DNA of 64,000 nucleotides. Origin: Ornithinimicrobium faecis. Its GTDB lineage: Bacteria; Actinomycetota; Actinomycetes; Actinomycetales; Dermatophilaceae. The translations under genes were made by a program, and so were the position numbers. Below the pieces are notes generated by a model. The model searched no databases, was not told the origin of the DNA, and worked only from the letters and a program-made list of their open reading frames with translations. The stretch covers positions 744,001-808,000 of the forward strand of contig NZ_CP099489.1 of NCBI RefSeq assembly GCF_023923225.1, written 5' to 3'. The stretch's first letter is position 1; each line of letters begins with the position of its first letter. Of this stretch, positions 1 through 64,000 are shown piece after piece.

Positions 1-877
1 GGTTCTCGGCGTCGTCCTCCTCCACCTCAACGTCCTCGTTGCGGGTCACCCGGAAGGTGAAGGTCTCGTGCACCTCCATGCCGGGGAAGAGGAACTCCAG
101 GTGGGCCGCGATGAGTTCCTCGAGCAGGACATAGCGGTTGAGATAGAGGTCGTCGTCGTCGGACAGCTCGATGAACCGGGGGAGCAGTGGCGGCACCTTG
201 ACGCGGGCGAAGTGCTCGTGCCCGGTCTGCGGGTTGATCAGGATGACCGCCAGGTTCAGGGACAGGCCACTGATATAGGGGAACGGGTGGGCGGGGTCCA
301 CGGCCAGCGGCGTCAGCACGGGATAGACCGTGCTGCGGAACATGTCCCCGAGGCGTTCCTGCTCCTCCTTGGTCAGTTCGTCCCAACGGACCAGGCTGAT
401 GCCCTCGTTGCTCAGGGCCGGCCCCACGACATCGCGGAACAGCATCGAGTGGCGCCCCATCAGCTCGTGGGCGCCGACCGAGATCTCGTCGAGCACCTCG
501 CGGGGCTCCAGCCCGGAGGCGGACCGGGTCGCGATGCCGGTGGCGATGCGGCGCTTGAGTCCGGCCACCCGCACCATGAAGAACTCATCGAGGTTGCTGG
601 CGAAGATCGCCAGGAAGCGAGCTCGCTCGAGCAACGGGAGGTCGGCGTCGCCGGCGAGCTGCAGCACCCGCTCGTTGAACTGCAGCCAGGAGACCTCGCG
701 GTCCAGGAACCGGTCCTCGGGCAGGCTCTGTGGGTCCCCCGGGAAGTCCCCGTCAGAGGGGACGGCGCTGATGAACCGGCCGTTGGAGGCCCGGGGTCGC
801 TGCGCACGGATCGTGGGCAGCGGCACGACGGAGGAGGACTCCACGATGTCCGGAACCGGCCGGGGATTGGAGGTCAT
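1..877 (-). CDS. ppk1: polyphosphate kinase 1, N-terminal part (cut by window edge)
   Basis: Polyphosphate kinase makes inorganic polyphosphate reversibly from ATP. About 292 N-terminal residues are visible and the frame stays open to base 1, so the catalytic C-terminal part lies outside. After a variable first 50 residues comes the family signature [20 protein letters not shown] (residues 57-75), followed by [20 protein letters not shown] (82-101). Near the edge, [17 protein letters not shown] matches the end of the head domain. The start at 877 is an ATG seven bases after CACACT, consistent with a leaderless transcript. It runs in the same direction as mshD but 33 bases downstream of it. 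The family call is firm. Confidence 0.95.
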
Positions 878-909
878 GAGGACCAGTGTGCCACCAGGAA
901 GGGTGCTGC

Positions 910-1851
910 TCAGGTGGTGGCGGGGGCGGCATACATTACGTCGATCGCGGAGCGCTCGAAGCCCAGCCGGTGGTAGGTCGCCAGCGCCGGATCGTTGTCC
1001 CCCTCGACGTAGAGCGTGGCGCTGCCCAGCCCACGGTTGCGCAGGTGGTGCAGGCCGACGAGGGTGGTCACCTTGCCCAGGCCACGGCCCTGGTATGCCG
1101 GGTCGACCCCGACGACGTAGACCTCACCCGACGTGGGGACACTGTGTCCCGGCTCGGCCGGCTCGACCTTGGTCCAGTGGAAGGCCGCCAGGTCCTCGCC
1201 CTCCTCGATGAGCAGGAAGCCCTGGGGGTCGAACCACGGCTCGGACGTGCGCTCCTGCAGGTCGGCGAGCGTCATCCGACCCTGCTCCGGGTGATCGGCG
1301 AAGGACCGTGCGTTGACGTCCAGCCACCGCTGCTCGTCGCGGCCGATCTCGAAGGGACGCACGGTGAAGCCCTCTGGCAGGTCCACCTCCGGCAGCTCGG
1401 ACCACTCTCCGCGCAACGGCCGGGTCATCTGCCACAGGTCGCGCACCGAGTCCAGGCCCAGGCTCTTGAACAGTGCCTTGGCTGCCGGCAGGTCGCCGTG
1501 GGCCCAGAACCGGGTGCCCGGCCAACGCTCGAGCACCTCGGTGGCCAGGGCCCGACCGTGACCATCGTGTCGGTGGTCGGGGTCCACGACGATCTCCGCC
1601 GCGGGCGGGTCGGAGTGCTCGACATGGGCATAGGCGATCACACCGGGGCGCGGTGTGTCGGGGTTCTGCTCGACCACCAGGTGCGTCGTGTGGGCCTCGC
1701 CGGACGGGGAGCCGGGCAGGCGGCGCACGTCGAGCACCGTCTGCTCGGACAGTGGCCGGACCCCGTCGTGGGTCGCTGCGCGCACGGCCAGGGCCAGCAC
1801 GTCTGCGGACTGGGTCGGCTCGAGGTGATCATCAGTCGCCGTCGGCTGCAT
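910..1851 (-). CDS. mshD: mycothiol synthase (MshD)
   Basis: Final step of mycothiol synthesis: acetyl transfer from acetyl-CoA to the cysteinyl amine of Cys-GlcN-Ins in the cytoplasm. The 313-residue length fits a double GNAT protein. The C-terminal GNAT domain carries the acetyl-CoA motif QGRGLG (254-259) and ends with the typical [16 protein letters not shown] segment; a degenerate second site (DGHGRAL) sits in the N-terminal half. The ATG lies 4 bases after the stop of the upstream glnR-like gene, so the two are one transcript, the same pair as in mycobacteria. mshA and mscR in this window belong to the same thiol system. Confidence 0.93.
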
Positions 1852-1855
1852 CGGG

Positions 1856-2575
1856 CTATTCCACCACGTCCCGGTCAGCAGTCGAGCGAGCTGGTCCGGA
1901 AAGGCGGTAACCGACGTTGCGGATCGTGCCGATCAGGGACTCGCGCTCGGGGCCGAGTTTGGCGCGCAGACGCCGGATGTGGACGTCCACCGTGCGGGTG
2001 CCCCCGTAGTAGTCGGTGCCCCACACCTCCTGCAGCAACTGCTCACGACTCATCACCCGACGGGGATGAGCGACCAGGAACTTCAGCAGCTCAAACTCCT
2101 TGAAGGTCAGGTTGAGCGGTTCCCCTCCGGCGCGGACCGTCCAGCTCGCCTCGTCGACGACCACATCGCCAGCACGCAGCGGGGCATCCTCGCTCTCCGA
2201 TGGGCCATCCTGAGCCGCAGGCACCTGGGCCGTCGCCCGCTGCAGTCGTGCGGCCAACTCGGCTGGCCCCGCACCGGAGAGCACAAAGTCCGAGACGGGC
2301 CACTGGTGGTCCAGTGCCGCCAGGCCGCCCTCGGAGAAGACCGCCACGACGGGTGCGCCGAGGTGCATGGTGGCCAGCGTGCGGGCCACGATGCGGGCCT
2401 GGACCAGGGCGCGGGTGGCATCAAGCAGCACGAGGTGGGGTGGTGGTCCAGTCAGCAGCGCCGCCGGGTCGAGGTCCAGGACCCGCAGCTGGTGGGGGAG
2501 GAGCTCGAGTGAGGGCAGCACCGTGGCCGGCGCGTCTGCGGCGCCACCGGGGGTCAGAAGTGCCAGGTCGGCCAC
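1856..2575 (-). CDS. glnR: GlnR-like atypical OmpR-family transcriptional regulator
   Basis: DNA-binding regulator of 239 residues. The C-terminal winged helix is clear (KEFELLKFLVAHPRRVMSRE, then WGTDYYGGTRTVDVHIRRLR). The N-terminal half is a receiver-like fold without the usual acidic pocket, as in GlnR orphan regulators of nitrogen metabolism, and GlnR genes lie directly upstream of mshD in other actinobacteria. I chose the GTG at 2575 because it follows a TATTCT box (2582-2587, minus strand) by 6 bases and begins VADLALLTPGG like relatives; an ATG at 2623 would add 16 residues. Family is sure; the exact regulon is inferred from synteny. Confidence 0.85.
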   Translation of the reverse strand: MADLALLTPGGAADAPATVLPSLELLPHQLRVLDLDPAALLTGPPPHLVLLDATRALVQARIVARTLATMHLGAPVVAVFSEGGLAALDHQWPVSDFVLSGAGPAELAARLQRATAQVPAAQDGPSESEDAPLRAGDVVVDEASWTVRAGGEPLNLTFKEFELLKFLVAHPRRVMSREQLLQEVWGTDYYGGTRTVDVHIRRLRAKLGPERESLIGTIRNVGYRLSGPARSTADRDVVE

Positions 2576-2667
2576 TGCGCCAGAATAGTCGGCGCGCGAT
2601 GCTGCCCCTGACGCCAGTGCCACGCCGTGGGTCTGTGTTGGGCAGGCTCAGTGGCACGATGTTCCCT

Positions 2668-3447
2668 GTGCCGACCCGCAGACCACTGATGCCGCCCTCC
2701 ATCGAGGTTGCCGTCATGGTGTGCTGCGCGGCGTCGGTCGCCTCCCTCGCGGCACTGGCGGGCCCCTTCGTTCTGGCCCTGGCGCTGTGGATCGCTGGCG
2801 CGGTGGTGTCCTGGGGCTGGGCGGGGATGTTGGCGCTGCCGGCACCCAAGGGCACCGCGGCGATCCTGTATGCCGGGTCGCTGGCTCTCGTCCTCAGCCC
2901 CCTGGTGAGTGCGGAGCGGCCGATGCTGACCTGGGTGGCAGGCGCGTTGGCGCTCGCCCTCATCGCGGCCTTCGTGCACCAGTTGATGCGGGTCGACGGA
3001 CGCCCGCGCATCGTGGAATCGATCAGCTCGATCGCCCTCGGGCTCGGGGTGATGACGTGTGGCGTGCTGCTGATCCCGCTGAGCTCCACCGCCGAGGGCG
3101 CGGCGTTGGTCGTGGCCACCGTCGTGGGCGCTGCGGCCAGCTCGATCAGCGACATCCTCGGCCACTGGAAGCCGTTGCGGCCCTGGCTGGTGCCGCTCGC
3201 CCTGCTCGTGGGTGGCGGTGCTGCAGCCCTGGTGGCCGTGGGTCTGGGCATGCAGTGGAGCATCTTCCTGCTCTCCGGCGTGGTGGCCGGCGCGGTGAGT
3301 CATGCGCTGCGCAGCGTGCACAGCACCCTGCCGACGATGGCGCACCCACGACCGCGCCTGGTGATGGCCATCTGTTCACTGCTGGTCACGGGGCCGGTCG
3401 CCTATGCCGTCGCGCTGGCGCTGCTCCCAGGCTTCTCGCTCGCCTGA
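2668..3447 (+). CDS. polytopic membrane protein of unknown function
   Basis: About 259 residues with roughly eight hydrophobic segments and almost no soluble domain (for example VCCAASVASLAALAGPFVLA near the N-terminus and VYAVALALLP-like helices at the end). I recognise no catalytic or transport motif. Transcribed divergently from glnR with about 90 bases between starts. The GTG at 2668 lies 7 bases after CACGAT (2655-2660); an in-frame ATG at 2659 is also possible but overlaps the presumed promoter box. Seen: membrane topology. Not known: substrate or role. Confidence 0.75.
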   Translation: MPTRRPLMPPSIEVAVMVCCAASVASLAALAGPFVLALALWIAGAVVSWGWAGMLALPAPKGTAAILYAGSLALVLSPLVSAERPMLTWVAGALALALIAAFVHQLMRVDGRPRIVESISSIALGLGVMTCGVLLIPLSSTAEGAALVVATVVGAAASSISDILGHWKPLRPWLVPLALLVGGGAAALVAVGLGMQWSIFLLSGVVAGAVSHALRSVHSTLPTMAHPRPRLVMAICSLLVTGPVAYAVALALLPGFSLA

Positions 3448-3473
3448 CCCCCGCTCGCGCCGCCGCGCGCCCG

Positions 3474-3541
3474 ACTGACAGCACCTCCCGGTTCTGACAG
3501 CCTGCCGTTCCAGGCTCCAAGAACCGTTTCGTGCTGTCAGT
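3474..3541. repeat. structured intergenic repeat, copy A
   Basis: Three nested inverted repeats: outer arms 3474-3484 / 3531-3541 (11 bp, perfect), middle arms CGGTTCT 3489-3495 / AGAACCG 3520-3526, inner arms AGCCTG 3499-3504 / CAGGCT 3511-3516 around a 6-base loop. A second copy with the same core but different outer arms lies at 22591-22662. It sits between the membrane protein and the nitrobindin-like gene and could also act as a terminator. Confidence 0.8.
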
Positions 3542-3606
3542 GCGCACACGTTCCGAGTGCACGTTCGCCGTGGCAGGCAGCCCTCGGCACGCCCTACGAT
3601 GGAGTC

Positions 3607-4104
3607 GTGGCTTTTGAACTTGATCCGAACATGCCCTCCGAGCTCGCACCCCTGGCCTGGTTGATTGGCCGCTGGGAGGGAGCCGGAGTCGTCGGCTATC
3701 CGACCATGGAGTCCAAGAACTTCGGGCAGGAGATCGAGGTCAGCCATGACGGCCGGCCGTTCCTGCGGTGGGAGTCCAAGGCCTGGATCCTGGACGACGA
3801 CGGCAACAAGGTCCGTCCCGCCGGCACCGAGCTCGGGTTCTGGCGTCCGCTGCCGGACGGCGAGGTGGAGCTCCTGCTCACCCACCCGACCGGCATCGTG
3901 GAGCTCTATTTCGGCAACACCAGCCCGGCGAAGATCGAGCTGCGCACCGACAGCGTCGTGCGCAGCCCGCACGCCAAGGAATACACCGCAGCGCACCGCC
4001 TCTATGGGCTGGTCAACTCCAACCTGATGTGGGTGATGGACATGGCGGCCATGGGCCAGCCCCTCACCAGCCACCTGTCTGCGGAGCTCAAGCGCGTCGG
4101 CTGA
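3607..4104 (+). CDS. nitrobindin-like heme-binding beta-barrel protein (FABP-like, THAP4 domain)
   Basis: A 165-residue cytosolic beta-barrel of the nitrobindin family, which binds ferric heme and reacts with nitric oxide or peroxynitrite in characterised members. The signature GRWEGAG is at residues 21-27 and the proximal histidine candidate is H156 in LTSHLSAEL near the C-terminus. The GTG start follows TACGAT (3595-3600) by 6 bases, a leaderless arrangement. The gene stands alone between a structured repeat and the convergent LCP gene. Older annotation calls this an UPF0678 fatty-acid-binding-like protein; ligand is inferred from family. Confidence 0.88.
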   Translation: MAFELDPNMPSELAPLAWLIGRWEGAGVVGYPTMESKNFGQEIEVSHDGRPFLRWESKAWILDDDGNKVRPAGTELGFWRPLPDGEVELLLTHPTGIVELYFGNTSPAKIELRTDSVVRSPHAKEYTAAHRLYGLVNSNLMWVMDMAAMGQPLTSHLSAELKRVG

Positions 4105-4170
4105 GCGGTCCGCCGACGTCGTTGTCCACGCGCGTCGGCTAGACAGTGGGCCCCTCGGTCAGACGTCCGG

Positions 4171-5280
4171 TCAGCCGAAGCCCTGCTTGGGCGACACGTC
4201 ATCGGTGTAGTCCGCCATGGTGTCGGAGCGCAGGTGCTCGCGCAGCACCTCCAGTTGCGCCTCGTGGGGGATCACGATTGACCCGGCGTAGTCGTCACTG
4301 CCGATGCCGCTCCACGGGGCGGTCACAAAGTTGATGTCGCCGCCGCGCACGTTGCGCATGGACCAGCCGAGGTCACGCATGTCGCCCACCGCGAAGCCGT
4401 CGTCGACGGTCAGGTTCTGGGTGCCAGCGTCGACCACGTCGGCCAGTCGGGCCGGGTTGGTGAAGGTCTCACGGGTCAGCACCTGGAGCATCAGAGCCTT
4501 GATGAAGGCCTGCTGGCGCTGACCGCGGGAGATGTCGCCCTGGCTGAGGGCATAGCGCTCACGGACGAACTTCAGGGCCGTCTCGCCATCCATCCGCTGG
4601 GTGCCCTCGGCGAAATCGGGGCTGGCCTCGGCCACGTTGACCTCGACGCCACCGACCGCGTCGGTCAGCGACTTGAAGCTCTCGAAGTCAGTGATCACCA
4701 CGTGGTCGATCGGCACGCCGACCAGGGGCTGGAGCGTCTGCACGAGCAGCGGTGTGCCGCCGAAGGAGTAGGCCGCATTGAGCTTGTTCTTGTTGTTCGA
4801 GCCGGGGATCTCCACGAAATAGTCGCGGGGGAAGTGCACCAGGTCGACGCGGTCACGGTCGTTTGAGATGTGCATCAGCACCATCACGTCGGAGCGTCCA
4901 CGCTCGGCGTCCACGTTGCGACTGTCCGAGCCCACGACGAGGATGTTCAGCGCGTCGCCTGCCTCCTCGGCGCGCTCGGGCGGCGTGGTCGGGGTGACCT
5001 CGCTGTCCTCACCGCGGATCGGGGAGTCCGGCAGCGGCAGCAACTCGGCGTGGGTGACGTTGTTGCTGACCCGCCAGTTCAGGAAGGCGACATAGCCGGC
5101 GACCGCAGCGATCGACACCAGGGCGAGCGTCACGACCGTGACGATGGCGATCCGCAGGCCACGGCGCTTGCGCCTCGGGCGGGTCGTCGGCTCTGAATCT
5201 TCGACGGAACCAGCGCCGTCGAAGATGTCGTGGTCATCTCCGGCGGCGTCCCGCGGCGTGTTCTCGTGATCCCCTGCCAT
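4171..5280 (-). CDS. LytR-CpsA-Psr family cell-wall glycopolymer ligase
   Basis: LCP enzymes transfer undecaprenyl-linked glycopolymers to peptidoglycan outside the membrane. The 369-residue protein has a charged cytoplasmic N-terminus, one transmembrane segment after RPRRKRRG (IAIVTVVTLALVSIAAVAGY), then the LCP domain with VVGSDSRN, the Asp/Arg motif GRSDVMVLMHI, HFPRDYFVEIPG and the SRGQRQQAFIKAL block. I chose ATG 5280: it follows a TACTAT box (5288-5293) by 7 bases, while an upstream start would overlap the divergent ygfZ promoter. Confidence 0.92.
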   Translation of the reverse strand: MAGDHENTPRDAAGDDHDIFDGAGSVEDSEPTTRPRRKRRGLRIAIVTVVTLALVSIAAVAGYVAFLNWRVSNNVTHAELLPLPDSPIRGEDSEVTPTTPPERAEEAGDALNILVVGSDSRNVDAERGRSDVMVLMHISNDRDRVDLVHFPRDYFVEIPGSNNKNKLNAAYSFGGTPLLVQTLQPLVGVPIDHVVITDFESFKSLTDAVGGVEVNVAEASPDFAEGTQRMDGETALKFVRERYALSQGDISRGQRQQAFIKALMLQVLTRETFTNPARLADVVDAGTQNLTVDDGFAVGDMRDLGWSMRNVRGGDINFVTAPWSGIGSDDYAGSIVIPHEAQLEVLREHLRSDTMADYTDDVSPKQGFG

Positions 5281-5284
5281 GAGG

Positions 5285-5324
5285 CAGATAGTACGTGCCC
5301 AGACTGGAGAGATACCGTGAATGC
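5285..5324. promoter_or_regulatory. divergent leaderless promoters for the LCP gene and ygfZ
   Basis: Two TANNNT boxes face away from each other: TACTAT on the minus strand at 5288-5293 (7 bases before ATG 5280) and TACCGT on the plus strand at 5313-5318 (6 bases before GTG 5325). Only 44 bases separate the two start codons, so neither transcript can have a usual leader. Confidence 0.6.
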
Positions 5325-6389
5325 GTGACACACCCCAGCAGTCCGACCACCGATCCCCAGACCCAGGAGCCCGCGACCTGGCAGAGCCCGCTGCTCCAGC
5401 GCCCCGGCGCGGTCGCCTCCACCGCCGTTGACGCCGGCGTTGCGGCCCACTATGGCGACCCCCACCGCGAGCAGCGCCTGCTCGTCGAGGGACTGGCGGT
5501 CGTCGACCTGTCCCACCGTGCGGTGCTCACCATCACCGGCCCGGACCGACTCAGCTGGCTGCACTCGCTGACCAGCCAGGCGCTGACCAACCTCGCGCCC
5601 CGCACGTCCACCGAGACGCTCATCCTCACGCCCAAGGGCCACATCGAGCACGCGCTCAACGTCGTCGACGACGGGGAGACCACCTGGCTGATCACCGACC
5701 CCCGGACCGCTGGTGCTGCGCAGACCTGGCTCGACTCGATGCGCTTCATGCTGCGCGTGGAGGTCGCTGACCGGACCGAGGACTTCGCGGTCGTCGGCGA
5801 GCCGGTGGCCCGCGAGTCCGTCGAGGGCGAGCACCTGGCCTGGGTCGACCACTGGCCCGGGCCGGTGGGTGACACCGCCTGTTACGGCCCAGAGGAGGAC
5901 CACCCCGGCAGCAGCCGACCCTGGCGTGAGGTGCTGGTCCCACGCGGCGAGCTCACGGCATACGTCGGGGAGCGCCCGCTGTCGGGCACCTGGGCCGCCG
6001 AGGCCCTGCGGGTCGCGGCCTGGCGTCCGCGGGCCGGTGCTGAGACAGACCACCGCACGATCGCCCACGAGCTGGACTGGCTGCGCTCTGCCGTGCACCT
6101 GCACAAGGGCTGCTATCGCGGGCAGGAGACGATCGCCAGGGTCCACAACCTGGGGCGTCCACCGCGGCGGCTCGTCTTCCTGCACCTGGACGGCTCCGGG
6201 CACACGCTGCCCGAGTCGGGTGACGAGCTGAAGCACGGCGACAAGGTCGTGGGACGGGTGACCACAGTGGCGCGACACTACGAGGACGGCCCGATCGCAC
6301 TGGCCGTCATCAAGCGCAACACGGACCCGACCGCAGTGCTCACGGCAGGCCCGACGAGTGCCGCGCAGACGGTGGTCGTCCGGCCCTGA
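5325..6389 (+). CDS. ygfZ: YgfZ/GcvT-like folate-binding protein
   Basis: Folate-dependent protein that supports iron-sulfur cluster assembly or repair. The 354-residue product has the GcvT-like fold and the diagnostic YgfZ signature KGCYRGQE with its conserved cysteine near residue 261. The GTG at 5325 was preferred to an upstream in-frame start because it lies 6 bases after TACCGT. It is followed by the BKACE gene on the same strand with a 24-base gap. Family assignment is firm; the iron-sulfur role comes from characterised homologues. Confidence 0.9.
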   Translation: MTHPSSPTTDPQTQEPATWQSPLLQRPGAVASTAVDAGVAAHYGDPHREQRLLVEGLAVVDLSHRAVLTITGPDRLSWLHSLTSQALTNLAPRTSTETLILTPKGHIEHALNVVDDGETTWLITDPRTAGAAQTWLDSMRFMLRVEVADRTEDFAVVGEPVARESVEGEHLAWVDHWPGPVGDTACYGPEEDHPGSSRPWREVLVPRGELTAYVGERPLSGTWAAEALRVAAWRPRAGAETDHRTIAHELDWLRSAVHLHKGCYRGQETIARVHNLGRPPRRLVFLHLDGSGHTLPESGDELKHGDKVVGRVTTVARHYEDGPIALAVIKRNTDPTAVLTAGPTSAAQTVVVRP

Positions 6390-6413
6390 CCCCGGCCTGG
6401 CAAGATGCGGGCC

Positions 6414-7253
6414 ATGGCCGCCTCAACGCTGATCACGGTCGCTCCCACGGGAGCAGAGACCGCCAAGTCCGACTTCCCGCAACTGCCGACCACGCTCGAG
6501 GAGCTGGTCGAGACCGCTGTCGCGTGCCAGGAGGCGGGCGCTGGCCTGATCCACGTGCACATCCGCGACGCGGAGCACGAGCCCACCCTGGACGCCACGC
6601 GGCTGCGCGACACGGTGCAGGCGCTGCGCGAGCAGACTGACCTGGTGGTCCAGTTGTCCACCGGCGGGTCGGTGCACGACCCGCTCGAGTCCCGCCTGCA
6701 GGTGTTGGACGCCGAGCCCGACTCGTGCAGCCTCACCTGCGGCACGACCAACTTCGGCGACAACGTCTTCCTCAACCCTTATCCGTTCATGAGCCAGCTC
6801 TATCGCCAGGCCCAGGAGCACGAGGTGGTGCCGGAGTTTGAGTTGTTCGACCTCGGGCACGTGCACGCGCTGCGCCGGCTCATCGACGAGCACGGGCTGC
6901 CCCACGGCGGCAAGGTCCACGTCGACTTCGTGACCAACGTGCCCGGCGGCATGCCCGGCACGATCGAGGCGCTGGTTGCCGGGATCCAGGCCCTGCCGGA
7001 CGAGGTCACGAGTTGGTCGGCCACCGGCATCGGTCGAGCCCACCTGCCGATCGCTGCAGCGGCCCTGGCCGCGGGCGGACACCTGAGGGTCGGCATGGAG
7101 GACAATCTGATGTTGGCCCGCGGACAGCAGGTGCAGCACAACAGTGAGCTGGTCTCGCGCGTTGCTGAGTTGGCCACCTTGATGCAGCGACCGCCCATGT
7201 CCACCGAGGACGCCCGTGCACTGCTCGGGGTCAAGGAGCGCCGGCAGCGCTGA
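6414..7253 (+). CDS. beta-keto acid cleavage enzyme (BKACE, DUF849)
   Basis: Zinc enzyme family that condenses a beta-keto acid with acetyl-CoA and cleaves it to an acyl-CoA and acetoacetate; 3-keto-5-aminohexanoate is one known substrate. The TIM barrel of 279 residues shows the zinc ligands HVH at 47-49 (LIHVHIRD) and the later Glu in VGMEDN. LTCGTTNFGDNVF and VTNVPGGMPG are typical. The ATG at 6414 follows CAAGAT by 7 bases; an ATG three codons earlier is possible. No lysine-fermentation genes are nearby, so the true substrate is open. Confidence 0.88.
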   Translation: MAASTLITVAPTGAETAKSDFPQLPTTLEELVETAVACQEAGAGLIHVHIRDAEHEPTLDATRLRDTVQALREQTDLVVQLSTGGSVHDPLESRLQVLDAEPDSCSLTCGTTNFGDNVFLNPYPFMSQLYRQAQEHEVVPEFELFDLGHVHALRRLIDEHGLPHGGKVHVDFVTNVPGGMPGTIEALVAGIQALPDEVTSWSATGIGRAHLPIAAAALAAGGHLRVGMEDNLMLARGQQVQHNSELVSRVAELATLMQRPPMSTEDARALLGVKERRQR

Positions 7254-7362
7254 CCGACCGGATCAGTATGCCGAGGCGCAGGCGAGCGAGCCCGTGCCAG
7301 GGCCCGGTCGGGACAGTGTGGCGAGGATCTCACCGCTCATGCGCTAACTGAGTTTGCATCCT

Positions 7363-7378
7363 GCTTGCAGTTGCAAGC
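7363..7378. promoter_or_regulatory. perfect palindrome upstream of XRE gene, probable autoregulatory operator
   Basis: GCTTGCA, two bases, TGCAAGC: 7-bp perfect arms. Its right edge touches the CATACT box (7378-7383) that sits 7 bases before the XRE start at 7391, so a bound regulator would cover the promoter. A related GTTTGCATCC half-site lies just upstream. Confidence 0.6.
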
Positions 7379-7390
7379 ATACTGGTGAGT

Positions 7391-7801
7391 ATGAGTCGTC
7401 TACCCGTCCCCGACCTGGGCCATTACCTGCGTGAGCAGCGTGAGGCTGCCCAGATGTCGGTGCGGCAGGTGGCCAAGGCGGCAGGCATTTCCAACCCCTA
7501 TCTCAGCCAGATCGAGCGGGGCCTGCGCAAACCGAGTGCGGAGATCCTGCAGCAGATCGCCAAGGGCCTGCGGATCTCGGCGGAGCAGTTGTATGTCCGT
7601 GCCGGGATCCTCGACGACCGCGCGGCCGGGACCCCGGTCGTGGAGCCGTATGACGTCACGGTCGCCATCATGGCCGACCAGCGGCTGAACGACCGACAGC
7701 GCCGGGCGCTGCTCGACGTCTACCGCTCATTCGTCGGCGACGCGGCCGACCTGCCCACTGACCCCTCCAGCGACCTGTCGGCCGAGCCCAGCGCCGACTG
7801 A
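7391..7801 (+). CDS. XRE-family helix-turn-helix regulator
   Basis: 136-residue regulator with an N-terminal HTH_3 domain (LREQREAAQMSVRQVAKAAG, then ISNPYLSQIERGLRKPSAEI) and a short helical C-terminal region ending in a Ser/Asp-rich tail. It resembles the regulator that precedes hbhA in mycobacteria, and here too it lies 60 bases upstream of the hbhA-like gene. The ATG at 7391 was chosen over GTG 7385 because the -10 box ends at 7383, which leaves 7 bases to the ATG but only one to the GTG. A perfect palindrome at 7363-7378 suggests autoregulation. Confidence 0.9.
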   Translation: MSRLPVPDLGHYLREQREAAQMSVRQVAKAAGISNPYLSQIERGLRKPSAEILQQIAKGLRISAEQLYVRAGILDDRAAGTPVVEPYDVTVAIMADQRLNDRQRRALLDVYRSFVGDAADLPTDPSSDLSAEPSAD

Positions 7802-7861
7802 CCCGCCCGTGCCACCAGGCCGGGCCACAGACAGACCACCCTCCAATCGAAGGAGCAGCAC

Positions 7862-9094
7862 ATGTCCACCATCAAGCAGATCCGCGACGACGCCGCCAAG
7901 GCCGTCGAGACCGTCACCGGCGAGGCCAGCAAGCGTGTCGAGGATGTGACCGCCGAGGTCGCCAAGTCCTCCGCTGCAGCGCGCGCCGAGGCGACCCGTG
8001 TCGCCAGCGACCCCACCCCGCTCTACGCCGTTGTCGGCCTGACCGACACGGTGGTCGAGCGTGCCCGTGAGACCGTGAACGAGACCGTCGCCCGCGCCGG
8101 CAAGGTCGGCAAGGCCCTGTCGCCGAAGGTCATCTCCAAGACCGTCACCGACCGGGCCAGCGACGTCTCCAAGTTCGCCGAGTCCCTGCCGGGCAAGGCC
8201 GTCAACGACGTCACCGAGGGTCTGGGCAAGGTCCAGGCTGGTTACGAGGGTCTCGCCAAGCGCGGCCAGGGTCTCGTCGGCCGCGTCAAGGACCAGCAGG
8301 CCACCAAGGACCTGACCAAGCAGGTCAACACTGTTGTCGAGCAGGGCAAGCAGCTGCTGGGCACCGCCTCCAAGGGCGTCACCGACACCCGCAGCGCTGC
8401 CAAGGCCACCGTGACCAAGAGCCGTCGTCAGGCCGCTGGCGCCGTTGCCGACGTCGTCGCTGGTGAGGACGTCACGGTCGCCACGAAGTCTGGCTCCGCG
8501 AAGTCCACCACCGCAAAGTCCAGCTCGGCGAAGGCCGGCACCCGCAAGTCCGCCGCGACGAAGCCGGCTGCTCGGCGCACCACGAAGACCGGGGCGACGA
8601 AGACGGCCAGCAAGAGCGCTGCGACCAAGCCTGTCGCGAAGTCCACGGCCACCAAGTCCACGACGCCGAAGGCTGCCAGCACGTCGGCCGCGACGAAGCC
8701 GGCCGCGAAGTCGACGGCCACCAAGAGCACGGCGACCAAGTCCGCGTCGACGAAGCCGGCCGCGAAGTCCACGGCCACCAAGAGCGCCACGACCAAGTCC
8801 GCCACGACCAAGTCCGCCGCGACCAAGTCCGCCGCGACCAAGTCCGCCGCGACGAAACCGGCCGCGAAGTCGACGGCCACCAAGTCGACGGCGAGCAAGA
8901 GCGCCACGACGAAGCCGGCCAGCTCCAGCTCGGCCAACTCCACCCAGGCGACCGCCAAGCGCACGGCCACCACGGCCAGCAACTCGGTCAACAAGACCGC
9001 TGCCGCTGCCCAGGACGTCCTGGCCGAGACCGCCAAGGTGGCCGACAAGGCCGTCGAGGCGACCACGACGACCGCTGCCAAGGTCGGCAACTGA
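7862..9094 (+). CDS. HbhA-like helical protein with long Lys/Ala/Thr/Ser-rich tail
   Basis: A 410-residue protein in two parts. Residues 1-200 are helical and coiled-coil-prone, with segments like heparin-binding hemagglutinin (YEGLAKRGQGLVGRVKDQQ, then VEQGKQLLGTASK). Residues about 200-395 are a low-complexity basic tail of KSTATKS, TKPAAKS and TKSAATKS units, much longer than the mycobacterial HbhA tail and similar to histone H1-like tails. A strong ribosome site (AAGGAG) precedes the ATG. The upstream XRE gene supports homology to the hbhA locus. Possible roles are surface adhesion, DNA or polyphosphate binding; the sequence alone cannot decide. Confidence 0.82.
   Translation: MSTIKQIRDDAAKAVETVTGEASKRVEDVTAEVAKSSAAARAEATRVASDPTPLYAVVGLTDTVVERARETVNETVARAGKVGKALSPKVISKTVTDRASDVSKFAESLPGKAVNDVTEGLGKVQAGYEGLAKRGQGLVGRVKDQQATKDLTKQVNTVVEQGKQLLGTASKGVTDTRSAAKATVTKSRRQAAGAVADVVAGEDVTVATKSGSAKSTTAKSSSAKAGTRKSAATKPAARRTTKTGATKTASKSAATKPVAKSTATKSTTPKAASTSAATKPAAKSTATKSTATKSASTKPAAKSTATKSATTKSATTKSAATKSAATKSAATKPAAKSTATKSTASKSATTKPASSSSANSTQATAKRTATTASNSVNKTAAAAQDVLAETAKVADKAVEATTTTAAKVGN
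8486..8935 (+). repeat. degenerate in-frame repeats encoding the KxxATK tail
   Basis: Imperfect short repeats built from ACCAAGTCC, GCCGCGACC and ACGAAGCCG blocks; the unit ACCAAGTCCGCCGCG occurs several times in a row around 8800-8850. The array can change length by slippage without shifting the frame. Confidence 0.75.
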
Positions 9095-9156
9095 CCAACA
9101 CCCACCGGCCTGACCGGCTGTGGATGACCACTGCGGTGGGGTTTAGGCTCATGGCC

Positions 9157-10140
9157 GTGACCCCACCGCAGTCGTCGTCTGAGCACCCCCTGCACACAGC
9201 CCCCGTCGTGGCCCAGGTTGACCGGTCCGGCTTCGTCGAGTCGGTGCATCACGGCATCGTCGCGGCGACCGGCGCCGACGGAGGCCTGGAGCTCGCGATC
9301 GGACCGGTGGACGCACCGATGTTCCCCCGGTCCTCCAACAAGCCGGTGCAGGCCCTGGCCATGCTCCGGTGCGGGCTCGACCTGCCAGACCACCTGCTGT
9401 CGCTGGCCTGCGCCAGCCACAACGGTGAGGAGTTCCACCGCGAGGGAGTCCGCGAGATCCTGGCCGGCGCTGGGCTGACCGAGGACGACCTGCAGAACAC
9501 CCCCGACCGCCCGATCTATCCGCCCGAGCGCGAGCGCTGGATCGCCGAGGGCCTCGCCCCCAGCTCCATCGGGCAGAACTGCTCGGGCAAGCACGCGGGG
9601 ATGCTCGCCACCTGTGTGGTCAACGGGTGGGACACCGCGACCTACCGCGACCCCGGGCACCCGCTCCAGGTCGCCATGGCCGACACCCTCGCGGACCTGG
9701 CGGGAGAGCCGATTGCGGCCACCGGCATCGACGGGTGCGGGGCCCCGGTGATGGCGATCAGCACGGCCGGTCTCGCCAGAGCGTTCGGTCGTCTCGCCTC
9801 CGCGTCAGAAGACACGCCTGAGGGGCGGATCGCACGGGCGATCCGCAGCCACCCGGACTATCTGGGCGGCACCGACCGTGATGTCACGAGCCTGATCCGC
9901 GCCGTCCCCGGCCTGATCGCCAAGGACGGCGCCGAGGCGGTCTATGCCATCGGACTGGCCGACGGACGCGGCATCGCCCTGAAGATCGCTGATGGCAACC
10001 AACGAGCTCGCACGGTCGTGGCCCGCGCTGCCCTGGAGTGCTTGGGGGTCACCGGGGACCTCAGCGCCCTTGACCCCGACCCGATCCTGGGCCACGGCGA
10101 TCCGGTGGGGACGATCAGCCCCATCGGCCTCGACGCCTGA
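9157..10140 (+). CDS. L-asparaginase II family protein (R. etli type)
   Basis: Hydrolyses asparagine to aspartate and ammonia; this is the class 3 family (PF06089), unrelated to E. coli AnsA/AnsB. In the 327-residue product the catalytic region RSSNKPVQ (58-65) holds the Ser-Lys pair, and NCSGKHAGML (141-150) with GIDGCGAP holds the conserved cysteines and lysine. The GTG at 9157 lies 7 bases after TAGGCT (9144-9149); ATG 9151 is the alternative. Its stop is followed after 3 bases by dtd, so the two are probably co-transcribed. Confidence 0.92.
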   Translation: MTPPQSSSEHPLHTAPVVAQVDRSGFVESVHHGIVAATGADGGLELAIGPVDAPMFPRSSNKPVQALAMLRCGLDLPDHLLSLACASHNGEEFHREGVREILAGAGLTEDDLQNTPDRPIYPPERERWIAEGLAPSSIGQNCSGKHAGMLATCVVNGWDTATYRDPGHPLQVAMADTLADLAGEPIAATGIDGCGAPVMAISTAGLARAFGRLASASEDTPEGRIARAIRSHPDYLGGTDRDVTSLIRAVPGLIAKDGAEAVYAIGLADGRGIALKIADGNQRARTVVARAALECLGVTGDLSALDPDPILGHGDPVGTISPIGLDA

Positions 10141-10143
10141 GTC

Positions 10144-10569
10144 GTGCGCGCCGTCCTGCAGCGGGTCACCCGGGCCAGCGTGCGCGTGGGGGATCGTGTC
10201 GTCGGCGCCATCGAGCGCCCCGGGCTGCTCGCGCTCGTCGCCGCCACGCACGACGACTCGGCGGTTGACGTCGAACGGATGGCCCGCAAGATCGCGGAGC
10301 TGCGCATCCTGCCGGACGAGACCTCGGTCCTCGACTCCGGGGCGGCAGTGCTCGTCGTCAGCCAGTTCACGCTCTATGGCGACACCCGCAAGGGCCGACG
10401 TCCGGGCTGGTCGCAGGCCGCGCCGAGGCCGGTGGCCGAGCCGCTCGTCGACGCGGTGGCTGAGGCGCTGCGGCAGCGGGGCATCGAGGTGGCCACCGGG
10501 CAGTTCGGCGCCGACATGCAGGTGGAGCTGGTCAACGACGGACCGTTCACGCTCGTCGTCGACACCTGA
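10144..10569 (+). CDS. dtd: D-aminoacyl-tRNA deacylase
   Basis: Removes D-amino acids (and glycine) mischarged on tRNA. Full length at 141 residues, beginning [15 protein letters not shown]. Both active-site motifs are intact: SQFTLYGD (73-80) and NDGPFTL near residue 131, an accepted NxGP(V/F)T form. GTG start only 3 bases after the asparaginase stop implies translational coupling. Confidence 0.96.
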
Positions 10570-10651
10570 CCAGCTGACCCACGCACCCAGCCGGACGGTC
10601 GGGTGCGGTCGAGATGACGGGCCACGCGGCGCGGGACCTTAGGCTTGTCCC

Positions 10652-10981
10652 ATGCCGACCTTCTTCGACGTCCAGCAGTGGGTGGGGCTCGCCCTGGGAG
10701 CCCTCGCCCTCGGCATCCAGGTCTGGGCGCTCGTTGACGCACTGCTCACCCGCGGTGACGCGTTCGTGGCCGCTGGCAAACGGACCAAGGGTTTCTGGCT
10801 GGCCATCACCGGCGTCGCCAGCGCGGTCGGGCTGGTCCACCTCTATCAGCCGTTCGGCATGTTCAACCTGATCGCCATCGTCGCCGCAGCGGTCTATCTG
10901 ACCGACGTCCGCCCCGCGCTCGCCCAGATCCGAGGCCGTGGCCGCCGCGGAGGATCCCGCGGGTCCTACGGTCCGTGGTGA
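10652..10981 (+). CDS. DUF2516 small membrane protein
   Basis: 109-residue integral membrane protein with three hydrophobic segments (VGLALGALALGIQVWALVDA, WLAITGVASAVGLV, FNLIAIVAAAVYL) and a basic Arg/Gly-rich C-terminus. DUF2516 proteins follow hbhA in mycobacteria, so the order XRE-hbhA-DUF2516 is kept here with asparaginase and dtd inserted. The ATG follows TAGGCT (10640-10645) by 6 bases. Function unknown. The stop overlaps the next gene by 4 bases. Confidence 0.9.
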   Translation: MPTFFDVQQWVGLALGALALGIQVWALVDALLTRGDAFVAAGKRTKGFWLAITGVASAVGLVHLYQPFGMFNLIAIVAAAVYLTDVRPALAQIRGRGRRGGSRGSYGPW

Positions 10982-11799
10982 CCCCGCCCCACACCGCTTT
11001 CGTGGACGGCCCCACCGGGCCCCTGGAGACGCTCACGGCCGGTCGCGGTGAGCCACGCACCGTCTTCGCCCACGGCCTGGCCGGGTCCATTCCCACCACC
11101 CGCCCCTATGCGGGCAAGGTGCCAGGGGCCCGCACGTTCCTGCACTTTCGCGGGCACGGTCGCTCAGCGACCCCTGACGGATCCTGGCCGTATGCCGATC
11201 TGGCGGCTGAGCTCTGGACCGTCGCCGACCGCGTGGGCGCCACCCAGGCGCTGGGCATCAGCATGGGAGCCGGTGCCCTGTGTGCAGGCCTCGCCGCTGA
11301 CCCGGACCGCTTCGAGCGGGTCGTTCTCGTGCTGCCCGCCGCGATCGACCGGCCACGCCAGGATGCCGCGATGGCACGCTTTGCCGCGCTCGCCGCACTG
11401 GTCGACGCGGGCGACCGCGAGGGCATCGCTGCGCACCTGCTCGCCGAGGAGCCCGCAGCCGTGCGGGGTGACGCGGGGGCGCAACACTGGGCACGAGAGC
11501 AGGCCGGACGGCTGGTCGGCTCCGGGGTTGCCAACGGCCTGCGCTCGCTGCCGGGGCAGGTTCCCGTCACCGACCGGGCGTTGTTGACCCGAGTGACCGC
11601 ACCCGTGCTGCTGCTCGCCCAGGAGGGTGATGGTGCGCACCCCGACTCCGTCGCCCGCGAGCTGGCCGAGGTGCTACCGTCAGCGATCCTGCAGGTGCTG
11701 CCCCCGGGCGGCATCATGTGGCAGCATCGATCTCACGTCCGTGACCTGGTGGGGGAGTTCCTGACGCCTGCTGCGGACCGGACCGCAACCGACCTTTAA
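10978..11799 (+). CDS. alpha/beta-fold hydrolase
   Basis: 273-residue cytosolic hydrolase. The nucleophile elbow GISMGAG is near residues 92-98, the oxyanion region HGLAGS near the N-terminus, an acid candidate in QEGDGAHPD, and the catalytic histidine in MWQHRSHVRDLV at the C-terminus. The GTG at 10978 overlaps the DUF2516 stop (GTGA), showing coupling. Substrate cannot be read from the sequence. Confidence 0.88.
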   Translation: MTPPHTAFVDGPTGPLETLTAGRGEPRTVFAHGLAGSIPTTRPYAGKVPGARTFLHFRGHGRSATPDGSWPYADLAAELWTVADRVGATQALGISMGAGALCAGLAADPDRFERVVLVLPAAIDRPRQDAAMARFAALAALVDAGDREGIAAHLLAEEPAAVRGDAGAQHWAREQAGRLVGSGVANGLRSLPGQVPVTDRALLTRVTAPVLLLAQEGDGAHPDSVARELAEVLPSAILQVLPPGGIMWQHRSHVRDLVGEFLTPAADRTATDL

Positions 11800-11811
11800 G
11801 AGAGCACGCCC

Positions 11812-12282
11812 ATGACCGACCCCAGCTCGCCGGCCCGCCATGTCCTGACACCGGAGGAGCTGGCCGATGCTGCCCGGCCCCAGACAACTGAGCCGTCACC
11901 GACGTCCTATCGCGACCGCACGCAGGATGTCTTTGTGGTCGAGCGACCGTGGGGACAGTTCCAGCAGTTCGCCACCAACGAGCGGGTGACCGTCAAGACG
12001 GTGACGATCGCCCCCGGACAGCGGCTGTCGCTGCAGCACCACGCGGAGCGCAACGAGATGTGGCAGGTGCTGGACCACCCCGTCGAGATCACCCTGGGTG
12101 AGCGCACCTGGTCGGCCGAGCCGGGGGAGCTGGTGTGGGTGCCGGTCGGCACCCTCCACCGGATGGGCAACACGGGCGAGCAGCCGGCGCGGGTCCTCGA
12201 GCTGGCCTTCGGTGACTTCGACGAGGCCGACATCACGCGGGTGCAGGACGACTACCGCCGCGAGTGCGACACCGAGGCCTGA
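11812..12282 (+). CDS. mannose-6-phosphate isomerase type II-like cupin
   Basis: Single cupin of 156 residues corresponding to the C-terminal isomerase half of bifunctional GMP/PMI enzymes. Motif 1 appears as PGQRLSLQHHAERNEMWQVL and motif 2 as ELVWVPVGTLHRMGNTG, giving the His/His/Glu/His metal set. No nucleotidyltransferase half is present. It lies 12 bases after the hydrolase stop. Whether it isomerises mannose-6-phosphate or only binds sugar is not established. Confidence 0.87.
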   Translation: MTDPSSPARHVLTPEELADAARPQTTEPSPTSYRDRTQDVFVVERPWGQFQQFATNERVTVKTVTIAPGQRLSLQHHAERNEMWQVLDHPVEITLGERTWSAEPGELVWVPVGTLHRMGNTGEQPARVLELAFGDFDEADITRVQDDYRRECDTEA

Positions 12283-12293
12283 CCTCCGAGCGA

Positions 12294-13118
12294 TCAATCC
12301 GCGGGAGCCACTGCCGCCCAGGCGATCTCCAGCTCTCCCAGGCGCCACCGGTGCCGCGTGCCCAGCACCGGCCAACCGCGCGTCTGCAGGTCGGCCACCG
12401 TGGCCAGGAAACGCTGCCGCGCGCCGTAGGGCGCGTGACCTGCGGCCCGGGCCCACGCCGCATCGAGGTCGCCCATCAGGTCGTGCACCCGCTCGCCGGG
12501 CACGTTGCGGTGGATCAGCACCTTGGGGAGCCGCTCGGCCACCGCTGAGGGCGTCTCGATGTCGCGCAGTCGCCAGGACAGGGTGAGGGAGCGTGGGTCC
12601 GGCCGCCCGTCCACGCCGCGGCGCACGTCAACCCAGGAGCCCAGCCTCCCCAGCTCGTTGCAGGTGCCCTCCACGAGCGCCCCGTCGGGAGCCAGCCGAC
12701 CGACCAACCGGGACCAGGCCGCCTCGACCTGCCCCTCGTCATACTGCCGCAGGACGTTGAACGCACGGATCAGGACCGGTGACCCACCGCCCGGGACAGG
12801 CACCTCGAAGCCGCCGAGGGCAAAGGCCAGGTGAGGTGGGTCCTCGTGCGGGGCCGCGGCAGCGACCCGCGCCTGATCGATCTCCAGGCCGACCACGCGC
12901 ACGTCGGGCCGCACGGCGGCCAGGCGGGTGTGGAGCTCGACCGTGGTGACCGGGTGGGCGCCATAGCCCAGATCGACGACGACGGGGTCTGCAGCGTTGC
13001 GCAGCAGGCGGCCATGGGTGTGCACGACCCACCGGTCGACCCGTCGCAAGCGGTTGGGGTTGGTGGTGCCGCGGGTCACCGTGCCGACCGGTCGGGTCGC
13101 TCTGATCGCACCAGCCAC
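12294..13118 (-). CDS. class I SAM-dependent methyltransferase-like protein
   Basis: About 274 residues with a Rossmann-type SAM motif VVVDLGYGAHP near residue 45 and later VVGLEIDQARV and RAFNVLRQY segments. TVTRGTTNPNRLRRVDRW is a conserved N-terminal block of this actinobacterial group. Divergent from mshA. I placed the start at GTG 13118, which follows TATCGT by 6 bases; GTG 13163, TTG 13142 or the farther 13256 are open but the last would overlap mshA. Substrate unknown; it lies between mshA and the cupin gene. Confidence 0.78.
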   Translation of the reverse strand: MAGAIRATRPVGTVTRGTTNPNRLRRVDRWVVHTHGRLLRNAADPVVVDLGYGAHPVTTVELHTRLAAVRPDVRVVGLEIDQARVAAAAPHEDPPHLAFALGGFEVPVPGGGSPVLIRAFNVLRQYDEGQVEAAWSRLVGRLAPDGALVEGTCNELGRLGSWVDVRRGVDGRPDPRSLTLSWRLRDIETPSAVAERLPKVLIHRNVPGERVHDLMGDLDAAWARAAGHAPYGARQRFLATVADLQTRGWPVLGTRHRWRLGELEIAWAAVAPAD

Positions 13119-13182
13119 AGCACCACGATAGGGGTCGTGCAAGACTGAATCGTCAGGGACCACGGTGTGAGGAGTGCGCTGC

Positions 13183-14493
13183 GTGAGTGAGAGCGACCGG
13201 GTGCGTCGGGTGGCGATGCTCAGCGTCCACACCTCCCCGTTGGATCCTCCGGGCACCGGGGACGCCGGCGGCCTGAACGTCTATGTGGTCGAGACAGCCC
13301 GCCGGCTCGCCGCGCGCGGGACCGAGGTGGAGATCTTCACCCGGGCCACCGACGGCTCCCTGCCAGAGACCGTGCGGATGGGGCCGGGCATCCTGGTCCA
13401 CCACGTGCCGGCCGGCCCGTTCGAGGGGCTGGGCAAGGACGACCTGCCGGGCCAGTTGTGCGCCTTCGCTGCTGGCGTGATGCGCACTGCGGCAGGCAGA
13501 CCCGAGCAGTGGTATGACGTGGTCCACTCGCACTACTGGCTCTCTGGGCAGGTGGGTTGGCTGGCTGCAGACCGCTGGAACGTGCCGCTGGTGCACACCA
13601 TGCACACCATGGCCCGGGTCAAGAACGCGCAGCTGGCCGAGGGGGACAGCGCCGAGCCCCCCGGCCGAGAGATCGGGGAGGCCCAGGTGGTGGAGGCAGC
13701 GAGCGTCCTCGTGGCCAACACCGACGAGGAGGCCGGTCAGTTGGTGCGGCTCTATGACGCCGACCCGGACAAGGTCCACGTGGTGCCGCCGGGGGTTGAC
13801 CTCGGTGTCTTCCGGCCCGGTGATCAGAGCGACGCGCGGCGCGCCATCGGGGTCCCCGAGGACGCCGAGCTGGTGCTGTTCGTCGGCCGGATCCAGCCGC
13901 TGAAGGCCCCAGACGTCCTGATCCGGGCTGCCGCTGAGCTGATGCGCCGCGACCCGACGAGGCGCGACAAGCTGATGGTGGGCGTGCTGGGCGGTCCCTC
14001 CGGATCGGGCCTGGCACACCCGGAGTCGTTGCAGGAGTTGGCCGGCGAGCTGGGGCTGGAGGACCGGGTGCGCTTCGTGCCGCCGGTCTCCCGCGCCGAG
14101 CTGGCCCAGTGGTATCGCGCGGCCGACCTGGTCACCGTGCCCAGTTATAGCGAGTCCTTCGGACTGGTCGCCGTGGAGTCGCTGGCCAGCGGCACGCCGG
14201 TGGTGGCTGCCGCCGTGGGTGGGCTGCCCGTCGCCGTCGGGGACGGCGGCATACTGCTGGACGGTCACGACCCGGCCCTCTGGGCCGACGCCATCGCGGA
14301 GCTGCTCGATGATGACGAGCGCCGCCAGGCGCTGGCCGATGCCGGTGTCCGCCACGCTGCCGGCTTTGGCTGGGACCGCACCGTTGACCGGCTCGACGAG
14401 GTCTATCGCCAGGCGCGCGTGGATCACCAGCACCTGGGCATCGACGGCGCCCACCACCTCCTGGACCAGGTCCCGAGCATGGTGTCGCCGTGA
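13183..14493 (+). CDS. mshA: D-inositol-3-phosphate glycosyltransferase (MshA)
   Basis: First committed step of mycothiol synthesis: transfers GlcNAc from UDP-GlcNAc to inositol-1(3)-phosphate. The 436-residue GT-B fold begins with [19 protein letters not shown], keeps [11 protein letters not shown] and the C-terminal donor site [20 protein letters not shown] with the E-x7-E pattern. GTG 13183 has a GAGGAG ribosome site at 13169-13174, which argues against the in-frame GTG at 13174 inside that site. Overlaps ybjN by 4 bases. The order mshA-ybjN-phosphoglycerate mutase-senX3/regX3 is shared with mycobacteria. Confidence 0.96.
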
Positions 14494-15038
14494 GTGCCCC
14501 CGCGGACGGGGTGGCCGGCGGACTGGACCGGCTGCGGGCGGCGTTGCAGGAGACCGGAGTTGAGTTTGCCGACGGCACCAGGGAGGGCGAGCTCGTCGTC
14601 ACCCTGCCGGGGGAGCGCAAGCTCAAGACCGTCTGCTCGCTGGTCGTGGGCGTCAACGCAGTCTCGGTGCAGGCGTTCGTGATCCGGCGTCCTGATGAGA
14701 ACCACGAGAAGTTCTACACCTCCCTGCTGCGTCGCAACCTGCGGCTGCCGGGCATGGCCTATGCCATCGACGGATCGGGCGACGTCTATCTGACCGGCCG
14801 GTTGCCGCTGGCCGCGATCGATGCCGCGAGCATCGACCGGCTCCTGGGCACCGTGCTGACTGCGTGCGACGAGCCATTCAACGAGCTCCTCGTGATCGGG
14901 TTCCTGACCTCGATGCGCACGGAGTGGCGCTGGCGCCTCTCGCGGGGGGAGTCGACCGCCAACCTTGAGGCCTTCCGTCACCTGCTCGAGGGAACCGAGG
15001 ACGTGACGGGTGAGTCTGAGGGGCATGGAACTCACTGA
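14490..15038 (+). CDS. YbjN domain-containing protein
   Basis: 182-residue cytosolic protein with a YbjN fold ([40 protein letters not shown]). YbjN proteins resemble type III secretion chaperones and are often found beside mshA in actinobacteria, as here, where its GTG overlaps the mshA stop (GTGA). No catalytic residues are evident. The role in mycothiol metabolism or stress is only suggested by position. Confidence 0.9.
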
Positions 15039-15456
15039 GGGTCGGGACCGCTGGTGGAGCGTTGGCCTGCTCGTGATCGCGCTGTTGGTGACCGTCGCCG
15101 CGTGTGGCACGGGGGGCGGTGCACAGGCAGGGGACCCCGGGGCGACGACGGGCCCCGGCGAGGACAAGGTCGTGGCGGTCCACGACGAGGTGCGGTTCTA
15201 TCCCGCCTGCGGCAACGAGGTGCTCCGTTACGAGGGACTCGAGCTCTACATGCTGCTCCCGGAGGAGGACATCGAGACCCTGCGCCTCGGCCACGGCACC
15301 TCCGTCCAGGCCCCCGTGGTGGCCCCTCCCGGACCGGGCGAAGACGTGGGCACGTTGACCGTCTATGGCGACGGATATGCCCGGTTCGTCTCCGACAATG
15401 GTGAATTCGACGTCTGGCTCACGCCCGAGCACCGCGACTACAACTGGGTCTGCTGA
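15010..15456 (+). CDS. putative small lipoprotein
   Basis: 148 residues. A signal segment WWSVGLLVIALLVTVAAC ends in a lipobox with the lipid-modified cysteine at residue 32, followed by a Gly-rich linker and a 100-residue extracellular domain with no motif I recognise (two further Cys, one at the very C-terminus). The start at 15010 has GAGG nine bases upstream and overlaps the end of ybjN; ATG 15025 is the alternative, but its GAGGGG is too close. Export is well supported, function unknown. Confidence 0.75.
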   Translation: MSLRGMELTEGRDRWWSVGLLVIALLVTVAACGTGGGAQAGDPGATTGPGEDKVVAVHDEVRFYPACGNEVLRYEGLELYMLLPEEDIETLRLGHGTSVQAPVVAPPGPGEDVGTLTVYGDGYARFVSDNGEFDVWLTPEHRDYNWVC

Positions 15457-15463
15457 CGCCGAC

Positions 15464-15484
15464 ACCAGGTCTGCTGGACCTGGT
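15464..15484. terminator. hairpin between convergent lipoprotein gene and gpmI
   Basis: 8-bp perfect arms ACCAGGTC / GACCTGGT with a 5-base loop, just after the lipoprotein stop and before the end of gpmI on the other strand. No T-run follows. Confidence 0.5.
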
Positions 15485-15519
15485 CTGCTGGCCGGGTCAC
15501 AGCGGCAGTCCCGTCTGAG

Positions 15520-17160
15520 TCAGGCTGGCGCTATGAGTGCCGGGCGGTAGTCCTGCGGGACCTCCAGGTCGAGCAGGACCAGGAGGGTCGCTGCCAGGTT
15601 GGACAGCCCGGGTGCCTCCACGCCCTCGGCCGGCTCCCAGCGGTGGCCGGAGTAGTCGACGACATAGAGCGGGACCGGATTGGTGGAGTGCGCGGTCTTC
15701 CACAGTGGCGTGCCGTCCTGGGACGTGCGCGGTTGCCCCTGCTTGTCGCGCTCGACCATGTCCTCGCTGTTGCCGTGGTCAGCCGTGACGACCAGGCAAC
15801 CGCCAGCGGCCTCAACCGCTGTCGCGATGCGTCCGACGGCCTCATCGACGGCCTCGACGGCGGTGATCGTGGCCTCGAAGTTGCCGGTGTGGCCCACCAT
15901 GTCGCCGCCGGCCAGGTTGGAGCGCAGGAAGGTGTAGCCACCCTCCTCGAGCGCCTTGATGACGTAGTCCGCCGTCTCGGCGGCCTTCATGCGGGGTGCC
16001 TTGTCGAACTCGATCTGGTCGGACGGGATGTCGATGTAGGTCTCGGTCTCCGCGTCGAACGGATCGGACCGGTTGCCGTTCCAGAAATAGGTCATGTGGC
16101 CATACTTCTGAGTCTCCGAGGCGGCCAGCTGGTGCATCCCGGACCGGGCGATGACCTCGCTGACCGTGTCGGTGATCGTCGGTGGCTGCACCAGGCGGAC
16201 CGGCGGCATGTTGGTGTCGCCGTCATAGAGCGTCATGCCAGCGAAGAAGATGTCAGGGACCGTGCCGCGGTCGAAGCCGGCGAAGCCGTCGCCCTCGACG
16301 AAGGCGCGGGTCAGCTCGATCGCACGGTCCCCGCGGAAGTTGAAGATGATGACGGCGTCGCCGTCACGAACGGGGCCGACCGCCTCACCGTCCGCGTCGA
16401 CGACCGTGAAGGCCTCGAGCAGCTGGTCGCTGATGCCGGGAGTCTCCTCGCGGAGTGTGGTGATGGCCTTGCTGACTGACTCGAACGGGCGGGCCTCGCC
16501 CTGCACGTGGGCGCGCCACCCGGCCTCGACGACGCCCCAGTTGGCCTCGTAGCGGTCCATGGTGGTGACCATGCGGCCACCGCCCGAGGCGATCTGCCAG
16601 TCCAGGTCGGTCCCGTCGGTGCGCTCCACCAGGGCCTCCTCGAGGCGTGCTGCGAAGCGGTCGGCAGTGCGGTCCTCCACATCTCGCCCATCAAAGAGCG
16701 TGTGCAGCCGCAGCCGGGTCACACCGTCGCTCTTGGCGTGGTCCAGCAGCAGCATGAGGTGATCCCACGACGAGTGCACGTTGCCGTCGCTGAGCAACCC
16801 GATCAGGTGCAGTGCCGAGCCGTCGGCGGTCGCGGCGGCCACCGCGTCCTGCCAGGCGCCCTCCCAGATCTCACCGCCACGGACCGCGTCGTCGACCCGC
16901 TTGGCGCCCTGCGGGATGATCCGCCCAGCGCCCATCGTGTTGTGCCCGACCTCGGAGTTGCCCATGTCACTGTCGCTGGACAGGCCGACATGAGTGCCGT
17001 GGGCAGCGACCTCGAGGTGGATGCCGGTGTCCCGCAGACGATCCAACTGCGGTGTGGCGGCAGCAGCGACGGCGTCATAGGCATCGCCGGTGCCCGTGCC
17101 GACGCCGTCCATGACCACCAGGACCAGGGGCCGCACGCCGGGGGTGGTCGTGGTGCTCAC
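15520..17160 (-). CDS. gpmI: 2,3-bisphosphoglycerate-independent phosphoglycerate mutase
   Basis: Glycolysis/gluconeogenesis enzyme that interconverts 3- and 2-phosphoglycerate using two Mn ions and a phosphoserine. In the 546-residue product the metal Asp is in VVMDGVG (D18), the catalytic Ser is S69 in MGNSEVGH, and the C-terminal metal site VVTADHGNSEDM is intact. The GTG at 17160 overlaps the regX3 stop by 4 bases, so it is the third gene of a senX3-regX3-gpmI operon. Mycobacteria have the unrelated dPGM gene gpm1 next to senX3, so this looks like replacement by an analogue in the same neighbourhood. Confidence 0.96.
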   Translation of the reverse strand: MSTTTTPGVRPLVLVVMDGVGTGTGDAYDAVAAAATPQLDRLRDTGIHLEVAAHGTHVGLSSDSDMGNSEVGHNTMGAGRIIPQGAKRVDDAVRGGEIWEGAWQDAVAAATADGSALHLIGLLSDGNVHSSWDHLMLLLDHAKSDGVTRLRLHTLFDGRDVEDRTADRFAARLEEALVERTDGTDLDWQIASGGGRMVTTMDRYEANWGVVEAGWRAHVQGEARPFESVSKAITTLREETPGISDQLLEAFTVVDADGEAVGPVRDGDAVIIFNFRGDRAIELTRAFVEGDGFAGFDRGTVPDIFFAGMTLYDGDTNMPPVRLVQPPTITDTVSEVIARSGMHQLAASETQKYGHMTYFWNGNRSDPFDAETETYIDIPSDQIEFDKAPRMKAAETADYVIKALEEGGYTFLRSNLAGGDMVGHTGNFEATITAVEAVDEAVGRIATAVEAAGGCLVVTADHGNSEDMVERDKQGQPRTSQDGTPLWKTAHSTNPVPLYVVDYSGHRWEPAEGVEAPGLSNLAATLLVLLDLEVPQDYRPALIAPA

Positions 17161-17840
17161 AGCGCCTCGAACTTGTAGCCGAGGCCACGCACGGTGACGA
17201 TGTGCTGAGGCTGACCCGGGTCGGGCTCGATCTTGGCGCGCAGACGCTTGACGTGCACGTCGAGCGTCTTGGTGTCCCCGACGTAGTCGCTGCCCCACAC
17301 CCGGTCGATCAGCTGACCCCGGGTGAGCACGCGCCCGGCGTTGCGCAGCAGCATCTCCAGCAGCTCGAACTCCTTGAGCGGCAGGGAGACCGTGTCGCCG
17401 TTGACCGAGACGGTGTGCCGTTCGACATCCATCCGGACTGGGCCGGACTCGACGGTCGCGGGGACCAACTCCTCCGGCTCCACCTGCCGACGCAGCACGG
17501 CCTTGATCCGAGCGAGCAGCTCGCGGCCGGAGTAGGGCTTGGTGACGTAGTCGTCAGCACCGATCTCCAGACCGACGACCTTGTCCACCTCGCTGTCCTT
17601 GGCGGTCAGCATGATCACCGGCACAGATGACTTCGCGCGCAGGGAGCGGCACACGTCAACGCCGGACAGACCGGGCAGCATCAGGTCCAGGAGCACCAGG
17701 TCGGCGCCGTTCCGATCGAACTCGGTGAGGGCGTCCGGTCCGGTTTCGGCCACGGCGACGTCGTAGCCCTCCTTCTGGAGCATGTAGGAGAGCGGGTCGG
17801 AGAACGATTCCTCGTCCTCGACCACCAGGATCCGGGTCAT
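17157..17840 (-). CDS. regX3: phosphate-responsive response regulator RegX3
   Basis: OmpR-type response regulator, 227 residues, partner of SenX3 in phosphate starvation. Receiver: acidic pocket E8/D9/E10 (VVEDEES) and phospho-acceptor D52 (LVLLDLMLPG), Thr/Lys in MLTAKDSEV and TKPY. DNA-binding winged helix at the C-terminus (LPLKEFELLEMLLRNAGRVL, then WGSDYVGDTKTLDVHVKRLR). Start overlaps the senX3 stop by 4 bases and its stop overlaps gpmI, so expression of glycolytic gpmI is tied to this regulator. Confidence 0.95.
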   Translation of the reverse strand: MTRILVVEDEESFSDPLSYMLQKEGYDVAVAETGPDALTEFDRNGADLVLLDLMLPGLSGVDVCRSLRAKSSVPVIMLTAKDSEVDKVVGLEIGADDYVTKPYSGRELLARIKAVLRRQVEPEELVPATVESGPVRMDVERHTVSVNGDTVSLPLKEFELLEMLLRNAGRVLTRGQLIDRVWGSDYVGDTKTLDVHVKRLRAKIEPDPGQPQHIVTVRGLGYKFEAL

Positions 17841-19138
17841 GAACTCACTCCTCGCTCGGGCGCACTGCCGAGATCGCGTGTCGGGTGGGTGGGTTGAACG
17901 GATGCTGACCCCGAGGTTACCGCCGGACCCCGGGGCGCGGATCTGTGGGTGGTGTGTGTGGGCGGGAGCGCTGCCTCCGCAGCGCCGCCTGTGGAGCCCT
18001 CGCTCGACAGGTGGGCGGCGGGCAGCCGGATCGTGAAGGTCGATCCCTGCCCAAGTTGGCTCCAGACCACGACGTCACCGCCGAGGTTGGCGCAGATGTG
18101 CTTGACGATGGACAGGCCCAGACCCGTGCCTCCGGTGGCGCGGGACCGGGCGGCATCGACGCGGTAGAACCGCTCGAAGATCCGCTCCTGGTCTCCGGGG
18201 GAGATGCCGTTGCCCTGGTCGGTCACCGAGATCTCGACCAGTTCCCCCCGGCGGCGACTGACCACAGCGATCGGGCTGGACTCGTCGGAATAGTTGATGG
18301 CGTTGGTCACCAGGTTCCGGATGGCCGTGGTGATCAGTTCGGCGTCTCCGTGCACCTCCAGCTGCTCTGTGGGCCCGATGTGCTTGACGGTGATCCGTCG
18401 CTCACCGGCGACGATGCGGGTGTGCTCCACGGCCTCGCGGGCACACTGGCTCACATCAACGGTCACCAACGGGTCGGACAGATCTGCTGCCTGCAGACGG
18501 GACAGGTCGACGATCTCGCTCACCAGCCGGGTCAGTCGAGTCGACTCGATCTTCATCCGCTGAGCGAACCGCTGGACTGCGACCGGGTCATCGGCGGCCT
18601 CTGCGACGGCCTCGGCGAGGAGAGCGAGCCCACCGACCGGTGTCTTCAGCTCGTGGCTGACATTGACCACGAAGTCGCGTCGGACCTCCTCGACGCGGCG
18701 GGCCTTGGTGCGGTCGTCGACCAGGGCCAGCACGAGCTCGCGCCCGAGGGGCGCCACCCGCACGCCGACCACCATCACGCCCTGGCCGAGCGGCCCACGG
18801 GCGAGTTCCAACTCCGCCTCGCGGATGGTCCCGTCGCGGTGCACCTGCACCGCCAGGGTGCGCAGCTCGGCGTGCGTCAGGTTGTTGCCCCGGACCAGTC
18901 CATAGGCGACGGCGGTGGCGCTGGTCTTGACGACCCGTCCGCCCGCGTCAAGGACGATGGCGCCATCCCGCAGCACGGCGAGCACGTCGGCTGCCCCGTC
19001 CGGCACCCGGGGGTCGATGGATGATTGGGTCGTGGACGGCTCGTGTCGACGCTCGGAGGCACGGACCAGCAGGGTGGCGATGACAGCGAGCGCCAACCCG
19101 AGCACCACGCCCAGGGCTCCCGCCGTTATTCCGTCCAC
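17837..19138 (-). CDS. senX3: sensor histidine kinase SenX3
   Basis: 433-residue membrane kinase. One N-terminal hydrophobic segment (GALGVVLGLALAVIATLLV), a PAS-like domain (about 50-145), then the HisKA H-box NVSHELKTPVGG with H162, N-box NLVTNAINYSD, G1 DQGNGISPGD and G2 GGTGLGLSIVK. A low-complexity C-terminal tail follows. The GTG start lies 6 bases after a TAGGCT box on the minus strand (19145-19150). Divergent phoU supports the phosphate-sensing role. Confidence 0.95.
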   Translation of the reverse strand: MDGITAGALGVVLGLALAVIATLLVRASERRHEPSTTQSSIDPRVPDGAADVLAVLRDGAIVLDAGGRVVKTSATAVAYGLVRGNNLTHAELRTLAVQVHRDGTIREAELELARGPLGQGVMVVGVRVAPLGRELVLALVDDRTKARRVEEVRRDFVVNVSHELKTPVGGLALLAEAVAEAADDPVAVQRFAQRMKIESTRLTRLVSEIVDLSRLQAADLSDPLVTVDVSQCAREAVEHTRIVAGERRITVKHIGPTEQLEVHGDAELITTAIRNLVTNAINYSDESSPIAVVSRRRGELVEISVTDQGNGISPGDQERIFERFYRVDAARSRATGGTGLGLSIVKHICANLGGDVVVWSQLGQGSTFTIRLPAAHLSSEGSTGGAAEAALPPTHTTHRSAPRGPAVTSGSASVQPTHPTRDLGSAPERGVSS

Positions 19139-19327
19139 GCCTCTAGCCTAGGTCGCCAGGAGCACTTCTTAGGCCCACGATGGCGCCCACGCAGCGCACT
19201 CGACCACGGAAGTGAGCGTGATCCGTTCTGCTGGTCGGGTGGTGTTCACCTGGCGGGTGGTCTTCGTTCATCAGACACTGAGAGACTCGCCGACGAGATT
19301 CCGGATCTAAAGAGAGGGAGGGATCCG
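19139..19327. promoter_or_regulatory. senX3/phoU divergent regulatory region with putative RegX3/PhoP-type box
   Basis: Contains direct half-sites GTTCACC (19244-19250) and GTTCATC (19266-19272) spaced exactly 22 bases, two turns of an 11-base register used by PhoP/RegX3-type regulators. The spacing and half-sites are seen; binding is inferred. phoU has a GGGAGG ribosome site just before its ATG at 19328. Confidence 0.55.
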
Positions 19328-20020
19328 ATGCGCATCGCATTCACCGAGGAGCTGCAGTTCATCTCCGACCAGTTGGTCGAGATGGCGGGGCTGACGGCCA
19401 CGGCACTGGACCAGGCCACGACCGCGCTCATGGAGGCTGACCTGGACAAGGCCGAGGCTGTCATCAGCGCGGACGAGCACATTGACGCGGTTCGTCGCGA
19501 CCTGGACACCCGGGCCGTGGATGCCCTGGCCCGTCAGCAGCCGGTTGCGACCGACCTGCGGACCCTGGTCACCGCGATGCGCATGAGCGCCGACCTCGAG
19601 CGGATGGGCGACCTGGCCCGGCATGTGGCCAAGCTGGCCCGTCTCCGCTATCCGCACCAGGTGCTGCCCAAGGAGCTCAACGCCACCTTCTCCCGGATGG
19701 CGGAGGTTGCCGAGGCGCTGGTCAATGAGGCAGCCCGCATCATCAGGGACAACGACGTCGAGGCCGTTGCCCAGCTCAAGATCACTGACGACGAGATGGA
19801 CGACCTCCACCGCGACGTGTTCCGGACGCTGCTGGACGACGACTGGGCCAGCGGTGTCCAGGCCGCCATCGACGCCACCTTGCTGAGCCGCTACTACGAA
19901 CGATTCGGTGACCACGCCGTCTCGATCGCCCAGCGTGTGGTCTATCTGGTGACGGGGCAGTGGGATGACGACTTTCTCAACGTTGAGGAGCGCCTTGAGG
20001 TGACCGAGGTCAAGAGCTGA
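19328..20020 (+). CDS. phoU: phosphate transport system regulator PhoU
   Basis: Cytosolic negative regulator of phosphate signalling, 230 residues made of two PhoU three-helix repeats, each with the metal-cluster pattern (DLRTLVTAMRMSADLERMGD and ATLLSRYYERFGDHAVSIAQ). The ATG at 19328 follows GGGAGG by 6 bases. Upstream lies the divergent senX3-regX3 operon with a possible RegX3 box between them; no pst genes are in the window. Confidence 0.95.
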   Translation: MRIAFTEELQFISDQLVEMAGLTATALDQATTALMEADLDKAEAVISADEHIDAVRRDLDTRAVDALARQQPVATDLRTLVTAMRMSADLERMGDLARHVAKLARLRYPHQVLPKELNATFSRMAEVAEALVNEAARIIRDNDVEAVAQLKITDDEMDDLHRDVFRTLLDDDWASGVQAAIDATLLSRYYERFGDHAVSIAQRVVYLVTGQWDDDFLNVEERLEVTEVKS

Positions 20021-20046
20021 GCCGGACCTCGCGCCCGGCACCGACG

Positions 20047-20080
20047 CGAACGGCCCGCACCACGTGGTGCGGGCCGTTCG
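20047..20080. terminator. bidirectional hairpin terminator between phoU and lpqE
   Basis: A 34-base perfect palindrome with 17-bp arms (CGAACGGCCCGCACCAC and its complement) placed 26 bases after the phoU stop and 16 bases before the end of the convergent lipoprotein gene. No U-tract, as is usual in actinobacteria. Confidence 0.75.
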
Positions 20081-20096
20081 CTATGACCGGTTGTGG

Positions 20097-20636
20097 TCAG
20101 GACGATGAGTCGGCGGTCGAGGACACCAGGTCGCCGTAGGGGCCTTGCGGCAGCACCACCGGGGCGAGCCCGCTGTCGGCGTCACCCAACGACGTCTGGA
20201 CGACGATGGTGACGATGCCGCCGGGGCTGGCCTCGACGGCTGGCAGTTCCACCGGCGTGCCCGAGCCCTCGGGGCTCGCGCCGTCGAGCCGGACGGACTG
20301 TCCGGGTGCGACGCTCACTGTGGGCGACAGTGCGACCATCTGCCCTTCGGTGTTGACCGCGAGGGTGACGTCGGCCGGCTCCGTGGCGTTGTTGACCACG
20401 AGTCCGCTGACCACGCCGGCGGCTCCATTGCCCTCGCTGACCACGAGCAGGTCACGCACGGCAACGTCACCGGCATCGACGGAGACTCCGTCGGCCGGGT
20501 CATAGTTCATGTCGGTTGTCACCGGCGAGCTGATCTGGCAGGCGCTGAGAGTCAACGCCGCCGCCAGCGCGAGCCCGGCGGCGGCCAGGCGGCGGGGACG
20601 GGGGGAGAGCTGCGGGGCTGCGGTCCTGGAGATCAC
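20097..20636 (-). CDS. LpqE-like lipoprotein
   Basis: 179-residue exported lipoprotein. After RPRRLAAAGLALAAALTL the lipobox LSAC places the modified cysteine at residue 33. The mature part is a beta-sandwich-like domain (VRDLLVVSEGNGAAGVVSGL, ATEPADVTLAVN) of the copper-chaperone-like type, with an acidic Ser tail. In mycobacteria lpqE is divergent from carD exactly as here. The GTG at 20636 is 7 bases after TAGAGT. No Met/His copper ligands are obvious, so a copper role is not supported. Confidence 0.85.
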   Translation of the reverse strand: MISRTAAPQLSPRPRRLAAAGLALAAALTLSACQISSPVTTDMNYDPADGVSVDAGDVAVRDLLVVSEGNGAAGVVSGLVVNNATEPADVTLAVNTEGQMVALSPTVSVAPGQSVRLDGASPEGSGTPVELPAVEASPGGIVTIVVQTSLGDADSGLAPVVLPQGPYGDLVSSTADSSS

Positions 20637-20764
20637 GAGGGACACTCTAGCCGTCCTCGTGCGCGCGCGGTGAAGACCCGTGTGCACCAGGTCGGTCGAG
20701 TGGGCCCCGCAGCCACCGAGAGGCCTTTCCGAGACGCTGACCAGCACAAATATCAAACATGTCA

Positions 20765-20820
20765 TTACGTGATCTGCGCCACGCGTGTTATCCTTGGGGT
20801 CCGCGAAAGGGGCTAACTGA
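20765..20820 (+). promoter_or_regulatory. carD promoter
   Basis: TTACGT (20765-20770), 18 bases, TATCCT (20789-20794), giving a leader of about 20 bases with AAAGGGG near 20806-20812 as ribosome site. Unlike most genes here carD has a leader. Confidence 0.5.
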
Positions 20821-20822
20821 AG

Positions 20823-21305
20823 ATGACGTTCAAGGTCGGCGAGACGGTTGTGTACCCGCACCACGGGGCCGCACTGATCGAGGAAATGAAGAAGCGCACC
20901 ATCAAGGGCGAGGAGAAACTTTACCTAAAGCTCAAGGTCGCTCAAGGTGATCTGACCATCGAAGTTCCCGCAGAAAACTGCGATCTGGTGGGTGTCCGCG
21001 ACGTCGTCGGCAAGGAGGGTCTGGACAAGGTGTTCGAGGTGCTGCGCGCCGAGCACACCGAGGAGCCGACCAACTGGTCCCGCCGCTACAAGGCCAACCT
21101 GGAGAAGCTCGCCTCTGGTGACGTCATCCGCGTGGCCGAGGTCGTCCGCGACCTGTGGCGCCGCGACAAGGACCGTGGCCTGTCCACCGGTGAGAAGCGC
21201 CTCCTCAACAAGGCCCGTCAGATCCTGGTCTCCGAGCTCGCGCTCGCCGAGAAGACCAACGAGGACAAGGCCGAGGCCACGCTGGACGAGGTCCTGGCCT
21301 CCTGA
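20823..21305 (+). CDS. carD: RNA polymerase-binding transcription factor CarD
   Basis: Stabilises the open complex at promoters by binding the RNA polymerase beta subunit and the upstream edge of the bubble. 160 residues: N-terminal Tudor-like RID ([37 protein letters not shown]) and C-terminal helical DNA-binding domain with the conserved Trp in LENLASGD-like [14 protein letters not shown]...VRDLWRR. It uses TAC for tyrosine, unlike many neighbours, which fits high expression. Its stop overlaps the likely CTG start of ispD. Confidence 0.97.
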
Positions 21306-22567
21306 GCCCACAGCACCGCGTCGGCGTCATCCTGGTGGCCGCCGGCCGGGGCACCCGCCTCGGCGCCGACCGGCCCAAGGCGCTCGTTCCACTCGGGCGC
21401 GGGCCCGATGCAGCACCGCTTGTGACACACGCCCTCCGGGGCGTGTTGTCATGTCCGGACCTGTCCGACGTGGTGGTCGTGGCACCACCAGACCGTATGC
21501 CGGAGCTCACCGCCGCCGTCGACCTCACCGGCGTCGAGCTCACCAGTGCGGGAGCCGGGCAGGTGCAGGTCACCGTGGTCGCGGGTGGCGCCGAACGCAG
21601 CGACTCGGTCGCAGCGGGTCTGGCGGCCCTGCCTCCCGGAGTCGGCATCGTGCTGGTGCACGACGCAGCCCGTGCACTGACGCCACCTGCGGTGTTCGAG
21701 CGGGTCGTCGAGGCGGTGCGGCACGGCCACAGCGCCGTCGTCCCGGCCCTGCCCGTGACCGACACCATCAAGATGGTCGACGCGCGGGACCACGTCGTCT
21801 CCACTCCCGACCGCAACGCGCTCCGGGCGGTCCAGACCCCTCAGGGCTTCCTGCGCGAGACGCTGGAGCGAGCGCACCACGAGGCTGGCGGATCGGTCAC
21901 TGACGACGCCGGTCTCGTGGAGAGTCTCGGCGACGCAGTGTTCGTCGTGCCCGGCGATCCCAGGTCGCGCAAGATCACAGATGCCGAGGACCTGGCGGTC
22001 GTGGAGAGCTGGCTGAGCGCAACACCAGCCAGAGGGGCGACTCCGGTGCTGCTGGTCCTGGGTGGGCTGCCCGGCACCGGCAAGACGACCCTCGCCCGCG
22101 CCTGGGCGCGGTCTCGGCGCGCCGCACACGTGCGAGTCGACACCATCGAGGTGGCCCTGCAACGCGCGGGCGCCGACCAGGTCGGTCCGCAGGGATACGC
22201 CGCGGCCTATGCCCTGGCTGCGGACCAACTGGCCCTGGGCCTTGATGTGGTGGCCGACTCAGTCAACCCGCTGCCGGTCACGCGAGCGGCGTGGCGCGAG
22301 GTGGCCAGCGCCTCCGGGGCCACTGTCCTCGAGGTCGAGTTGACCTGCGCAGCAACAGAACACCGTGAGCGAGTGGAGGGCCGCACGGCTGACATCGTCG
22401 GCCACCAAGTGCCCGACTGGTCAGGGGTTCAGGCGGCTGACTACGTGCCCTGGACCGACGCCGACGTCGCTCTGGACACCACAGACGTTGACGTGAGTGA
22501 CCTGCTGGCGCACGTGGAGCAGGCGCTGGCAGCCGTCCCTGAGGTTGGCAAGCCCACTGCCCCCTGA
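21302..22567 (+). CDS. ispD: IspD cytidylyltransferase fused to a P-loop kinase-like domain
   Basis: Residues 1 to about 235 are 2-C-methyl-D-erythritol 4-phosphate cytidylyltransferase of the MEP isoprenoid pathway: [50 protein letters not shown] and [12 protein letters not shown]. Residues about 243-415 are a separate AAA_33-type P-loop domain with Walker [10 protein letters not shown] (255-263). No stop or start lies between them. The frame has no ATG, GTG or TTG before GTG 21335, which would delete the first beta strand, so I place the start at CTG 21302, giving a 4-base overlap (CTGA) with the carD stop. ispF follows 1.3 kb on. Confidence 0.88.
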
Positions 22568-22590
22568 GTCGGCCTCGCCCGCGCTGAAAT

Positions 22591-22662
22591 CGTCTTGGAG
22601 CACCGAACGGTTCTGACAGCGTGACATAGCAGGCTCCAAGAACCGTTTGAGGCTCTAAGACG
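22591..22662. repeat. structured intergenic repeat, copy B
   Basis: Outer arms 22591-22601 / 22652-22662 pair over 11 bases with one G-T; middle arms AACGGTTCT 22606-22614 / AGAACCGTT 22639-22647 are perfect. Shares CGGTTCTGACAGC and a 19-base right block (CAGGCTCCAAGAACCGTTT) with copy A at 3474-3541, but its outer arms have a different sequence. Located directly after the ispD stop. Confidence 0.8.
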
Positions 22663-22851
22663 GTCGCAGGAGGCACCAGCGGCACGGCCTCACTCTCGGC
22701 ATGAGCGTGAGAGGCAGCGCCCCGCGTTCGAGTCGCCGTTCCGCCCGAGGACTTCGACACGATATCGAGACGGCCGCGTCCGGTGGTCTTGTCAGTTCGC
22801 CGACGACGCTCCCGCTTCCCCGGCCGATCGAGCGGGCCGCCTGCGGGTGGG
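22663..22851. other. intergenic remainder without a recognised gene
   Basis: About 190 bases after repeat copy B. The ends of the LLM gene form a small inverted repeat (TCATGCC / GGCATGA). A minus-strand reading frame here is Arg-rich with a vague helix-turn-helix look, but I cannot support a gene. Confidence 0.4.
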
Positions 22852-23805
22852 TCATGCCAGGTGAGGCATGACTTCTGAGGCGATCAACTCCAGGTGGTCT
22901 ACCACGTCGTCCGACAGGTCGAGCACCTGCAGATAGACCCGCGTGACCCCGGTCTGCTCCACCCACTCGCCGATTCGCTGCACCACCTGGTCGGGTGTCC
23001 CGGCCAGCCCGTCAGCACGGAGCTGGTCCAGGTCCCGTCCGATCGCCGCAGCCCGGGCACGGATCTGCGCGTCGTCCCGACCGACCACTGTCGTCAGAGC
23101 GGCGGAGCGGATCAGGCTGTCCGCGGCGCGGCCGGCGTCCTGGCAGGCCGCGGTGGCGCGCTCAAACTGCACCTGCGCCTGCTCCAACGGAGCGAAGGCC
23201 ACGTTGAACTCGGCGGCATAGCGGGCGGCCAGCGCCGGAGTGCGCCGCTTGCCCATGCCACCCACGATGATCGGTGGCCCAAAGGAGTGCGGGTCGCGCT
23301 GCACCGGCTTCGGAAGCCCAGGCGAGTCGGTCACGGTCAGGTTCGCCCCGGCATACGAGAACCGTTGTCCCACAGGGGTCCCCCACAGTCCGGTGATAAC
23401 CGCCAGGGAGTCCTCCAGCAGGTCGAACCGGGCCCCGACCGCGGGGAACGGGATGCCATAGGCCGCGTGCTCTGCCTCGAACCAGCCGGCGCCGAGGCCG
23501 AACTCGACGCGCCCGTCACTCATCGCGTCCACCTGTGCCACCGTGATCGCGGTCGGTCCGGGGAGGCGGAAAGTCGCCGAACTGACCAGGGTGCCCAACC
23601 TGATCCTGGAGGTCTCCCGGGCCAGTCCGGCCAGCGTCACCCAGGCGTCGGTCGGACCTGGCAGACCATCGCCTTCCCCCATCGCCAGGTAGTGGTCGGA
23701 CCGGAAGAAGGCGTCGAAGCCGGCGTCCTCGGCCGTCCGTGCTGCGCGGAGCTGGTCGTCATAGGTCACGCCCTGCTGGGGCTCAGTAAAGATGCGTAGG
23801 TCCAC
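22852..23805 (-). CDS. LLM-class F420-dependent oxidoreductase
   Basis: Luciferase-like TIM barrel of 317 residues. Typical blocks: GFDAFFRSDHYLAMGEGDGL, TSRIRLGTLVSSATFRLPG, VDAMSDGRVEFGLGAGWFEAEH and the C-terminal GTPDQVVQRIGEWVEQTGV. The group is F420-dependent in actinobacteria; FMN use is possible. Stands alone on the minus strand between ispD and ispF, which separates two genes that are adjacent in relatives. Substrate not predictable. Confidence 0.9.
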   Translation of the reverse strand: MDLRIFTEPQQGVTYDDQLRAARTAEDAGFDAFFRSDHYLAMGEGDGLPGPTDAWVTLAGLARETSRIRLGTLVSSATFRLPGPTAITVAQVDAMSDGRVEFGLGAGWFEAEHAAYGIPFPAVGARFDLLEDSLAVITGLWGTPVGQRFSYAGANLTVTDSPGLPKPVQRDPHSFGPPIIVGGMGKRRTPALAARYAAEFNVAFAPLEQAQVQFERATAACQDAGRAADSLIRSAALTTVVGRDDAQIRARAAAIGRDLDQLRADGLAGTPDQVVQRIGEWVEQTGVTRVYLQVLDLSDDVVDHLELIASEVMPHLA

Positions 23806-23884
23806 TCGACACAGTCTGGCTCACGCCGCCTGGCCCTTGGCGCACTGCACCCACCCATGACTGCACCGACCTACAGTGGGCGCC

Positions 23885-24388
23885 ATGAGCAGCTCCGCCC
23901 CGACCCCCTTCCGAGTCGGCACCGGCGTCGACGTCCACGCCTATGCGCCCGAGGGGAGCGAGAAGGCGCTGATGCTGGGCTGCCTTGAGTGGCCGGGGGA
24001 GCGTGCCATCGAGGGGCACTCGGACGGTGACGTGGCTGCCCACGCCACGTGCGACGCCCTGTTGTTGGCGTCGGGCCTGGGGGACCTGGGGTCTGTTTTT
24101 GGCACCGACCGACCCGAGATGGCCGGAGCCAGCGGTGTCGACATGCTCGCCGAGGTGCTGCGACTCCTGACCGCCGCAGGGTGGTCGGTGGGCAACGTGG
24201 CGGTGCAGGTGATCGGCAACCGACCCAAGGTCGGACCCCGACGGGCCGAGGCCGCCGCGGCCATGTCGGCTGCTCTCGGGGGTGCCCCGGTGTCGATCTC
24301 GGCCACGACGACCGATGGGCTGGGACTGACCGGACGCGGCGAGGGTGTGGCCGCGATCGCGACCGCGCTCGTGGTCTCGGCCAGCTAG
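23885..24388 (+). CDS. ispF: 2-C-methyl-D-erythritol 2,4-cyclodiphosphate synthase
   Basis: MEP pathway enzyme, trimeric, zinc-dependent. The 167-residue product shows the metal ligands in [11 protein letters not shown] and the loop [19 protein letters not shown], then [10 protein letters not shown] and the C-terminal [14 protein letters not shown] signature. The ATG at 23885 follows TACAGT by 7 bases. It works two steps after IspD, encoded upstream. Confidence 0.96.
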
Positions 24389-24401
24389 ACGCTCGCCCCT
24401 G

Positions 24402-24785
24402 TCACCACGACACGAAAAGTGCCAGGAGGATCCCTGGCCACCAGAACCACCAGGCGATCGTGCGCCGCACCAGGCACCACCCGCGGTGCCGGAAGACCAG
24501 CATCGTGATCAGCGAGAGGATGAGGGAGAGCACGAGCAGCAGGCAGATGGCAATGCCGATCAGCGGATAGGACTCGGCGGCCGCCACGCCGATGAGGAAG
24601 ACCACGGCATAGATCGCCAGAGTGATCAGCGGCAACAGTCCGTACCACCAGAAACGCCCCCAGAAGCCCTCGCGAGGGCGGAGCACGGTGCTGCCGCACG
24701 GGCATGGCATCTCATCGGGCGGCACCGGGGAGGTCACTCCCGCACGGCGGCGCCCACTTGCTTGGTCACTCAGTTCCCCGCTCAC
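24402..24785 (-). CDS. small membrane protein with CxC motif
   Basis: 127 residues. A soluble N-terminus with a lone PCPCGS motif (half of a zinc ribbon at most), then three or four transmembrane segments rich in Leu/Ile (LITLAIYAVVFLIGVAAAES, LIGIAICLLLVLSLILSLIT) and a Trp-rich end. GTG 24785 follows TATCCT by 6 bases on the minus strand. Convergent with ispF. I recognise no family. Confidence 0.65.
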   Translation of the reverse strand: MSGELSDQASGRRRAGVTSPVPPDEMPCPCGSTVLRPREGFWGRFWWYGLLPLITLAIYAVVFLIGVAAAESYPLIGIAICLLLVLSLILSLITMLVFRHRGWCLVRRTIAWWFWWPGILLALFVSW

Positions 24786-24943
24786 CGCGGCAGGATAACG
24801 CGCGGCGGAACCTGGACGGGGTCGCGTGGGCGCGGAGCAGGGCGCTCTGCTGCCCCGGACACACCGAAGGTGACTGCCGCGAGGACAACGCCTAGATTGG
24901 GCGGACGGCATCGTCGCCACCGTCCACGCAGAGGGAGTCACCA

Positions 24944-26029
24944 GTGCCCAGCACAGTCAAGGGAGTCATCGCCCGCAGCAAGGGAGCCGACGTCGAGGTC
25001 GTCGACATCGTGGTCCCTGATCCCGGCCCCGGGGAGGCCGTTGTCAAGGTGGAGGCCTGCGGGGTCTGCCACACCGACCTGCACTATCGCGAGGGCGGTA
25101 TTAACGACGAGTTCCCGTTCCTGCTGGGTCACGAGGCCGCTGGTGTCGTGGAGGCGGTCGGCGAGGGCGTCACCGAGGTGGCGCCCGGTGACTTCGTGAT
25201 CCTGAACTGGCGGGCCGTCTGCGGACAGTGCCGGGCCTGCGCCAAGGGCCAGCCCTGGTATTGCTTCAACACCGCCAACGCCACCCAGAAGATGACGCTG
25301 ACCGACGGCACCGAGCTCTCGCCCGCGCTGGGGATCGGCGCGTTCATCGAGAAGACCCTGGTTGCCGCCGGGCAGTGCACCAAGGTCGACAAGGAGGCCT
25401 CGGCGGCTGCCGCCGGGCTGCTCGGCTGCGGGATCATGGCGGGCTTCGGTGCCGCCGTCAACACCGGTGGCGTCGGGCGCGGCGACTCGGTCGCCGTCAT
25501 TGGCTGCGGCGGCGTCGGCAACGCCGCGATCGCTGGAGCTGCGCTGGCTGGAGCCACCACGATCATCGCCGTCGACCTGGACGACCGGAAGCTGGAGGGC
25601 GCCAAGGCCTTTGGCGCCACCCACACGGTCAACAGCTCCGGGCGGGACCCGGTCGTGGCGATCCAGGAGCTGACCGGAGGCTTCGGCGCGGACCTGGTCG
25701 TGGACGCGGTCGGGCGACCAGAGACCTACAAGCAGGCGTTCTATGCCCGGGACCTGGCCGGCACGGTCGTCCTGGTGGGGGTGCCGACCCCCGAGATGAC
25801 GGTTGAGCTCCCGCTGCTGGACGTCTTCGGGCGCGGTGGCTCGCTGAAGTCGAGCTGGTATGGCGACTGCCTGCCCTCCCGCGACTTCCCGATGCTGATC
25901 GACCTCTATCGCCAGGGGCGCTTCGACCTGGACGCCTTCGTCACCGAGACCATCCCGCTCGACGGCGTCGAGGGCGCCTTCAGCAAGATGGAGCGCGGCG
26001 AGGTCCTCCGCTCGGTGGTCCAGCTGTGA
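24944..26029 (+). CDS. mscR: S-(hydroxymethyl)mycothiol dehydrogenase
   Basis: Zinc-dependent alcohol dehydrogenase, 361 residues, oxidising the mycothiol-formaldehyde adduct with NAD; it can also reduce S-nitrosomycothiol. Catalytic zinc ligands [12 protein letters not shown] and GHEAAG, structural zinc cysteines in [15 protein letters not shown], Rossmann motif [18 protein letters not shown] (24931-24937) precedes the GTG start, and TAGATT at 24893-24898 could be its -10. It overlaps the next gene by 4 bases, forming a formaldehyde detoxification pair that depends on mycothiol made by mshA/mshD. Confidence 0.94.
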
Positions 26030-26661
26030 ACGGCGCGGCACCCCGCATCGACCACGCCGTCACCTCGGGCACCTTCAGCCTGGACGGCGGCACCTGGGAC
26101 GTCGACAACAACGTCTGGGTGATCGGAGACAACCACGAGTGCGTCGTGATCGATGCGCCGCACGATGTCGAGGCGATCCTGGCCGTGGTGGGGGAGCGGA
26201 CCGTGACCGCCATCCTGCTCACGCACGCCCACGACGACCACATCGACGCGGCCGCAGCGCTGGCCGAGGCCACCGGAGCCCCGACCTATCTGCACCCCGA
26301 GGACCGCATGCTCTGGGACCGGGTGCACGCAGAGGGACCGACCGAGGAGCTGGCCGACGGCGACACGATCGAGGTGGCCGGCACGGTGCTCAACGTGCTG
26401 CACACGCCCGGGCACTCGCCCGGCGCCTGCTGTTTCCACGCCCCGGCGCTCGGAGCGCTGTTCAGCGGCGACACCCTCTTTCAGGGAGGACCCGGCGCCA
26501 CGGGCCGCTCGTTCAGCGACTTCGACACGATCGTCGACTCGATCACCAAGAAGGTGTTGACGCTGCCGCTGGACACGGTGGTGCACACCGGGCACGGCGA
26601 CACCACGACGATCGGCGCTGAGGCACCGAACAGGCAGGAGTGGATCGACCGCGGCCACTGA
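26026..26661 (+). CDS. metallo-beta-lactamase fold hydrolase, mycothiol-formaldehyde pathway
   Basis: 211-residue glyoxalase II-like hydrolase with [11 protein letters not shown] (HxHxDH), [26 protein letters not shown] and the terminal HTGHGD histidine. Directly coupled to mscR (GTGA overlap), so it probably hydrolyses S-formylmycothiol to formate and mycothiol, the step after MscR. The enzyme fold is certain; the substrate is inferred from this conserved pairing. Confidence 0.9.
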
Positions 26662-26719
26662 GCGGCGAGCGAAGGGCAGCTCTGCGGCGATCTCGCGGGC
26701 CAGGTCGTATCCTGAGGTC

Positions 26720-27043
26720 GTGCCCCCGTCCCACCGCCGCCGCTCCCTGATCGGGATGCTGCTCAGCGCGGTCCTGGTCGGTGCCCTCGCGGCGACGTCT
26801 GCCGACACCGTCACGGTGGCCGTGGGGCTGGGCGTGGTGCTGATGGTCAGCCTGACCGTCACCACCAACGCGGCCACACTGGCACTGGCCGTCAGCGGCG
26901 CCGCCATCCCGGGCGCAGCCCGGCTGCGCCGACAGTGGGGCCGGGCGCCGATGCCCATGCTCGAGCCGGGCCTGGCGGGCAATCCGCAACCAAGGGCTCC
27001 GGGGCACACCGCCCCGGAGGTCCTCCTGCTGCCCGCCGCCTGA
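26720..27043 (+). CDS. DUF6412-type small membrane protein
   Basis: 107 residues with two hydrophobic segments (IGMLLSAVLVGALAATSA and TVAVGLGVVLMVSLTV) and a Pro-rich C-terminus. The GTG lies 6 bases after TATCCT. Genes of this type commonly precede a YidC-like insertase in Micrococcales, as here. Function unknown. Confidence 0.7.
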   Translation: MPPSHRRRSLIGMLLSAVLVGALAATSADTVTVAVGLGVVLMVSLTVTTNAATLALAVSGAAIPGAARLRRQWGRAPMPMLEPGLAGNPQPRAPGHTAPEVLLLPAA

Positions 27044-27126
27044 GCGAACCCGCGTGCGCGAACCGCCTGAGCGATTCGCTGAGCGAACCCGCCTGGGCAG
27101 GCCCGTGAACAGACCCGCCTGAGCGG
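27041..27126. repeat. degenerate TGAGCGAACCCGC repeats
   Basis: Variants of TGAGCGAACCCGCCTG begin at 27041, 27068, 27080, 27107 and 27120. The first unit contains the stop codon of the upstream gene. Probably a decayed short tandem array between DUF6412 and yidC. Confidence 0.5.
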
Positions 27127-27186
27127 GATCACAGCACGTGAGCACCTCCGAGACGACCCATCGTCCCGACCTTCCTCGGAGGAATC

Positions 27187-27888
27187 ATGCTGTCCTGGCT
27201 CGACCCACTGCTCCTGCCCGCCCACCACCTGATCGACCTGACTGCCCAGTGGCTCCCCATGCCGCTGGTGATCGTCCTGCTGACCATCCTGGTCCGACTC
27301 GCTCTGCACCCTTTGAACCGTGCGACGCACCGGGCCAGCCTGCACCGCCAGCGCATCGCACCCCAGCTCCAGCAGGTGCGCGCCTGGCACGGCAAGGACC
27401 CAGAGCGGCTCCAGCGTGAGCTGCTGGATCTGCACCGCCGCGAGGGCGTCTCGCCAGCGGCCGGTTGCCTGCCGGCCCTGGTGCAGCTGCCGGTCATCAT
27501 GATCATCTATCGACTGTTCTCCGCCCCGCAGATCGGGGGACAGACCAACGCGCTGCTGCACCACACGCTGCTCGGCGTGCCCATGACAGCGCACCTGGCC
27601 ACCGCCGGGGCAGGCCTGCCGGTGTTTCTCGGACTCGTTGGGCTCTCGCTCGTGGTGGCCTATCTGACGATGCGACAGACCAGGGCCCACCTGGTGACGC
27701 CGACACCAGCGACTGACTCACCTCAGGCCGAGGTCGCCCGGACGATGAACCGGATCATGCCGATGATGTCCTTCGGCTCAGTCTTTGCCGTCGCAGTGCT
27801 TCCGTTGGGCACGGGCCTCTATCTGGTCACCAGCGCCCTGTGGACACTGGGGGAGCGGTATGCCGTGCGTCGGCTGGTCACCGTGTGA
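27187..27888 (+). CDS. YidC/Oxa1-family membrane protein insertase (second-copy type)
   Basis: 233-residue insertase with about five transmembrane helices. Early segment LPMPLVIVLLTILVRLALHP carries the family arginine, followed by a charged coiled cytoplasmic loop (QLQQVRAWHGKDPERLQREL) and PAAGCLPALVQLPVIMIIYRL. It lacks the extra cytoplasmic tail of the main YidC and is not beside rnpA/rpmH, so it is likely an accessory paralogue. Strong CGGAGG site before the ATG. Confidence 0.88.
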   Translation: MLSWLDPLLLPAHHLIDLTAQWLPMPLVIVLLTILVRLALHPLNRATHRASLHRQRIAPQLQQVRAWHGKDPERLQRELLDLHRREGVSPAAGCLPALVQLPVIMIIYRLFSAPQIGGQTNALLHHTLLGVPMTAHLATAGAGLPVFLGLVGLSLVVAYLTMRQTRAHLVTPTPATDSPQAEVARTMNRIMPMMSFGSVFAVAVLPLGTGLYLVTSALWTLGERYAVRRLVTV

Positions 27889-28027
27889 CCCGTCGTCTGT
27901 GGAAAGGCGCGGAGATGGTGCCTGTCAGGTGCTTGCTGAACCCGGTGCGACTGTTGACCAAATTGATCTGGTGAAGATCGACTCGTCGGAGCACACTGGA
28001 CGTATTCGTTCTCAGTGAGGAGAGCCG

Positions 28028-28486
28028 ATGAGCACCACGGGTGCCCCCCAGCAGAAGGTCTCGGACGAGCCGATCCTTTGTTCCCGGCGAGTCCAGGTCG
28101 ACCCGGTGCACGCCTTCGAGGTGTTCACCGAGCACTTGGGGGATTGGTGGGACCCGCGTCTGACACCAGACCCGGCCACCTTCGAGGGAGCCGACGTCGA
28201 GGAGGTGGAGGGCGGGGTTGTCGCGCTGCTCCACGACGGCATCGATTATCCGATCGGCGAGGTGCTGGAGTGGGCGATCGGCGAGCGGTTCGTGATGAGC
28301 TTCCACCTGTCGCTGCCGCGCGACCACCCGACCACTCTCGAGGTCACTTTTGAGCCCTCGGACGGTGGCACGTTGGTGGTCCTGGCCCACCGTGGGTGGG
28401 GACCGGACAATGTGGCCCAGCGCAGCAAGTTCACGCAGTGGCCCCACCTGCTCGAGCGGTTCGCCGCCACCGCGATCACCCAGTGA
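28028..28486 (+). CDS. SRPBCC/AHSA1-like domain protein
   Basis: 152 residues with the helix-grip fold: RRVQVDPVHAFEVFTEHLGD at the start, GEVLEWAIGERFVMSFHL in the middle and TLVVLAHRGWG towards the end. Such proteins bind hydrophobic ligands or assist Hsp90-like ATPases. GAGGAG precedes the ATG. No partner is evident nearby; the regulatory kinase operon lies convergently downstream. Confidence 0.85.
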   Translation: MSTTGAPQQKVSDEPILCSRRVQVDPVHAFEVFTEHLGDWWDPRLTPDPATFEGADVEEVEGGVVALLHDGIDYPIGEVLEWAIGERFVMSFHLSLPRDHPTTLEVTFEPSDGGTLVVLAHRGWGPDNVAQRSKFTQWPHLLERFAATAITQ

Positions 28487-28496
28487 CCGGCTGCCG

Positions 28497-29105
28497 TCAC
28501 ACCCAGCCGTGGTCCTGTGCCACGGCTTGGGCCTGGGCCCGGTTGCGGGCGCCGGTCTTGCCGATGGCCGCAGACAGATAGTTGCGCACCGTCTGCTCCG
28601 AGAGATAGAGCGCCCCCGCGATGTCGGCCACGGTCGCGCCGTCCCGCGACGCCAGCAGCACCTGCTGCTCGCGCTCGGTGAGCGGGTTGTCGGGGGCGCG
28701 CAGAGCCTCCAGCGCCAGATCGGGCTGCACCACGACCTCCCCTGCCAGGACGCGCCGGATGGCGGCCGCCAACTGATCGACGGGGTCGTCCTTGACGAGG
28801 AAGCCCCGGGCTCCGGAGGTCATGGCCCGGCGCAAGTAGCCGGCGCGGGCAAACGTCGTGACGATGATGGGCGTGCAGCCCGGGACGGCGGCGACCAGGT
28901 CCGGAAGGGCATCCAGCCCGCTGCCACCGGGGAGATCGATGTCGACCAGGGCCACGTCGGGGCGATGCTCGACGGCGGCCGGAACGATCTCATCGCCACG
29001 GCCCACCTGCGCCACGACCTGCAGGTCGGGTTCGACATCGAGCAGCGAGGCGAGGGCGGACCGGAGCATGCCCTGGTCCTCGGCGAGCAGGATGCGGGTG
29101 GTCAT
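28497..29105 (-). CDS. NarL/LuxR-family response regulator
   Basis: 202 residues. Receiver with LLAEDQGMLRSALASLL and phospho-acceptor in VALVDIDLPGGSG, Lys in FLVKDDP; C-terminal LuxR HTH (LTEREQQVLLASRDGATVAD, LYLSEQTVRNYLSAAIGKTG). ATG 29105 overlaps the kinase stop by 4 bases. Last gene of a four-gene operon; it probably controls that operon or a membrane stress or transport target outside the window. Confidence 0.94.
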   Translation of the reverse strand: MTTRILLAEDQGMLRSALASLLDVEPDLQVVAQVGRGDEIVPAAVEHRPDVALVDIDLPGGSGLDALPDLVAAVPGCTPIIVTTFARAGYLRRAMTSGARGFLVKDDPVDQLAAAIRRVLAGEVVVQPDLALEALRAPDNPLTEREQQVLLASRDGATVADIAGALYLSEQTVRNYLSAAIGKTGARNRAQAQAVAQDHGWV

Positions 29106-30358
29106 CGGTGCTCCTGCAGGGTGGGTCGGCCGGGGGCCGACGCTGGCTGGTGGTCTGCGTCGGCAAGTGGTACCTCGGCCACGAGGGTGAACCCGTCGGG
29201 CCGGTGCTCCACGGTCACGGTGCCGCCGCGCTCGGCCAAGCGCTCCCGGAGACCCACGAGGCCGGTGCCACTGCGGCCACTGCCGGGTGTGCCGCGCCCG
29301 TTGTCGGCGACGGTGACCCGTGCCCGGCCCTTGCCGCGCTCGACCCGGACCCGGCAGCTGTCGGCCCGGGAGTGCCGCAACACATTCGTGGTCGCCTCCC
29401 GGACCACCCAGGCCAGTTGCCGCTCGGCACCAGGGTCCAGACCCGCCGGGACGTGGCCGATCTCGGGCTCGATCCCGCCGGCCCGCAACGCGGCCGCGGC
29501 CCGGGAGATCTCGTCCTCCAGGCTGCCCTCGCGATATCCGGCGACAGCCTGGCGCACCTCGGTGAGTGCTGACCGCCCCAGCGTCTCGATCTCGGCGCCG
29601 TGCGCCGCGGCCGCAGCGGGATCCGCCTCGGCCAGCCGGCGGACCACCTCGGCCTTGACCACGATCACCGACAGGGTGTGCCCGAGCAGGTCGTGCAGGT
29701 CGCGTGAGAAGCGCATCCGCTCTGCACTGACCGCCGCCTCGGCCAGCTGCTGACGGGTCCTGTTCAGCTCGCCGATGGTGGCACCCAACCGGTGCACGAC
29801 GAAGGTGCCCATGCCGCTGAGCACCGTGGTGATGGTCAGCCAGCTGACCACGCCCCAGCCCCACCCCGCCACCAGGGCGCCAGCGCCACTGGTCAGCCCG
29901 ATCAGGACGACCACGGCGGGCACGATGCGCGGAGGCAGCACGACGGCGGCTGCGATGGCGAGCAGGGCCACGGCCATGAACGCCAGCTCGGACCGCTCGA
30001 CCGTGCGGATCGTCACCAGGATCGTGACGACCAGGACGGCCAGCAGAGCGAGGGGAAGCCAGACCGGCCTGGACCCGTGGCCGGGTCCGGTGCGATAGAA
30101 GGTGACGATGGTCAGCAGGAAGGCGGCGCCAGCGGCCAGCAGCAGGAGCATGTCGCGCCACTGCTGCTCCTGAGCGGCTGCGATGACATAGGCACCCAGC
30201 AGCAGGGGGGCCCAGATCAGGACGAGCCAGCGGCCGTGTCGGGCCAGCGGGCTCTGGGACAGGTGCGTGACCGGGGCGGCGCAGTCGTCGGGGCCCCGTT
30301 GCGGGTCGTTCATCGCGGGCTCGTTCATCGCGGATGCCTTCATCGCTGTTGCCTTCAT
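29102..30358 (-). CDS. NarL-type sensor histidine kinase
   Basis: 418 residues: six or so transmembrane segments (about 45-190), HisKA_3 dimerisation box RMRFSRDLHDLLGHTLSVI with the phospho-His, and a GHKL ATPase (REATTNVLRHSRADS, VADNGRGTPG, GTGLVGLRERL). The start region is a 15-base tandem repeat in which each unit begins with ATG (MKATA, MKASA, MNEPA, MNDPQ). ATG 30358 was chosen because GAGAGGAG lies 8 bases before it; three later ATGs are in frame. DesK-like kinases of this shape sense membrane state. Confidence 0.92.
   Translation of the reverse strand: MKATAMKASAMNEPAMNDPQRGPDDCAAPVTHLSQSPLARHGRWLVLIWAPLLLGAYVIAAAQEQQWRDMLLLLAAGAAFLLTIVTFYRTGPGHGSRPVWLPLALLAVLVVTILVTIRTVERSELAFMAVALLAIAAAVVLPPRIVPAVVVLIGLTSGAGALVAGWGWGVVSWLTITTVLSGMGTFVVHRLGATIGELNRTRQQLAEAAVSAERMRFSRDLHDLLGHTLSVIVVKAEVVRRLAEADPAAAAAHGAEIETLGRSALTEVRQAVAGYREGSLEDEISRAAAALRAGGIEPEIGHVPAGLDPGAERQLAWVVREATTNVLRHSRADSCRVRVERGKGRARVTVADNGRGTPGSGRSGTGLVGLRERLAERGGTVTVEHRPDGFTLVAEVPLADADHQPASAPGRPTLQEHR
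30303..30358 (-). repeat. 15-base tandem repeat carrying four in-frame ATG codons
   Basis: Units read ATGAAGGCAACAGCG, ATGAAGGCATCCGCG, ATGAACGAGCCCGCG and ATGAACGACCC on the minus strand. Copy number changes would add or remove possible start codons without a frameshift. Confidence 0.7.
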
Positions 30359-30372
30359 CGAGGGCACTCCTC

Positions 30373-30909
30373 TCAACAGTACGCCGAGCCGGCGACGTGG
30401 GGAATGGCGCTGCCCAGTGGCCCAGGACGCGTGAAGGACTGCAGCTCCACCCGCTGGAAACCGGCGGCCGAGATGAGGTCTCCGGTGTCGCGGTTGACGC
30501 GACAGCCGTCGATGAGCCGCGTGATCGGGCTGAGGGCGTCCTGGGCGATGCGCAGCACGGTGCCGCGGGGTGATCCGACGTGCTCCTCGAAGGTGAAGCG
30601 CCCGCCGGGACGCAGGACCCGCAGCACCTCACGGAGCACCTGGGCGGGGTCCCGCACCGAGCACAGCGCGTGGGACGTGACGACGGTGTCGATGCTGCCC
30701 GTGGGCACCGGCAGCTCCTCGGCCCCGACGGCGAGCACCGTCACCCGGTGCCCGCCGACCTGGCTCTCGAGCCAGCGAGCCGCGGCCTGGTCGGGCTCGA
30801 CGCCGATCCACGGGTCGTTGGGATCGAGGGGAAGGTGCGGGTGCCGTCCCGGACCGATCTCCAGGACGGCACCGCGCAGGGACTCCAGTGGACTCGCCAG
30901 TGCGGTCAT
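30373..30909 (-). CDS. class I SAM-dependent methyltransferase
   Basis: 178-residue Methyltransf_11 protein. SAM-binding motif VLEIGPGRHPHL at the N-terminus, post-I acidic residue in IGVEPDQ, then LPVPTGSIDTVVTSHALCSV and LREVLRVLRPGGRFTFEEH. Resembles small ubiquinone/menaquinone-type or lipid methyltransferases; the substrate is unknown. ATG overlaps the upstream membrane protein stop (ATGA), and the stop is 14 bases before the kinase start, so it belongs to the two-component operon. Confidence 0.9.
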   Translation of the reverse strand: MTALASPLESLRGAVLEIGPGRHPHLPLDPNDPWIGVEPDQAAARWLESQVGGHRVTVLAVGAEELPVPTGSIDTVVTSHALCSVRDPAQVLREVLRVLRPGGRFTFEEHVGSPRGTVLRIAQDALSPITRLIDGCRVNRDTGDLISAAGFQRVELQSFTRPGPLGSAIPHVAGSAYC

Positions 30910-31466
30910 GTCGGCGCACCCGCCCTGGCGACACCGGCCTGGCCGGTGCTCGTGCGGTGGGCTCGCTCAGTGCCTGCTCTCGGGAGGGCGATCAGGAGGA
31001 TGCCGCCGACCACCAGGTGAAGCAGGGTGAGCACGACGGTGCCGCCCCCGCTCTGCGCGAGGCTGAGCGGCCCGCCCAGTGAAAGCAGTGCCACGGCCCC
31101 AGCAAGACACCGCCAGATCGTGGCTCCGTGCCGCGAGATCCGCTCGAGCCCGGCCAACAGGGCCCAGCCCAGCAGCCCCGCTGCCACGGACGAGATGATG
31201 ACGGAGCCGGCCGCGACGGGCACCGGTGTGGTGGCCCCCGGGGTCAGCAGGACGTCGAGATTGATGCCCAGCACGGGGCCGGCCACGAGCCACAACAGGA
31301 GCGCCGTGGCTCCGGCGCTCGCCACGACGGCGAGCCGTGGACCGGGTTGGGCACGGCCGCTGCGTCGAGGAGCTTTCCCGGTGAGGGGGCCAGTGTCTGC
31401 GTGGGCGCCTGGCTGGGGGTTGGGACGGATGTCTGCGCGGTCATCGGTGGTGGTGTGATTTCTCAT
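30906..31466 (-). CDS. DUF6069-like membrane protein
   Basis: 186 residues: a 50-residue disordered N-terminus, then four transmembrane segments with LLTPGATTPVPVAAGSVIIS between the first two, AAGLLGWALLAGLERISR and TVVLTLLHLVVGGILLIALP, the pattern of DUF6069. First gene of the operon DUF6069-methyltransferase-kinase-regulator. ATG 31466 is 7 bases after TAGCGT on the minus strand. Function unknown; it may modulate the downstream kinase. Confidence 0.82.
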   Translation of the reverse strand: MRNHTTTDDRADIRPNPQPGAHADTGPLTGKAPRRSGRAQPGPRLAVVASAGATALLLWLVAGPVLGINLDVLLTPGATTPVPVAAGSVIISSVAAGLLGWALLAGLERISRHGATIWRCLAGAVALLSLGGPLSLAQSGGGTVVLTLLHLVVGGILLIALPRAGTERAHRTSTGQAGVARAGAPT

Positions 31467-31584
31467 GTCCTTCACGCTAGGAATCGCCCTGGCGACCCGA
31501 TAGACGTCGATGTCCGCGGTCCGTCGGTACATCTGTCCTCGCAGCTGTCGTCACTGGGTCATCGGCGCAGGTAGCCTTACCCGC

Positions 31585-33042
31585 GTGAGCCTGCGCCTGT
31601 ATGACACCGCGACCCGAGAGCTGCGCGACTTCGAGCCCCTTGAGCAGGGCCGGGCGGGCATCTATATCTGTGGTCTCACCACGCAGGGCTCCCCGCACAT
31701 CGGGCACATTCGGTTTGCTGTCGCCTTCGACATCCTGCGCCGCTGGCTCGTGCGCGGTCACGGGCTGGACGTCACGCTGGTCCGCAATGTCACGGACATC
31801 GACGACAAGATCCTGAACAAGTCCGCTGAGAATGACCGCCCCTGGTGGGCCTGGAGCTATCAGCACGAGCGGGCCACGACCCAGGCGCTGGAGACCCTCG
31901 GCGTCCTGCCGCCGACCTACGAGCCGCGTGCCACCGGTCACATCACCGAGATGGTCGAGCTGATCGACGCCCTGGTCGAGCGAGGCCATGCCTACCCCGC
32001 AGCCGACGACAGCGGCGACGTCTATTTCGACGTGCGCTCCTGGTCCGACTACGGCGAGCTGACCCACCAGAAGATCGAGGACATGGAGCCGGCAGCGGAC
32101 GCGGACCCGCGCGGCAAGCGTGATCCGCGCGACTTCGCCCTGTGGAAGGGCGCCAAGGCGTCCGAGCCCGCCACCGCGAGCTGGCCCACGTCCTATGGTC
32201 GCGGTCGTCCGGGCTGGCACCTGGAGTGCTCGGCGATGGCCCGCAAGTATCTCGGCGACACCTTCGACATCCACGGCGGTGGGGTCGATCTGCGCTTCCC
32301 GCACCACGAGAACGAGCAGGCCCAGTCCCGGGCGGCTGGCCTCGGCTTCGCGCGCTACTGGATGCACAACGCCTGGGTCACCCTCAGTGGCGAGAAGATG
32401 AGCAAGTCGCTGGGCAACACCCTGACCGTCGCAGAACTGACCAAGACCGCCCGCCCCCTCGAGCTGCGCTACTACCTCGGGGCGGCGCACTACCGCTCCA
32501 CCATCGAATACGGCGACACGTCCCTGGACGAGGCCCGCTCGGCCGTCGAGCGGATCGAGGGCTTCCTGCAACGGGGTCTCGAGCTCATCGGTGACCCGAC
32601 CGACGCCCTCCTCGAGGAGGCCGCTGGCACGGCCGTGCCGCAGGCCTTCGCCGCAGCCCTGGACGACGACGTCAACGTGCCGGAGGCGCTCGCGGCGCTG
32701 TTCGGCGCGGTGCGCGAGGGCAACCGAGCCCTCGAGCAGGCCAGCGGCGCAGACCGGGGCGCGCTGCGGCATACGGTCCTGCAGGTCCTGGCCATGACCG
32801 ATGTCCTCGGCATCAACCCCCTGGACCCGAGCTGGGGGAGCGGCGGGACGGCCGGCTCCACGGAGGCCGTCCTCGACGCTCTCGTGCAGGAACGACTCGA
32901 CGCCCGAGCCGCGGCCCGTGCGGAGCGCGACTTTGCCGCCGCCGACGCCATCCGCGACCAGCTCACCTCCCTCGGCATCGTCATCGAGGACACCCCCACC
33001 GGTGCCCGCTGGGCGCTGGACCGTCAGCAAGGACCGAGGTAG
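31585..33042 (+). CDS. cysS: cysteinyl-tRNA synthetase
   Basis: Charges tRNA-Cys. 485 residues, normal length. The HIGH motif is PHIGHIR, KMSKS is EKMSKS, and the zinc ligands are Cys in ICGLTTQG, Cys in LECSAMA and His/Glu in PHHENE. This is CysS rather than MshC: it has the full anticodon-binding C-terminus. GTG 31585 is 7 bases after TAGCCT. rlmB follows after 6 bases. Confidence 0.97.
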
Positions 33043-33048
33043 ATCACG

Positions 33049-33987
33049 ATGGCAGGCAACAGCCAGCGCAAGGGCGCCGTGCGCAAGACCGCCAAGAAGG
33101 GGCCGCAGGTCGGCAGCGGCGGCCAGCGACGCAAGGGACTGGAAGGGCGCGGCCCGACCCCCAAGGCGACCGAGCGCACCGGACACCCGGCGGCACGACG
33201 GACCCAGAGGACCACCACGACCCGCCGGCCGCCGCAGCGCGGCAACAAGGCCAGCACCGAGGTCATCACCGGTCGCAACTCGGTCCTGGAGGCGCTGCGC
33301 ACCTATGTGCCCGCCAGCACGCTGTATGTCAGCTCCCGGCTCGAGTCCGACGACCGGATCAGGGAGGCGATCAAGCTCGCCACCGAGCAGCAGATCCCGA
33401 TCCTGGAGGCCAACAAGCCCGAGCTCGACCGGCTGACCGACGGCGCCGTCCACCAGGGTCTGGCGATGCTGATCCCGCCCTACGACTACGCCCACCCCGA
33501 CGATCTGCTCTCCGCCGAGCTGCCGGGCACCCCGCTGATCGTGGCGCTCGACGGGATCACCGACCCGCGCAACCTCGGGGCGATCATCCGCTCGGTCGGT
33601 GCCTTCGGCGGGCACGGGGTGGTGGTCCCCGCGCGCCGCTCGGCGGGGATGACCGCAGCGGCCTGGAAGACCTCCGCGGGTGCCGCCGCCCGCATCCAGG
33701 TGGCCCAGGCCACCAACCTGACGGTCGCGCTCCAGGACTATCGCAAGGCGGGCTGCTTCGTCATCGGGCTGGACGCTGAGGGCGACGTGGACCTGCCCGA
33801 TCTCGAGCTGGCCGACCTGCCCCTGGTGGTCGTCGTGGGCTCGGAGGGCAAGGGCCTGTCCCGTCTCGTGCGCGAGACCTGCGACCAGATCGTGTCGATC
33901 CCGATGGCCGGGGTCACCGAGTCGCTCAACGCCGGCATCGCCGGTGCCGTCACCCTCTACGAGATCGCCCGCAAGCGGACCCGCTGA
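33049..33987 (+). CDS. rlmB: 23S rRNA 2'-O-methyltransferase RlmB (SPOUT)
   Basis: 312 residues. The first 65 are a basic, disordered extension typical of actinobacterial RlmB. The substrate-binding domain starts at [11 protein letters not shown]; the knotted SPOUT domain has [39 protein letters not shown] and the terminal [20 protein letters not shown]. It methylates G2251 in E. coli 23S rRNA; homologous site assumed. Co-transcribed with cysS. Confidence 0.95.
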
Positions 33988-33994
33988 CCCGGTC

Positions 33995-34450
33995 ATGTCC
34001 ACCGTCCGTGCCGCCACCCGTGGCCTCGTCGTCTCCGAGGGGAAGCTGCTGGTCACGGTGTTGCACGGCACGACGGGGGAGTATTGGTTGACGCCCGGCG
34101 GCGGGCAACACTTCGGCGAGACCAAGCTGGAGAACGCCGAGCGTGAGGTCCTGGAGGAGACCGGCTATCGCGTCCGCGTCGGTGACCTGGCGTGCGGCCG
34201 CGACTATGTCGGGGCCCGGCACTTCCCGGACTGGGACAGCGGCTTCCAGCAGACCGAGCTGTTCTTCTGGTGCGACCTGCTCGATGACGAGCCGGACCCG
34301 AGCGCCCTGGAGACCGACACCAACCAGACCGGTGTGCTGTGGGTGCCAGTCGTCGAGCTGATGGGCTCCCCGCTCTATCCGCGCCGCCTCGCCATGTGGC
34401 TCAACGAGAACCCCGCGACCCGGCCGGTGTGGCTGGGCGACATCAACTGA
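33995..34450 (+). CDS. Nudix hydrolase
   Basis: 151 residues. A complete Nudix box GGQHFGE-x7-REVLEETGY is present (G-x5-E-x7-REUxEExGU). The protein begins STVRAATRGLVVSEGKLLVT and has a DWDSGFQQTELFFWCDL insertion. ATG 33995 lies 8 bases after the rlmB stop; the same frame extends further upstream inside rlmB and was not used. Substrate unknown. Confidence 0.92.
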   Translation: MSTVRAATRGLVVSEGKLLVTVLHGTTGEYWLTPGGGQHFGETKLENAEREVLEETGYRVRVGDLACGRDYVGARHFPDWDSGFQQTELFFWCDLLDDEPDPSALETDTNQTGVLWVPVVELMGSPLYPRRLAMWLNENPATRPVWLGDIN

Positions 34451-34468
34451 GCGATCAATCGGGTCGGC

Positions 34469-35710
34469 TCAGCCCTTGGTGCGGATCGGGATCTCCTGGG
34501 TGTCCAGGCCCAGGACGGCGACCTCATCCGGCTTGCTGGGCAGCACCGTGGCGACATAATCACGCACCGCCTCCTCGAGCGGGACGTCATAGTCGGCGCG
34601 CTCGGAGAGATACCAGCGGTGCTCCAGCAGCTCGTGGAAGAGCTCGGCCGGCTCCAGTTTGCTGCGCAGCTCCGGCGGCACCGTGCGCGTGATCGGCTCG
34701 TAGATGCCCGCGAGCCAGTCGTGGGCGACCAGCTCCTCGTCCTCGTTCTGTCGGTTCTGTGAGGCGCGGAAGGAGTCCAGGTCGTTGAGCAGCCGCCGTG
34801 CCTGGTTCTCCTCGACGTCCTGGCCGGTCAGCCGCAGCAGGCGCCGGCTGTGGTGCCCGGCGTCGACGATCTTGGGCTCGATCTGGATGTGCGTGCCGTC
34901 CAGGTCGGTGCTCATCGCGAGCTCACCGACGTCAAACCCGAGGTTGTTCAGGCGCCGGATGCGCTCGTCGACGCGCCAGCGGTCGCCGCGCTCGAACCGC
35001 TCGGTGGCGGTGAGCTCGCGCCAGAGCAGCTCATAGCGGTGCATCAGCCGGTCGGCGATCTCCAGGGCGTCGGCCTCCTCGTCGAGGAGCTCACCGGCCG
35101 CCAGGTCCATCAGCTCGCCGGCGATGTTGCCGTGGGCGATGTGCAGGTCATGGTTGCGCTGGCCGTTGCTGAGCTGGTTGTGGACCTCGGCGGTCTCGGC
35201 GTCAACCAGATAGGCCGCGAACTCACCGGCGTCGCGGCGAAAGAGGGTGTTGGACAGCGACACGTCGCCCCAGTAGACGCCGCCGAGGTGCAGGCGCACC
35301 AGCAGCACGGCCAGCGCATCGAGCACGCGTCGGGCCGTGTCGGGACGCAGCCGCTGGCTGAAGATCGCGCGATAGGGCAGGGAGAACTTCAGGTGCCGGG
35401 TGACCAGGCAGGCGTCCAGCTCGTTGCCGTCGACGTCAGTGCGCCCGGCGATCACGGCCAGGGGCTCCACCGCGGGCTGGTCGATCCGGCGCAGCAGCTG
35501 CAGCGTCTGATACTCGCGCCGGGCCAGCTCGGCCTTGATCTCCTTGACGGCGATGACCCCGCCGGACAGCCGCACGAAGCGGACGACGTGGCGGGAGATG
35601 CCGCGGGGGAGGGCGGCCAGGTGCTCCTCCGGCCACTCCTCCAGCGGCACCTGCCAGGGCAGGTCGAGGATGGCGGGGTCGGGCTGAGCGGCCGTGATCT
35701 GCAGGGCCAT
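34469..35710 (-). CDS. DUF4032 protein with lipopolysaccharide-kinase-like domain
   Basis: 413 residues. The N-terminal half looks like a small-molecule kinase fold: VIAVKEIKAELARREYQTLQ supplies the Lys/Glu pair, and LHLGGVYWGDVSLSNTLF resembles the catalytic HxGxxxGDxxxxN loop, followed by YLVDAETAEV as the metal-binding segment. The C-terminal half (about 230-410) is the DUF4032 domain. ATG with GGGAGG four bases upstream. Convergent with the Nudix gene. No substrate known. Confidence 0.88.
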   Translation of the reverse strand: MALQITAAQPDPAILDLPWQVPLEEWPEEHLAALPRGISRHVVRFVRLSGGVIAVKEIKAELARREYQTLQLLRRIDQPAVEPLAVIAGRTDVDGNELDACLVTRHLKFSLPYRAIFSQRLRPDTARRVLDALAVLLVRLHLGGVYWGDVSLSNTLFRRDAGEFAAYLVDAETAEVHNQLSNGQRNHDLHIAHGNIAGELMDLAAGELLDEEADALEIADRLMHRYELLWRELTATERFERGDRWRVDERIRRLNNLGFDVGELAMSTDLDGTHIQIEPKIVDAGHHSRRLLRLTGQDVEENQARRLLNDLDSFRASQNRQNEDEELVAHDWLAGIYEPITRTVPPELRSKLEPAELFHELLEHRWYLSERADYDVPLEEAVRDYVATVLPSKPDEVAVLGLDTQEIPIRTKG

Positions 35711-35807
35711 GGTGCCTCCCTCTGGCTGGGGTGCGGTCAGGTCATTGTCCCCCGACCGCACCCCCGGTGGTGGTGCTTGCCGTATGCCGTCAGCTGGCTG
35801 GGGCGAC

Positions 35808-36890
35808 TCAGTCGCCCAGGCGCAGGCCGGACTCGGCGTGGAAGACGTGGATGTGGTCGGACTTCGGCACAAAGTGGACGACCTCACCCTTCATCGGCGG
35901 GGTGCGTCCGTCGACCCGGGCGATGAACGGCCGGTCCTCGGACTCGGCGCCGGGCACCTGGCCGTAGACGTAGGCGTCCGCGCCGAGCTCTTCGACGACG
36001 GCGACCTCGACCGGCAGCCCCGTGCCGTCGGTGGTCATGGTCAGGTCCTCCGGGCGCACGCCGATCACGGCGCGCTCGCCGGCACCGGCGAGCACATCGC
36101 GCTCGATCGGCAGCGTGCCCTCACCGAACTTCACGCCGCCGTCGGTGACTGCGACGTCCATCAGGTTCATCGCTGGGGAGCCGATGAAGCCGGCGACGAA
36201 GACATTGTTGGGGTGGTCATACATGCGGCGGGGGGCGTCGCACTGCTGCAGGATGCCGTCCTTGAGCACGGCGACGCGGTCGCCCATCGTCATGGCCTCG
36301 ACCTGGTCGTGGGTGACATAGACGGTGGTGACCCCGAGGCGGCGCTGCAGGGAGGCGATCTGGGTGCGGGTCTGCACCCGCAGTTTGGCGTCCAGGTTGG
36401 ACAGCGGCTCATCCATCAGGAAGACCTGGGGCTGACGCACGATCGCCCGGCCCATGGCCACCCGCTGCCGCTGACCGCCGGAGAGGGCCTTGGGCTTGCG
36501 GTCCAGATAGGGCTCAAGGTCCAGGATCTTGGCGGCCTCTTCCACGCGCTCGCGGATCTCGGCCTTGGACTTGCCCGCAATGCGCAGTGCAAAGCCCATG
36601 TTGTCGGCGACCGACATGTGCGGATAGAGCGCGTAGTTCTGGAAGACCATCGCGACGTCGCGGTCCTTGGGCGGCAGGTCGGTGACCTCGCGGTCGCCGA
36701 TCATGATGCGCCCGGAGTTGACCTCCTCCAGGCCGGCGAGCATGCGCAGGCTGGTGGACTTGCCACATCCGGAGGGGCCGACGAGCACGAGGAACTCGCC
36801 GTCGGCGATGTCGATGTCCAGGGAGTCCACGGCCGGGATGTCCGAGCCGGGATAGATCCTGGTGGCCTTGTCAAAGGTCACTGTTGCCAT
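35808..36890 (-). CDS. sugar ABC transporter ATP-binding protein (MalK/MsmK/UgpC type)
   Basis: 360-residue ATPase of CUT1 sugar importers. Walker A GPSGCGKST, Q-loop VFQNYALYPH, signature LSGGQRQRVAMGRA, Walker B VFLMDEPLSNLD, H-loop YVTHDQVEAM, then an MRP/TOBE C-terminal regulatory domain (GVRPEDLTM). Divergent from malE with MalR-type palindromes between. Most likely energises MalFG encoded next door; such ATPases often serve several sugar importers. Confidence 0.95.
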   Translation of the reverse strand: MATVTFDKATRIYPGSDIPAVDSLDIDIADGEFLVLVGPSGCGKSTSLRMLAGLEEVNSGRIMIGDREVTDLPPKDRDVAMVFQNYALYPHMSVADNMGFALRIAGKSKAEIRERVEEAAKILDLEPYLDRKPKALSGGQRQRVAMGRAIVRQPQVFLMDEPLSNLDAKLRVQTRTQIASLQRRLGVTTVYVTHDQVEAMTMGDRVAVLKDGILQQCDAPRRMYDHPNNVFVAGFIGSPAMNLMDVAVTDGGVKFGEGTLPIERDVLAGAGERAVIGVRPEDLTMTTDGTGLPVEVAVVEELGADAYVYGQVPGAESEDRPFIARVDGRTPPMKGEVVHFVPKSDHIHVFHAESGLRLGD

Positions 36891-37183
36891 AGGGGGACTT
36901 CTCCTTCACCGGCAGGAACGTGCCGGACGATCCGTTGTAAAGGACGGTCCCGCCAGCGGGTGCTGACGGAAGACAGCCGGGGCGATGTGCCCCGAGAGGT
37001 CCCGGCCCCGAGTGGGGCCGGTCACCGGCGGCACTGCCCGTGACTGGTTCAACCCTACTCCATTGCAAGATCTTGCAAGATCTGTAAGGTCCTGCCATGC
37101 TAGCCCACGTCCTGTTCGGGACGACCAACGGCGCAGGCCGGCCGCGACCCCTCGCGGAACAGACGATGTTCGAAGGAGAACAC
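36891..37183. promoter_or_regulatory. divergent control region of the ATPase gene and malE
   Basis: About 290 non-coding bases. The main features are two overlapping palindromes at 37063-37083 and a GAAGGAG ribosome site just before malE. The stretch 36900-37050 shows no gene. Confidence 0.6.
37063..37083. promoter_or_regulatory. overlapping LacI/MalR-type operators
   Basis: TTGCAAGATCTTGCAA (37063-37078) and AGATCTTGCAAGATCT (37068-37083) are each perfect 16-base palindromes offset by 5 bases. Position between the divergent ATPase gene and malE, with a LacI-family gene ending the mal operon, makes them the likely MalR site. Confidence 0.7.
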
Positions 37184-38566
37184 ATGAAGCGCACGACCGG
37201 CGCGATCGCGATGGCGGGCATCACTGCCCTCCTGCTGACTGCTTGCGGTGGCGACACCGAGTCCGACGATCCCACGACGCCCGCCGCTGGCGAGGAGGAG
37301 TCCGAGGCTCCCGAGGGCGACGACGAGGGCGCGGCCACCGACGAGGGTGAGGCTGGCGAGGAGACCGCTGCCCCCGAGGGTGACGACGCCGCTGGCGAGA
37401 CGGCCGGGCCGCCGGCTGCCAGTGACGGCACCAGCCTGGTGATCTGGGCGGACGACCTGCGTGCCGCCGCCATCGAGCCGCTGACCGAGACCTTCACCGC
37501 CGACACCGGCGTCGAGGTGAAGGTCCAGATCGTTGCTCAGGAGAAGCTGCGCGAGCAGTTCAAGGACGCCGTCGGTCAGGGTGCCGGCCCGGACATCACC
37601 ATCGGTGCGCACGACTGGCTGGGCGAGCTCGTCCAGAACAACGTCGTGGCCCCGGTGCAGATTGCCCCGGACACCGCCGAGCAGTTCGTGCCCGAGTCGA
37701 TCGAGGCCGTGACCTTCGAGGGCCAGCTCTATGCCGTGCCCTACTCCGTGGAGTCCCTCGCGCTGATCCGCAACACCGACCTGGCCCCCGAGGTCCCCGC
37801 CACCATGGAGGCCCTCGTGGCCGATGGTGAGGCCATGGTCGAGGCCGGCGACACCGAGCTGATCCTGGCCCAGGAACTGGGCAAGGAGGGCAACGCCTTC
37901 TCGATGTATCCCTACCTGGCCGCCTACGGCCCCGGCATCTTCCCGCTCCTTGACGAGGGCGGGTTCGACGGCAGCGAGGCCATCCTGGACTCCCCGGAGA
38001 CCATCCAGGGGGCCGAGAAGCTGGCCTGGCTCGGTGAGACCGCTGCGCTGAGCACCAACCAGGACGCCTCCAACGTGATCCCGAACTTCGTCGACGGCAA
38101 GGCGGCCTACATGGTCTCTGGCCCGTGGGCGATCGACCAGATCACCGAGGCCGGCATCAACTACGCCATCGACCCGATCCCCGACTTCGAGGACGGCGGC
38201 GAGACCTCGCCGTTCCTGGGCGTCCAGGCCTTCTATGTCTCGGCCGAGTCGCTGAACCCGCAGATCGCCCAGACCTTCGTGCAGGAGTATGTCCCGTCCG
38301 AGGAGGTCCAGGTCGGCATGTTCGAGGCTGACCGTCGCCCGCCGGCCCTGACCGCCGCCGCCGAGCAGGTGCAGGCCCAGGACGACGACGTCGAGGCCTG
38401 GGCGACCGCTGCCGAGGGTGGCATCCCGATGCCGAACATCCCGCAGATGAACGCCGTCTGGGGCCCGTTGGGCAAGGCGACCGCCGACATCGTCGACGGT
38501 GCCGACCCGGCCGAGCGGATGGGCACCGCCCAGACCGAGGTCGCCACAGCTCTCGGCGGCAAGTAA
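37184..38566 (+). CDS. malE: maltose-type ABC transporter substrate-binding lipoprotein
   Basis: 460 residues. Signal peptide TGAIAMAGITALLLTACGG with lipobox LTAC, then an unusually long acidic, Ala/Glu-rich linker (about residues 25-80), then the MalE-like domain starting SLVIWADDLRAAAIEPLTET. PYSVESLALIRNTDL and MVSGPWAIDQI are typical. GAAGGAG precedes the ATG at 37184. First gene of malE-malF-malG-regulator. Binding of maltose, maltodextrin or trehalose cannot be told apart from sequence. Confidence 0.92.
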   Translation: MKRTTGAIAMAGITALLLTACGGDTESDDPTTPAAGEEESEAPEGDDEGAATDEGEAGEETAAPEGDDAAGETAGPPAASDGTSLVIWADDLRAAAIEPLTETFTADTGVEVKVQIVAQEKLREQFKDAVGQGAGPDITIGAHDWLGELVQNNVVAPVQIAPDTAEQFVPESIEAVTFEGQLYAVPYSVESLALIRNTDLAPEVPATMEALVADGEAMVEAGDTELILAQELGKEGNAFSMYPYLAAYGPGIFPLLDEGGFDGSEAILDSPETIQGAEKLAWLGETAALSTNQDASNVIPNFVDGKAAYMVSGPWAIDQITEAGINYAIDPIPDFEDGGETSPFLGVQAFYVSAESLNPQIAQTFVQEYVPSEEVQVGMFEADRRPPALTAAAEQVQAQDDDVEAWATAAEGGIPMPNIPQMNAVWGPLGKATADIVDGADPAERMGTAQTEVATALGGK

Positions 38567-38671
38567 CACCCACCGGATGGGGTGTGCCGACCCAGCCGGG
38601 CGGCATACCCCATCTGGTTGTTCCCACCCCTCCGATCCGGTCCCTCGACAACGACGTCCTCTGGAGCACTG

Positions 38672-40273
38672 ATGTCCCAAGCCCCTGTCGGCCAGCCACC
38701 CGCGAGCCCGCCCTGGGTGCTCGCCGTGAAGTGGCTGCTGATCGCCCTCACGCTGCTCGCGTGCACCTATCTGGCCTGGCGTGCCGTCGAGGCCGGCTCG
38801 TGGCTGATCGTGACGGTCGTCGCCTTCGTGGCGATGGCGGTCCTGGTGGTCTATGCCACGCGCCGCGGGATCACGCTGAAGTATCTGCTGCCGGGGTTGC
38901 TGCTGCTCACGCTCTTCCAGGTCTGGCCGATCGCCTACACGGTCGCCACCGCCTTCACGAACTATGGCGATGGCCACTCGCTGACCAAGGAGGAGGCGAT
39001 CGAGGCCGTCCAGGCCCAGTCGGTGCGCCCCGAGCCGGACTCGGCACGCTACGGGATGTCCGTGGCGATCCCCGAGGGTGAGGCCATCGCGACCGCCGAC
39101 CTGTCCTTCCTGCTGTCCCGTCCGGCGGCCGAGGACGCCGGGGGTGACAACGTCCTGGACGGGCAGGAGCTGTTCGTCGGGACGATGGAGGGGCTGGAGC
39201 CCCTGCCCGCAGATGGGGTGACACTGCGCGGCAATGGCACCATCGGCGAGGCCCCGAGCTTCCAGGTGCTGACGCTGGTGGAGGCCAACGAGCGAGCGCA
39301 GGACGTCGCCGAGTTTGCGGTCCCGCTCGAGGGGGGCGCGGGTATCAAGGCCGCCACCGGCACCCAGGCGTTTGTCGGGCGGACCACCACGACCTACGAC
39401 GCCGATGCCGACACGATGACCACCATCGACGGCAAGGTCTACGTCGCGCAGGACGGCAACTTCGTCCCGCAGGACGGGGAGGGCCCGGCGCTGCCGACGG
39501 GATGGACCGAGAACGTCGGGCTGGACAACTTCACCTCGATCTTCACCGACTCCGCGCTGCGCAACGGCTTCCTCAAGATCTTCCTGTGGAACCTGGTCTT
39601 CCCCCTGGTGAGCGTGGGGTCGACCTTCATCCTGGGCATGCTCTTGGCGCTGCTGTTCAATGATCCACGGCTGAAGGGCAAGGGGATCTATCGGTCCCTG
39701 CTGATCCTGCCCTACGCCCTGCCGATCTTCGTGACGGCCATCGTGTGGGCGGCGATGTTCAACCAGGACTTCGGCATGATCAATGACGTCACGGGACTCA
39801 ACATCGACTGGCTCGGTGATCCGTGGGCGGCCAGATCCGCGGTGCTGATCACCAACCTGTGGCTCGGCTTCCCCTATATGTTCCTGATCTGCACCGGGGC
39901 CCTGCAGTCGATCCCCTCGGACGTCAAGGAGGCGGCCTCGGTCGACGGCGCCGGCCCGGTCCGCACCCTGGTGTCGGTGACGATGCCGCTGCTGCTGGTG
40001 GCCGTCGGGCCGCTGCTGGTGGCCTCCTTCGCCTTCAACTTCAACAACTTCGGTCTGATCTATCTGCTGACCGGCGGCGGTCCGTTCGACGCCGCCAACA
40101 GTCAGGTGGGCAACACCGACCTGCTGATCACCTTCGCCTACCGTCTGGCGCTGGAGTCGGGGACGCCCAACATCGGGCTCGCCTCGGCCGTCAGCATCAT
40201 CATCTTCCTGCTGGTGGGAGCCCTGAGCTATGCCGGGTTCCGCCAGTCCAAGGCTCTTGAAGAGGTGAACTAA
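38672..40273 (+). CDS. malF: maltose-type ABC transporter permease MalF
   Basis: 533 residues. Three or four N-terminal helices, then a large extracytoplasmic insertion (about residues 95-285) as in E. coli MalF P2, then the permease core with the EAA loop EAASVDGAGPVRTLVSVTMP. Ends YAGFRQSKALEEVN. ATG 38672 has GGAG shortly upstream. The malG ATG follows two bases after the stop. Confidence 0.92.
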   Translation: MSQAPVGQPPASPPWVLAVKWLLIALTLLACTYLAWRAVEAGSWLIVTVVAFVAMAVLVVYATRRGITLKYLLPGLLLLTLFQVWPIAYTVATAFTNYGDGHSLTKEEAIEAVQAQSVRPEPDSARYGMSVAIPEGEAIATADLSFLLSRPAAEDAGGDNVLDGQELFVGTMEGLEPLPADGVTLRGNGTIGEAPSFQVLTLVEANERAQDVAEFAVPLEGGAGIKAATGTQAFVGRTTTTYDADADTMTTIDGKVYVAQDGNFVPQDGEGPALPTGWTENVGLDNFTSIFTDSALRNGFLKIFLWNLVFPLVSVGSTFILGMLLALLFNDPRLKGKGIYRSLLILPYALPIFVTAIVWAAMFNQDFGMINDVTGLNIDWLGDPWAARSAVLITNLWLGFPYMFLICTGALQSIPSDVKEAASVDGAGPVRTLVSVTMPLLLVAVGPLLVASFAFNFNNFGLIYLLTGGGPFDAANSQVGNTDLLITFAYRLALESGTPNIGLASAVSIIIFLLVGALSYAGFRQSKALEEVN

Positions 40274-40275
40274 CG

Positions 40276-41220
40276 ATGTCTCAGCCTGCTGCTGCCGGCG
40301 CCCCCGGGGCCGTGCCCGCCGAAGCCATCACACCGTCCGCCGGCCAGCGCACGGCGGAGGTTGTTCCCGTCGGCCAGAAGCCGCGCACCGGCGTCTGGTG
40401 GCGCCACGCCCTGGCGATCCTCGCCCTGGTGTGGGCGCTGTTCCCGGTGATGTTCGTCGTCTCGGCCGCCCTCAACCCCGCCGGCACGCTCAACAGCGCG
40501 TCCCCGATCCCGACGTCCTTCTCGCTGAAGAACTTCACGGACCTGTTTGCGTCCACGACCTTCCCGTTCTGGAGCTGGTTCCAGAACTCGCTGATCATCG
40601 CCGGGCTGGGCACCTTCATCCAGGTCTTCATCGGCGCTGCCGCGGCGTTCGCCTTCTCCCGCCTGCGCTGGAAGGGGCGACGCCCGGGCCTGATGGCCCT
40701 GCTGCTGTCCCAGATGTTCCCGGCGCTGCTGGCCTTCCCCGCGCTCTATCTGATGTTCCTGCGCATCGGCGACGTGATCCCCGAGATCGGGCTCAACACG
40801 CTGTGGGGTCTGCTGCTGGTCTATCTGGGTGGCTCGATGGGCGCCAACGTCTGGCTGCTCAAGGGCTATTTCGACACCATCCCCAAGGAGCTCGACGAGG
40901 CCGCCATGATGGACGGCGCCAGCCACGCGCGGATCTTCTTCACGATGACCCTGCGCCTGGTGGCCCCGATCCTGGCCACAGTCGGCATCCTGGCCTTCGT
41001 CGCGCTGTGGGGCGAGTTCATGCTGGCCAGCATCTTCCTGCTGGACCAGGAGCGCCGCACCCTCGGTGTCGGTCTGTATTCGTTGAACCTGGCCGACCGC
41101 AACAAATACTTCGGGATGTTCTGCGCCGGTGCGCTCATCGCCTCGCTGCCGCCGGTCGCGGTCTATCTCTCCCTGCAGAAGCAGCTCATCGGCGGCCTCA
41201 CGCAGGGCTCGGTGAAATAG
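40276..41220 (+). CDS. malG: maltose-type ABC transporter permease MalG
   Basis: 314 residues, six transmembrane helices; EAA loop ELDEAAMMDGASHARIFFTM and the MalG C-terminus FCAGALIASLPPVAVYLSLQ-KQLIGGLTQGSVK. An N-terminal Ala/Pro-rich extension of about 30 residues precedes the first helix. Tightly packed between malF and the lacI-type gene. Confidence 0.94.
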   Translation: MSQPAAAGAPGAVPAEAITPSAGQRTAEVVPVGQKPRTGVWWRHALAILALVWALFPVMFVVSAALNPAGTLNSASPIPTSFSLKNFTDLFASTTFPFWSWFQNSLIIAGLGTFIQVFIGAAAAFAFSRLRWKGRRPGLMALLLSQMFPALLAFPALYLMFLRIGDVIPEIGLNTLWGLLLVYLGGSMGANVWLLKGYFDTIPKELDEAAMMDGASHARIFFTMTLRLVAPILATVGILAFVALWGEFMLASIFLLDQERRTLGVGLYSLNLADRNKYFGMFCAGALIASLPPVAVYLSLQKQLIGGLTQGSVK

Positions 41221-41222
41221 CC

Positions 41223-42230
41223 GTGAGCCGACTCGCCGACCTGGCGCAGCACGCGGGCGTCAGTGAGGCGACCGTCAGCCGGGTCCTCAACGACCGCCCG
41301 GGCGTGGCCCAGCACACCCGCAAGGCCGTGCTCACCGCCCTCGACGTGCTCGGCTATGAGCGACCCAGCAAACTGCGTCGCAGCAGCGCGGGGCTGGTGG
41401 GTCTGGTCGTGCCGGAGCTGACCAACCCGATCTTCCCGGCCTTCGCCCAGGCGGTCGAGACGCAGCTGGCCGCAGCCAACTTCACCCCCGTCCTGTGCAC
41501 CCAGGTGCCCGGCGGCGTGCGGGAGGACGAATACGTCGAGATGCTCCTGGAGCGTGGCGTGGCCAGCATCATCTTCATCAGCGGCTATCACGCGGACACC
41601 CGGGCGAGCACCGAGCGCTACACCTCGCTGCGCGAGCGCGGCCTGCCGATCGCCCTGATCAACGGCTGGCGCGAGGACGTCGTTGCCAGTTTCATCTCCA
41701 ACGACGACGTCGCCGGGGTGCAGTTGGCGGTCCGGCACCTGCGCGACCTCGGTCACACCCGCATCGGGCTGGCCACCGGACCCAACCGCTATGTGCCGGT
41801 GCAGCGCAAGATCCAGGGCTATGAGCGGGCCATGGATGAGCTGCTGCCCGACGCCGAGCAGTTCGTCTCGACCACGCACTTCAGCGTCGAGGGCGGGCAG
41901 GCGGCCGGGCGCAACCTGCTCGATGAGGGCGTCACCGGCGTGGTCTGCGGCTCCGACATCATGGCGCTGGGCGTGGTCCGCGCCGTCCGCCAGGAGGGCC
42001 TGCGGGTGCCCGAGGACGTCTCCGTCATCGGCTCCGACGACTCCCAACTCATCGCGTTCACCGACCCGCCGCTGACCACGGTCCGCCAGGACGTCACGGC
42101 GATGAGTGAGGCGGCGGTGACTGCCATCCTGGAGGAGATCCAGGGCGAGGAGGCCGTTCACCGGGAGTATCTGTTCGCCCCCGAGCTGATCCTGCGCAGC
42201 TCCACCGGCGCCGTGCCCGGCCGTCCCTGA
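41223..42230 (+). CDS. LacI-family transcriptional regulator (MalR-like)
   Basis: 335 residues: N-terminal HTH RLADLAQHAGVSEATVSRVL with hinge helix, then the periplasmic-binding-like effector domain (VGLVVPELTNPIFPAFAQAV, GLATGPNRYVPVQRKIQGYE, PEDVSVIGSDDSQLIAFTDP). The GTG starts two bases after the malG stop, so it is co-transcribed with the transporter it likely represses through the palindromes at 37063-37083. Confidence 0.93.
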   Translation: MSRLADLAQHAGVSEATVSRVLNDRPGVAQHTRKAVLTALDVLGYERPSKLRRSSAGLVGLVVPELTNPIFPAFAQAVETQLAAANFTPVLCTQVPGGVREDEYVEMLLERGVASIIFISGYHADTRASTERYTSLRERGLPIALINGWREDVVASFISNDDVAGVQLAVRHLRDLGHTRIGLATGPNRYVPVQRKIQGYERAMDELLPDAEQFVSTTHFSVEGGQAAGRNLLDEGVTGVVCGSDIMALGVVRAVRQEGLRVPEDVSVIGSDDSQLIAFTDPPLTTVRQDVTAMSEAAVTAILEEIQGEEAVHREYLFAPELILRSSTGAVPGRP

Positions 42231-42295
42231 TCGAGTCAGCCGGCCCTCGGCATACGGAATCTGTCCTGGCGCCGTCCCCCAGGGTGCAGGTGGAC

Positions 42296-42336
42296 GGATC
42301 CTTCACGCCTCGTCCGGCGTGTTGCGTGAAGGATCC
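42296..42336. terminator. hairpin overlapping the end of otsB
   Basis: 13-bp perfect arms GGATCCTTCACGC / GCGTGAAGGATCC around a 15-base loop. The otsB stop codon (42303-42305) lies inside the left arm, so the last eleven codons of otsB are part of the hairpin; malR ends convergently 65 bases away. Confidence 0.6.
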
Positions 42337-43166
42337 ATGCAGTTGGTGGCTGGCCGGGCAGCGCGACGGCGCAGCTCGAGCAGGGCGCGCACCAGCGCCA
42401 GCACCTGCGCCTCGTCGTCGACCCGGTGCTGCGCGGCCGTGTCGCCCTGCCCGACCTTGACGGTCAGGTCGGTGGGCCGCAGCACGCCAAAGGCCTGCTC
42501 GTCGGTGACGTCATCGCCCACGAACAGCACCGAGTCGACGGAGTGCTCCTGCGCCAACTCCAGCAGGGCGACCCCCTTGCCGACGTGGCGGGTGGCCAGC
42601 TCGAGGACCTCTTTGCCGGGGGTCACCACCAGGCCGGTATGCCGAGTGACCACCTCCTCAGCGGCCCGCACCGCAGCCTCGGTCTCCTGACCGCTCAGGC
42701 CCCGGGTGTGCAGCACCAGTGAGTGGGGCTTGCGCTCGACGCGTGCTCGGGGATGGTCTCGGAGCACGGTGGCCAGGTCCGCGTCCAACGCGGCAAAACG
42801 GGTCTGCTCGGTGGCGTCCCGGGAGGGGGCCTGAGCCTCGGAGGAGCGCTCGACGCCGTGGCTGCCGACCAGCAGCACCGGCTCGGCCAGCCGGGTCAGC
42901 TCGATCAGGTCGGCCAGGGCACGGCCGGAGACGAGTGCCACGAGCGTCTCGGGGAGGCAGGACAACTCGTTGAGCAGTTCCTCGCTGCCGGGCAGCGCAC
43001 GCGCGTCCATCGGCTCGTCGACCAGCGGCGCGAGCGTGCCGTCAAAGTCCATCGCCACCAGGACGCGGGGGAGCGCGGCAAACCGTTGCAGTGCGTCCAC
43101 GAGGGGCGCGGCGAGGGTCGGGTCGGAACCGGGTGTCATCGGGCTGGTGATCCTCGTGCTGGTCAT
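42303..43166 (-). CDS. otsB: trehalose-6-phosphate phosphatase
   Basis: HAD-family phosphatase, 287 residues, second step of trehalose synthesis. Motif I VAMDFDGTLAPL, motif II LVSGRALADL, the trehalose-specific region ELATRHVGKGVALLELA and motif IV VLFVGDDVTDEQAFG. ATG 43166 overlaps the otsA stop (ATGA), so translation is coupled. Confidence 0.95.
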   Translation of the reverse strand: MTSTRITSPMTPGSDPTLAAPLVDALQRFAALPRVLVAMDFDGTLAPLVDEPMDARALPGSEELLNELSCLPETLVALVSGRALADLIELTRLAEPVLLVGSHGVERSSEAQAPSRDATEQTRFAALDADLATVLRDHPRARVERKPHSLVLHTRGLSGQETEAAVRAAEEVVTRHTGLVVTPGKEVLELATRHVGKGVALLELAQEHSVDSVLFVGDDVTDEQAFGVLRPTDLTVKVGQGDTAAQHRVDDEAQVLALVRALLELRRRAARPATNCMDPSRNTPDEA

Positions 43167-44614
43167 CGACGGTTCGGCTTCTGTGGGGCTGCCTCCAGAG
43201 CGCTGAGATAGTGCCGTGCCCAGGCGTGCACGTCGTGGGAGCGCACCCGTCGGCGCATCGCCAGCATGCGTTTGCGGGCGCTGGCCGGCTCCTCGCGCAT
43301 CGCAGCCAGGATGGTCTCCTTCAGCCCGGCGATGTCGTGGGGGTTGCACAGGAAGGCCTGGCTCAGCTCCTGCGCGGCGCCGGTGAACTCGCTGAGCACC
43401 AGGGCGCCGCCGCCGTCCCAGCGGCTGGCGACATACTCCTTGGCGACCAGGTTCATCCCGTCGCGCAGTGGCGTGACCAGCAGGACGTCGGCGGCCTGGA
43501 ACAGCGCGGCCATCTCCTCCTTGGGATAGGAGTGGTGCAGATAGTGGACGGCGGTCGCGCCGATGCCGGAGTGGTCCCCGTTGATCCGGCCCACCTGTCC
43601 GTCGACCTGGCTGCGGAGGTCCTGATAGGCGCTCACCCGCTCCCGGCTCGGCGTCGCGATCTGCAGCAGCGTGACCTCCGGTGCGGCGATCGCGCCGTCG
43701 CCGAACAGCTCGGAGATCGCGCGCAGCCGGTGCCGGATGCCCTTGGTGTAGTCGAGGCGGTCGATGCCCAGCAGCACCGTCTGCGGGTTGCCCAGGGACG
43801 CCCTGATCTCTCGCGCGCGGCGGCGCACCTCCGGGGTCCGGGCCAGCTCATCCATGGACCGGAAGTCGATCGAGATCGGGACTGTCGCGGTCCGGGTCCT
43901 GCGCGGCTCGGCCCCGATCAGACCGTCCTCCGCGCCCGACCAGGTGATCGTGTCCCCGGACGAGCTCGTGCCGAGCAGCTGGTGGCAGGCCCGGGTGAAG
44001 TTGGCGGCGTCGTTGCTGCGCTGGAAGCCCAGGAAGTCGGCGCCCAGCAGGCCACGGAGCACGGCCCGGCGCCAGGGCAGTTGTCCGAACAGCTCGACCG
44101 GCGGGAACGGGATGTGGTTGAACCACCCGATGCGCAGGTCGGACCGCAGCGCCCGCAGCAGGGCCGGGACCAGCTGCAACTGATAGTCGTGAATCCACAC
44201 CGTGGCCCCCGGAGCGGCAACCTTGGCGATCGCCTCGGCGAACCGGGTGTTCACCCGCTGATAGGAGGCCCACCAGCTGCGCCGATAGCGCGGTGGCACG
44301 ATCACGTCGTGATAGAGCGGCCACAGGGTCTCGTTGCTGAAGCCCTCGTAGTAGCCGCGCACCTCGTCAGCGGTCAGCACGATGGGGTGCAGCCGGATGC
44401 CGTCACGGTCGAACGGGGCAACATCCTCGCCCGGGTCTCCGGCCCAGCCGACCCAGGCCGCTGACTGCCCCTGCATGACGGCGTCCATGGCGGTCACCAG
44501 GCCGCCGGGGCTGGCCTGCCAGCGTGAGGTGCCGTCCGCCTCGGTCACCCGGTCGACCGGCAGCCGGTTCGCGGCCACCACAAAGTCGAACGTGCCCCGT
44601 GCCTCGGATGCCAC
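43163..44614 (-). CDS. otsA: alpha,alpha-trehalose-phosphate synthase
   Basis: GT20 glycosyltransferase that joins UDP- or GDP-glucose and glucose-6-phosphate. About 483 residues: N-terminal VVAANRLPVDR, acceptor region WIHDYQLQLVPALLRALR with GWFNHIPFPPVELFGQLPWR, GIDRLDYTKGIRHRL and donor loop LRDGMNLVAKEYVA. Two GTG codons are possible, 44614 and 44620; the former has GGAG five bases upstream. First gene of otsA-otsB, next to the sugar importer. Confidence 0.95.
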   Translation of the reverse strand: MASEARGTFDFVVAANRLPVDRVTEADGTSRWQASPGGLVTAMDAVMQGQSAAWVGWAGDPGEDVAPFDRDGIRLHPIVLTADEVRGYYEGFSNETLWPLYHDVIVPPRYRRSWWASYQRVNTRFAEAIAKVAAPGATVWIHDYQLQLVPALLRALRSDLRIGWFNHIPFPPVELFGQLPWRRAVLRGLLGADFLGFQRSNDAANFTRACHQLLGTSSSGDTITWSGAEDGLIGAEPRRTRTATVPISIDFRSMDELARTPEVRRRAREIRASLGNPQTVLLGIDRLDYTKGIRHRLRAISELFGDGAIAAPEVTLLQIATPSRERVSAYQDLRSQVDGQVGRINGDHSGIGATAVHYLHHSYPKEEMAALFQAADVLLVTPLRDGMNLVAKEYVASRWDGGGALVLSEFTGAAQELSQAFLCNPHDIAGLKETILAAMREEPASARKRMLAMRRRVRSHDVHAWARHYLSALEAAPQKPNRR

Positions 44615-44867
44615 AACCACTCCATCTTCGTCGGGTCATTGGATCACTCCGACCCGGACCTCACGTGGATTACCCACCTCACGCGGATGACCCGGGGTCC
44701 GACGCGGTCGGAGCGCGCCACCAGTGCAGGAAACCAACTGCCTGCCCGGTTCGTTGCTGCTCTCGAGCCTAGTCGGGCCCGTTGGGGCCCGCGATCTCAC
44801 CCCTTGGGGGCCACGACCGACCCCGAGGTGCCGTGCCGAGACGAGGAGACGCAATACGGTGGAGACC

Positions 44868-46820
<1,953 letters not shown>

Positions 46821-46834
46821 GCGCGGCGGCGCGG

Positions 46835-46896
46835 CTTTCTGTCACCTGTCACCCCCCTTCTGCCACCTGTCACCCCCTTCTGCCACCCCCTTCGGC
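46835..46896. repeat. short tandem repeat (about 20 bases)
   Basis: Three to four decaying units of TTCTGCCACCTGTCACCCCC directly after the kinase stop. Confidence 0.65.
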
Positions 46897-46936
46897 GTGT
46901 CGTGCACCGTGCCGACATCGTTGTGGCGTGTCCCGC

Positions 46937-47046
46937 GCTGCAGCACCGAACCGGTCACGCCGTTGCTGCACCAGCACCGTGTCCAGCCCTTGCTGCAGCA
47001 CCGAACCGGTCACGCCGTTGGTGCACCAGCATCGTGTCCAGAGGCT
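46937..47046. repeat. 55-base tandem duplication
   Basis: Two units, 46937-46991 and 46992-47046, both starting GCTGCAGCACCGAACCGGTC; they agree except for two substitutions and the last few bases. It lies between the Ser/Thr kinase and the riboswitch. I see no reading frame worth calling in 46821-47167. Confidence 0.8.
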
Positions 47047-47167
47047 GGATCTTCACGATTTCCACAGTGGATGTAGCACCGCGGGGCAGACCTGGGTAGT
47101 GTGGCGGGCGGCCCACCCCGGGGCCACACACAAATGCATCACGAGATCCACACGCATGGCGTGTGCC

Positions 47168-47340
47168 CCTGAGGCGCCGAACCTCGTCACCAGGGCACAA
47201 CCTCCGGACCGTCCGGACGCCAGACGAGGGTGGGGGACCCGAGTTGACACCGGCCCCGGTGTCTTGGGGTGAAGCCGCACCTGCGGCCGGGCACCTGACC
47301 GCCCGAACCCGACAGCTAACCCCGCAGGCGCGCAGTCAGG
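47168..47340 (+). ncRNA. cyclic di-AMP riboswitch (ydaO-yuaA type)
   Basis: Conserved blocks in order: GGCGCCGAACC (47173-), GGGGGACCCGAG, CTTGGGGTGAAGCCG, then CCCGAACCCGACAGCTAACC and CCGCAGGCG near 47310-47330. The terminal stem can form between CCTGA (47168-47172) and TCAGG (47336-47340). The ATG of the rpf gene follows 15 bases later. This riboswitch class turns off downstream genes when c-di-AMP is high and commonly precedes cell-wall hydrolases and Rpf genes in actinobacteria. Confidence 0.93.
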
Positions 47341-47355
47341 AAGGTTGACCCTGTC

Positions 47356-48141
47356 ATGGCATCTGCCAAGCACCGCAAGCCCCGCACGCCCTTTGCCCCC
47401 ATGCTCCGCCGCGCCGGTGGCGCTGGTGTGGCTGCAGCAGCAGCCGTCGCCGCGATTGGTGTCTCTGCCCCCGGCGCCAGCGCCGACTCGGTCTGGGACC
47501 GCGTCGCAGCCTGTGAGTCCGGCGGCAACTGGTCGATCAACACGGGCAACGGCTACTACGGCGGGCTGCAGTTCAGCCCCTCCACCTGGTCCGGCTTCGG
47601 TGGCGGCCAGTACGCACCCAACGCCCACCAGGCCTCCAAGTCCCAGCAGATCGCGATCGCGCAGAAGGTCCTGGCCACCCAGGGCCCCGGCGCCTGGCCC
47701 ACCTGCTCGGTCAAGGCCGGTCTGACCCGCTCCAACGGTGGTGGAGGCGGCTATGCACCTGCGCCGGCCAACCCTGCTCCGGCCAACCCCGCGCCGGCTC
47801 CGGCCCAGCCGCGTCAGTCCGAGGCGCCTTCGCGCAGCGCTGGCCCGATCCACCCAGTGGTGAGCGTCAGTGCGCCGTTGGTCAAGGACGGCATCCGTGG
47901 TCCGCTGACGAATGCCACCATCCAGCGCTGGGTCGGCACCCACCCGGACGGCATCTTCGGACCCATCACGACCAAGGCGCTGCAGAACAAGGTCGGCACC
48001 ACGCCGGACGGCGTGTGGGGCCCGAAGTCGCAGGCTGCACTCCAGGACTACCTGGGCATCGACCGTGACGGCTCGAGCTCCATGAACGCGCGCACGGTGT
48101 CAGCGCTGCAGGCGCACCTGAACAGCAACGTCATCGGCTGA
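47356..48141 (+). CDS. resuscitation-promoting factor-like transglycosylase with peptidoglycan-binding repeats
   Basis: 261-residue secreted protein. Signal peptide with [17 protein letters not shown] cleavage region, then the Rpf catalytic domain: [20 protein letters not shown] with the catalytic Glu in [20 protein letters not shown] and [12 protein letters not shown] Pro/Ala-rich linker ([10 protein letters not shown]) follows, then peptidoglycan-binding-like repeats [15 protein letters not shown] and [14 protein letters not shown]. Cleaves peptidoglycan glycan strands to aid growth or exit from dormancy. Controlled by the c-di-AMP riboswitch directly upstream. Confidence 0.95.
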
Positions 48142-48197
48142 CAGGCCACCCCTGGTGATCCAGCGCGTGCAGGTCACGGCTGGCTGACAACGGCGAG

Positions 48198-48232
48198 GGG
48201 GCCCGGTGCGGACACTGTCCGCACCGGGCCCC
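48198..48232 (+). terminator. strong hairpin terminator after the rpf gene
   Basis: 16-bp perfect arms (GGGGCCCGGTGCGGAC and its complement), 3-base loop, followed by TTCGTTGTTG. Confidence 0.85.
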
Positions 48233-48365
48233 TTCGTTGTTGCTCTGATCCCGTTGGTCCCTGCACACCTTCGGGCGTGGAACTTGCCTGAGGTGGTGAG
48301 CAATTCTGCTGTCCGCTGGACCGCGGGTACGATCGTCGTCGTCGCTGGCCCCCGTGGCCGGCCAC

Positions 48366-48441
48366 GCCCCTGTAGCTCAGTTGGTAGAGCATCCGCCTTG
48401 TAAGCGGACGGTCGCGGGTTCGACTCCTGTCGGGGGCTCCA
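48366..48441 (+). tRNA. tRNA-Thr (anticodon TGT)
   Basis: Cloverleaf is complete: acceptor GCCCCTG / CGGGGGC, D-arm with GCTCAGTTGGTAGAGC, anticodon loop CTTGTAA (anticodon TGT), T-arm GCGGG-TTCGACT-CCTGT, discriminator T and encoded CCA (48439-48441). Reads ACA and possibly ACG codons. Confidence 0.96.
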
Positions 48442-48457
48442 CAGAGTCAGTGACGTG

Positions 48458-49345
48458 TCACTCCGGGGTGGCCGATGACTCGAGGTGGACCGTCACGTCG
48501 CCCTCCTCGCGCAGCGTGTCCACCAGGGTCTGCACGGCCTCGTTCTCGCGCTCCGATGCCAACTGGTCTGCGACCTGGTCCTTGACCTCCTCATAGGCAG
48601 GCAGCTCCGGTGCTCCGGAGCCAGACTCACCGCCGGACTCGGCGCCGCCGCCACCCTGCTGGGCGGCCAGCTCGTCATAGCGCGCCCGGATCTCGTCCTC
48701 GCTCGGCTCCTTGACGTCGGCCTCCTGCTCGATGAGCTGGTCGACCTTGATCATCTGCTCGACCTCGGCGTTCACCTCGTCGGCAGACATGCCCTGCTGC
48801 TCGAGCGCGGCCAGGAACTCGTCGGCGGAGCCCAGGCCGTTGCCCTTGGCGAGCTCCTCCAACTCGGCGTCGATGTCCTCGGCGCTGGCTTCGAAGCCGT
48901 TTTCCTCGGAGGCCTGCTTGAGCAGTTCACTGCTGATCAGCCCCTCGATGGTCTGGTCGCGGAGGGCGGCCTCGTCGACCGGCTGGCCCATGGCCTGTGC
49001 CTGCATCGACGCTTGCTCAAAGGTCGGTGTGTAGGCCTCGCTGAACTGATCCTTGGAGATCTCGGTGTCATTGACCTCGGCGACCACGTCGGGCACGTCC
49101 GAAAGGTCCGGGCCGGCGGCCTCACCGCCTGGTCCCTCCGTCCCGGCGGCTGCGTCGGGGCCACCGGTGGCATCGGCTCCGTCCGGACCGGCAGACTCGC
49201 CCGCCTCGTCGGAACCCGGCGCGGCAGAGGCACCCTCGCTGGTCTCAGCGTTGTCTGAGCTGGTGTCTGAGTCGGTGCTGCAGGAGGCAGCGCCGAGCAG
49301 GCAGACGACCAATCCGAGGCTGGTCATCCATGTCTTATTCCGCAT
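48458..49345 (-). CDS. SurA/PrsA-like exported lipoprotein
   Basis: 295 residues. Signal segment TSLGLVVCLLGAASC with lipobox GAASC, then about 60 acidic/Ser/Gly residues, then a SurA N-terminal domain (VVAEVNDTEISKDQFSEAYT, DEAALRDQTIEGLISSELLK, EDIDAELEELAKGNGLGSAD) and a C-terminal helical segment. No peptidyl-prolyl isomerase (parvulin) domain follows, so it would be a chaperone only. GGGAGG before the ATG. Its end lies close to, and opposite, the tRNA. Confidence 0.88.
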   Translation of the reverse strand: MRNKTWMTSLGLVVCLLGAASCSTDSDTSSDNAETSEGASAAPGSDEAGESAGPDGADATGGPDAAAGTEGPGGEAAGPDLSDVPDVVAEVNDTEISKDQFSEAYTPTFEQASMQAQAMGQPVDEAALRDQTIEGLISSELLKQASEENGFEASAEDIDAELEELAKGNGLGSADEFLAALEQQGMSADEVNAEVEQMIKVDQLIEQEADVKEPSEDEIRARYDELAAQQGGGGAESGGESGSGAPELPAYEEVKDQVADQLASERENEAVQTLVDTLREEGDVTVHLESSATPE

Positions 49346-49543
49346 TGTTCCTCCCTCATTGTGAACGGTCGGTCAACGTATCACGATTCGATAAACATCC
49401 ATTCCGATAATTCTCAGTCTTCGGTCAGGTTGAATTCTCAGAGAATTGCCAGGAAAAACTGATCCAAGAATCGATGGGAATGGCTCCAGTGCTGCCGCCC
49501 GAGCAACGCGCCCGGCTGGTCAGCTGATTGGCGCGCCTGGCTG
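49346..49543. promoter_or_regulatory. AT-richer leader of the SurA-like gene with palindrome
   Basis: Contains a perfect palindrome AATTCTC-A-GAGAATT (49433-49447) and a third AATTCTC half-site near 49408-49415, plus a minus-strand TACGTT box near 49375. Clearly richer in A/T than its surroundings. It could be operator, FUSC terminator or both. Confidence 0.45.
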
Positions 49544-51349
49544 TCAGCCCAGTGGTGGGCGTTTGCCGACGATCGCGCGCACGGCACGGATCTCCCGATC
49601 CTGCGGCACGTCCTGCCGGGCCAGGCGGACGGCCAGATCGCGCGCGAGGTCCTCTGCTGGGGCCACGCGCTCGAGCGCCTCCCCGGGTGCCTCCTGCGAC
49701 GCTGTAGCCAGCACCGTGAAACCGAGCCAGGCCGTGGCGTCGCGCACGGGCACAAGGTCGGTCACCCGCTCCGGCTCATCACGGATCGCCCGGCCCGCGA
49801 TGGCGGAGAGTTCCTGGAGGTCGAGGGAGAGCTCACGCTGGGCCACGAGTCCGGCCCGGTCCTGGTGTTGTCCCCGGCCCAGCAGACCGATCACCTCGGC
49901 GCTGGCAGAAATGGCGCGCGAGAGGTGGGCGGTGAGCATCGCGTGACTGGAGCGCCAGCCGATCAGCCACGGAACCGCGACGCCACACAGCACGCCGATG
50001 GCGGTGTCCAGCAACCGCTCCTGCGCGATCGTCAGGGCGGCCAGGCCGGATCCCGCTGTGCCGATGGTGAGCGCCAGGGGTGTCATGAAGATGACGGCAA
50101 TGGTGTAGTTGCGCACCACGCAGAGCTCAACCAGCCCCTGCAGCGTCACGATGGTGATGACAACCGCCCAGGGGCCGCTGCCGGAAAAGCCGCCGATCAG
50201 GAAGAGCCCGATGCCCAGTGTCGTGCCCGCGAGCCGCTCCACCGAGCGGACTGTCGTGGCCCGACGATCCATCCCGTTGTGCAGCACCAGGGCAGCCGCG
50301 GCCATGGCCCAGTACATGTGCCCGCTTCCTGCCAGCAGGCCCGCGGCCACACCGGCGGCCGCGATGCCTGCGGCGACCCGGATGGCAGCCTGCAGTGCGG
50401 CGGTCGGCCACCGCAGCGCACGGGCCACCATGCGGCGCAGCCGCGGACGCCCCAGCGGGGCAGCGGTCGGCTCCGCGCCGAGGTCGGGGTTGAGCTGCTG
50501 GGTGGGCAGGAGGTGCTCGGAGTAGCGCTGCTGGATGACGATGAGGTCGGTGGCAAGGTCGGCGCGCACGGTGTGGGCCGTGGCCTGCGGGGAGGTCGGG
50601 GCGCCCGGATCGTCCAGCGCGAGGTCGGGCTCGCCGCCATCCCACAGCACGGTCCAGGCGTCGTGGATCGCGTTGGTTGCCGCGGTGCTCAGGTCCTCGG
50701 CCTGGCCGTCCTCCGGAGGAGAGGCCAGGAACTTCTCGACCGCTCGCTGGGCCGCGGCGACGGCGGCCCGCTCGGGGCCGAGGCGGTCCAGGAGCAGATC
50801 AAACATCGCGATCGGCACGGCGACCGCGGCGCCGGTGGTCGTCGCAAGAATGAGGGATCCGGGATCGAGCCCACGGGTGGGCAGATAGCCACCGATGCCC
50901 ACGATCAGCACGAAGAAGAAGGCGCCGGGCGGTCCGAGCCGCAGGGCATGGGCCAGGAAGGTGGCCACCGCCCCCACGACGGCCGTGACCAGGATCGACA
51001 GCACCAGGTTCCCGGACACCAGCACACCCAGGGACATGCCGGAGATCAGGCCGAGCGCGACCAGCACGAGCACCCGGATGCGGCTGCGCAGCGGGCGGCC
51101 GGCGCCATAGAGCACCGTGAACGTCCCCGTGCCGCAGAGCAGCCCCCACGCCTGGTGGCCAGCGGCGGTCGCGATGGTCAGCGGGATCGCGATCGCGAGG
51201 GCCGCGCGCAGGGCCACCGGCCAGCGGGTGGGGGCGCGCACCTCCCAGCGCAGGCCACGGAAGGGCGTGATGGCAGCGGAGGCGAGGTGCTCGGCGCCGC
51301 GCAGCACCCGGCGGCGGGCCCCGCGCACGGCGCGCCGGGGGAAGGTCAT
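49544..51349 (-). CDS. FUSC-family membrane protein
   Basis: 601 residues with two hydrophobic blocks of about five helices each (about 45-180 and 325-445), separated by a cytoplasmic domain of about 150 residues, and a helical C-terminal domain. The FUSC signature regions are RAALAIAIPLTIATAAGHQAWG and LVLHNGMDRRATTVRSVERLAG-type. Relatives export aromatic acids or fusaric acid-like compounds, or are aluminium-activated-like channels. No periplasmic partner is nearby. Confidence 0.87.
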   Translation of the reverse strand: MTFPRRAVRGARRRVLRGAEHLASAAITPFRGLRWEVRAPTRWPVALRAALAIAIPLTIATAAGHQAWGLLCGTGTFTVLYGAGRPLRSRIRVLVLVALGLISGMSLGVLVSGNLVLSILVTAVVGAVATFLAHALRLGPPGAFFFVLIVGIGGYLPTRGLDPGSLILATTTGAAVAVPIAMFDLLLDRLGPERAAVAAAQRAVEKFLASPPEDGQAEDLSTAATNAIHDAWTVLWDGGEPDLALDDPGAPTSPQATAHTVRADLATDLIVIQQRYSEHLLPTQQLNPDLGAEPTAAPLGRPRLRRMVARALRWPTAALQAAIRVAAGIAAAGVAAGLLAGSGHMYWAMAAAALVLHNGMDRRATTVRSVERLAGTTLGIGLFLIGGFSGSGPWAVVITIVTLQGLVELCVVRNYTIAVIFMTPLALTIGTAGSGLAALTIAQERLLDTAIGVLCGVAVPWLIGWRSSHAMLTAHLSRAISASAEVIGLLGRGQHQDRAGLVAQRELSLDLQELSAIAGRAIRDEPERVTDLVPVRDATAWLGFTVLATASQEAPGEALERVAPAEDLARDLAVRLARQDVPQDREIRAVRAIVGKRPPLG

Positions 51350-51459
51350 GACTGCCTGGACATGTTGGTCATGCGTGCTTCCTCGAGGAGATCATGTTTC
51401 CTTGAGGAGATCATGCCGATCGCGAGGCGTCCGAGCCGTGCCACGCAGCCGTCACAGCA

Positions 51460-52224
51460 TCAGCGCGGGGGCATCCGCAGGGCACCGTCGAGGCGGATGA
51501 CCTCGCCGTTGAGCAGGGGGTTGTCGACGATGTGGGCGACCAGAGCGGCATACTCGGTCGGCTTGCCCAACCGGGAGGGGTGTGGCACCAGGGCCTCCAG
51601 GGAGGCCCGCACCTCATCGCCCAGCCCGGCCATCATCGGCGTCTCGAAGATGCCCGGGGCGATGGTCGCCACGCGGATCCCCTTGTCGGCCAGGTCGCGC
51701 GCAGCCGTGAGCGTCAGGCCCGCGATGCCGGCCTTGGAGGAGGAATAGGCGGCCTGCCCGATCTGACCGTCAAAGGCAGCGACCGAGGCCGTCATCAGGA
51801 TCACGCCGCGGTCCTCGTCGACCGGCTCGTTGGCGGCCATCGCCTCGGCGGTCAGGCGCAGCACGTTGAAGGTGCCGATCAGGTTGATCTCGATGACATT
51901 GCGATAGGTGTCCAGCTCGATCGTGCCGCGCCGCGACAGGATCCGTCCGGGCGTCGCGACGCCGGCGCAGTTGACGACGATCCGCAGCTCGCCGAGCTCG
52001 GTGGCCACGGCGATGGCGGCGCGGATCTGCTCCTCGTCGCGCACATCGGCAGCCGCAAAGCGCACCCGATCGCCGAGCTCGGTGGCCAGCTCCTCACCGC
52101 GGCCGCCGGGCAGGTCGACGAGCACGATGGACGCACCCTCTGCGAGCAGGCGGCGGGCCGTGGCCTCGCCCAGTCCGCTGGCGCCTCCGGTGACCAGGGC
52201 GACGGTCTTCTCGGTGATCTGCAT
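51460..52224 (-). CDS. SDR-family 3-hydroxyacyl-CoA dehydrogenase-like protein
   Basis: 254-residue short-chain dehydrogenase resembling the HSD17B10 group. Cofactor motif [17 protein letters not shown] with Asp in VLVDLPG (NAD preference), [11 protein letters not shown], catalytic Ser in [13 protein letters not shown], and YSSSKAG. The next gene on the strand upstream is an acyl-CoA dehydrogenase (58 bases), so the pair fits beta-oxidation of a short or branched acyl-CoA. Confidence 0.9.
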
Positions 52225-52282
52225 GGTGGCCTCTCGGGTCGGGTTCAGTGATGGGTCTGGGGGCGTATGCCGTGTGGTCGGG

Positions 52283-53425
52283 TCAGCGCAGCAGGTTCCG
52301 GGAGATGACCAGCCGCTGGATCTGGTTGGTGCCCTCGAAGATCTGGGTCACCTTGGCCTCGCGCATGAAGCGCTCGACCGGGAAGTCCTTGGTGTAGCCG
52401 TAGCCGCCGAGCACCTGGACGGCATCCGTGGTGACCTTCATCGCGGCGTCCGTGGCCACCATCTTGGCGATGGAGGCCTCCTGACTGTGCGGCAGGCCAG
52501 CATCCTTGAGGCGGGCTGCGTGCAGATAGGTGGCCCGTGCCGACCCGACGGCGGCGCCCATATCGGCCAGCAGGAAGGCCAGGCCCTGGTTGTCGGCGAT
52601 GGGACGGCCGAACTGCTCGCGCTCCTTGGCGTAGGCCACCGCCTCGTCGAGCGCCCGCTGGGCCAGGCCGGTGGCTGCCGCAGCGATGCCCAGGCGGCCG
52701 GCCTCGAGCGCGGCGAGGGCGATCGACATGCCCTGGCCGGGCTCGCCGATGAGGCGGTCGTCGGAGACGAAGACCTTGTCGAAGAGCACCTCGCCGACGG
52801 TGTCGGAGTCCAGGCCCATCTTGCGCTCGGGCTCGGCGAAGGTCAGGCCCTCGGCGTCGGCCGGGACGATGAAGCAGCTCAGGCCGCGTCCGCCGTCGTC
52901 GGACGTGCGCACAAACGAGGTGTAGTAGTCGGCGTGACCGGCGTGGCTGATCCACGCCTTGCCGCCGGTGATCTCATATCCCCCGTCGACCTTGGTCGCG
53001 CGGGTGCGGATCGCCGCGACGTCGGACCCCGCGTGTGGCTCGGACAGGCAGTAGGCCCCCAGCTGTTCCCCGGACAGCATCCCGGTGAGCAACTCCTCCT
53101 GCTGCTCGGGCGTGCCGAAGGTGGCGACCGGGAAGGCGGTCAGGGAATGGACCGACACCCCGACGGCGACGGACATCCAGGCATGGGCGATCTCCTCGAC
53201 CACCTGCAGATAGACCTCGTAAGGCTGTCCGCCGCCACCCAGCCCCTCGGCATACGGCAGGGAGAGCAGGCCGGCCTGGCCCAGCATGGTGAAGACCTCG
53301 CGGGGGAGGCGGGCGGCGGCCTCGGCCTCGTCCACCTGCGGCAGCAACTGCTCCCGTGCGATGTCGCGGACCAGGGCGATGAGTTCGGTGGACTCCTCGG
53401 TGGGCAGCACGCGCGTCACTGGCAT
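52283..53425 (-). CDS. acyl-CoA dehydrogenase
   Basis: FAD enzyme of 380 residues, normal for the family. Blocks: CLSEPHAGSDVAAIRTRATK, GGKAWISHAGHADYYTSFVR, KMGLDSDTVGEVLFDKVFV, YAKEREQFGRPIADNQGLAF, VLGGYGYTKDFPVERFMREA and the catalytic Glu region TQIFEGTNQIQRLVI. ATG 53425 follows TAGTCT by 7 bases on the minus strand; longer in-frame extensions were ignored. Probably co-transcribed with the SDR gene. Confidence 0.94.
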   Translation of the reverse strand: MPVTRVLPTEESTELIALVRDIAREQLLPQVDEAEAAARLPREVFTMLGQAGLLSLPYAEGLGGGGQPYEVYLQVVEEIAHAWMSVAVGVSVHSLTAFPVATFGTPEQQEELLTGMLSGEQLGAYCLSEPHAGSDVAAIRTRATKVDGGYEITGGKAWISHAGHADYYTSFVRTSDDGGRGLSCFIVPADAEGLTFAEPERKMGLDSDTVGEVLFDKVFVSDDRLIGEPGQGMSIALAALEAGRLGIAAAATGLAQRALDEAVAYAKEREQFGRPIADNQGLAFLLADMGAAVGSARATYLHAARLKDAGLPHSQEASIAKMVATDAAMKVTTDAVQVLGGYGYTKDFPVERFMREAKVTQIFEGTNQIQRLVISRNLLR

Positions 53426-53466
53426 GGGCCGAAGACTACCGGGGCAGCAAGGACACCTCGAAACCG

Positions 53467-53505
53467 CCGCATCTGCGGGTATAAAGTCTCCGTTATGCCG
53501 CAGAT
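53467..53505. promoter_or_regulatory. promoter and operator of the HTH-TOBE gene
   Basis: CCGCA-TC-TGCGG (53467-53478) is a palindrome; ATCTGCGG (53471-53478) also recurs inverted as CCGCAGAT (53498-53505). Between them lies TATAAAGT (53480-53487), 7 bases before the ATG at 53495. The arrangement brackets the promoter and suggests autoregulation. Confidence 0.6.
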
Positions 53506-53890
53506 TCGGGTGAGCGAGGCCGCTTCGCTCTTGGGTGTGAGCGATGACACCGTGCGTCGCTGGATCGACCAGGGCCGGCTGCCCGCGAGCCGCTCGGACA
53601 ACGGTCGCATGGCGGTGGAGGGGCGTGACCTGGCCGCCCTGACGCAGGAGCTGGCCGGCGAGGAGGACGGTGGCCTGCGCACCTCGGCCCGCAACCAGCT
53701 GCGGGGGATCGTCACCCGCGTCACCAAGGACACCGTGATGGCCCAGGTCGAGCTGCAGTGCGGACCGTTCCGGGTGGTCTCGCTGATGAGCGCCGAGGCA
53801 GCCGAGGAGCTCGAGCTGGAGCCCGGGGTGGTGGCTTCGGCCTCGATCAAGGCCACGCAGGTGGTCATCGCCCTGCCCGCTGAGCACTAG
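53495..53890 (+). CDS. HTH plus TOBE (molybdate-binding) regulator
   Basis: 131 residues. The N-terminus is an excisionase/MerR-type helix-turn-helix (VSEAASLLGVSDDTVRRWID, RLPASRSDNGRM). The C-terminus is a Mop/TOBE domain (QLRGIVTRVTKDTVMAQVEL, VVASASIKATQVVIAL) that binds molybdate or tungstate oxyanions. It starts the run with modA-modB-modC, so it probably is the molybdate-responsive repressor in place of classical ModE. The leaderless ATG follows TAAAGT by 7 bases. Confidence 0.9.
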   Translation: MPQIRVSEAASLLGVSDDTVRRWIDQGRLPASRSDNGRMAVEGRDLAALTQELAGEEDGGLRTSARNQLRGIVTRVTKDTVMAQVELQCGPFRVVSLMSAEAAEELELEPGVVASASIKATQVVIALPAEH

Positions 53891-53901
53891 AAGGGGCCGT
53901 G

Positions 53902-54726
53902 ATGTCGCTGCGCCGCACACACACCGCAGTTCCCGGCCGACGGTTGGCTGCGCTCGCCGCCATCACCCTCGCCTGCACGCTCACCGCGTGCGGTGAGGCG
54001 GAGGACCAGCCGCTGGGGGCCGGCGCGGGTGGGGCGGGCCAGGGTGAGGCATCCGGCGACATCACGGTCTTTGCTGCCGCGTCGCTGACCGATACGTTCA
54101 CCGAGCTCGGCGAGGAGTTCGAGGCCGCGAACCCCGACGCCACCGTGACCTTCAGCTTCGCCGGCAGCTCCGCGCTGGCCCAGCAGATCCTCAGCGGTGC
54201 CCCGGCCGACGTCTTCGCCTCCGCCTCACCGGCGACCATGGCCCAGGTGACCGACGAGGAGCTGACCGAGGGGGAGCCTGTTGTCTTCGTGAACAACCGC
54301 CTGCAGATCGCGGTCCCCGCTGGCAACCCCGGGGGAGTCACGGGCCTGGAGGACCTCACCAAGGAGGACCTCACCGTCGCGCTGTGCGCCGAGGAGGTGC
54401 CCTGCGGCGCCGCCTCGGTCAAGGTCTTCGAGGCCGCGGGGCTCACACCGGCCCCCGACACCTATGAAGACGACGTGAGGGCGGCCCTGACCAAGGTGCG
54501 CCTCGACGAGGTCGATGCCGCACTCGTCTATCAGACCGACGTGCTGGTCGCCGGCGACGAGGTCGAGGGCATCGACTTCGCGGAGTCCGCCGAGGCCATC
54601 AACGACTATCCGATCGCCGCCCTGCTCGGGGCGCCCAACCCCGAGGGTGGGCAGGCGTTCATCGACTTCGTGCTGTCCGAGGAGGGGCAGGCGGTGCTTG
54701 GCTCGGCGGGGTTCGGTTCTCCGTGA
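53902..54726 (+). CDS. modA: molybdate ABC transporter substrate-binding lipoprotein
   Basis: 274 residues. Signal peptide with lipobox LTAC, Gly-rich linker, then ITVFAAASLTDTFTELGEEF carrying the oxyanion-binding Ser residues, FSFAGSSALAQQI, and ALVYQTDVL near the end. AAGGGG precedes the ATG at 53902; a GTG 3 bases earlier is an alternative. Followed with overlap by modB. Confidence 0.94.
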   Translation: MSLRRTHTAVPGRRLAALAAITLACTLTACGEAEDQPLGAGAGGAGQGEASGDITVFAAASLTDTFTELGEEFEAANPDATVTFSFAGSSALAQQILSGAPADVFASASPATMAQVTDEELTEGEPVVFVNNRLQIAVPAGNPGGVTGLEDLTKEDLTVALCAEEVPCGAASVKVFEAAGLTPAPDTYEDDVRAALTKVRLDEVDAALVYQTDVLVAGDEVEGIDFAESAEAINDYPIAALLGAPNPEGGQAFIDFVLSEEGQAVLGSAGFGSP

Positions 54727-55580
54727 CGGTCCGGCGTTCGACCGATCGTGGCACCCGGCGGCGCGGCGTGGCCGGAGACGCTGCGGACAGCCGGGGGAGC
54801 GGCATCCCACCGATCCTGCTGATCCCTGCTGGTCTGGGTCTCGCGTTCCTGCTCCTGCCGCTGGCCGGTCTGCTCGTGCGCACGCCGTGGTCGGACCTGG
54901 GCACCCTGTTGGCGCAGCCGGAGGTTTCGGAGGCGCTGCGGCTGTCCCTGATCACCGCAGTGACGGCGACCGGGATCTGCCTGGTCCTCGGGGTGCCGCT
55001 GGCGTGGGTGCTGGCCCGCGCGACCGTCCCCGGGATGAGGTTGGTCCGTGCCCTGCTCACCCTGCCGTTGGTGCTGCCCCCCGTCGTCGGCGGCGTCGCG
55101 CTCCTGCTGCTGCTGGGGCGGCGCGGACTGATCGGCCAACACCTCTATGACTGGTTCGGGCTGAGCCTGCCGTTCACCACCACGGCCGTGGTGCTCTCCC
55201 AGGCGTTCGTGGCGATGCCGTTCCTGGTGATCGCCGTCGAGGGCGCCCTGCGCGGGGCCGACCGGCGCTTCGAGGATGCTGCAGCGACCCTCGGCGCCAG
55301 CCGCTGGCTGATCTTCCGCAGGGTCACCCTGCCGCTGGTCGCGCCCGGCATCTCCGCCGGAGCGGTCCTGTGTTTTGCCCGCGCCCTGGGCGAGTTCGGC
55401 GCCACCATCACCTTCGCCGGCAACTTCCCCGGTGTCACCCGCACCATGCCGCTGTCGGTTTATCTCGCGCTGGAGTCCGACCCGGAGGCAGCCATCGTGC
55501 TCGCCCTGGTCCTGCTCCTGGTGTCGGTCGTCGTCCTGGTCGCCCTGCGCGGCCGCTGGGTCAGCGGGGTCGCCTCGTGA
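54723..55580 (+). CDS. modB: molybdate ABC transporter permease
   Basis: 285 residues, five or six helices, EAA motif ADRRFEDAAATLGASRWLIF, RALGEFGATITFAGNFPGVT characteristic of ModB. GTG overlaps the modA stop by 4 bases and the stop overlaps modC by 4 bases. Confidence 0.95.
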   Translation: MTVRRSTDRGTRRRGVAGDAADSRGSGIPPILLIPAGLGLAFLLLPLAGLLVRTPWSDLGTLLAQPEVSEALRLSLITAVTATGICLVLGVPLAWVLARATVPGMRLVRALLTLPLVLPPVVGGVALLLLLGRRGLIGQHLYDWFGLSLPFTTTAVVLSQAFVAMPFLVIAVEGALRGADRRFEDAAATLGASRWLIFRRVTLPLVAPGISAGAVLCFARALGEFGATITFAGNFPGVTRTMPLSVYLALESDPEAAIVLALVLLLVSVVVLVALRGRWVSGVAS

Positions 55581-56695
55581 CTCCTGAACCCACGCCCCGG
55601 CCGACCCCAGATCCCCGTGAGGCCGCAGCAGGGGGTGGCCTCACGGCATACCTGCCGATCTCCCGGGGTGACTTCGACCTGGAGGTGGACCTGGCAGTCG
55701 CACCCGGCCAGGTCGTGGCGCTGCTGGGACCCAACGGCGCGGGCAAGACCACCGTGCTGCACGCGCTCGCGGGGCTGCTGCGGCTGCGGGCCGGATCGGT
55801 CGTCCTCGATGGCCGGGTGCTGGATGAGCCGGCCGCGGGCACCTTTGTGCCGCCGGCGGGGCGTGATGTGGGCGTGGTGTTCCAGGACTACCTGCTGTTC
55901 CCGCACCTCACCGCGCTGGAGAACGTGGCCTTTGGCCCGCGTGCGCGGGGGAGCGGGAGGGCCGATGCGCGCCGGGAGGCAGCGCAGTGGCTGGACCGGG
56001 TTGGTCTGGCGGCCCATGCCACCGCGCGGCCGGGGCAGCTCTCTGGTGGGCAGGCCCAGCGGGTGGCCCTGGCGCGCGCCCTGGCGACGCGGCCGCGGCT
56101 GGTGCTGCTCGACGAGCCGCTCGCCGCCCTGGATGCCGCGACCCGGCTCGAGGTGCGCGCCGACCTGGCCCGGCACCTGCGGGAGTTCGGCGGCAGCGCG
56201 GTGATGGTCACCCACGACCCGCTCGATGCCATGGTCGTCGCCGACCGCATCGTCGTGCTCGAGGGCGGTCGGGTCGTGCAGGACGGGTCACCAGCGCAGG
56301 TGGCCCGGGCACCGCGGACGGAGTATGTCGCACGCCTGGTCGGTCTCAACCTGCTGCGGGGCGCGGGGTCGGGTCGGGCGGCCGTGGACATGGAGGCGGG
56401 CGGGGTGCTGCACGTCGCCGAAGCGGCGGACGGCCCGGTGCTCGTCGCGCTGCCGCCGACGTCGGTGACTCTGCATCGTCAGCAGCCTGAGGGGTCGGCT
56501 CGCAACGTCTGGGCGGGCACCATCGCCGGCCTGGAGCAGCACGCCCACACGGTCCGCGCGCAGGTCGCAGCGCCGGATCGCCCGCCCGTCCTTGCTGATG
56601 TGACGCCGGCGGCGGTCGCCGAGCTCGACCTGGTGGTCGGAGCTCCGGTGTGGCTGTCGTTCAAGGCGACCGACACCCACGTCTATCCGCGGTAG
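55577..56695 (+). CDS. modC: molybdate ABC transporter ATP-binding protein
   Basis: 372 residues. Walker A LLGPNGAGKTT, Q-loop VVFQDYLLFPH, signature LSGGQAQRVALARA, Walker B VLLDEPLAALD, switch His MVTHDPLDAM, then a single C-terminal Mop/TOBE domain (NVWAGTIAGLEQHAHTVRAQ) that binds molybdate as a regulatory signal. Start GTG 55577 gives the GTGA overlap with modB. Confidence 0.95.
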   Translation: MTPEPTPRPTPDPREAAAGGGLTAYLPISRGDFDLEVDLAVAPGQVVALLGPNGAGKTTVLHALAGLLRLRAGSVVLDGRVLDEPAAGTFVPPAGRDVGVVFQDYLLFPHLTALENVAFGPRARGSGRADARREAAQWLDRVGLAAHATARPGQLSGGQAQRVALARALATRPRLVLLDEPLAALDAATRLEVRADLARHLREFGGSAVMVTHDPLDAMVVADRIVVLEGGRVVQDGSPAQVARAPRTEYVARLVGLNLLRGAGSGRAAVDMEAGGVLHVAEAADGPVLVALPPTSVTLHRQQPEGSARNVWAGTIAGLEQHAHTVRAQVAAPDRPPVLADVTPAAVAELDLVVGAPVWLSFKATDTHVYPR

Positions 56696-56716
56696 GCGCC
56701 GCCCCGGTCTGCGATT

Positions 56717-56816
56717 CGTGCAGCCAAACAGGCCACGTCACCTGTCCATTTGCAAAGGTGCAGGTCAGAGCGTCGTGCCCGGTGAGCATCGGTGACTTCG
56801 CCTGTTTGGGTGCACG
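56717..56816. repeat. long imperfect inverted repeat between modC and VOC gene
   Basis: 26-base arms (56717-56742 and 56791-56816) matching at 23 positions, with an uninterrupted CCAAACAGGC / GCCTGTTTGG core, separated by 48 bases. It lies between convergent genes, so termination is possible, but arms and loop are longer than the other terminators here. Confidence 0.7.
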
Positions 56817-56843
56817 CCGGAGTCGCTGTCACGCGGGTCGGTG

Positions 56844-57242
56844 TCACTCGGGGGCCACGACCACCTCGACCTCGAAACCCTGCTCGTCCTCCAAGAAGAG
56901 TGCCGTGTGCTCGGGGCCACCCGCGTGCGGATAGCGGTCCGCGAAGAGCTCGCGCCAGCGGTGCTGGCCGGCTGCTGCCCGCACGGCATCCAGTGCAGGC
57001 CGGTCGGTTGTGGTGAGCGCCAGGTGATTCAGGCCGGCGCGCAGCCTGTCGTGGCGGCCGGGCGCCAGGTCCGGTGACTGCTCGACCCCGAGATAGGTGC
57101 CATCCGGGTGGGCCCAGCTGCGCCCACCCTCCCAGGTCTGGAATTCGGTCCACCCGAGCTCACCGAGCAGCCAGCCCCAGGACGCAGCGGCTCGGTCCAG
57201 GTCCTCGACCCACAGGTCCACGTGATGCAGCGCACGCGGCAC
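56844..57242 (-). CDS. VOC-family (glyoxalase-like) protein
   Basis: 132 residues, two beta-alpha-beta-beta-beta modules. LHHVDLWVEDLDRAAASWGW at the start and LNHLALTTTDRPALDAV in the middle carry the paired His, with the final Glu in FEVEVVVAPE. Starts 3 bases after the SGNH hydrolase stop, so it is the last gene of that transcript. Reaction unknown. Confidence 0.88.
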   Translation of the reverse strand: MPRALHHVDLWVEDLDRAAASWGWLLGELGWTEFQTWEGGRSWAHPDGTYLGVEQSPDLAPGRHDRLRAGLNHLALTTTDRPALDAVRAAAGQHRWRELFADRYPHAGGPEHTALFLEDEQGFEVEVVVAPE

Positions 57243-57245
57243 GGG

Positions 57246-58163
57246 TCAGCCGTCCTGTCGTGGCGTGCTGCCGGAGTGCTGCGTGGGGGTGCCCGGGTTC
57301 GGCCCAGGACTGTCCGAGTTCGGCCCAGTGGTGTCCGGGTTCGGCGCAGGGGTGGCCGGATGCTGCAGCGGCGTCAGGTCGGGGCGCTTCGCGGGCAGGT
57401 TGTCGCCCGAGGAGGTGCCGCGCAGACGTCGGCCGACCCAGGGCGCGGCATACTCCTTGGCCCAGACCGCGTTGTCGCGCAGCGACTGAAGGCGCCCGGG
57501 ACGGGGTTGGGCTGGCAGGGGTGCCCGCCAGTCGGCCTCCTGCGCTGTGTGACCGAGCGTCTCGTAGGCGGCCAGTGCCACCCGTCGGTGCCCCTCGGTG
57601 CTCATGTGGATCCGGTCCGCTCCCCACATGCGCCAGTCCCGCAGGAAGGTCAGGGCCCACTGGTTGAGCAGGTAAGCCTGCTGGCGCTCGGCGATCGTCC
57701 ACAGATGCGCCAGGTAGACCCCGACCTTGGCGCGGGTCCGCTCCACGATGGGCGCACCGGCCGGGTCGGCGGGTGTCGCCATGAGCACGTCGGCGCCGGT
57801 GGCCCGGATGCGCGCAATCGACTCCTCGAGCTGGGCGGCGAGGGCGTCCGGGTCGGCACCTGGGCGCAGGATGTCGTTGCCGCCGCCGATGATGCTGACC
57901 AGGTCTGGTTGCATGTCCAGGCCCAGATCGACCTGGCGACCGGCGATGTCGGTCATCCGCCGGCCCCGGATGGCGAGGTTGGCATAACTGAAGTCCGGGG
58001 AGTGCGCCGACAGCAGCGCGGCCAGACGGTCGGCCCAACCGGCGAGGCCACCGTCTGGACCGGGGTCGCCGACTCCCTCGGTCATGGAATCGCCCAGGGC
58101 CACATAGCGGCTCCACGGGCGGGGCTCGGGTCGGATGCTTCCGGTGCGGGTGCTCCCTGCCAT
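57246..58163 (-). CDS. SGNH/GDSL-family hydrolase
   Basis: 305 residues. Block I ALGDSMTEGVGD (nucleophile Ser), block III GGGNDIL, block V DRIHMSTEGHRRVA (Asp and His). No signal peptide, so cytosolic. The C-terminal 35 residues are a Pro/Asn/Asp/Thr-rich tail from a 21-base tandem repeat (PNPDTTG, PNSDSPG, PNPGTP). Upstream ArsA gene ends 55 bases away; VOC follows. Confidence 0.9.
   Translation of the reverse strand: MAGSTRTGSIRPEPRPWSRYVALGDSMTEGVGDPGPDGGLAGWADRLAALLSAHSPDFSYANLAIRGRRMTDIAGRQVDLGLDMQPDLVSIIGGGNDILRPGADPDALAAQLEESIARIRATGADVLMATPADPAGAPIVERTRAKVGVYLAHLWTIAERQQAYLLNQWALTFLRDWRMWGADRIHMSTEGHRRVALAAYETLGHTAQEADWRAPLPAQPRPGRLQSLRDNAVWAKEYAAPWVGRRLRGTSSGDNLPAKRPDLTPLQHPATPAPNPDTTGPNSDSPGPNPGTPTQHSGSTPRQDG
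57297..57359 (-). repeat. 21-base tandem repeat in the hydrolase tail
   Basis: Three units beginning GTTCGGCCCAG on the plus strand (57297, 57318, 57339), encoding a seven-residue PNPDTTG-like unit on the minus strand. Confidence 0.75.
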
Positions 58164-58218
58164 GGCCCCTATCCTGCCGGGTCACGCGGGAGGCGCGGAC
58201 CACCGGCCAGGGTCCGAC

Positions 58219-59250
58219 TCAGCCGAGGTGGGCGAGCAACCGCTCCAGTCCCTCCTCGCCGAGCACCTCGCCGGCCAGCAGCGGGACCTGCACCGTGGGC
58301 AGGTGAGGCAGGGACTGAGCCAGCTGAGCGACATGCGGCTCCTCGAGTTGGCGCCGCGAGGCGAGCAGGTCCCCGTCGTCAGCAGGGGAGCGCTTGTTGA
58401 TCACCACCGCCGCCACGTCCATCCCCGAGCGGACCAGCTGCTCGTGCAGCTCGACCGACTCCAGGACCGGCAGCCGCTCGGCGGCCGTGACGATCACGAA
58501 GGACGTGCTGGTGCGGTCGGTGAGCACCTCCCGCAGGTGACGGAACCGCTGCTGGCGACGGTCGAGCACGGCCCGGATCTCCTCATCGCGACGCCCCCGC
58601 CGGTCCTGCGTGCGCCGCGGTCCGATCGAGGTGCCAGAGCCTGGGAGGCGACGGGAGCCGATCACCTCCGCGGCGTCATAGTCGGAGCCCTCCAGCCCGC
58701 GCAGGGCCGCCCCGAACCTGGCCGACTTGTCCTGGCGGCGCAGCAGACCGTCGGTCCAGGCCTGCATCAGCTCGGGCAGCGCGATGAGGCGGGTGGTGTG
58801 GCCACTCGGGGCGGTGTCGAAGATGACCAACTCGCCTGAAACGCGCTGCTCGACGACCTCGGCGATCCGCTCCAGGACCGCTGCCTCGTGCGTGCCGGGG
58901 GCGTCTCGGGCCAGGTCCAGGTGCTTGTCCACCTCGCCCTGCAGGTGGTCGGCCATCAGGCGGCGCATGGTGGTGCGGACGGCCCGCAGGTGCTCGTCGG
59001 TGGTGCGGGTGGGGTCGATCTCCAGCCCGCGCAACAGCGGTGCGAGCTCGACGGGGGAGTCCCCGACCTCGCGCCGCCACAGGTGCCCCAGGTTGTGCGC
59101 CGGGTCGGTGGACACCACGAGTGTGGGGCGGCCAGCACGGGCCTGGGCCAGGCCGAGGGCGGAGGCCACGGCAGTCTTGCCGACGCCGCCCTTGCCACCG
59201 ACAAAGAGGACGTCGCGCGCTCGGGTGAGGTCGGTCAGCGGGTGGGACAT
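58219..59250 (-). CDS. ArsA/Get3-family ATPase
   Basis: 343 residues. Deviant Walker A GGKGGVGKTAVA, VVSTDPAHNLGHLW, switch FDTAPSGHTTRLIALPELM and late NKRSPADDG. It lacks the arsenite-binding Cys triad and is a single, not tandem, ATPase. Arg-rich middle region (RTQDRRGRRDEEIR). ATG 59250 has GGAG four bases upstream. It follows the CC-star gene by 65 bases and cstA lies before that; no arsenic genes are near, so the name ArsA marks only the family. Confidence 0.9.
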   Translation of the reverse strand: MSHPLTDLTRARDVLFVGGKGGVGKTAVASALGLAQARAGRPTLVVSTDPAHNLGHLWRREVGDSPVELAPLLRGLEIDPTRTTDEHLRAVRTTMRRLMADHLQGEVDKHLDLARDAPGTHEAAVLERIAEVVEQRVSGELVIFDTAPSGHTTRLIALPELMQAWTDGLLRRQDKSARFGAALRGLEGSDYDAAEVIGSRRLPGSGTSIGPRRTQDRRGRRDEEIRAVLDRRQQRFRHLREVLTDRTSTSFVIVTAAERLPVLESVELHEQLVRSGMDVAAVVINKRSPADDGDLLASRRQLEEPHVAQLAQSLPHLPTVQVPLLAGEVLGEEGLERLLAHLG

Positions 59251-59315
59251 CAGGCTCCTGGTTGGGGGCGGGTGTGCCGGCACAGGGCGGGCTGGCAGGG
59301 GAGAGCGCTGGAGGA

Positions 59316-59591
59316 TCAGCAGCAGGAGAAGTGGTCGAGGGGGGAGCGGTCCAGGCCCATCCTGCGGTGCCAGTCGTGGAACTGGTCATAGACCACGGGC
59401 AACAGCTCCACCGTGTAGTAGCTCACCGGGTTGGGCACCCCCAGGGCCTCGGCCATGACGATGACCAGGAACAGGTCGTCCTCGTCCTGCTGGGCCCGGG
59501 CGAAGGTGCGGCGATAGGGGCCGCTGTAGAAATCACGCAGCCCCGCAGCCACCTGTGACAGGCGGCTGCGGGGCTGGTCGGAGTCCTGCAT
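59316..59591 (-). CDS. cory-CC-star-type small protein ending in Cys-Cys
   Basis: 91 residues: GLRDFYSGPYRRTFARAQQD, DEDDLFLVIVMAEALGVPNP, VSYYTVELLPVVYDQFHDWH and a C-terminus SPLDHFSCC with two cysteines as the very last residues. Small proteins with this end are found beside ArsA-type ATPases. The start is ATG 59591 (or GTG 59594), 41 bases after the cstA stop. It occupies the place of YbdD, the short CstA partner that also ends in Cys-Cys. A joint function with CstA is inferred. Confidence 0.8.
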   Translation of the reverse strand: MQDSDQPRSRLSQVAAGLRDFYSGPYRRTFARAQQDEDDLFLVIVMAEALGVPNPVSYYTVELLPVVYDQFHDWHRRMGLDRSPLDHFSCC

Positions 59592-59632
59592 CACGCGCAG
59601 GTTACCTCGGGCTCATCCCGTGGAGGTCCGGC

Positions 59633-61351
59633 TCAGTCCTGAGACCGTGTGCTCGCGGCAGCATCGACGGCCTCCTGAGCCAACTCGGCGTCGTCATCAC
59701 CGTCATAGGCACGAGCGGTCCGCATCGCGGCGAAAGCCTCCACGATGACCCACAGGGCAGCGATCAGGATGACGATGTCCATGATCAGCAGCAACCAGTT
59801 CGACTCCTCATAGAAGGTGCCGAGCTGGACGAACAGCGCATAGACGGTCACAGCCCCGACGAACACCAGCGGGATCAGCGCCGGCAGCGGGGTGCGGCCG
59901 CGACGCAGCAGCATGATCGCGATGATCGACAGCGTCAGCGCCGCCATGAGCTGGTTGGTGGTGCCGAACAGCGGCCAGATCAGCATGCCGCCGGATCCGT
60001 CGGCGCCAGCACCGAAGGTCAGCGCCAGGCCGACACCCACCGCGATGATGGTCGCCAGGTTCTTGCGCAGGGTGACCCCGGCAATGTCGCCGATCTCCTG
60101 CACGACGAAGCGCTGCAGGCGCACGCCGGTGTCCATCGTGGTGGCCGCGAACAGGATGGCGGTCGTGGCCATGATCGTCGCAGACAGGGACTGGGGCAGG
60201 CCCAGACCGGCCTCGATGATCGCGCCGCCACCTTCGACGAACGCGCTGACCCCACCGTCGTTGAACGCTTGGTAGACGTTCTCCCAGTCGGCGAGCGTCT
60301 TGAAGCCGGCGGTGGTGGCGATGATGGCGCCGAGGGCCAGCAGACCCTCGCCGACCGCCCCGAAATAGCCGACAAACCTGGCGTCGCTCTCCTTGGCCAG
60401 CTGCTTGGAGCTGGTGCCGGAGCTGACCATCCCGTGGAAACCGGAGATGGCACCGCAGGCGATGGTGACGAACAGCAGGGGCATGATGCCGGGCGTGCCA
60501 TCCGGGACGTTCTGGTTGTAGGCCGGGGCCACGATCTCGGGGCGCGCGATCAGCACCGAGCCGTAGAGGATGCCCAGGGCGATGAACAGCTGCAGACCGT
60601 TGATGTAGTCACGCGGCTGCAGCAGCATCCACACCGGCAGCATCGAGGCAATCCCGGCATAGACGAACAGCACAATGATCCAGAACGCGTTGTCCGGCAG
60701 GCCGAGCACCGTCTCGGGCAGGGCCAGCGGCACGTTGTCGCCGACCACGATCAGGGCGTAGAGCGCGACGACGCCCACGACGGAGACCAGCGGCAGGTTC
60801 CACTTGTAACGGTAGATCGCCTGCCCGATCAGGAAGGCCACCACCAGGGCGCCCCAGGTCGGGATCACCGCAGTCGGGGTGGCGATGAGCAGGCCGGCGA
60901 TGACGACCGCGAAGGCCGCGTTGACCATCAGCAGCAGCAGGAAGATCACGACCAGGAACAGGTTGCGTCCCCGGGCTCCGATGTAGCGCCCCGACAGGGC
61001 TCCGATCGACTGGCCGCGGTTGCGGACCGAGGCCCACAACGCACCCATGTCGTGCATCCCGGCGAAGAAGACCGTGCCGAGGGTCACCCAGAGGAAGGCG
61101 GGCAGCCAGCCCCAGATGACGGCGACGGCCGGGCCGACGATGGGCGCGGCTCCGGCGACCGAGGTGAAGTGGTGGCCCCACAGCACGTACTTGTTGGTGG
61201 GGACGTAGTCGACACCGTCCTCGAACTGCTCCGAGGGGGCGGTGCGGGAGTCGTCGAGGGCGTAGATCCGGTTGGCGAGGTACTTCGAGTACAGGAAGTA
61301 GCCAGCCAGGATCATGCCCACGCCGACCAGCGCGAGTACCAGGGAGTTCAT
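59633..61351 (-). CDS. cstA: carbon starvation protein A (CstA/BtsT-type transporter)
   Basis: 572 residues, about 16 membrane helices. Starts LVLALVGVGMILAGYFLYSK; DGVDYVPTNKYVLWGHHFTS, GPAVAVIWGWLPAFLWVTLG and GHDMGALWASVRNRG-like FAGMHDMGALWASVRNRGQS are typical. Family members import pyruvate or peptides. First gene of the run with the CC-star protein and ArsA-type ATPase. A TAGGGT box and an AAAGGG ribosome site lie upstream on the minus strand. Confidence 0.94.
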   Translation of the reverse strand: MNSLVLALVGVGMILAGYFLYSKYLANRIYALDDSRTAPSEQFEDGVDYVPTNKYVLWGHHFTSVAGAAPIVGPAVAVIWGWLPAFLWVTLGTVFFAGMHDMGALWASVRNRGQSIGALSGRYIGARGRNLFLVVIFLLLLMVNAAFAVVIAGLLIATPTAVIPTWGALVVAFLIGQAIYRYKWNLPLVSVVGVVALYALIVVGDNVPLALPETVLGLPDNAFWIIVLFVYAGIASMLPVWMLLQPRDYINGLQLFIALGILYGSVLIARPEIVAPAYNQNVPDGTPGIMPLLFVTIACGAISGFHGMVSSGTSSKQLAKESDARFVGYFGAVGEGLLALGAIIATTAGFKTLADWENVYQAFNDGGVSAFVEGGGAIIEAGLGLPQSLSATIMATTAILFAATTMDTGVRLQRFVVQEIGDIAGVTLRKNLATIIAVGVGLALTFGAGADGSGGMLIWPLFGTTNQLMAALTLSIIAIMLLRRGRTPLPALIPLVFVGAVTVYALFVQLGTFYEESNWLLLIMDIVILIAALWVIVEAFAAMRTARAYDGDDDAELAQEAVDAAASTRSQD

Positions 61352-61434
61352 GGCAAGAGGCCCTTTGCAGGTTCCGGGGGTATGTCGAGGTCACCCTAGC
61401 CCTGTGACGTGCACAGTTGTGGGATGGCGCGGTC

Positions 61435-62121
61435 CTACGACAGCGCCCAGTCGACGGGCGTGCCGCCCTGTGCGACGAGCAGTTCGTTCGCGCGGCTGAA
61501 CGGTCGTGAGCCGAAGAAGCCGCCCCGTGCCGACAGGGGTGAGGGGTGGGCGCTCTCGATCGTGGGCACGTCGCCCAGAGCCGGTGCCAGGGACCGGGCG
61601 TGGCGGCCCCACAGGATCGCCACCAGCGGACCGCCCCGCCCGGCGAGCGCCGCGATGGCCAGGTCGGTGAGCTTCTCCCAGCCCTTGCCCCGGTGGCTGG
61701 CCGGGGCGCCCGGCCGCACGGTCAGCACCCGGTTGAGCAGCAGCACCCCGTGCTCCGCCCACGGGGAGAGGTCCCCGGAGGTGGGTGTCGGCATACCCAG
61801 GTCGGTGCCGAGCTCGGCGTAGATGTTCTGCAGACTGCGCGGCACAGGGCGCACGTCGGGCGCGACCGAGAAGGACAGTCCGACCGCGTGGCCCGGCGTG
61901 GGATAGGGGTCCTGGCCGACGATGAGGACCCGCACCCGGTCCAGCGGTTGCTCGAAGACGCGCAGGATGTGGGGGCCGGCAGGCAGGTAACCGCGGCCTG
62001 CAGCCACCTCGGCGCGCAGGAAGTCGCCGAGCTCGCGCACGGTCTCGGTCGCCGGCGCGAGGGCGCGGGCCCAGGACGGGTGCACCAGATCGGCCAGGTT
62101 GGTGGTGGGCGGACTGCTCAC
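61435..62121 (-). CDS. ung: uracil-DNA glycosylase (family 1)
   Basis: Removes uracil from DNA. 228 residues: water-activating [29 protein letters not shown], and [18 protein letters not shown] with the catalytic His and intercalation loop. GTG 62121 is 6 bases after TAGCCT on the minus strand. Confidence 0.97.
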
Positions 62122-62188
62122 CGCAACAGGCTATGCGGAGTGGTCGGCTGAGTCCTGACGGCCCACCTCGGGTGCCTCGGCCCGTCGG

Positions 62189-62219
62189 AATGACAGAGTT
62201 GTCATTCACGTCGTACAGT
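62189..62219 (+). promoter_or_regulatory. palindrome and promoter upstream of DUF3263 gene
   Basis: AATGACA-GAGT-TGTCATT (62189-62206), perfect 7-bp arms, covers the -35 position of a promoter whose -10 is TACAGT (62214-62219). Confidence 0.6.
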
Positions 62220-62272
62220 AGGGGCCGACGCGTCGGGTTCCGCCGACGCCCGCCGAGCACAGAAGGATCGCA

Positions 62273-62563
62273 ATGGGAGCCGCACCGAAGATCGCCGGCG
62301 CCGACGCACCCCAGGGGTTGACCGAGCGCGACCGCGAAATCATCGACTTTGAGCGCCAGTGGTGGAAGTATGCCGGCGCCAAGGAGCAGGCGATCAAGGA
62401 TCTGTTCGACATGAGCGCCACGCGCTATTACCAGCTGCTCAACCAGCTGATCGACTCCCAAGAGGCTCTGGAGCACGACCCGATGCTGGTCAAGCGGCTG
62501 CGCCGGATGCGCGCCCAGCGCCAGAAGTCGCGCTCGGCACGCCGACTCGGCGTCCAGATCTGA
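62273..62563 (+). CDS. DUF3263 protein, probable small DNA-binding protein
   Basis: 96 residues, an actinobacterial family. LTERDREIIDFERQWWKYAG, then AKEQAIKDLFDMSATRYYQL resembles a helix-turn-helix, and the C-terminus is basic (RLRRMRAQRQKSRSARRLG). GAAGG precedes the ATG. The palindrome at 62189-62206 may be its own operator. Role not known. Confidence 0.85.
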   Translation: MGAAPKIAGADAPQGLTERDREIIDFERQWWKYAGAKEQAIKDLFDMSATRYYQLLNQLIDSQEALEHDPMLVKRLRRMRAQRQKSRSARRLGVQI

Positions 62564-62648
62564 GCCTTCGCACCACACGCAGAAACCGGCATGCGGAAAC
62601 GGTCCTGCAGTTCCAACGGTATGCCGTACCTGTCAACCTGTTTGTGAG

Positions 62649-62815
62649 TCAGGCCGGTTCGACCTCGGTCGGGTTGGTCTCCATCCGGTCCAGCGGCAGT
62701 TGCAGGTCCGCGGGCGATCCGAGCTCGATGCCTCCTCGGGGCCGACGCCGACGACGCGGCTGTCCGGCCACCGCTCACGCAGTGGCAAACCACGAGGATG
62801 TTCCAACCCCCAGGG
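62649..62815 (-). pseudogene. possible frameshifted gene remnant
   Basis: On the minus strand one frame reads GLEHPRGLPLRERWPDSRVV-GVGP; a shift then continues as RGGIELGSPADLQLPLDRME-TNPTEVEPA and stops at 62649. Both parts look protein-like, and no start codon or ribosome site is present. The join resembles the C-terminal end of a hydrogenase-maturation-protease-like protein, but this is weak. It fills most of the gap before the ABC genes. Confidence 0.3.
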
Positions 62816-62826
62816 GTGGGCGTGCG

Positions 62827-63462
62827 TCAGATTCGACTGACCGTCCCGCCTTCGACCAGGTAGGCACGATCAGCCAACTCCGACACGTCCCCCTGAAGGT
62901 GGCTCGTGAAGACGAGGGTCGAACCATCGGAGACTCGTTGTTGAAGCAGGGTCTTTACCTGAGATACGCCATCCCGGTCCAGAGCATTGAAGGGTTCGTC
63001 TAGGAGAAGGACATCTTGGCCTTCCATCATCGCCTGCGCCAGCGCCAACCGCTGCTTCATACCCTGGGAGTACTGGCGCACCGGCTGCCGCGAGAGGGGG
63101 TCCAAACCGAACTCGTGCATCCACCGTGAGATGTCTTCGTCACTGATCAAACCCCTGATCCGGGCAAGGTACCTCAGGTTATCGATGCCAGATCGGTGTT
63201 CCATCGCAGCAGGACCATCGATAACAACTCCGAATCCCAATGGCATCTCGCGCCCACTCGCAAGATGGGACTTTGCGACGATCACACGCCCTGAGGTGGG
63301 CTTCGCCAACAAACACATGAGACGCAGCAACAACGACTTACCAGAACCGTTGGCTCCGACCAGGGCCACAGCCTCCCCAGTGGGCACGGTCAAGTTCACA
63401 TCGGTGAGGAGGGGACGCTTTCTAATCTCGAGAGATACCTCGTGCAGCTCAATGATGTTCAT
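62827..63462 (-). CDS. ABC transporter ATP-binding protein (export type)
   Basis: 211 residues. Walker A LVGANGSGKSLLLRL (Ser after Lys instead of Thr), signature YSQGMKQRLALAQA, Walker B VLLLDEPFNALD, H-loop FTSHLQGD. The YSQGM signature is typical of CcmA/BcrA-like drug, bacteriocin or lantibiotic immunity exporters. Codons such as AGA, ATT and TCT are commoner than in neighbouring genes, which suggests recent transfer. A membrane protein lies 22 bases upstream. Confidence 0.9.
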   Translation of the reverse strand: MNIIELHEVSLEIRKRPLLTDVNLTVPTGEAVALVGANGSGKSLLLRLMCLLAKPTSGRVIVAKSHLASGREMPLGFGVVIDGPAAMEHRSGIDNLRYLARIRGLISDEDISRWMHEFGLDPLSRQPVRQYSQGMKQRLALAQAMMEGQDVLLLDEPFNALDRDGVSQVKTLLQQRVSDGSTLVFTSHLQGDVSELADRAYLVEGGTVSRI

Positions 63463-63484
63463 GAAAATACTCTTCCAATCTCTG

Positions 63485-64000
63485 TCATGTGAGACTTCCC
63501 AGCCGTCTGCCCATCACAGTGAGCGCGACACAGGCGAGCAAGATAAGCCATACAACTTGTATGGCCGTGCTTCCCCACCCACCCAGCGTGACGGTTGTGC
63601 CGTGGCCCGCTGGCCACGCAGGATGCAGGGCGACCAGCGGTGTCGTAGCCGCCAGGCCCACCATTGCGATCAAGGCCGAGGGTGGACCGTGAGACCTCGA
63701 ACGCACGAACCAGCCCACGAGGCCGTACAGCAAAGATTGGACCGAGCCCAGCAGCACGAACTGAATAGAAGGCCAGACGATGGACGCGGTGAGTGTGAGG
63801 CCCGCTGCGTGCAGCCAGGACACTTGCGCCAGTACCACAACGGTCCACGCCAGAAACGTGATCATCCACAGTTGCGCGGCGTGTCTGCACAGGAGCCCTC
63901 CCCATCGGACCTCGCGAACACGCAGCACATGTGCCATACGCGGCAGCAGGCCCTCCAACTGAAAGACCAAGGTCGCTGCGGGTAGAACACTGATGACGAT
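63485..64000 (-). CDS. ABC exporter membrane subunit, 5' end outside the window
   Basis: At least 171 residues, open at the right edge, with four hydrophobic segments (MITFLAWTVVVLAQVSWLHA, VWPSIQFVLLGSVQSLLYGL, LIAMVGLAATTPLVALHP, AIQVVWLILLACVALTV). Its end is 22 bases before the ATPase gene, so it is the likely permease. The sequence AAALHPAWPAGHG has no recognised motif. Partial; a specific substrate cannot be given. Confidence 0.75.
   Translation of the reverse strand: MVISVLPAATLVFQLEGLLPRMAHVLRVREVRWGGLLCRHAAQLWMITFLAWTVVVLAQVSWLHAAGLTLTASIVWPSIQFVLLGSVQSLLYGLVGWFVRSRSHGPPSALIAMVGLAATTPLVALHPAWPAGHGTTVTLGGWGSTAIQVVWLILLACVALTVMGRRLGSLT

Follow-up and report, generated by a model that had tools for sequence, protein, structure and literature searches.

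What does an ArsA-type ATPase do next to a carbon-starvation transporter? ArsA-type ATPases are familiar from arsenite pumps and membrane-protein targeting, and in a 64,000-nucleotide stretch of Ornithinimicrobium faecis DNA (the whole stretch analysed, hereafter the window) the gene for such an enzyme is the last of three minus-strand genes arranged head to tail within 58219–61351, following cstA and cstX (CC-star). The original prediction had read this region as cstA, a 91-residue protein ending in Cys-Cys and an ArsA/Get3-like ATPase, and all three are confirmed; the locus is a CstA-CstX-ArsA operon.

The three-gene association itself has been known since 2010, when Castillo & Saier reported operons of the CstA-CstX-ArsA type and suggested that ArsA provides the energy for CstA by way of CstX (PMC2963123). 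Their operons hold the same three genes as the window, with a single-domain ATPase of ~330 aa and a CstX of ~90 aa, and adjacent ATPase pairs are reported as well (PMC2963123). The window CstX fits their description (~90 aa, encoded with cstA and arsA), from which we infer that the CstX of 2010 corresponds to the cory-CC-star family, the match being one of description rather than sequence. The portion of that paper's text available to us makes no mention of the Cys-Cys end, the HxxH motif or a thioredoxin-fold gene (PMC2963123). The present analysis adds the HxxH and CC motifs of CstX, the Cys-free character of the ATPase, apparent repeated losses of CstX-ArsA, a fourth gene and a selenocysteine (Sec) candidate; together these make the general "energizing" idea testable. 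For the tie between an ArsA-type branch and a carbon-starvation transporter, put forward in that 2010 paper, the open-licence PMC literature yielded no experiment, nor did it for any CstX, most subscription papers lying outside this scope.

The operon in the window

By its family match (PF02554, gathering cut-off 27), the first gene encodes a CstA/BtsT-family membrane transporter; Cys299 is a conserved cysteine of CstA. Against NF011590, the NCBIfam equivalog for the pyruvate/proton symporter CstA, it scores 217 bits, below the cut-off of 1188. Judging from its relatives, the substrate is probably pyruvate, another small organic acid or a peptide; a sequence search of the PDB found no CstA at E 1. 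The CstX score exceeds the curated cut-off of NF041419 ("cory-CC-star", 80), its length being counted from ATG and its sequence ending in ...FSCC. For arsA, the ORF list gives 354 aa from a GTG at 59283; an ATG at 59250, closely preceded by AGGAG, is more probably the start codon. The ATPase exceeds the cut-off of 135 for TIGR00345 (ArsA/GET3/TRC40 subfamily), and its translation retains both the P-loop GGKGGVGKT and the DTAPSGHT switch. The hairpin at the 5' end of cstX, matched in stability by none of 200 shuffles, was found in all six Ornithinimicrobium relatives examined.

Table 1. Features of the CstA-CstX-ArsA operon, in positions of the window.
Feature	Position	Strand	Basis
cstA, encoding a 572-aa short-type transporter of the CstA family; first gene of the operon	59633..61351	-	PF02554, 440 bits
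cstX (cory-CC-star gene), 91-aa product ending in Cys-Cys	59316..59591	-	NF041419, 128.9 bits
Hairpin of 18-19 bp in the first codons of cstX	59538..59576	-	z -4.2
Invariant HxxH codons of CstX (H72, H75)	59367..59378	-	alignment A4
Cys-Cys codons at the CstX C-terminus (C90, C91), followed by a TGA stop	59319..59324	-	invariant in A4
arsA-type single-domain ATPase gene, 343 aa, no cysteine	58219..59250	-	TIGR00345, 193 bits
ATPase P-loop GGKGGVGKT (residues 18-26)	59173..59199	-	translation

Co-occurrence of the three genes

Within a sample of 246 Actinobacteriota genomes, the CC-star profile matches 20 (17 above the cut-off, with G060, G034 and G037 scoring lower) and PF02554 matches 67, among which all 20 CC-star genomes are contained (hypergeometric 4.7e-13, relatedness ignored). 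The co-occurrence analysis suggested with the original prediction found cstA and ArsA in every one of these 20, in the order cstA, CC-star, ArsA as far as contigs reach (the G105 locus is spread over two contigs and the ArsA of G034 is truncated by a contig end), a grouping that is far above chance. CC-star-like genes occur in pairs in G034 and G037.

A scan of named genomes found 504 loci, of which 80 were kept for neighbourhood counts. ArsA directly follows CstX in 80/80, its match beginning a few bases ahead of the CstX end in 36 of them (from coordinates), and cstA directly precedes CstX in 60. Three of the other 20 loci end too early to judge, leaving 17 of 77 testable pairs with no adjoining cstA; the pairs are therefore not found mostly apart from cstA, the outcome that had been named in advance as telling against the link. 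A CstA-family gene is present elsewhere in 13 of these 17 genomes (in G256 and G257 the sole CstA is of what looks like the long type), and the remaining 4, all with full flanks, show no CstA; among all 20 genomes lacking a visible adjoining cstA, 6 show no CstA at all, and their assemblies may be incomplete.

Read from the side of the transporter, 47 of the 67 CstA genomes lack CstX: 25 have YbdD, 3 have the fourth gene described below and 19 have none of the three. ArsA was absent from 20 YbdD loci with short flanks (~3 kb), from 9 loci classed as "neither" and from 3 loci with the fourth gene only. In a CstA tree of 70 rows, from which sequences of <=350 aa were left out (e.g., L026, L036, L049) and in which L079 stands in for the window CstA and 6 detached CstAs were sampled, CstX-ArsA seems to have been lost at three points within the CstX clade, with cstA retained.

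Comparison with YbdD

The original prediction drew an analogy with YbdD, which CstA was said to need in enterobacteria. This need is supported for E. coli, where, according to the part of the source available, YbdD is required for pyruvate uptake (PMC5847655). As in the window, the small-protein gene there lies directly after cstA and its product mostly ends in Cys-Cys, and in gene position the analogy stands. Homology was not detected: hhalign aligns CstX and YbdD with Prob 4.2 over the last 6 columns only, and a common origin was rejected, as the profile-profile comparison shows nothing beyond the last residues. The CC-star protein of the window has no PF04328 (YbdD / Sel_put) match at E 1, and no PF04328 was found in the window's genome. 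The supposedly shared Cys-Cys end holds in part. Of 26 YbdD genes, 20 were extracted; 15 end in Cys-Cys and 5 in CP, lacking the last Cys, whereas the Cys-Cys of CstX is invariant in alignment A4. In the tree, the CstA proteins accompanied by YbdD fall in a different clade, and the 20 YbdD loci of about 3 kb contain neither CstX nor ArsA, unlike the window.

The CstX protein and its ATPase

Alignment A4, composed of 102 of 120 fetched CstX relatives and the window protein (P0002), shows G51, P55, H72, H75, G79, C90 and C91 to be invariant in 103 sequences; a further alignment, A5, holds 66 of 120 fetched relatives. Among the matches listed, all 120 CstX relatives end in Cys-Cys, and in a CC-less branch HxxH and CC are missing together, a linkage that may date from a single ancestral event or a small number of them. 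The CC-less form stands alongside paired ArsA in G034 and G037; thus the cysteines are not required for the partnership as such. The predicted structure of CstX (model pTM 0.46) is a helical hairpin whose flexible C-terminal tail carries Cys-Cys behind HxxH, and the cysteines fall in the low-confidence tail; Foldseek found no PDB match for this model at E 10 or better. One stretch of CstX is fairly hydrophobic (19-residue mean hydropathy 1.49), and a value of 1.6 is reached by 2/120 CC-type sequences versus 49/120 in the CC-less branch.

The ATPase alignment comprises the window protein (P0003) and one row each from 94 of 97 loci (none from L035, L036 and L157). Its 94 other rows were chosen by a loose P-loop pattern plus DTAP, which is why both motifs are kept throughout. 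No column has Cys in at least 15% of the 95 rows, meaning that there is no conserved cysteine. CxxC is the zinc motif of Get3-type proteins, and it occurs in 0/95 rows. Like Get3/TRC40, the window ATPase matches TIGR00345, and many Get3 chains are among the PDB entries that it matches by sequence; a CxxC is seen in the match 3zq6, whereas the 95 aligned rows lack this zinc motif and in this sense fall outside Get3. The arsenical pump equivalog (TIGR04291) gives 120 of the 650 bits needed, over one domain instead of two. The protein is a single-domain ArsA/Get3-type switch enzyme, presumably dimeric. The operon has an ArsA-fold ATPase and a membrane carrier in common with the ArsA-ArsD-ArsB pump, and its four-gene relatives further have a vicinal-Cys thioredoxin-like protein with a weak ArsD match; it differs in that the carrier is CstA and the ATPase is single-domain and devoid of conserved Cys.

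A fourth gene and a probable selenoprotein

A fourth, unnamed gene is often present in relatives of the operon. Its product resembles thioredoxin and has an invariant CCG, and in 11 of the 20 Actinobacteriota CC-star genomes the gene sits between cstA and CC-star. The protein matches ArsD weakly, and all of its Foldseek matches fall short of E 0.001. The window's genome has no fourth gene, so a thiol reading of the window depends on the CstX tail alone. Among 274 Gammaproteobacteria genomes it was found in one, there too between cstA and CstX, with no ArsA within the short flank.

In Cytobacillus spongiae, the first Cys of the CCG is replaced by an in-frame TGA, and the same replicon also holds selB and tRNA-Sec. 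As controls, the selB profile passed its cut-off in 2 and the tRNA-Sec profile in 5 of 14 well-known genomes; given the latter, the tRNA with anticodon TCA called by ARAGORN on this replicon is the firmer evidence. The candidate Sec hairpin is moderately unusual (z -2.2, 7/200 shuffles as stable). From these sequence features, the fourth protein of C. spongiae is probably a selenoprotein, as a single case. A second Sec candidate, in G072, was rejected, the flagged TGA being the gene-end stop and the CCG intact, and the Cytobacillus form used as a query retrieved no other plasmid record.

Proposed mechanism and alternatives

A thiol- or metal-controlled module is favoured over an ATP-driven pump. 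In the best overall explanation, which we hold tentatively as the leading account and stop short of calling probable, the ATPase and CstX would make up a module in the cytosol that serves control and assembly. Alternating between an ATP-closed and an open state, the ATPase would dock CstX on CstA or release it; the tail cysteines and the two histidines of CstX would sense a thiol or soft-metal signal, and this signal would set CstA active or inactive. In four-gene relatives, control of the thiol state would fall to the thioredoxin-fold protein through its two adjacent cysteines, which in one Bacillaceae relative would be Sec-Cys, and the four-gene form may be older than that of the window. A more specific version, which we consider doubtful, places one large CstA clade under a thiol/selenol relay made up of the CCG thioredoxin-fold family, CstX and the Cys-free ATPase, the window operon being a reduced form of the ancestral four-gene one. 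If it were true, nutrient uptake by CstA would be directly redox-gated, and a new selenoprotein family would be linked to a carbon-starvation transporter.

The proposal of 2010, that ATP hydrolysis by ArsA powers CstA as primary active transport with CstX as the coupling link, draws on the operon and a co-evolution argument and on published evidence for a role of ArsA, together with ArsB, in powering arsenite efflux, as set out in the accessible part of that paper (PMC2963123); the P-loop and switch retained in the window ATPase are in keeping with it. However, the existence of CstA relatives without CstX or an adjoining ArsA (the 47 genomes and the YbdD, "neither" and fourth-gene-only loci above) is evidence against the ATPase as a transport motor, and the apparent loss of CstX-ArsA at three places points the same way. 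BtsT, a CstA relative, is moreover termed an H+/pyruvate symporter in the available text (PMC7730263), and we regard the motor as rather improbable. Metal loading, in which a SIMIBI-like, Cys-free ArsA inserts a metal into a His2Cys2 site of CstX (HxxH + CC) needed by CstA, is unlikely. In its favour, the four residues are invariant in 103 rows and jointly missing from the CC-less branch among the matches listed, and the fourth protein is thioredoxin-like with vicinal Cys and weak ArsD matches. Yet the CstX cysteines sit in the low-confidence tail, the ATPase has no cysteine column at the 15% level and, outside one shared gammaproteobacterial block, the largest cluster of recurrent neighbours besides cstA and ArsA reaches 8/80 loci, no non-operon family exceeding this.

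The TIGR00345 assignment and the Get3 chains among the PDB matches would also suit a Get3-like role, with ArsA targeting or inserting CstX, a partly hydrophobic helical hairpin, beside CstA in the membrane. The fairly hydrophobic stretch of CstX and the 49 CC-less sequences reaching 1.6 agree with this, and one CstX set is termed single-TMS in the part of the 2010 paper at hand (PMC2963123); the absence of CxxC from 95/95 rows and the mere 2/120 CC-type sequences at that hydropathy make it quite improbable. Finally, CstX-ArsA could be a general helper serving several transporters, such as a sodium:neurotransmitter-type symporter encoded upstream in Gammaproteobacteria, whose cluster has a member in 15/80 loci (two representatives match PF00209); the 4 of 17 full-flank genomes devoid of CstA would fit. 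We judge this highly improbable: 13 of the 17 genomes hold CstA elsewhere, and the symporter is weakened as a second client because its smpB-ratA-ratB site also exists without CstX. Five such sites were seen among 10 matches in 95 genomes; CstX is absent from two and present in three, two of which are starting loci.

Genomic context of the operon

The operon formed by cstA, a gene for a small protein ending in Cys-Cys (cory-CC-star, or CstX) and an ArsA-type ATPase gene is a true and strongly conserved one. Operons of this kind have been known since 2010, and that of the window is a new member. Castillo & Saier (2010, PMC2963123) described CstA together with an ArsA homologue in 26 cases, the small CstX being present in 24, and proposed that CstA is energized by ArsA with CstX as the link; the idea of the original prediction was therefore already in print. 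CC-star and CstX are taken here to be one family, equated by size, position and partners, not by sequence. In the open-licence literature, this was the sole paper found for CstX with CstA, and none was found for cory-CC-star or for carbon starvation protein combined with the ATPase's names.

Coordinates of the operon genes in the window and of the probable selenoprotein gene
Feature	Coordinates	Strand	Match or context
cstA	61351-59633	minus	PF02554
CC-ending gene (CC-star/cstX)	59591-59316	minus	NF041419
ATPase gene (ArsA-type)	59250-58219	minus	TRC40/GET3/ArsA subfamily
Probable selenoprotein, thioredoxin-like U-C-G	L171:4600-4971	plus	between cstA and cory-CC-star, NZ_CP089998

The window's genome carries the three-gene form (cstA, cstX, arsA). 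Its small protein clearly belongs to the NCBIfam family 'cory-CC-star' (128.9 bits, cut-off 80), and its closest relatives in the genome scan, at 98% identity, come from Ornithinimicrobium. The ATPase belongs to its subfamily (193 bits, cut-off 135) and lies outside the equivalog for arsenical pump ATPases, reaching 120 of 650 bits. CstA, a member of its Pfam family, scores well below the E. coli-type equivalog (217 of 1188 bits). Profile searches of the genome found a single CstA locus and no match to YbdD, the small partner of CstA in E. coli. A hairpin of 18-19 bp (59538-59576, minus strand) lies within the first codons of cstX; it is also present in 6/6 Ornithinimicrobium relatives examined (arms 17-21 nt) and, in a longer version, in Serinicoccus (locus L089), and could allow a separate expression level for cstA versus cstX-arsA.

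Linkage across genomes

Among 246 sampled genomes of Actinobacteriota, CstA was found in 67, YbdD in 26 and CC-star in 20 (17 above the cut-off, 3 under it). All 20 CC-star genomes also have CstA (hypergeometric 4.7e-13, relatedness ignored), and all show the order cstA, CC-star, ArsA as far as contigs reach, the trio being divided between two contigs in G105 and, in G034, the ArsA next to CstA being truncated by the end of its contig. Eleven of the 20 have an additional, fourth gene between cstA and CC-star; it codes for an unnamed thioredoxin-like family with an invariant CCG. Of the 26 YbdD genes, 24 are located, by coordinates, at most 0.7 kb downstream of a long-type CstA, and two on other contigs; the two systems occur together in a single genome (G162).

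In named genomes, 504 relatives were detected, and 80 loci were kept. ArsA directly follows CC-star in all 80; cstA directly precedes it in 60, is missing from the flank in 17, and three loci are too short to tell. The linkage and co-occurrence anticipated in the original prediction are thus borne out, pairs lacking cstA in the flank being a minority. These 17, whose flanks are full, are all labelled gammaproteobacterial, including one MAG labelled Klebsiella. Thirteen of their genomes have CstA elsewhere (in two apparently the long type only); CstA was not found in the other four, nor in two of the three genomes whose loci end early. On annotated plasmids, the trio also occurs in Pseudochrobactrum, Paracoccus and Cytobacillus (the three matches examined out of six). 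In gammaproteobacterial loci such as L106, L113 and L117 (at positions of about 2.6-6.2 kb), cstX-arsA is found near smpB and apart from cstA, following a sodium:neurotransmitter-type symporter, ratA and ratB.

CstA types and their partners

In a maximum likelihood tree of 70 rows, the type of partner tracks the type of CstA. One clade (36 rows, 99/98) unites CstX-linked, fourth-gene-only and detached gammaproteobacterial CstAs, and another (24 rows, 100/100) the YbdD-linked CstAs with four long gammaproteobacterial ones. The positions of the CC-less rows and of those with none of these partners ('neither') are unsure because the tree program flagged long branches there. Searches by tblastn found neither CstX nor ArsA in 20 YbdD loci (~3 kb), nine 'neither' loci and three fourth-gene-only loci. 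Cys299 and His306 of CstA are conserved in 86/86 proteins of the CstX clade and 24/24 of the YbdD clade.

In three genomes lacking any CstX profile match, a CCG protein of the fourth family stands directly behind cstA (L045:2714-3124, L046:2802-3215 and L047 from 2702, all on the minus strand), and CstA is apparently paired with this partner alone. Gammaproteobacterial G527 (L200) has the order cstA, CCG protein, CstX, with no ArsA found in the short flank.

The small protein and the ATPase

Seven CstX residues (G51, P55, H72, H75, G79, C90 and C91) are invariant among 103 aligned. The CC end behind HxxH is present in 120/120 of those listed from 680 close relatives; in a larger related branch of 5262 proteins, neither HxxH nor CC is found in any of 120 listed, although profile-profile comparison continues to relate the two branches (hhalign Prob 86, E 5e-6). 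Such joint absence would be compatible with one common site, yet it may stem from a single event. The sample's two genomes of CC-less type (G034, G037) have paired CstX-like and paired ArsA genes, and CC-less pairs with paired ArsA genes are seen at L042:7240-8155 (plus strand) and L043. An AlphaFold2 model of CstX (mean pLDDT 83, last block 61, pTM 0.46) places helices at 5-49 and 55-78, followed by a tail bearing the cysteines; it had no structural match in the PDB.

The analogy with YbdD, also part of the original prediction, holds for gene position, a small gene following cstA in both systems. Profile-profile comparison (hhalign) detected no relationship, and the CC end is not universal in YbdD, 5/20 of these proteins ending in CP. 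In YbdD of one actinobacterial family, f18 (L064, L069, L070, L071, L074), this Cys-Pro end is followed by two stops.

Among 95 ArsA rows from operon loci, selected by a loose P-loop pattern plus DTAP, DPAH is conserved in at least 95%. No alignment column reaches 15% Cys and no row contains CxxC, the zinc motif of Get3; therefore, neither conserved metalloid cysteines nor, unlike in Get3, that motif was seen.

A probable selenoprotein in Cytobacillus spongiae

At locus L171, the 95-aa 'hypothetical protein' of RefSeq is the tail of the fourth gene, covering only some of the sequence after a TGA. Upstream, the frame is open past an ATG at 4600, preceded by AGAGGGAGGG, and is interrupted by this single TGA (4648-4650), exactly at the first invariant cysteine of the pair (66/66 aligned fourth-gene proteins). 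Cys-to-Sec exchange is typical at redox-active positions, and a bacterial SECIS element is expected as a hairpin right after the TGA; here, a hairpin with a GGUG loop begins immediately 3' of it (z -2.2; 7/200 shuffles equally stable). The replicon also carries selB (346 bits, cut-off 242; so annotated too) and a tRNA-Sec with anticodon TCA. Because of where the lone stop falls and because the replicon has decoding genes, selenocysteine is probable in this one case, and much likelier than a pseudogene.

Proposed mechanism

Loss of cstA was reported to leave pyruvate uptake at 13% of the wild-type level, and loss of ybdD at 20% (PMC5847655); for a distant Desulfovibrio CstA, the mutant phenotype was reported as specific to pyruvate (PMC10102598). 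That the ATPase is the motor of transport, as proposed in 2010, is unlikely because sister CstAs seem to manage without an ATPase that close relatives have apparently lost. The better fit is a module for control and assembly that is sensitive to thiols or dependent on a metal. We infer all contacts and the gating of this module: the ATPase and CstX would dock onto CstA, the CstX tail would carry or read a signal, and, in genomes that have it, the thioredoxin-like protein would reset that signal. The interest lies in the additions of the relatives, namely mutable motifs and a new thioredoxin-like partner that probably uses selenium.

Other genes in the window

A three-gene ABC importer (53899-56695, plus strand), presumably molybdate-like, comprises a solute-binding protein, a permease and an ATPase with a TOBE domain. 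A DUF3263 protein (62273-62563, plus strand) scores 159.5 bits against NCBIfam NapA, just below the cut-off of 160.
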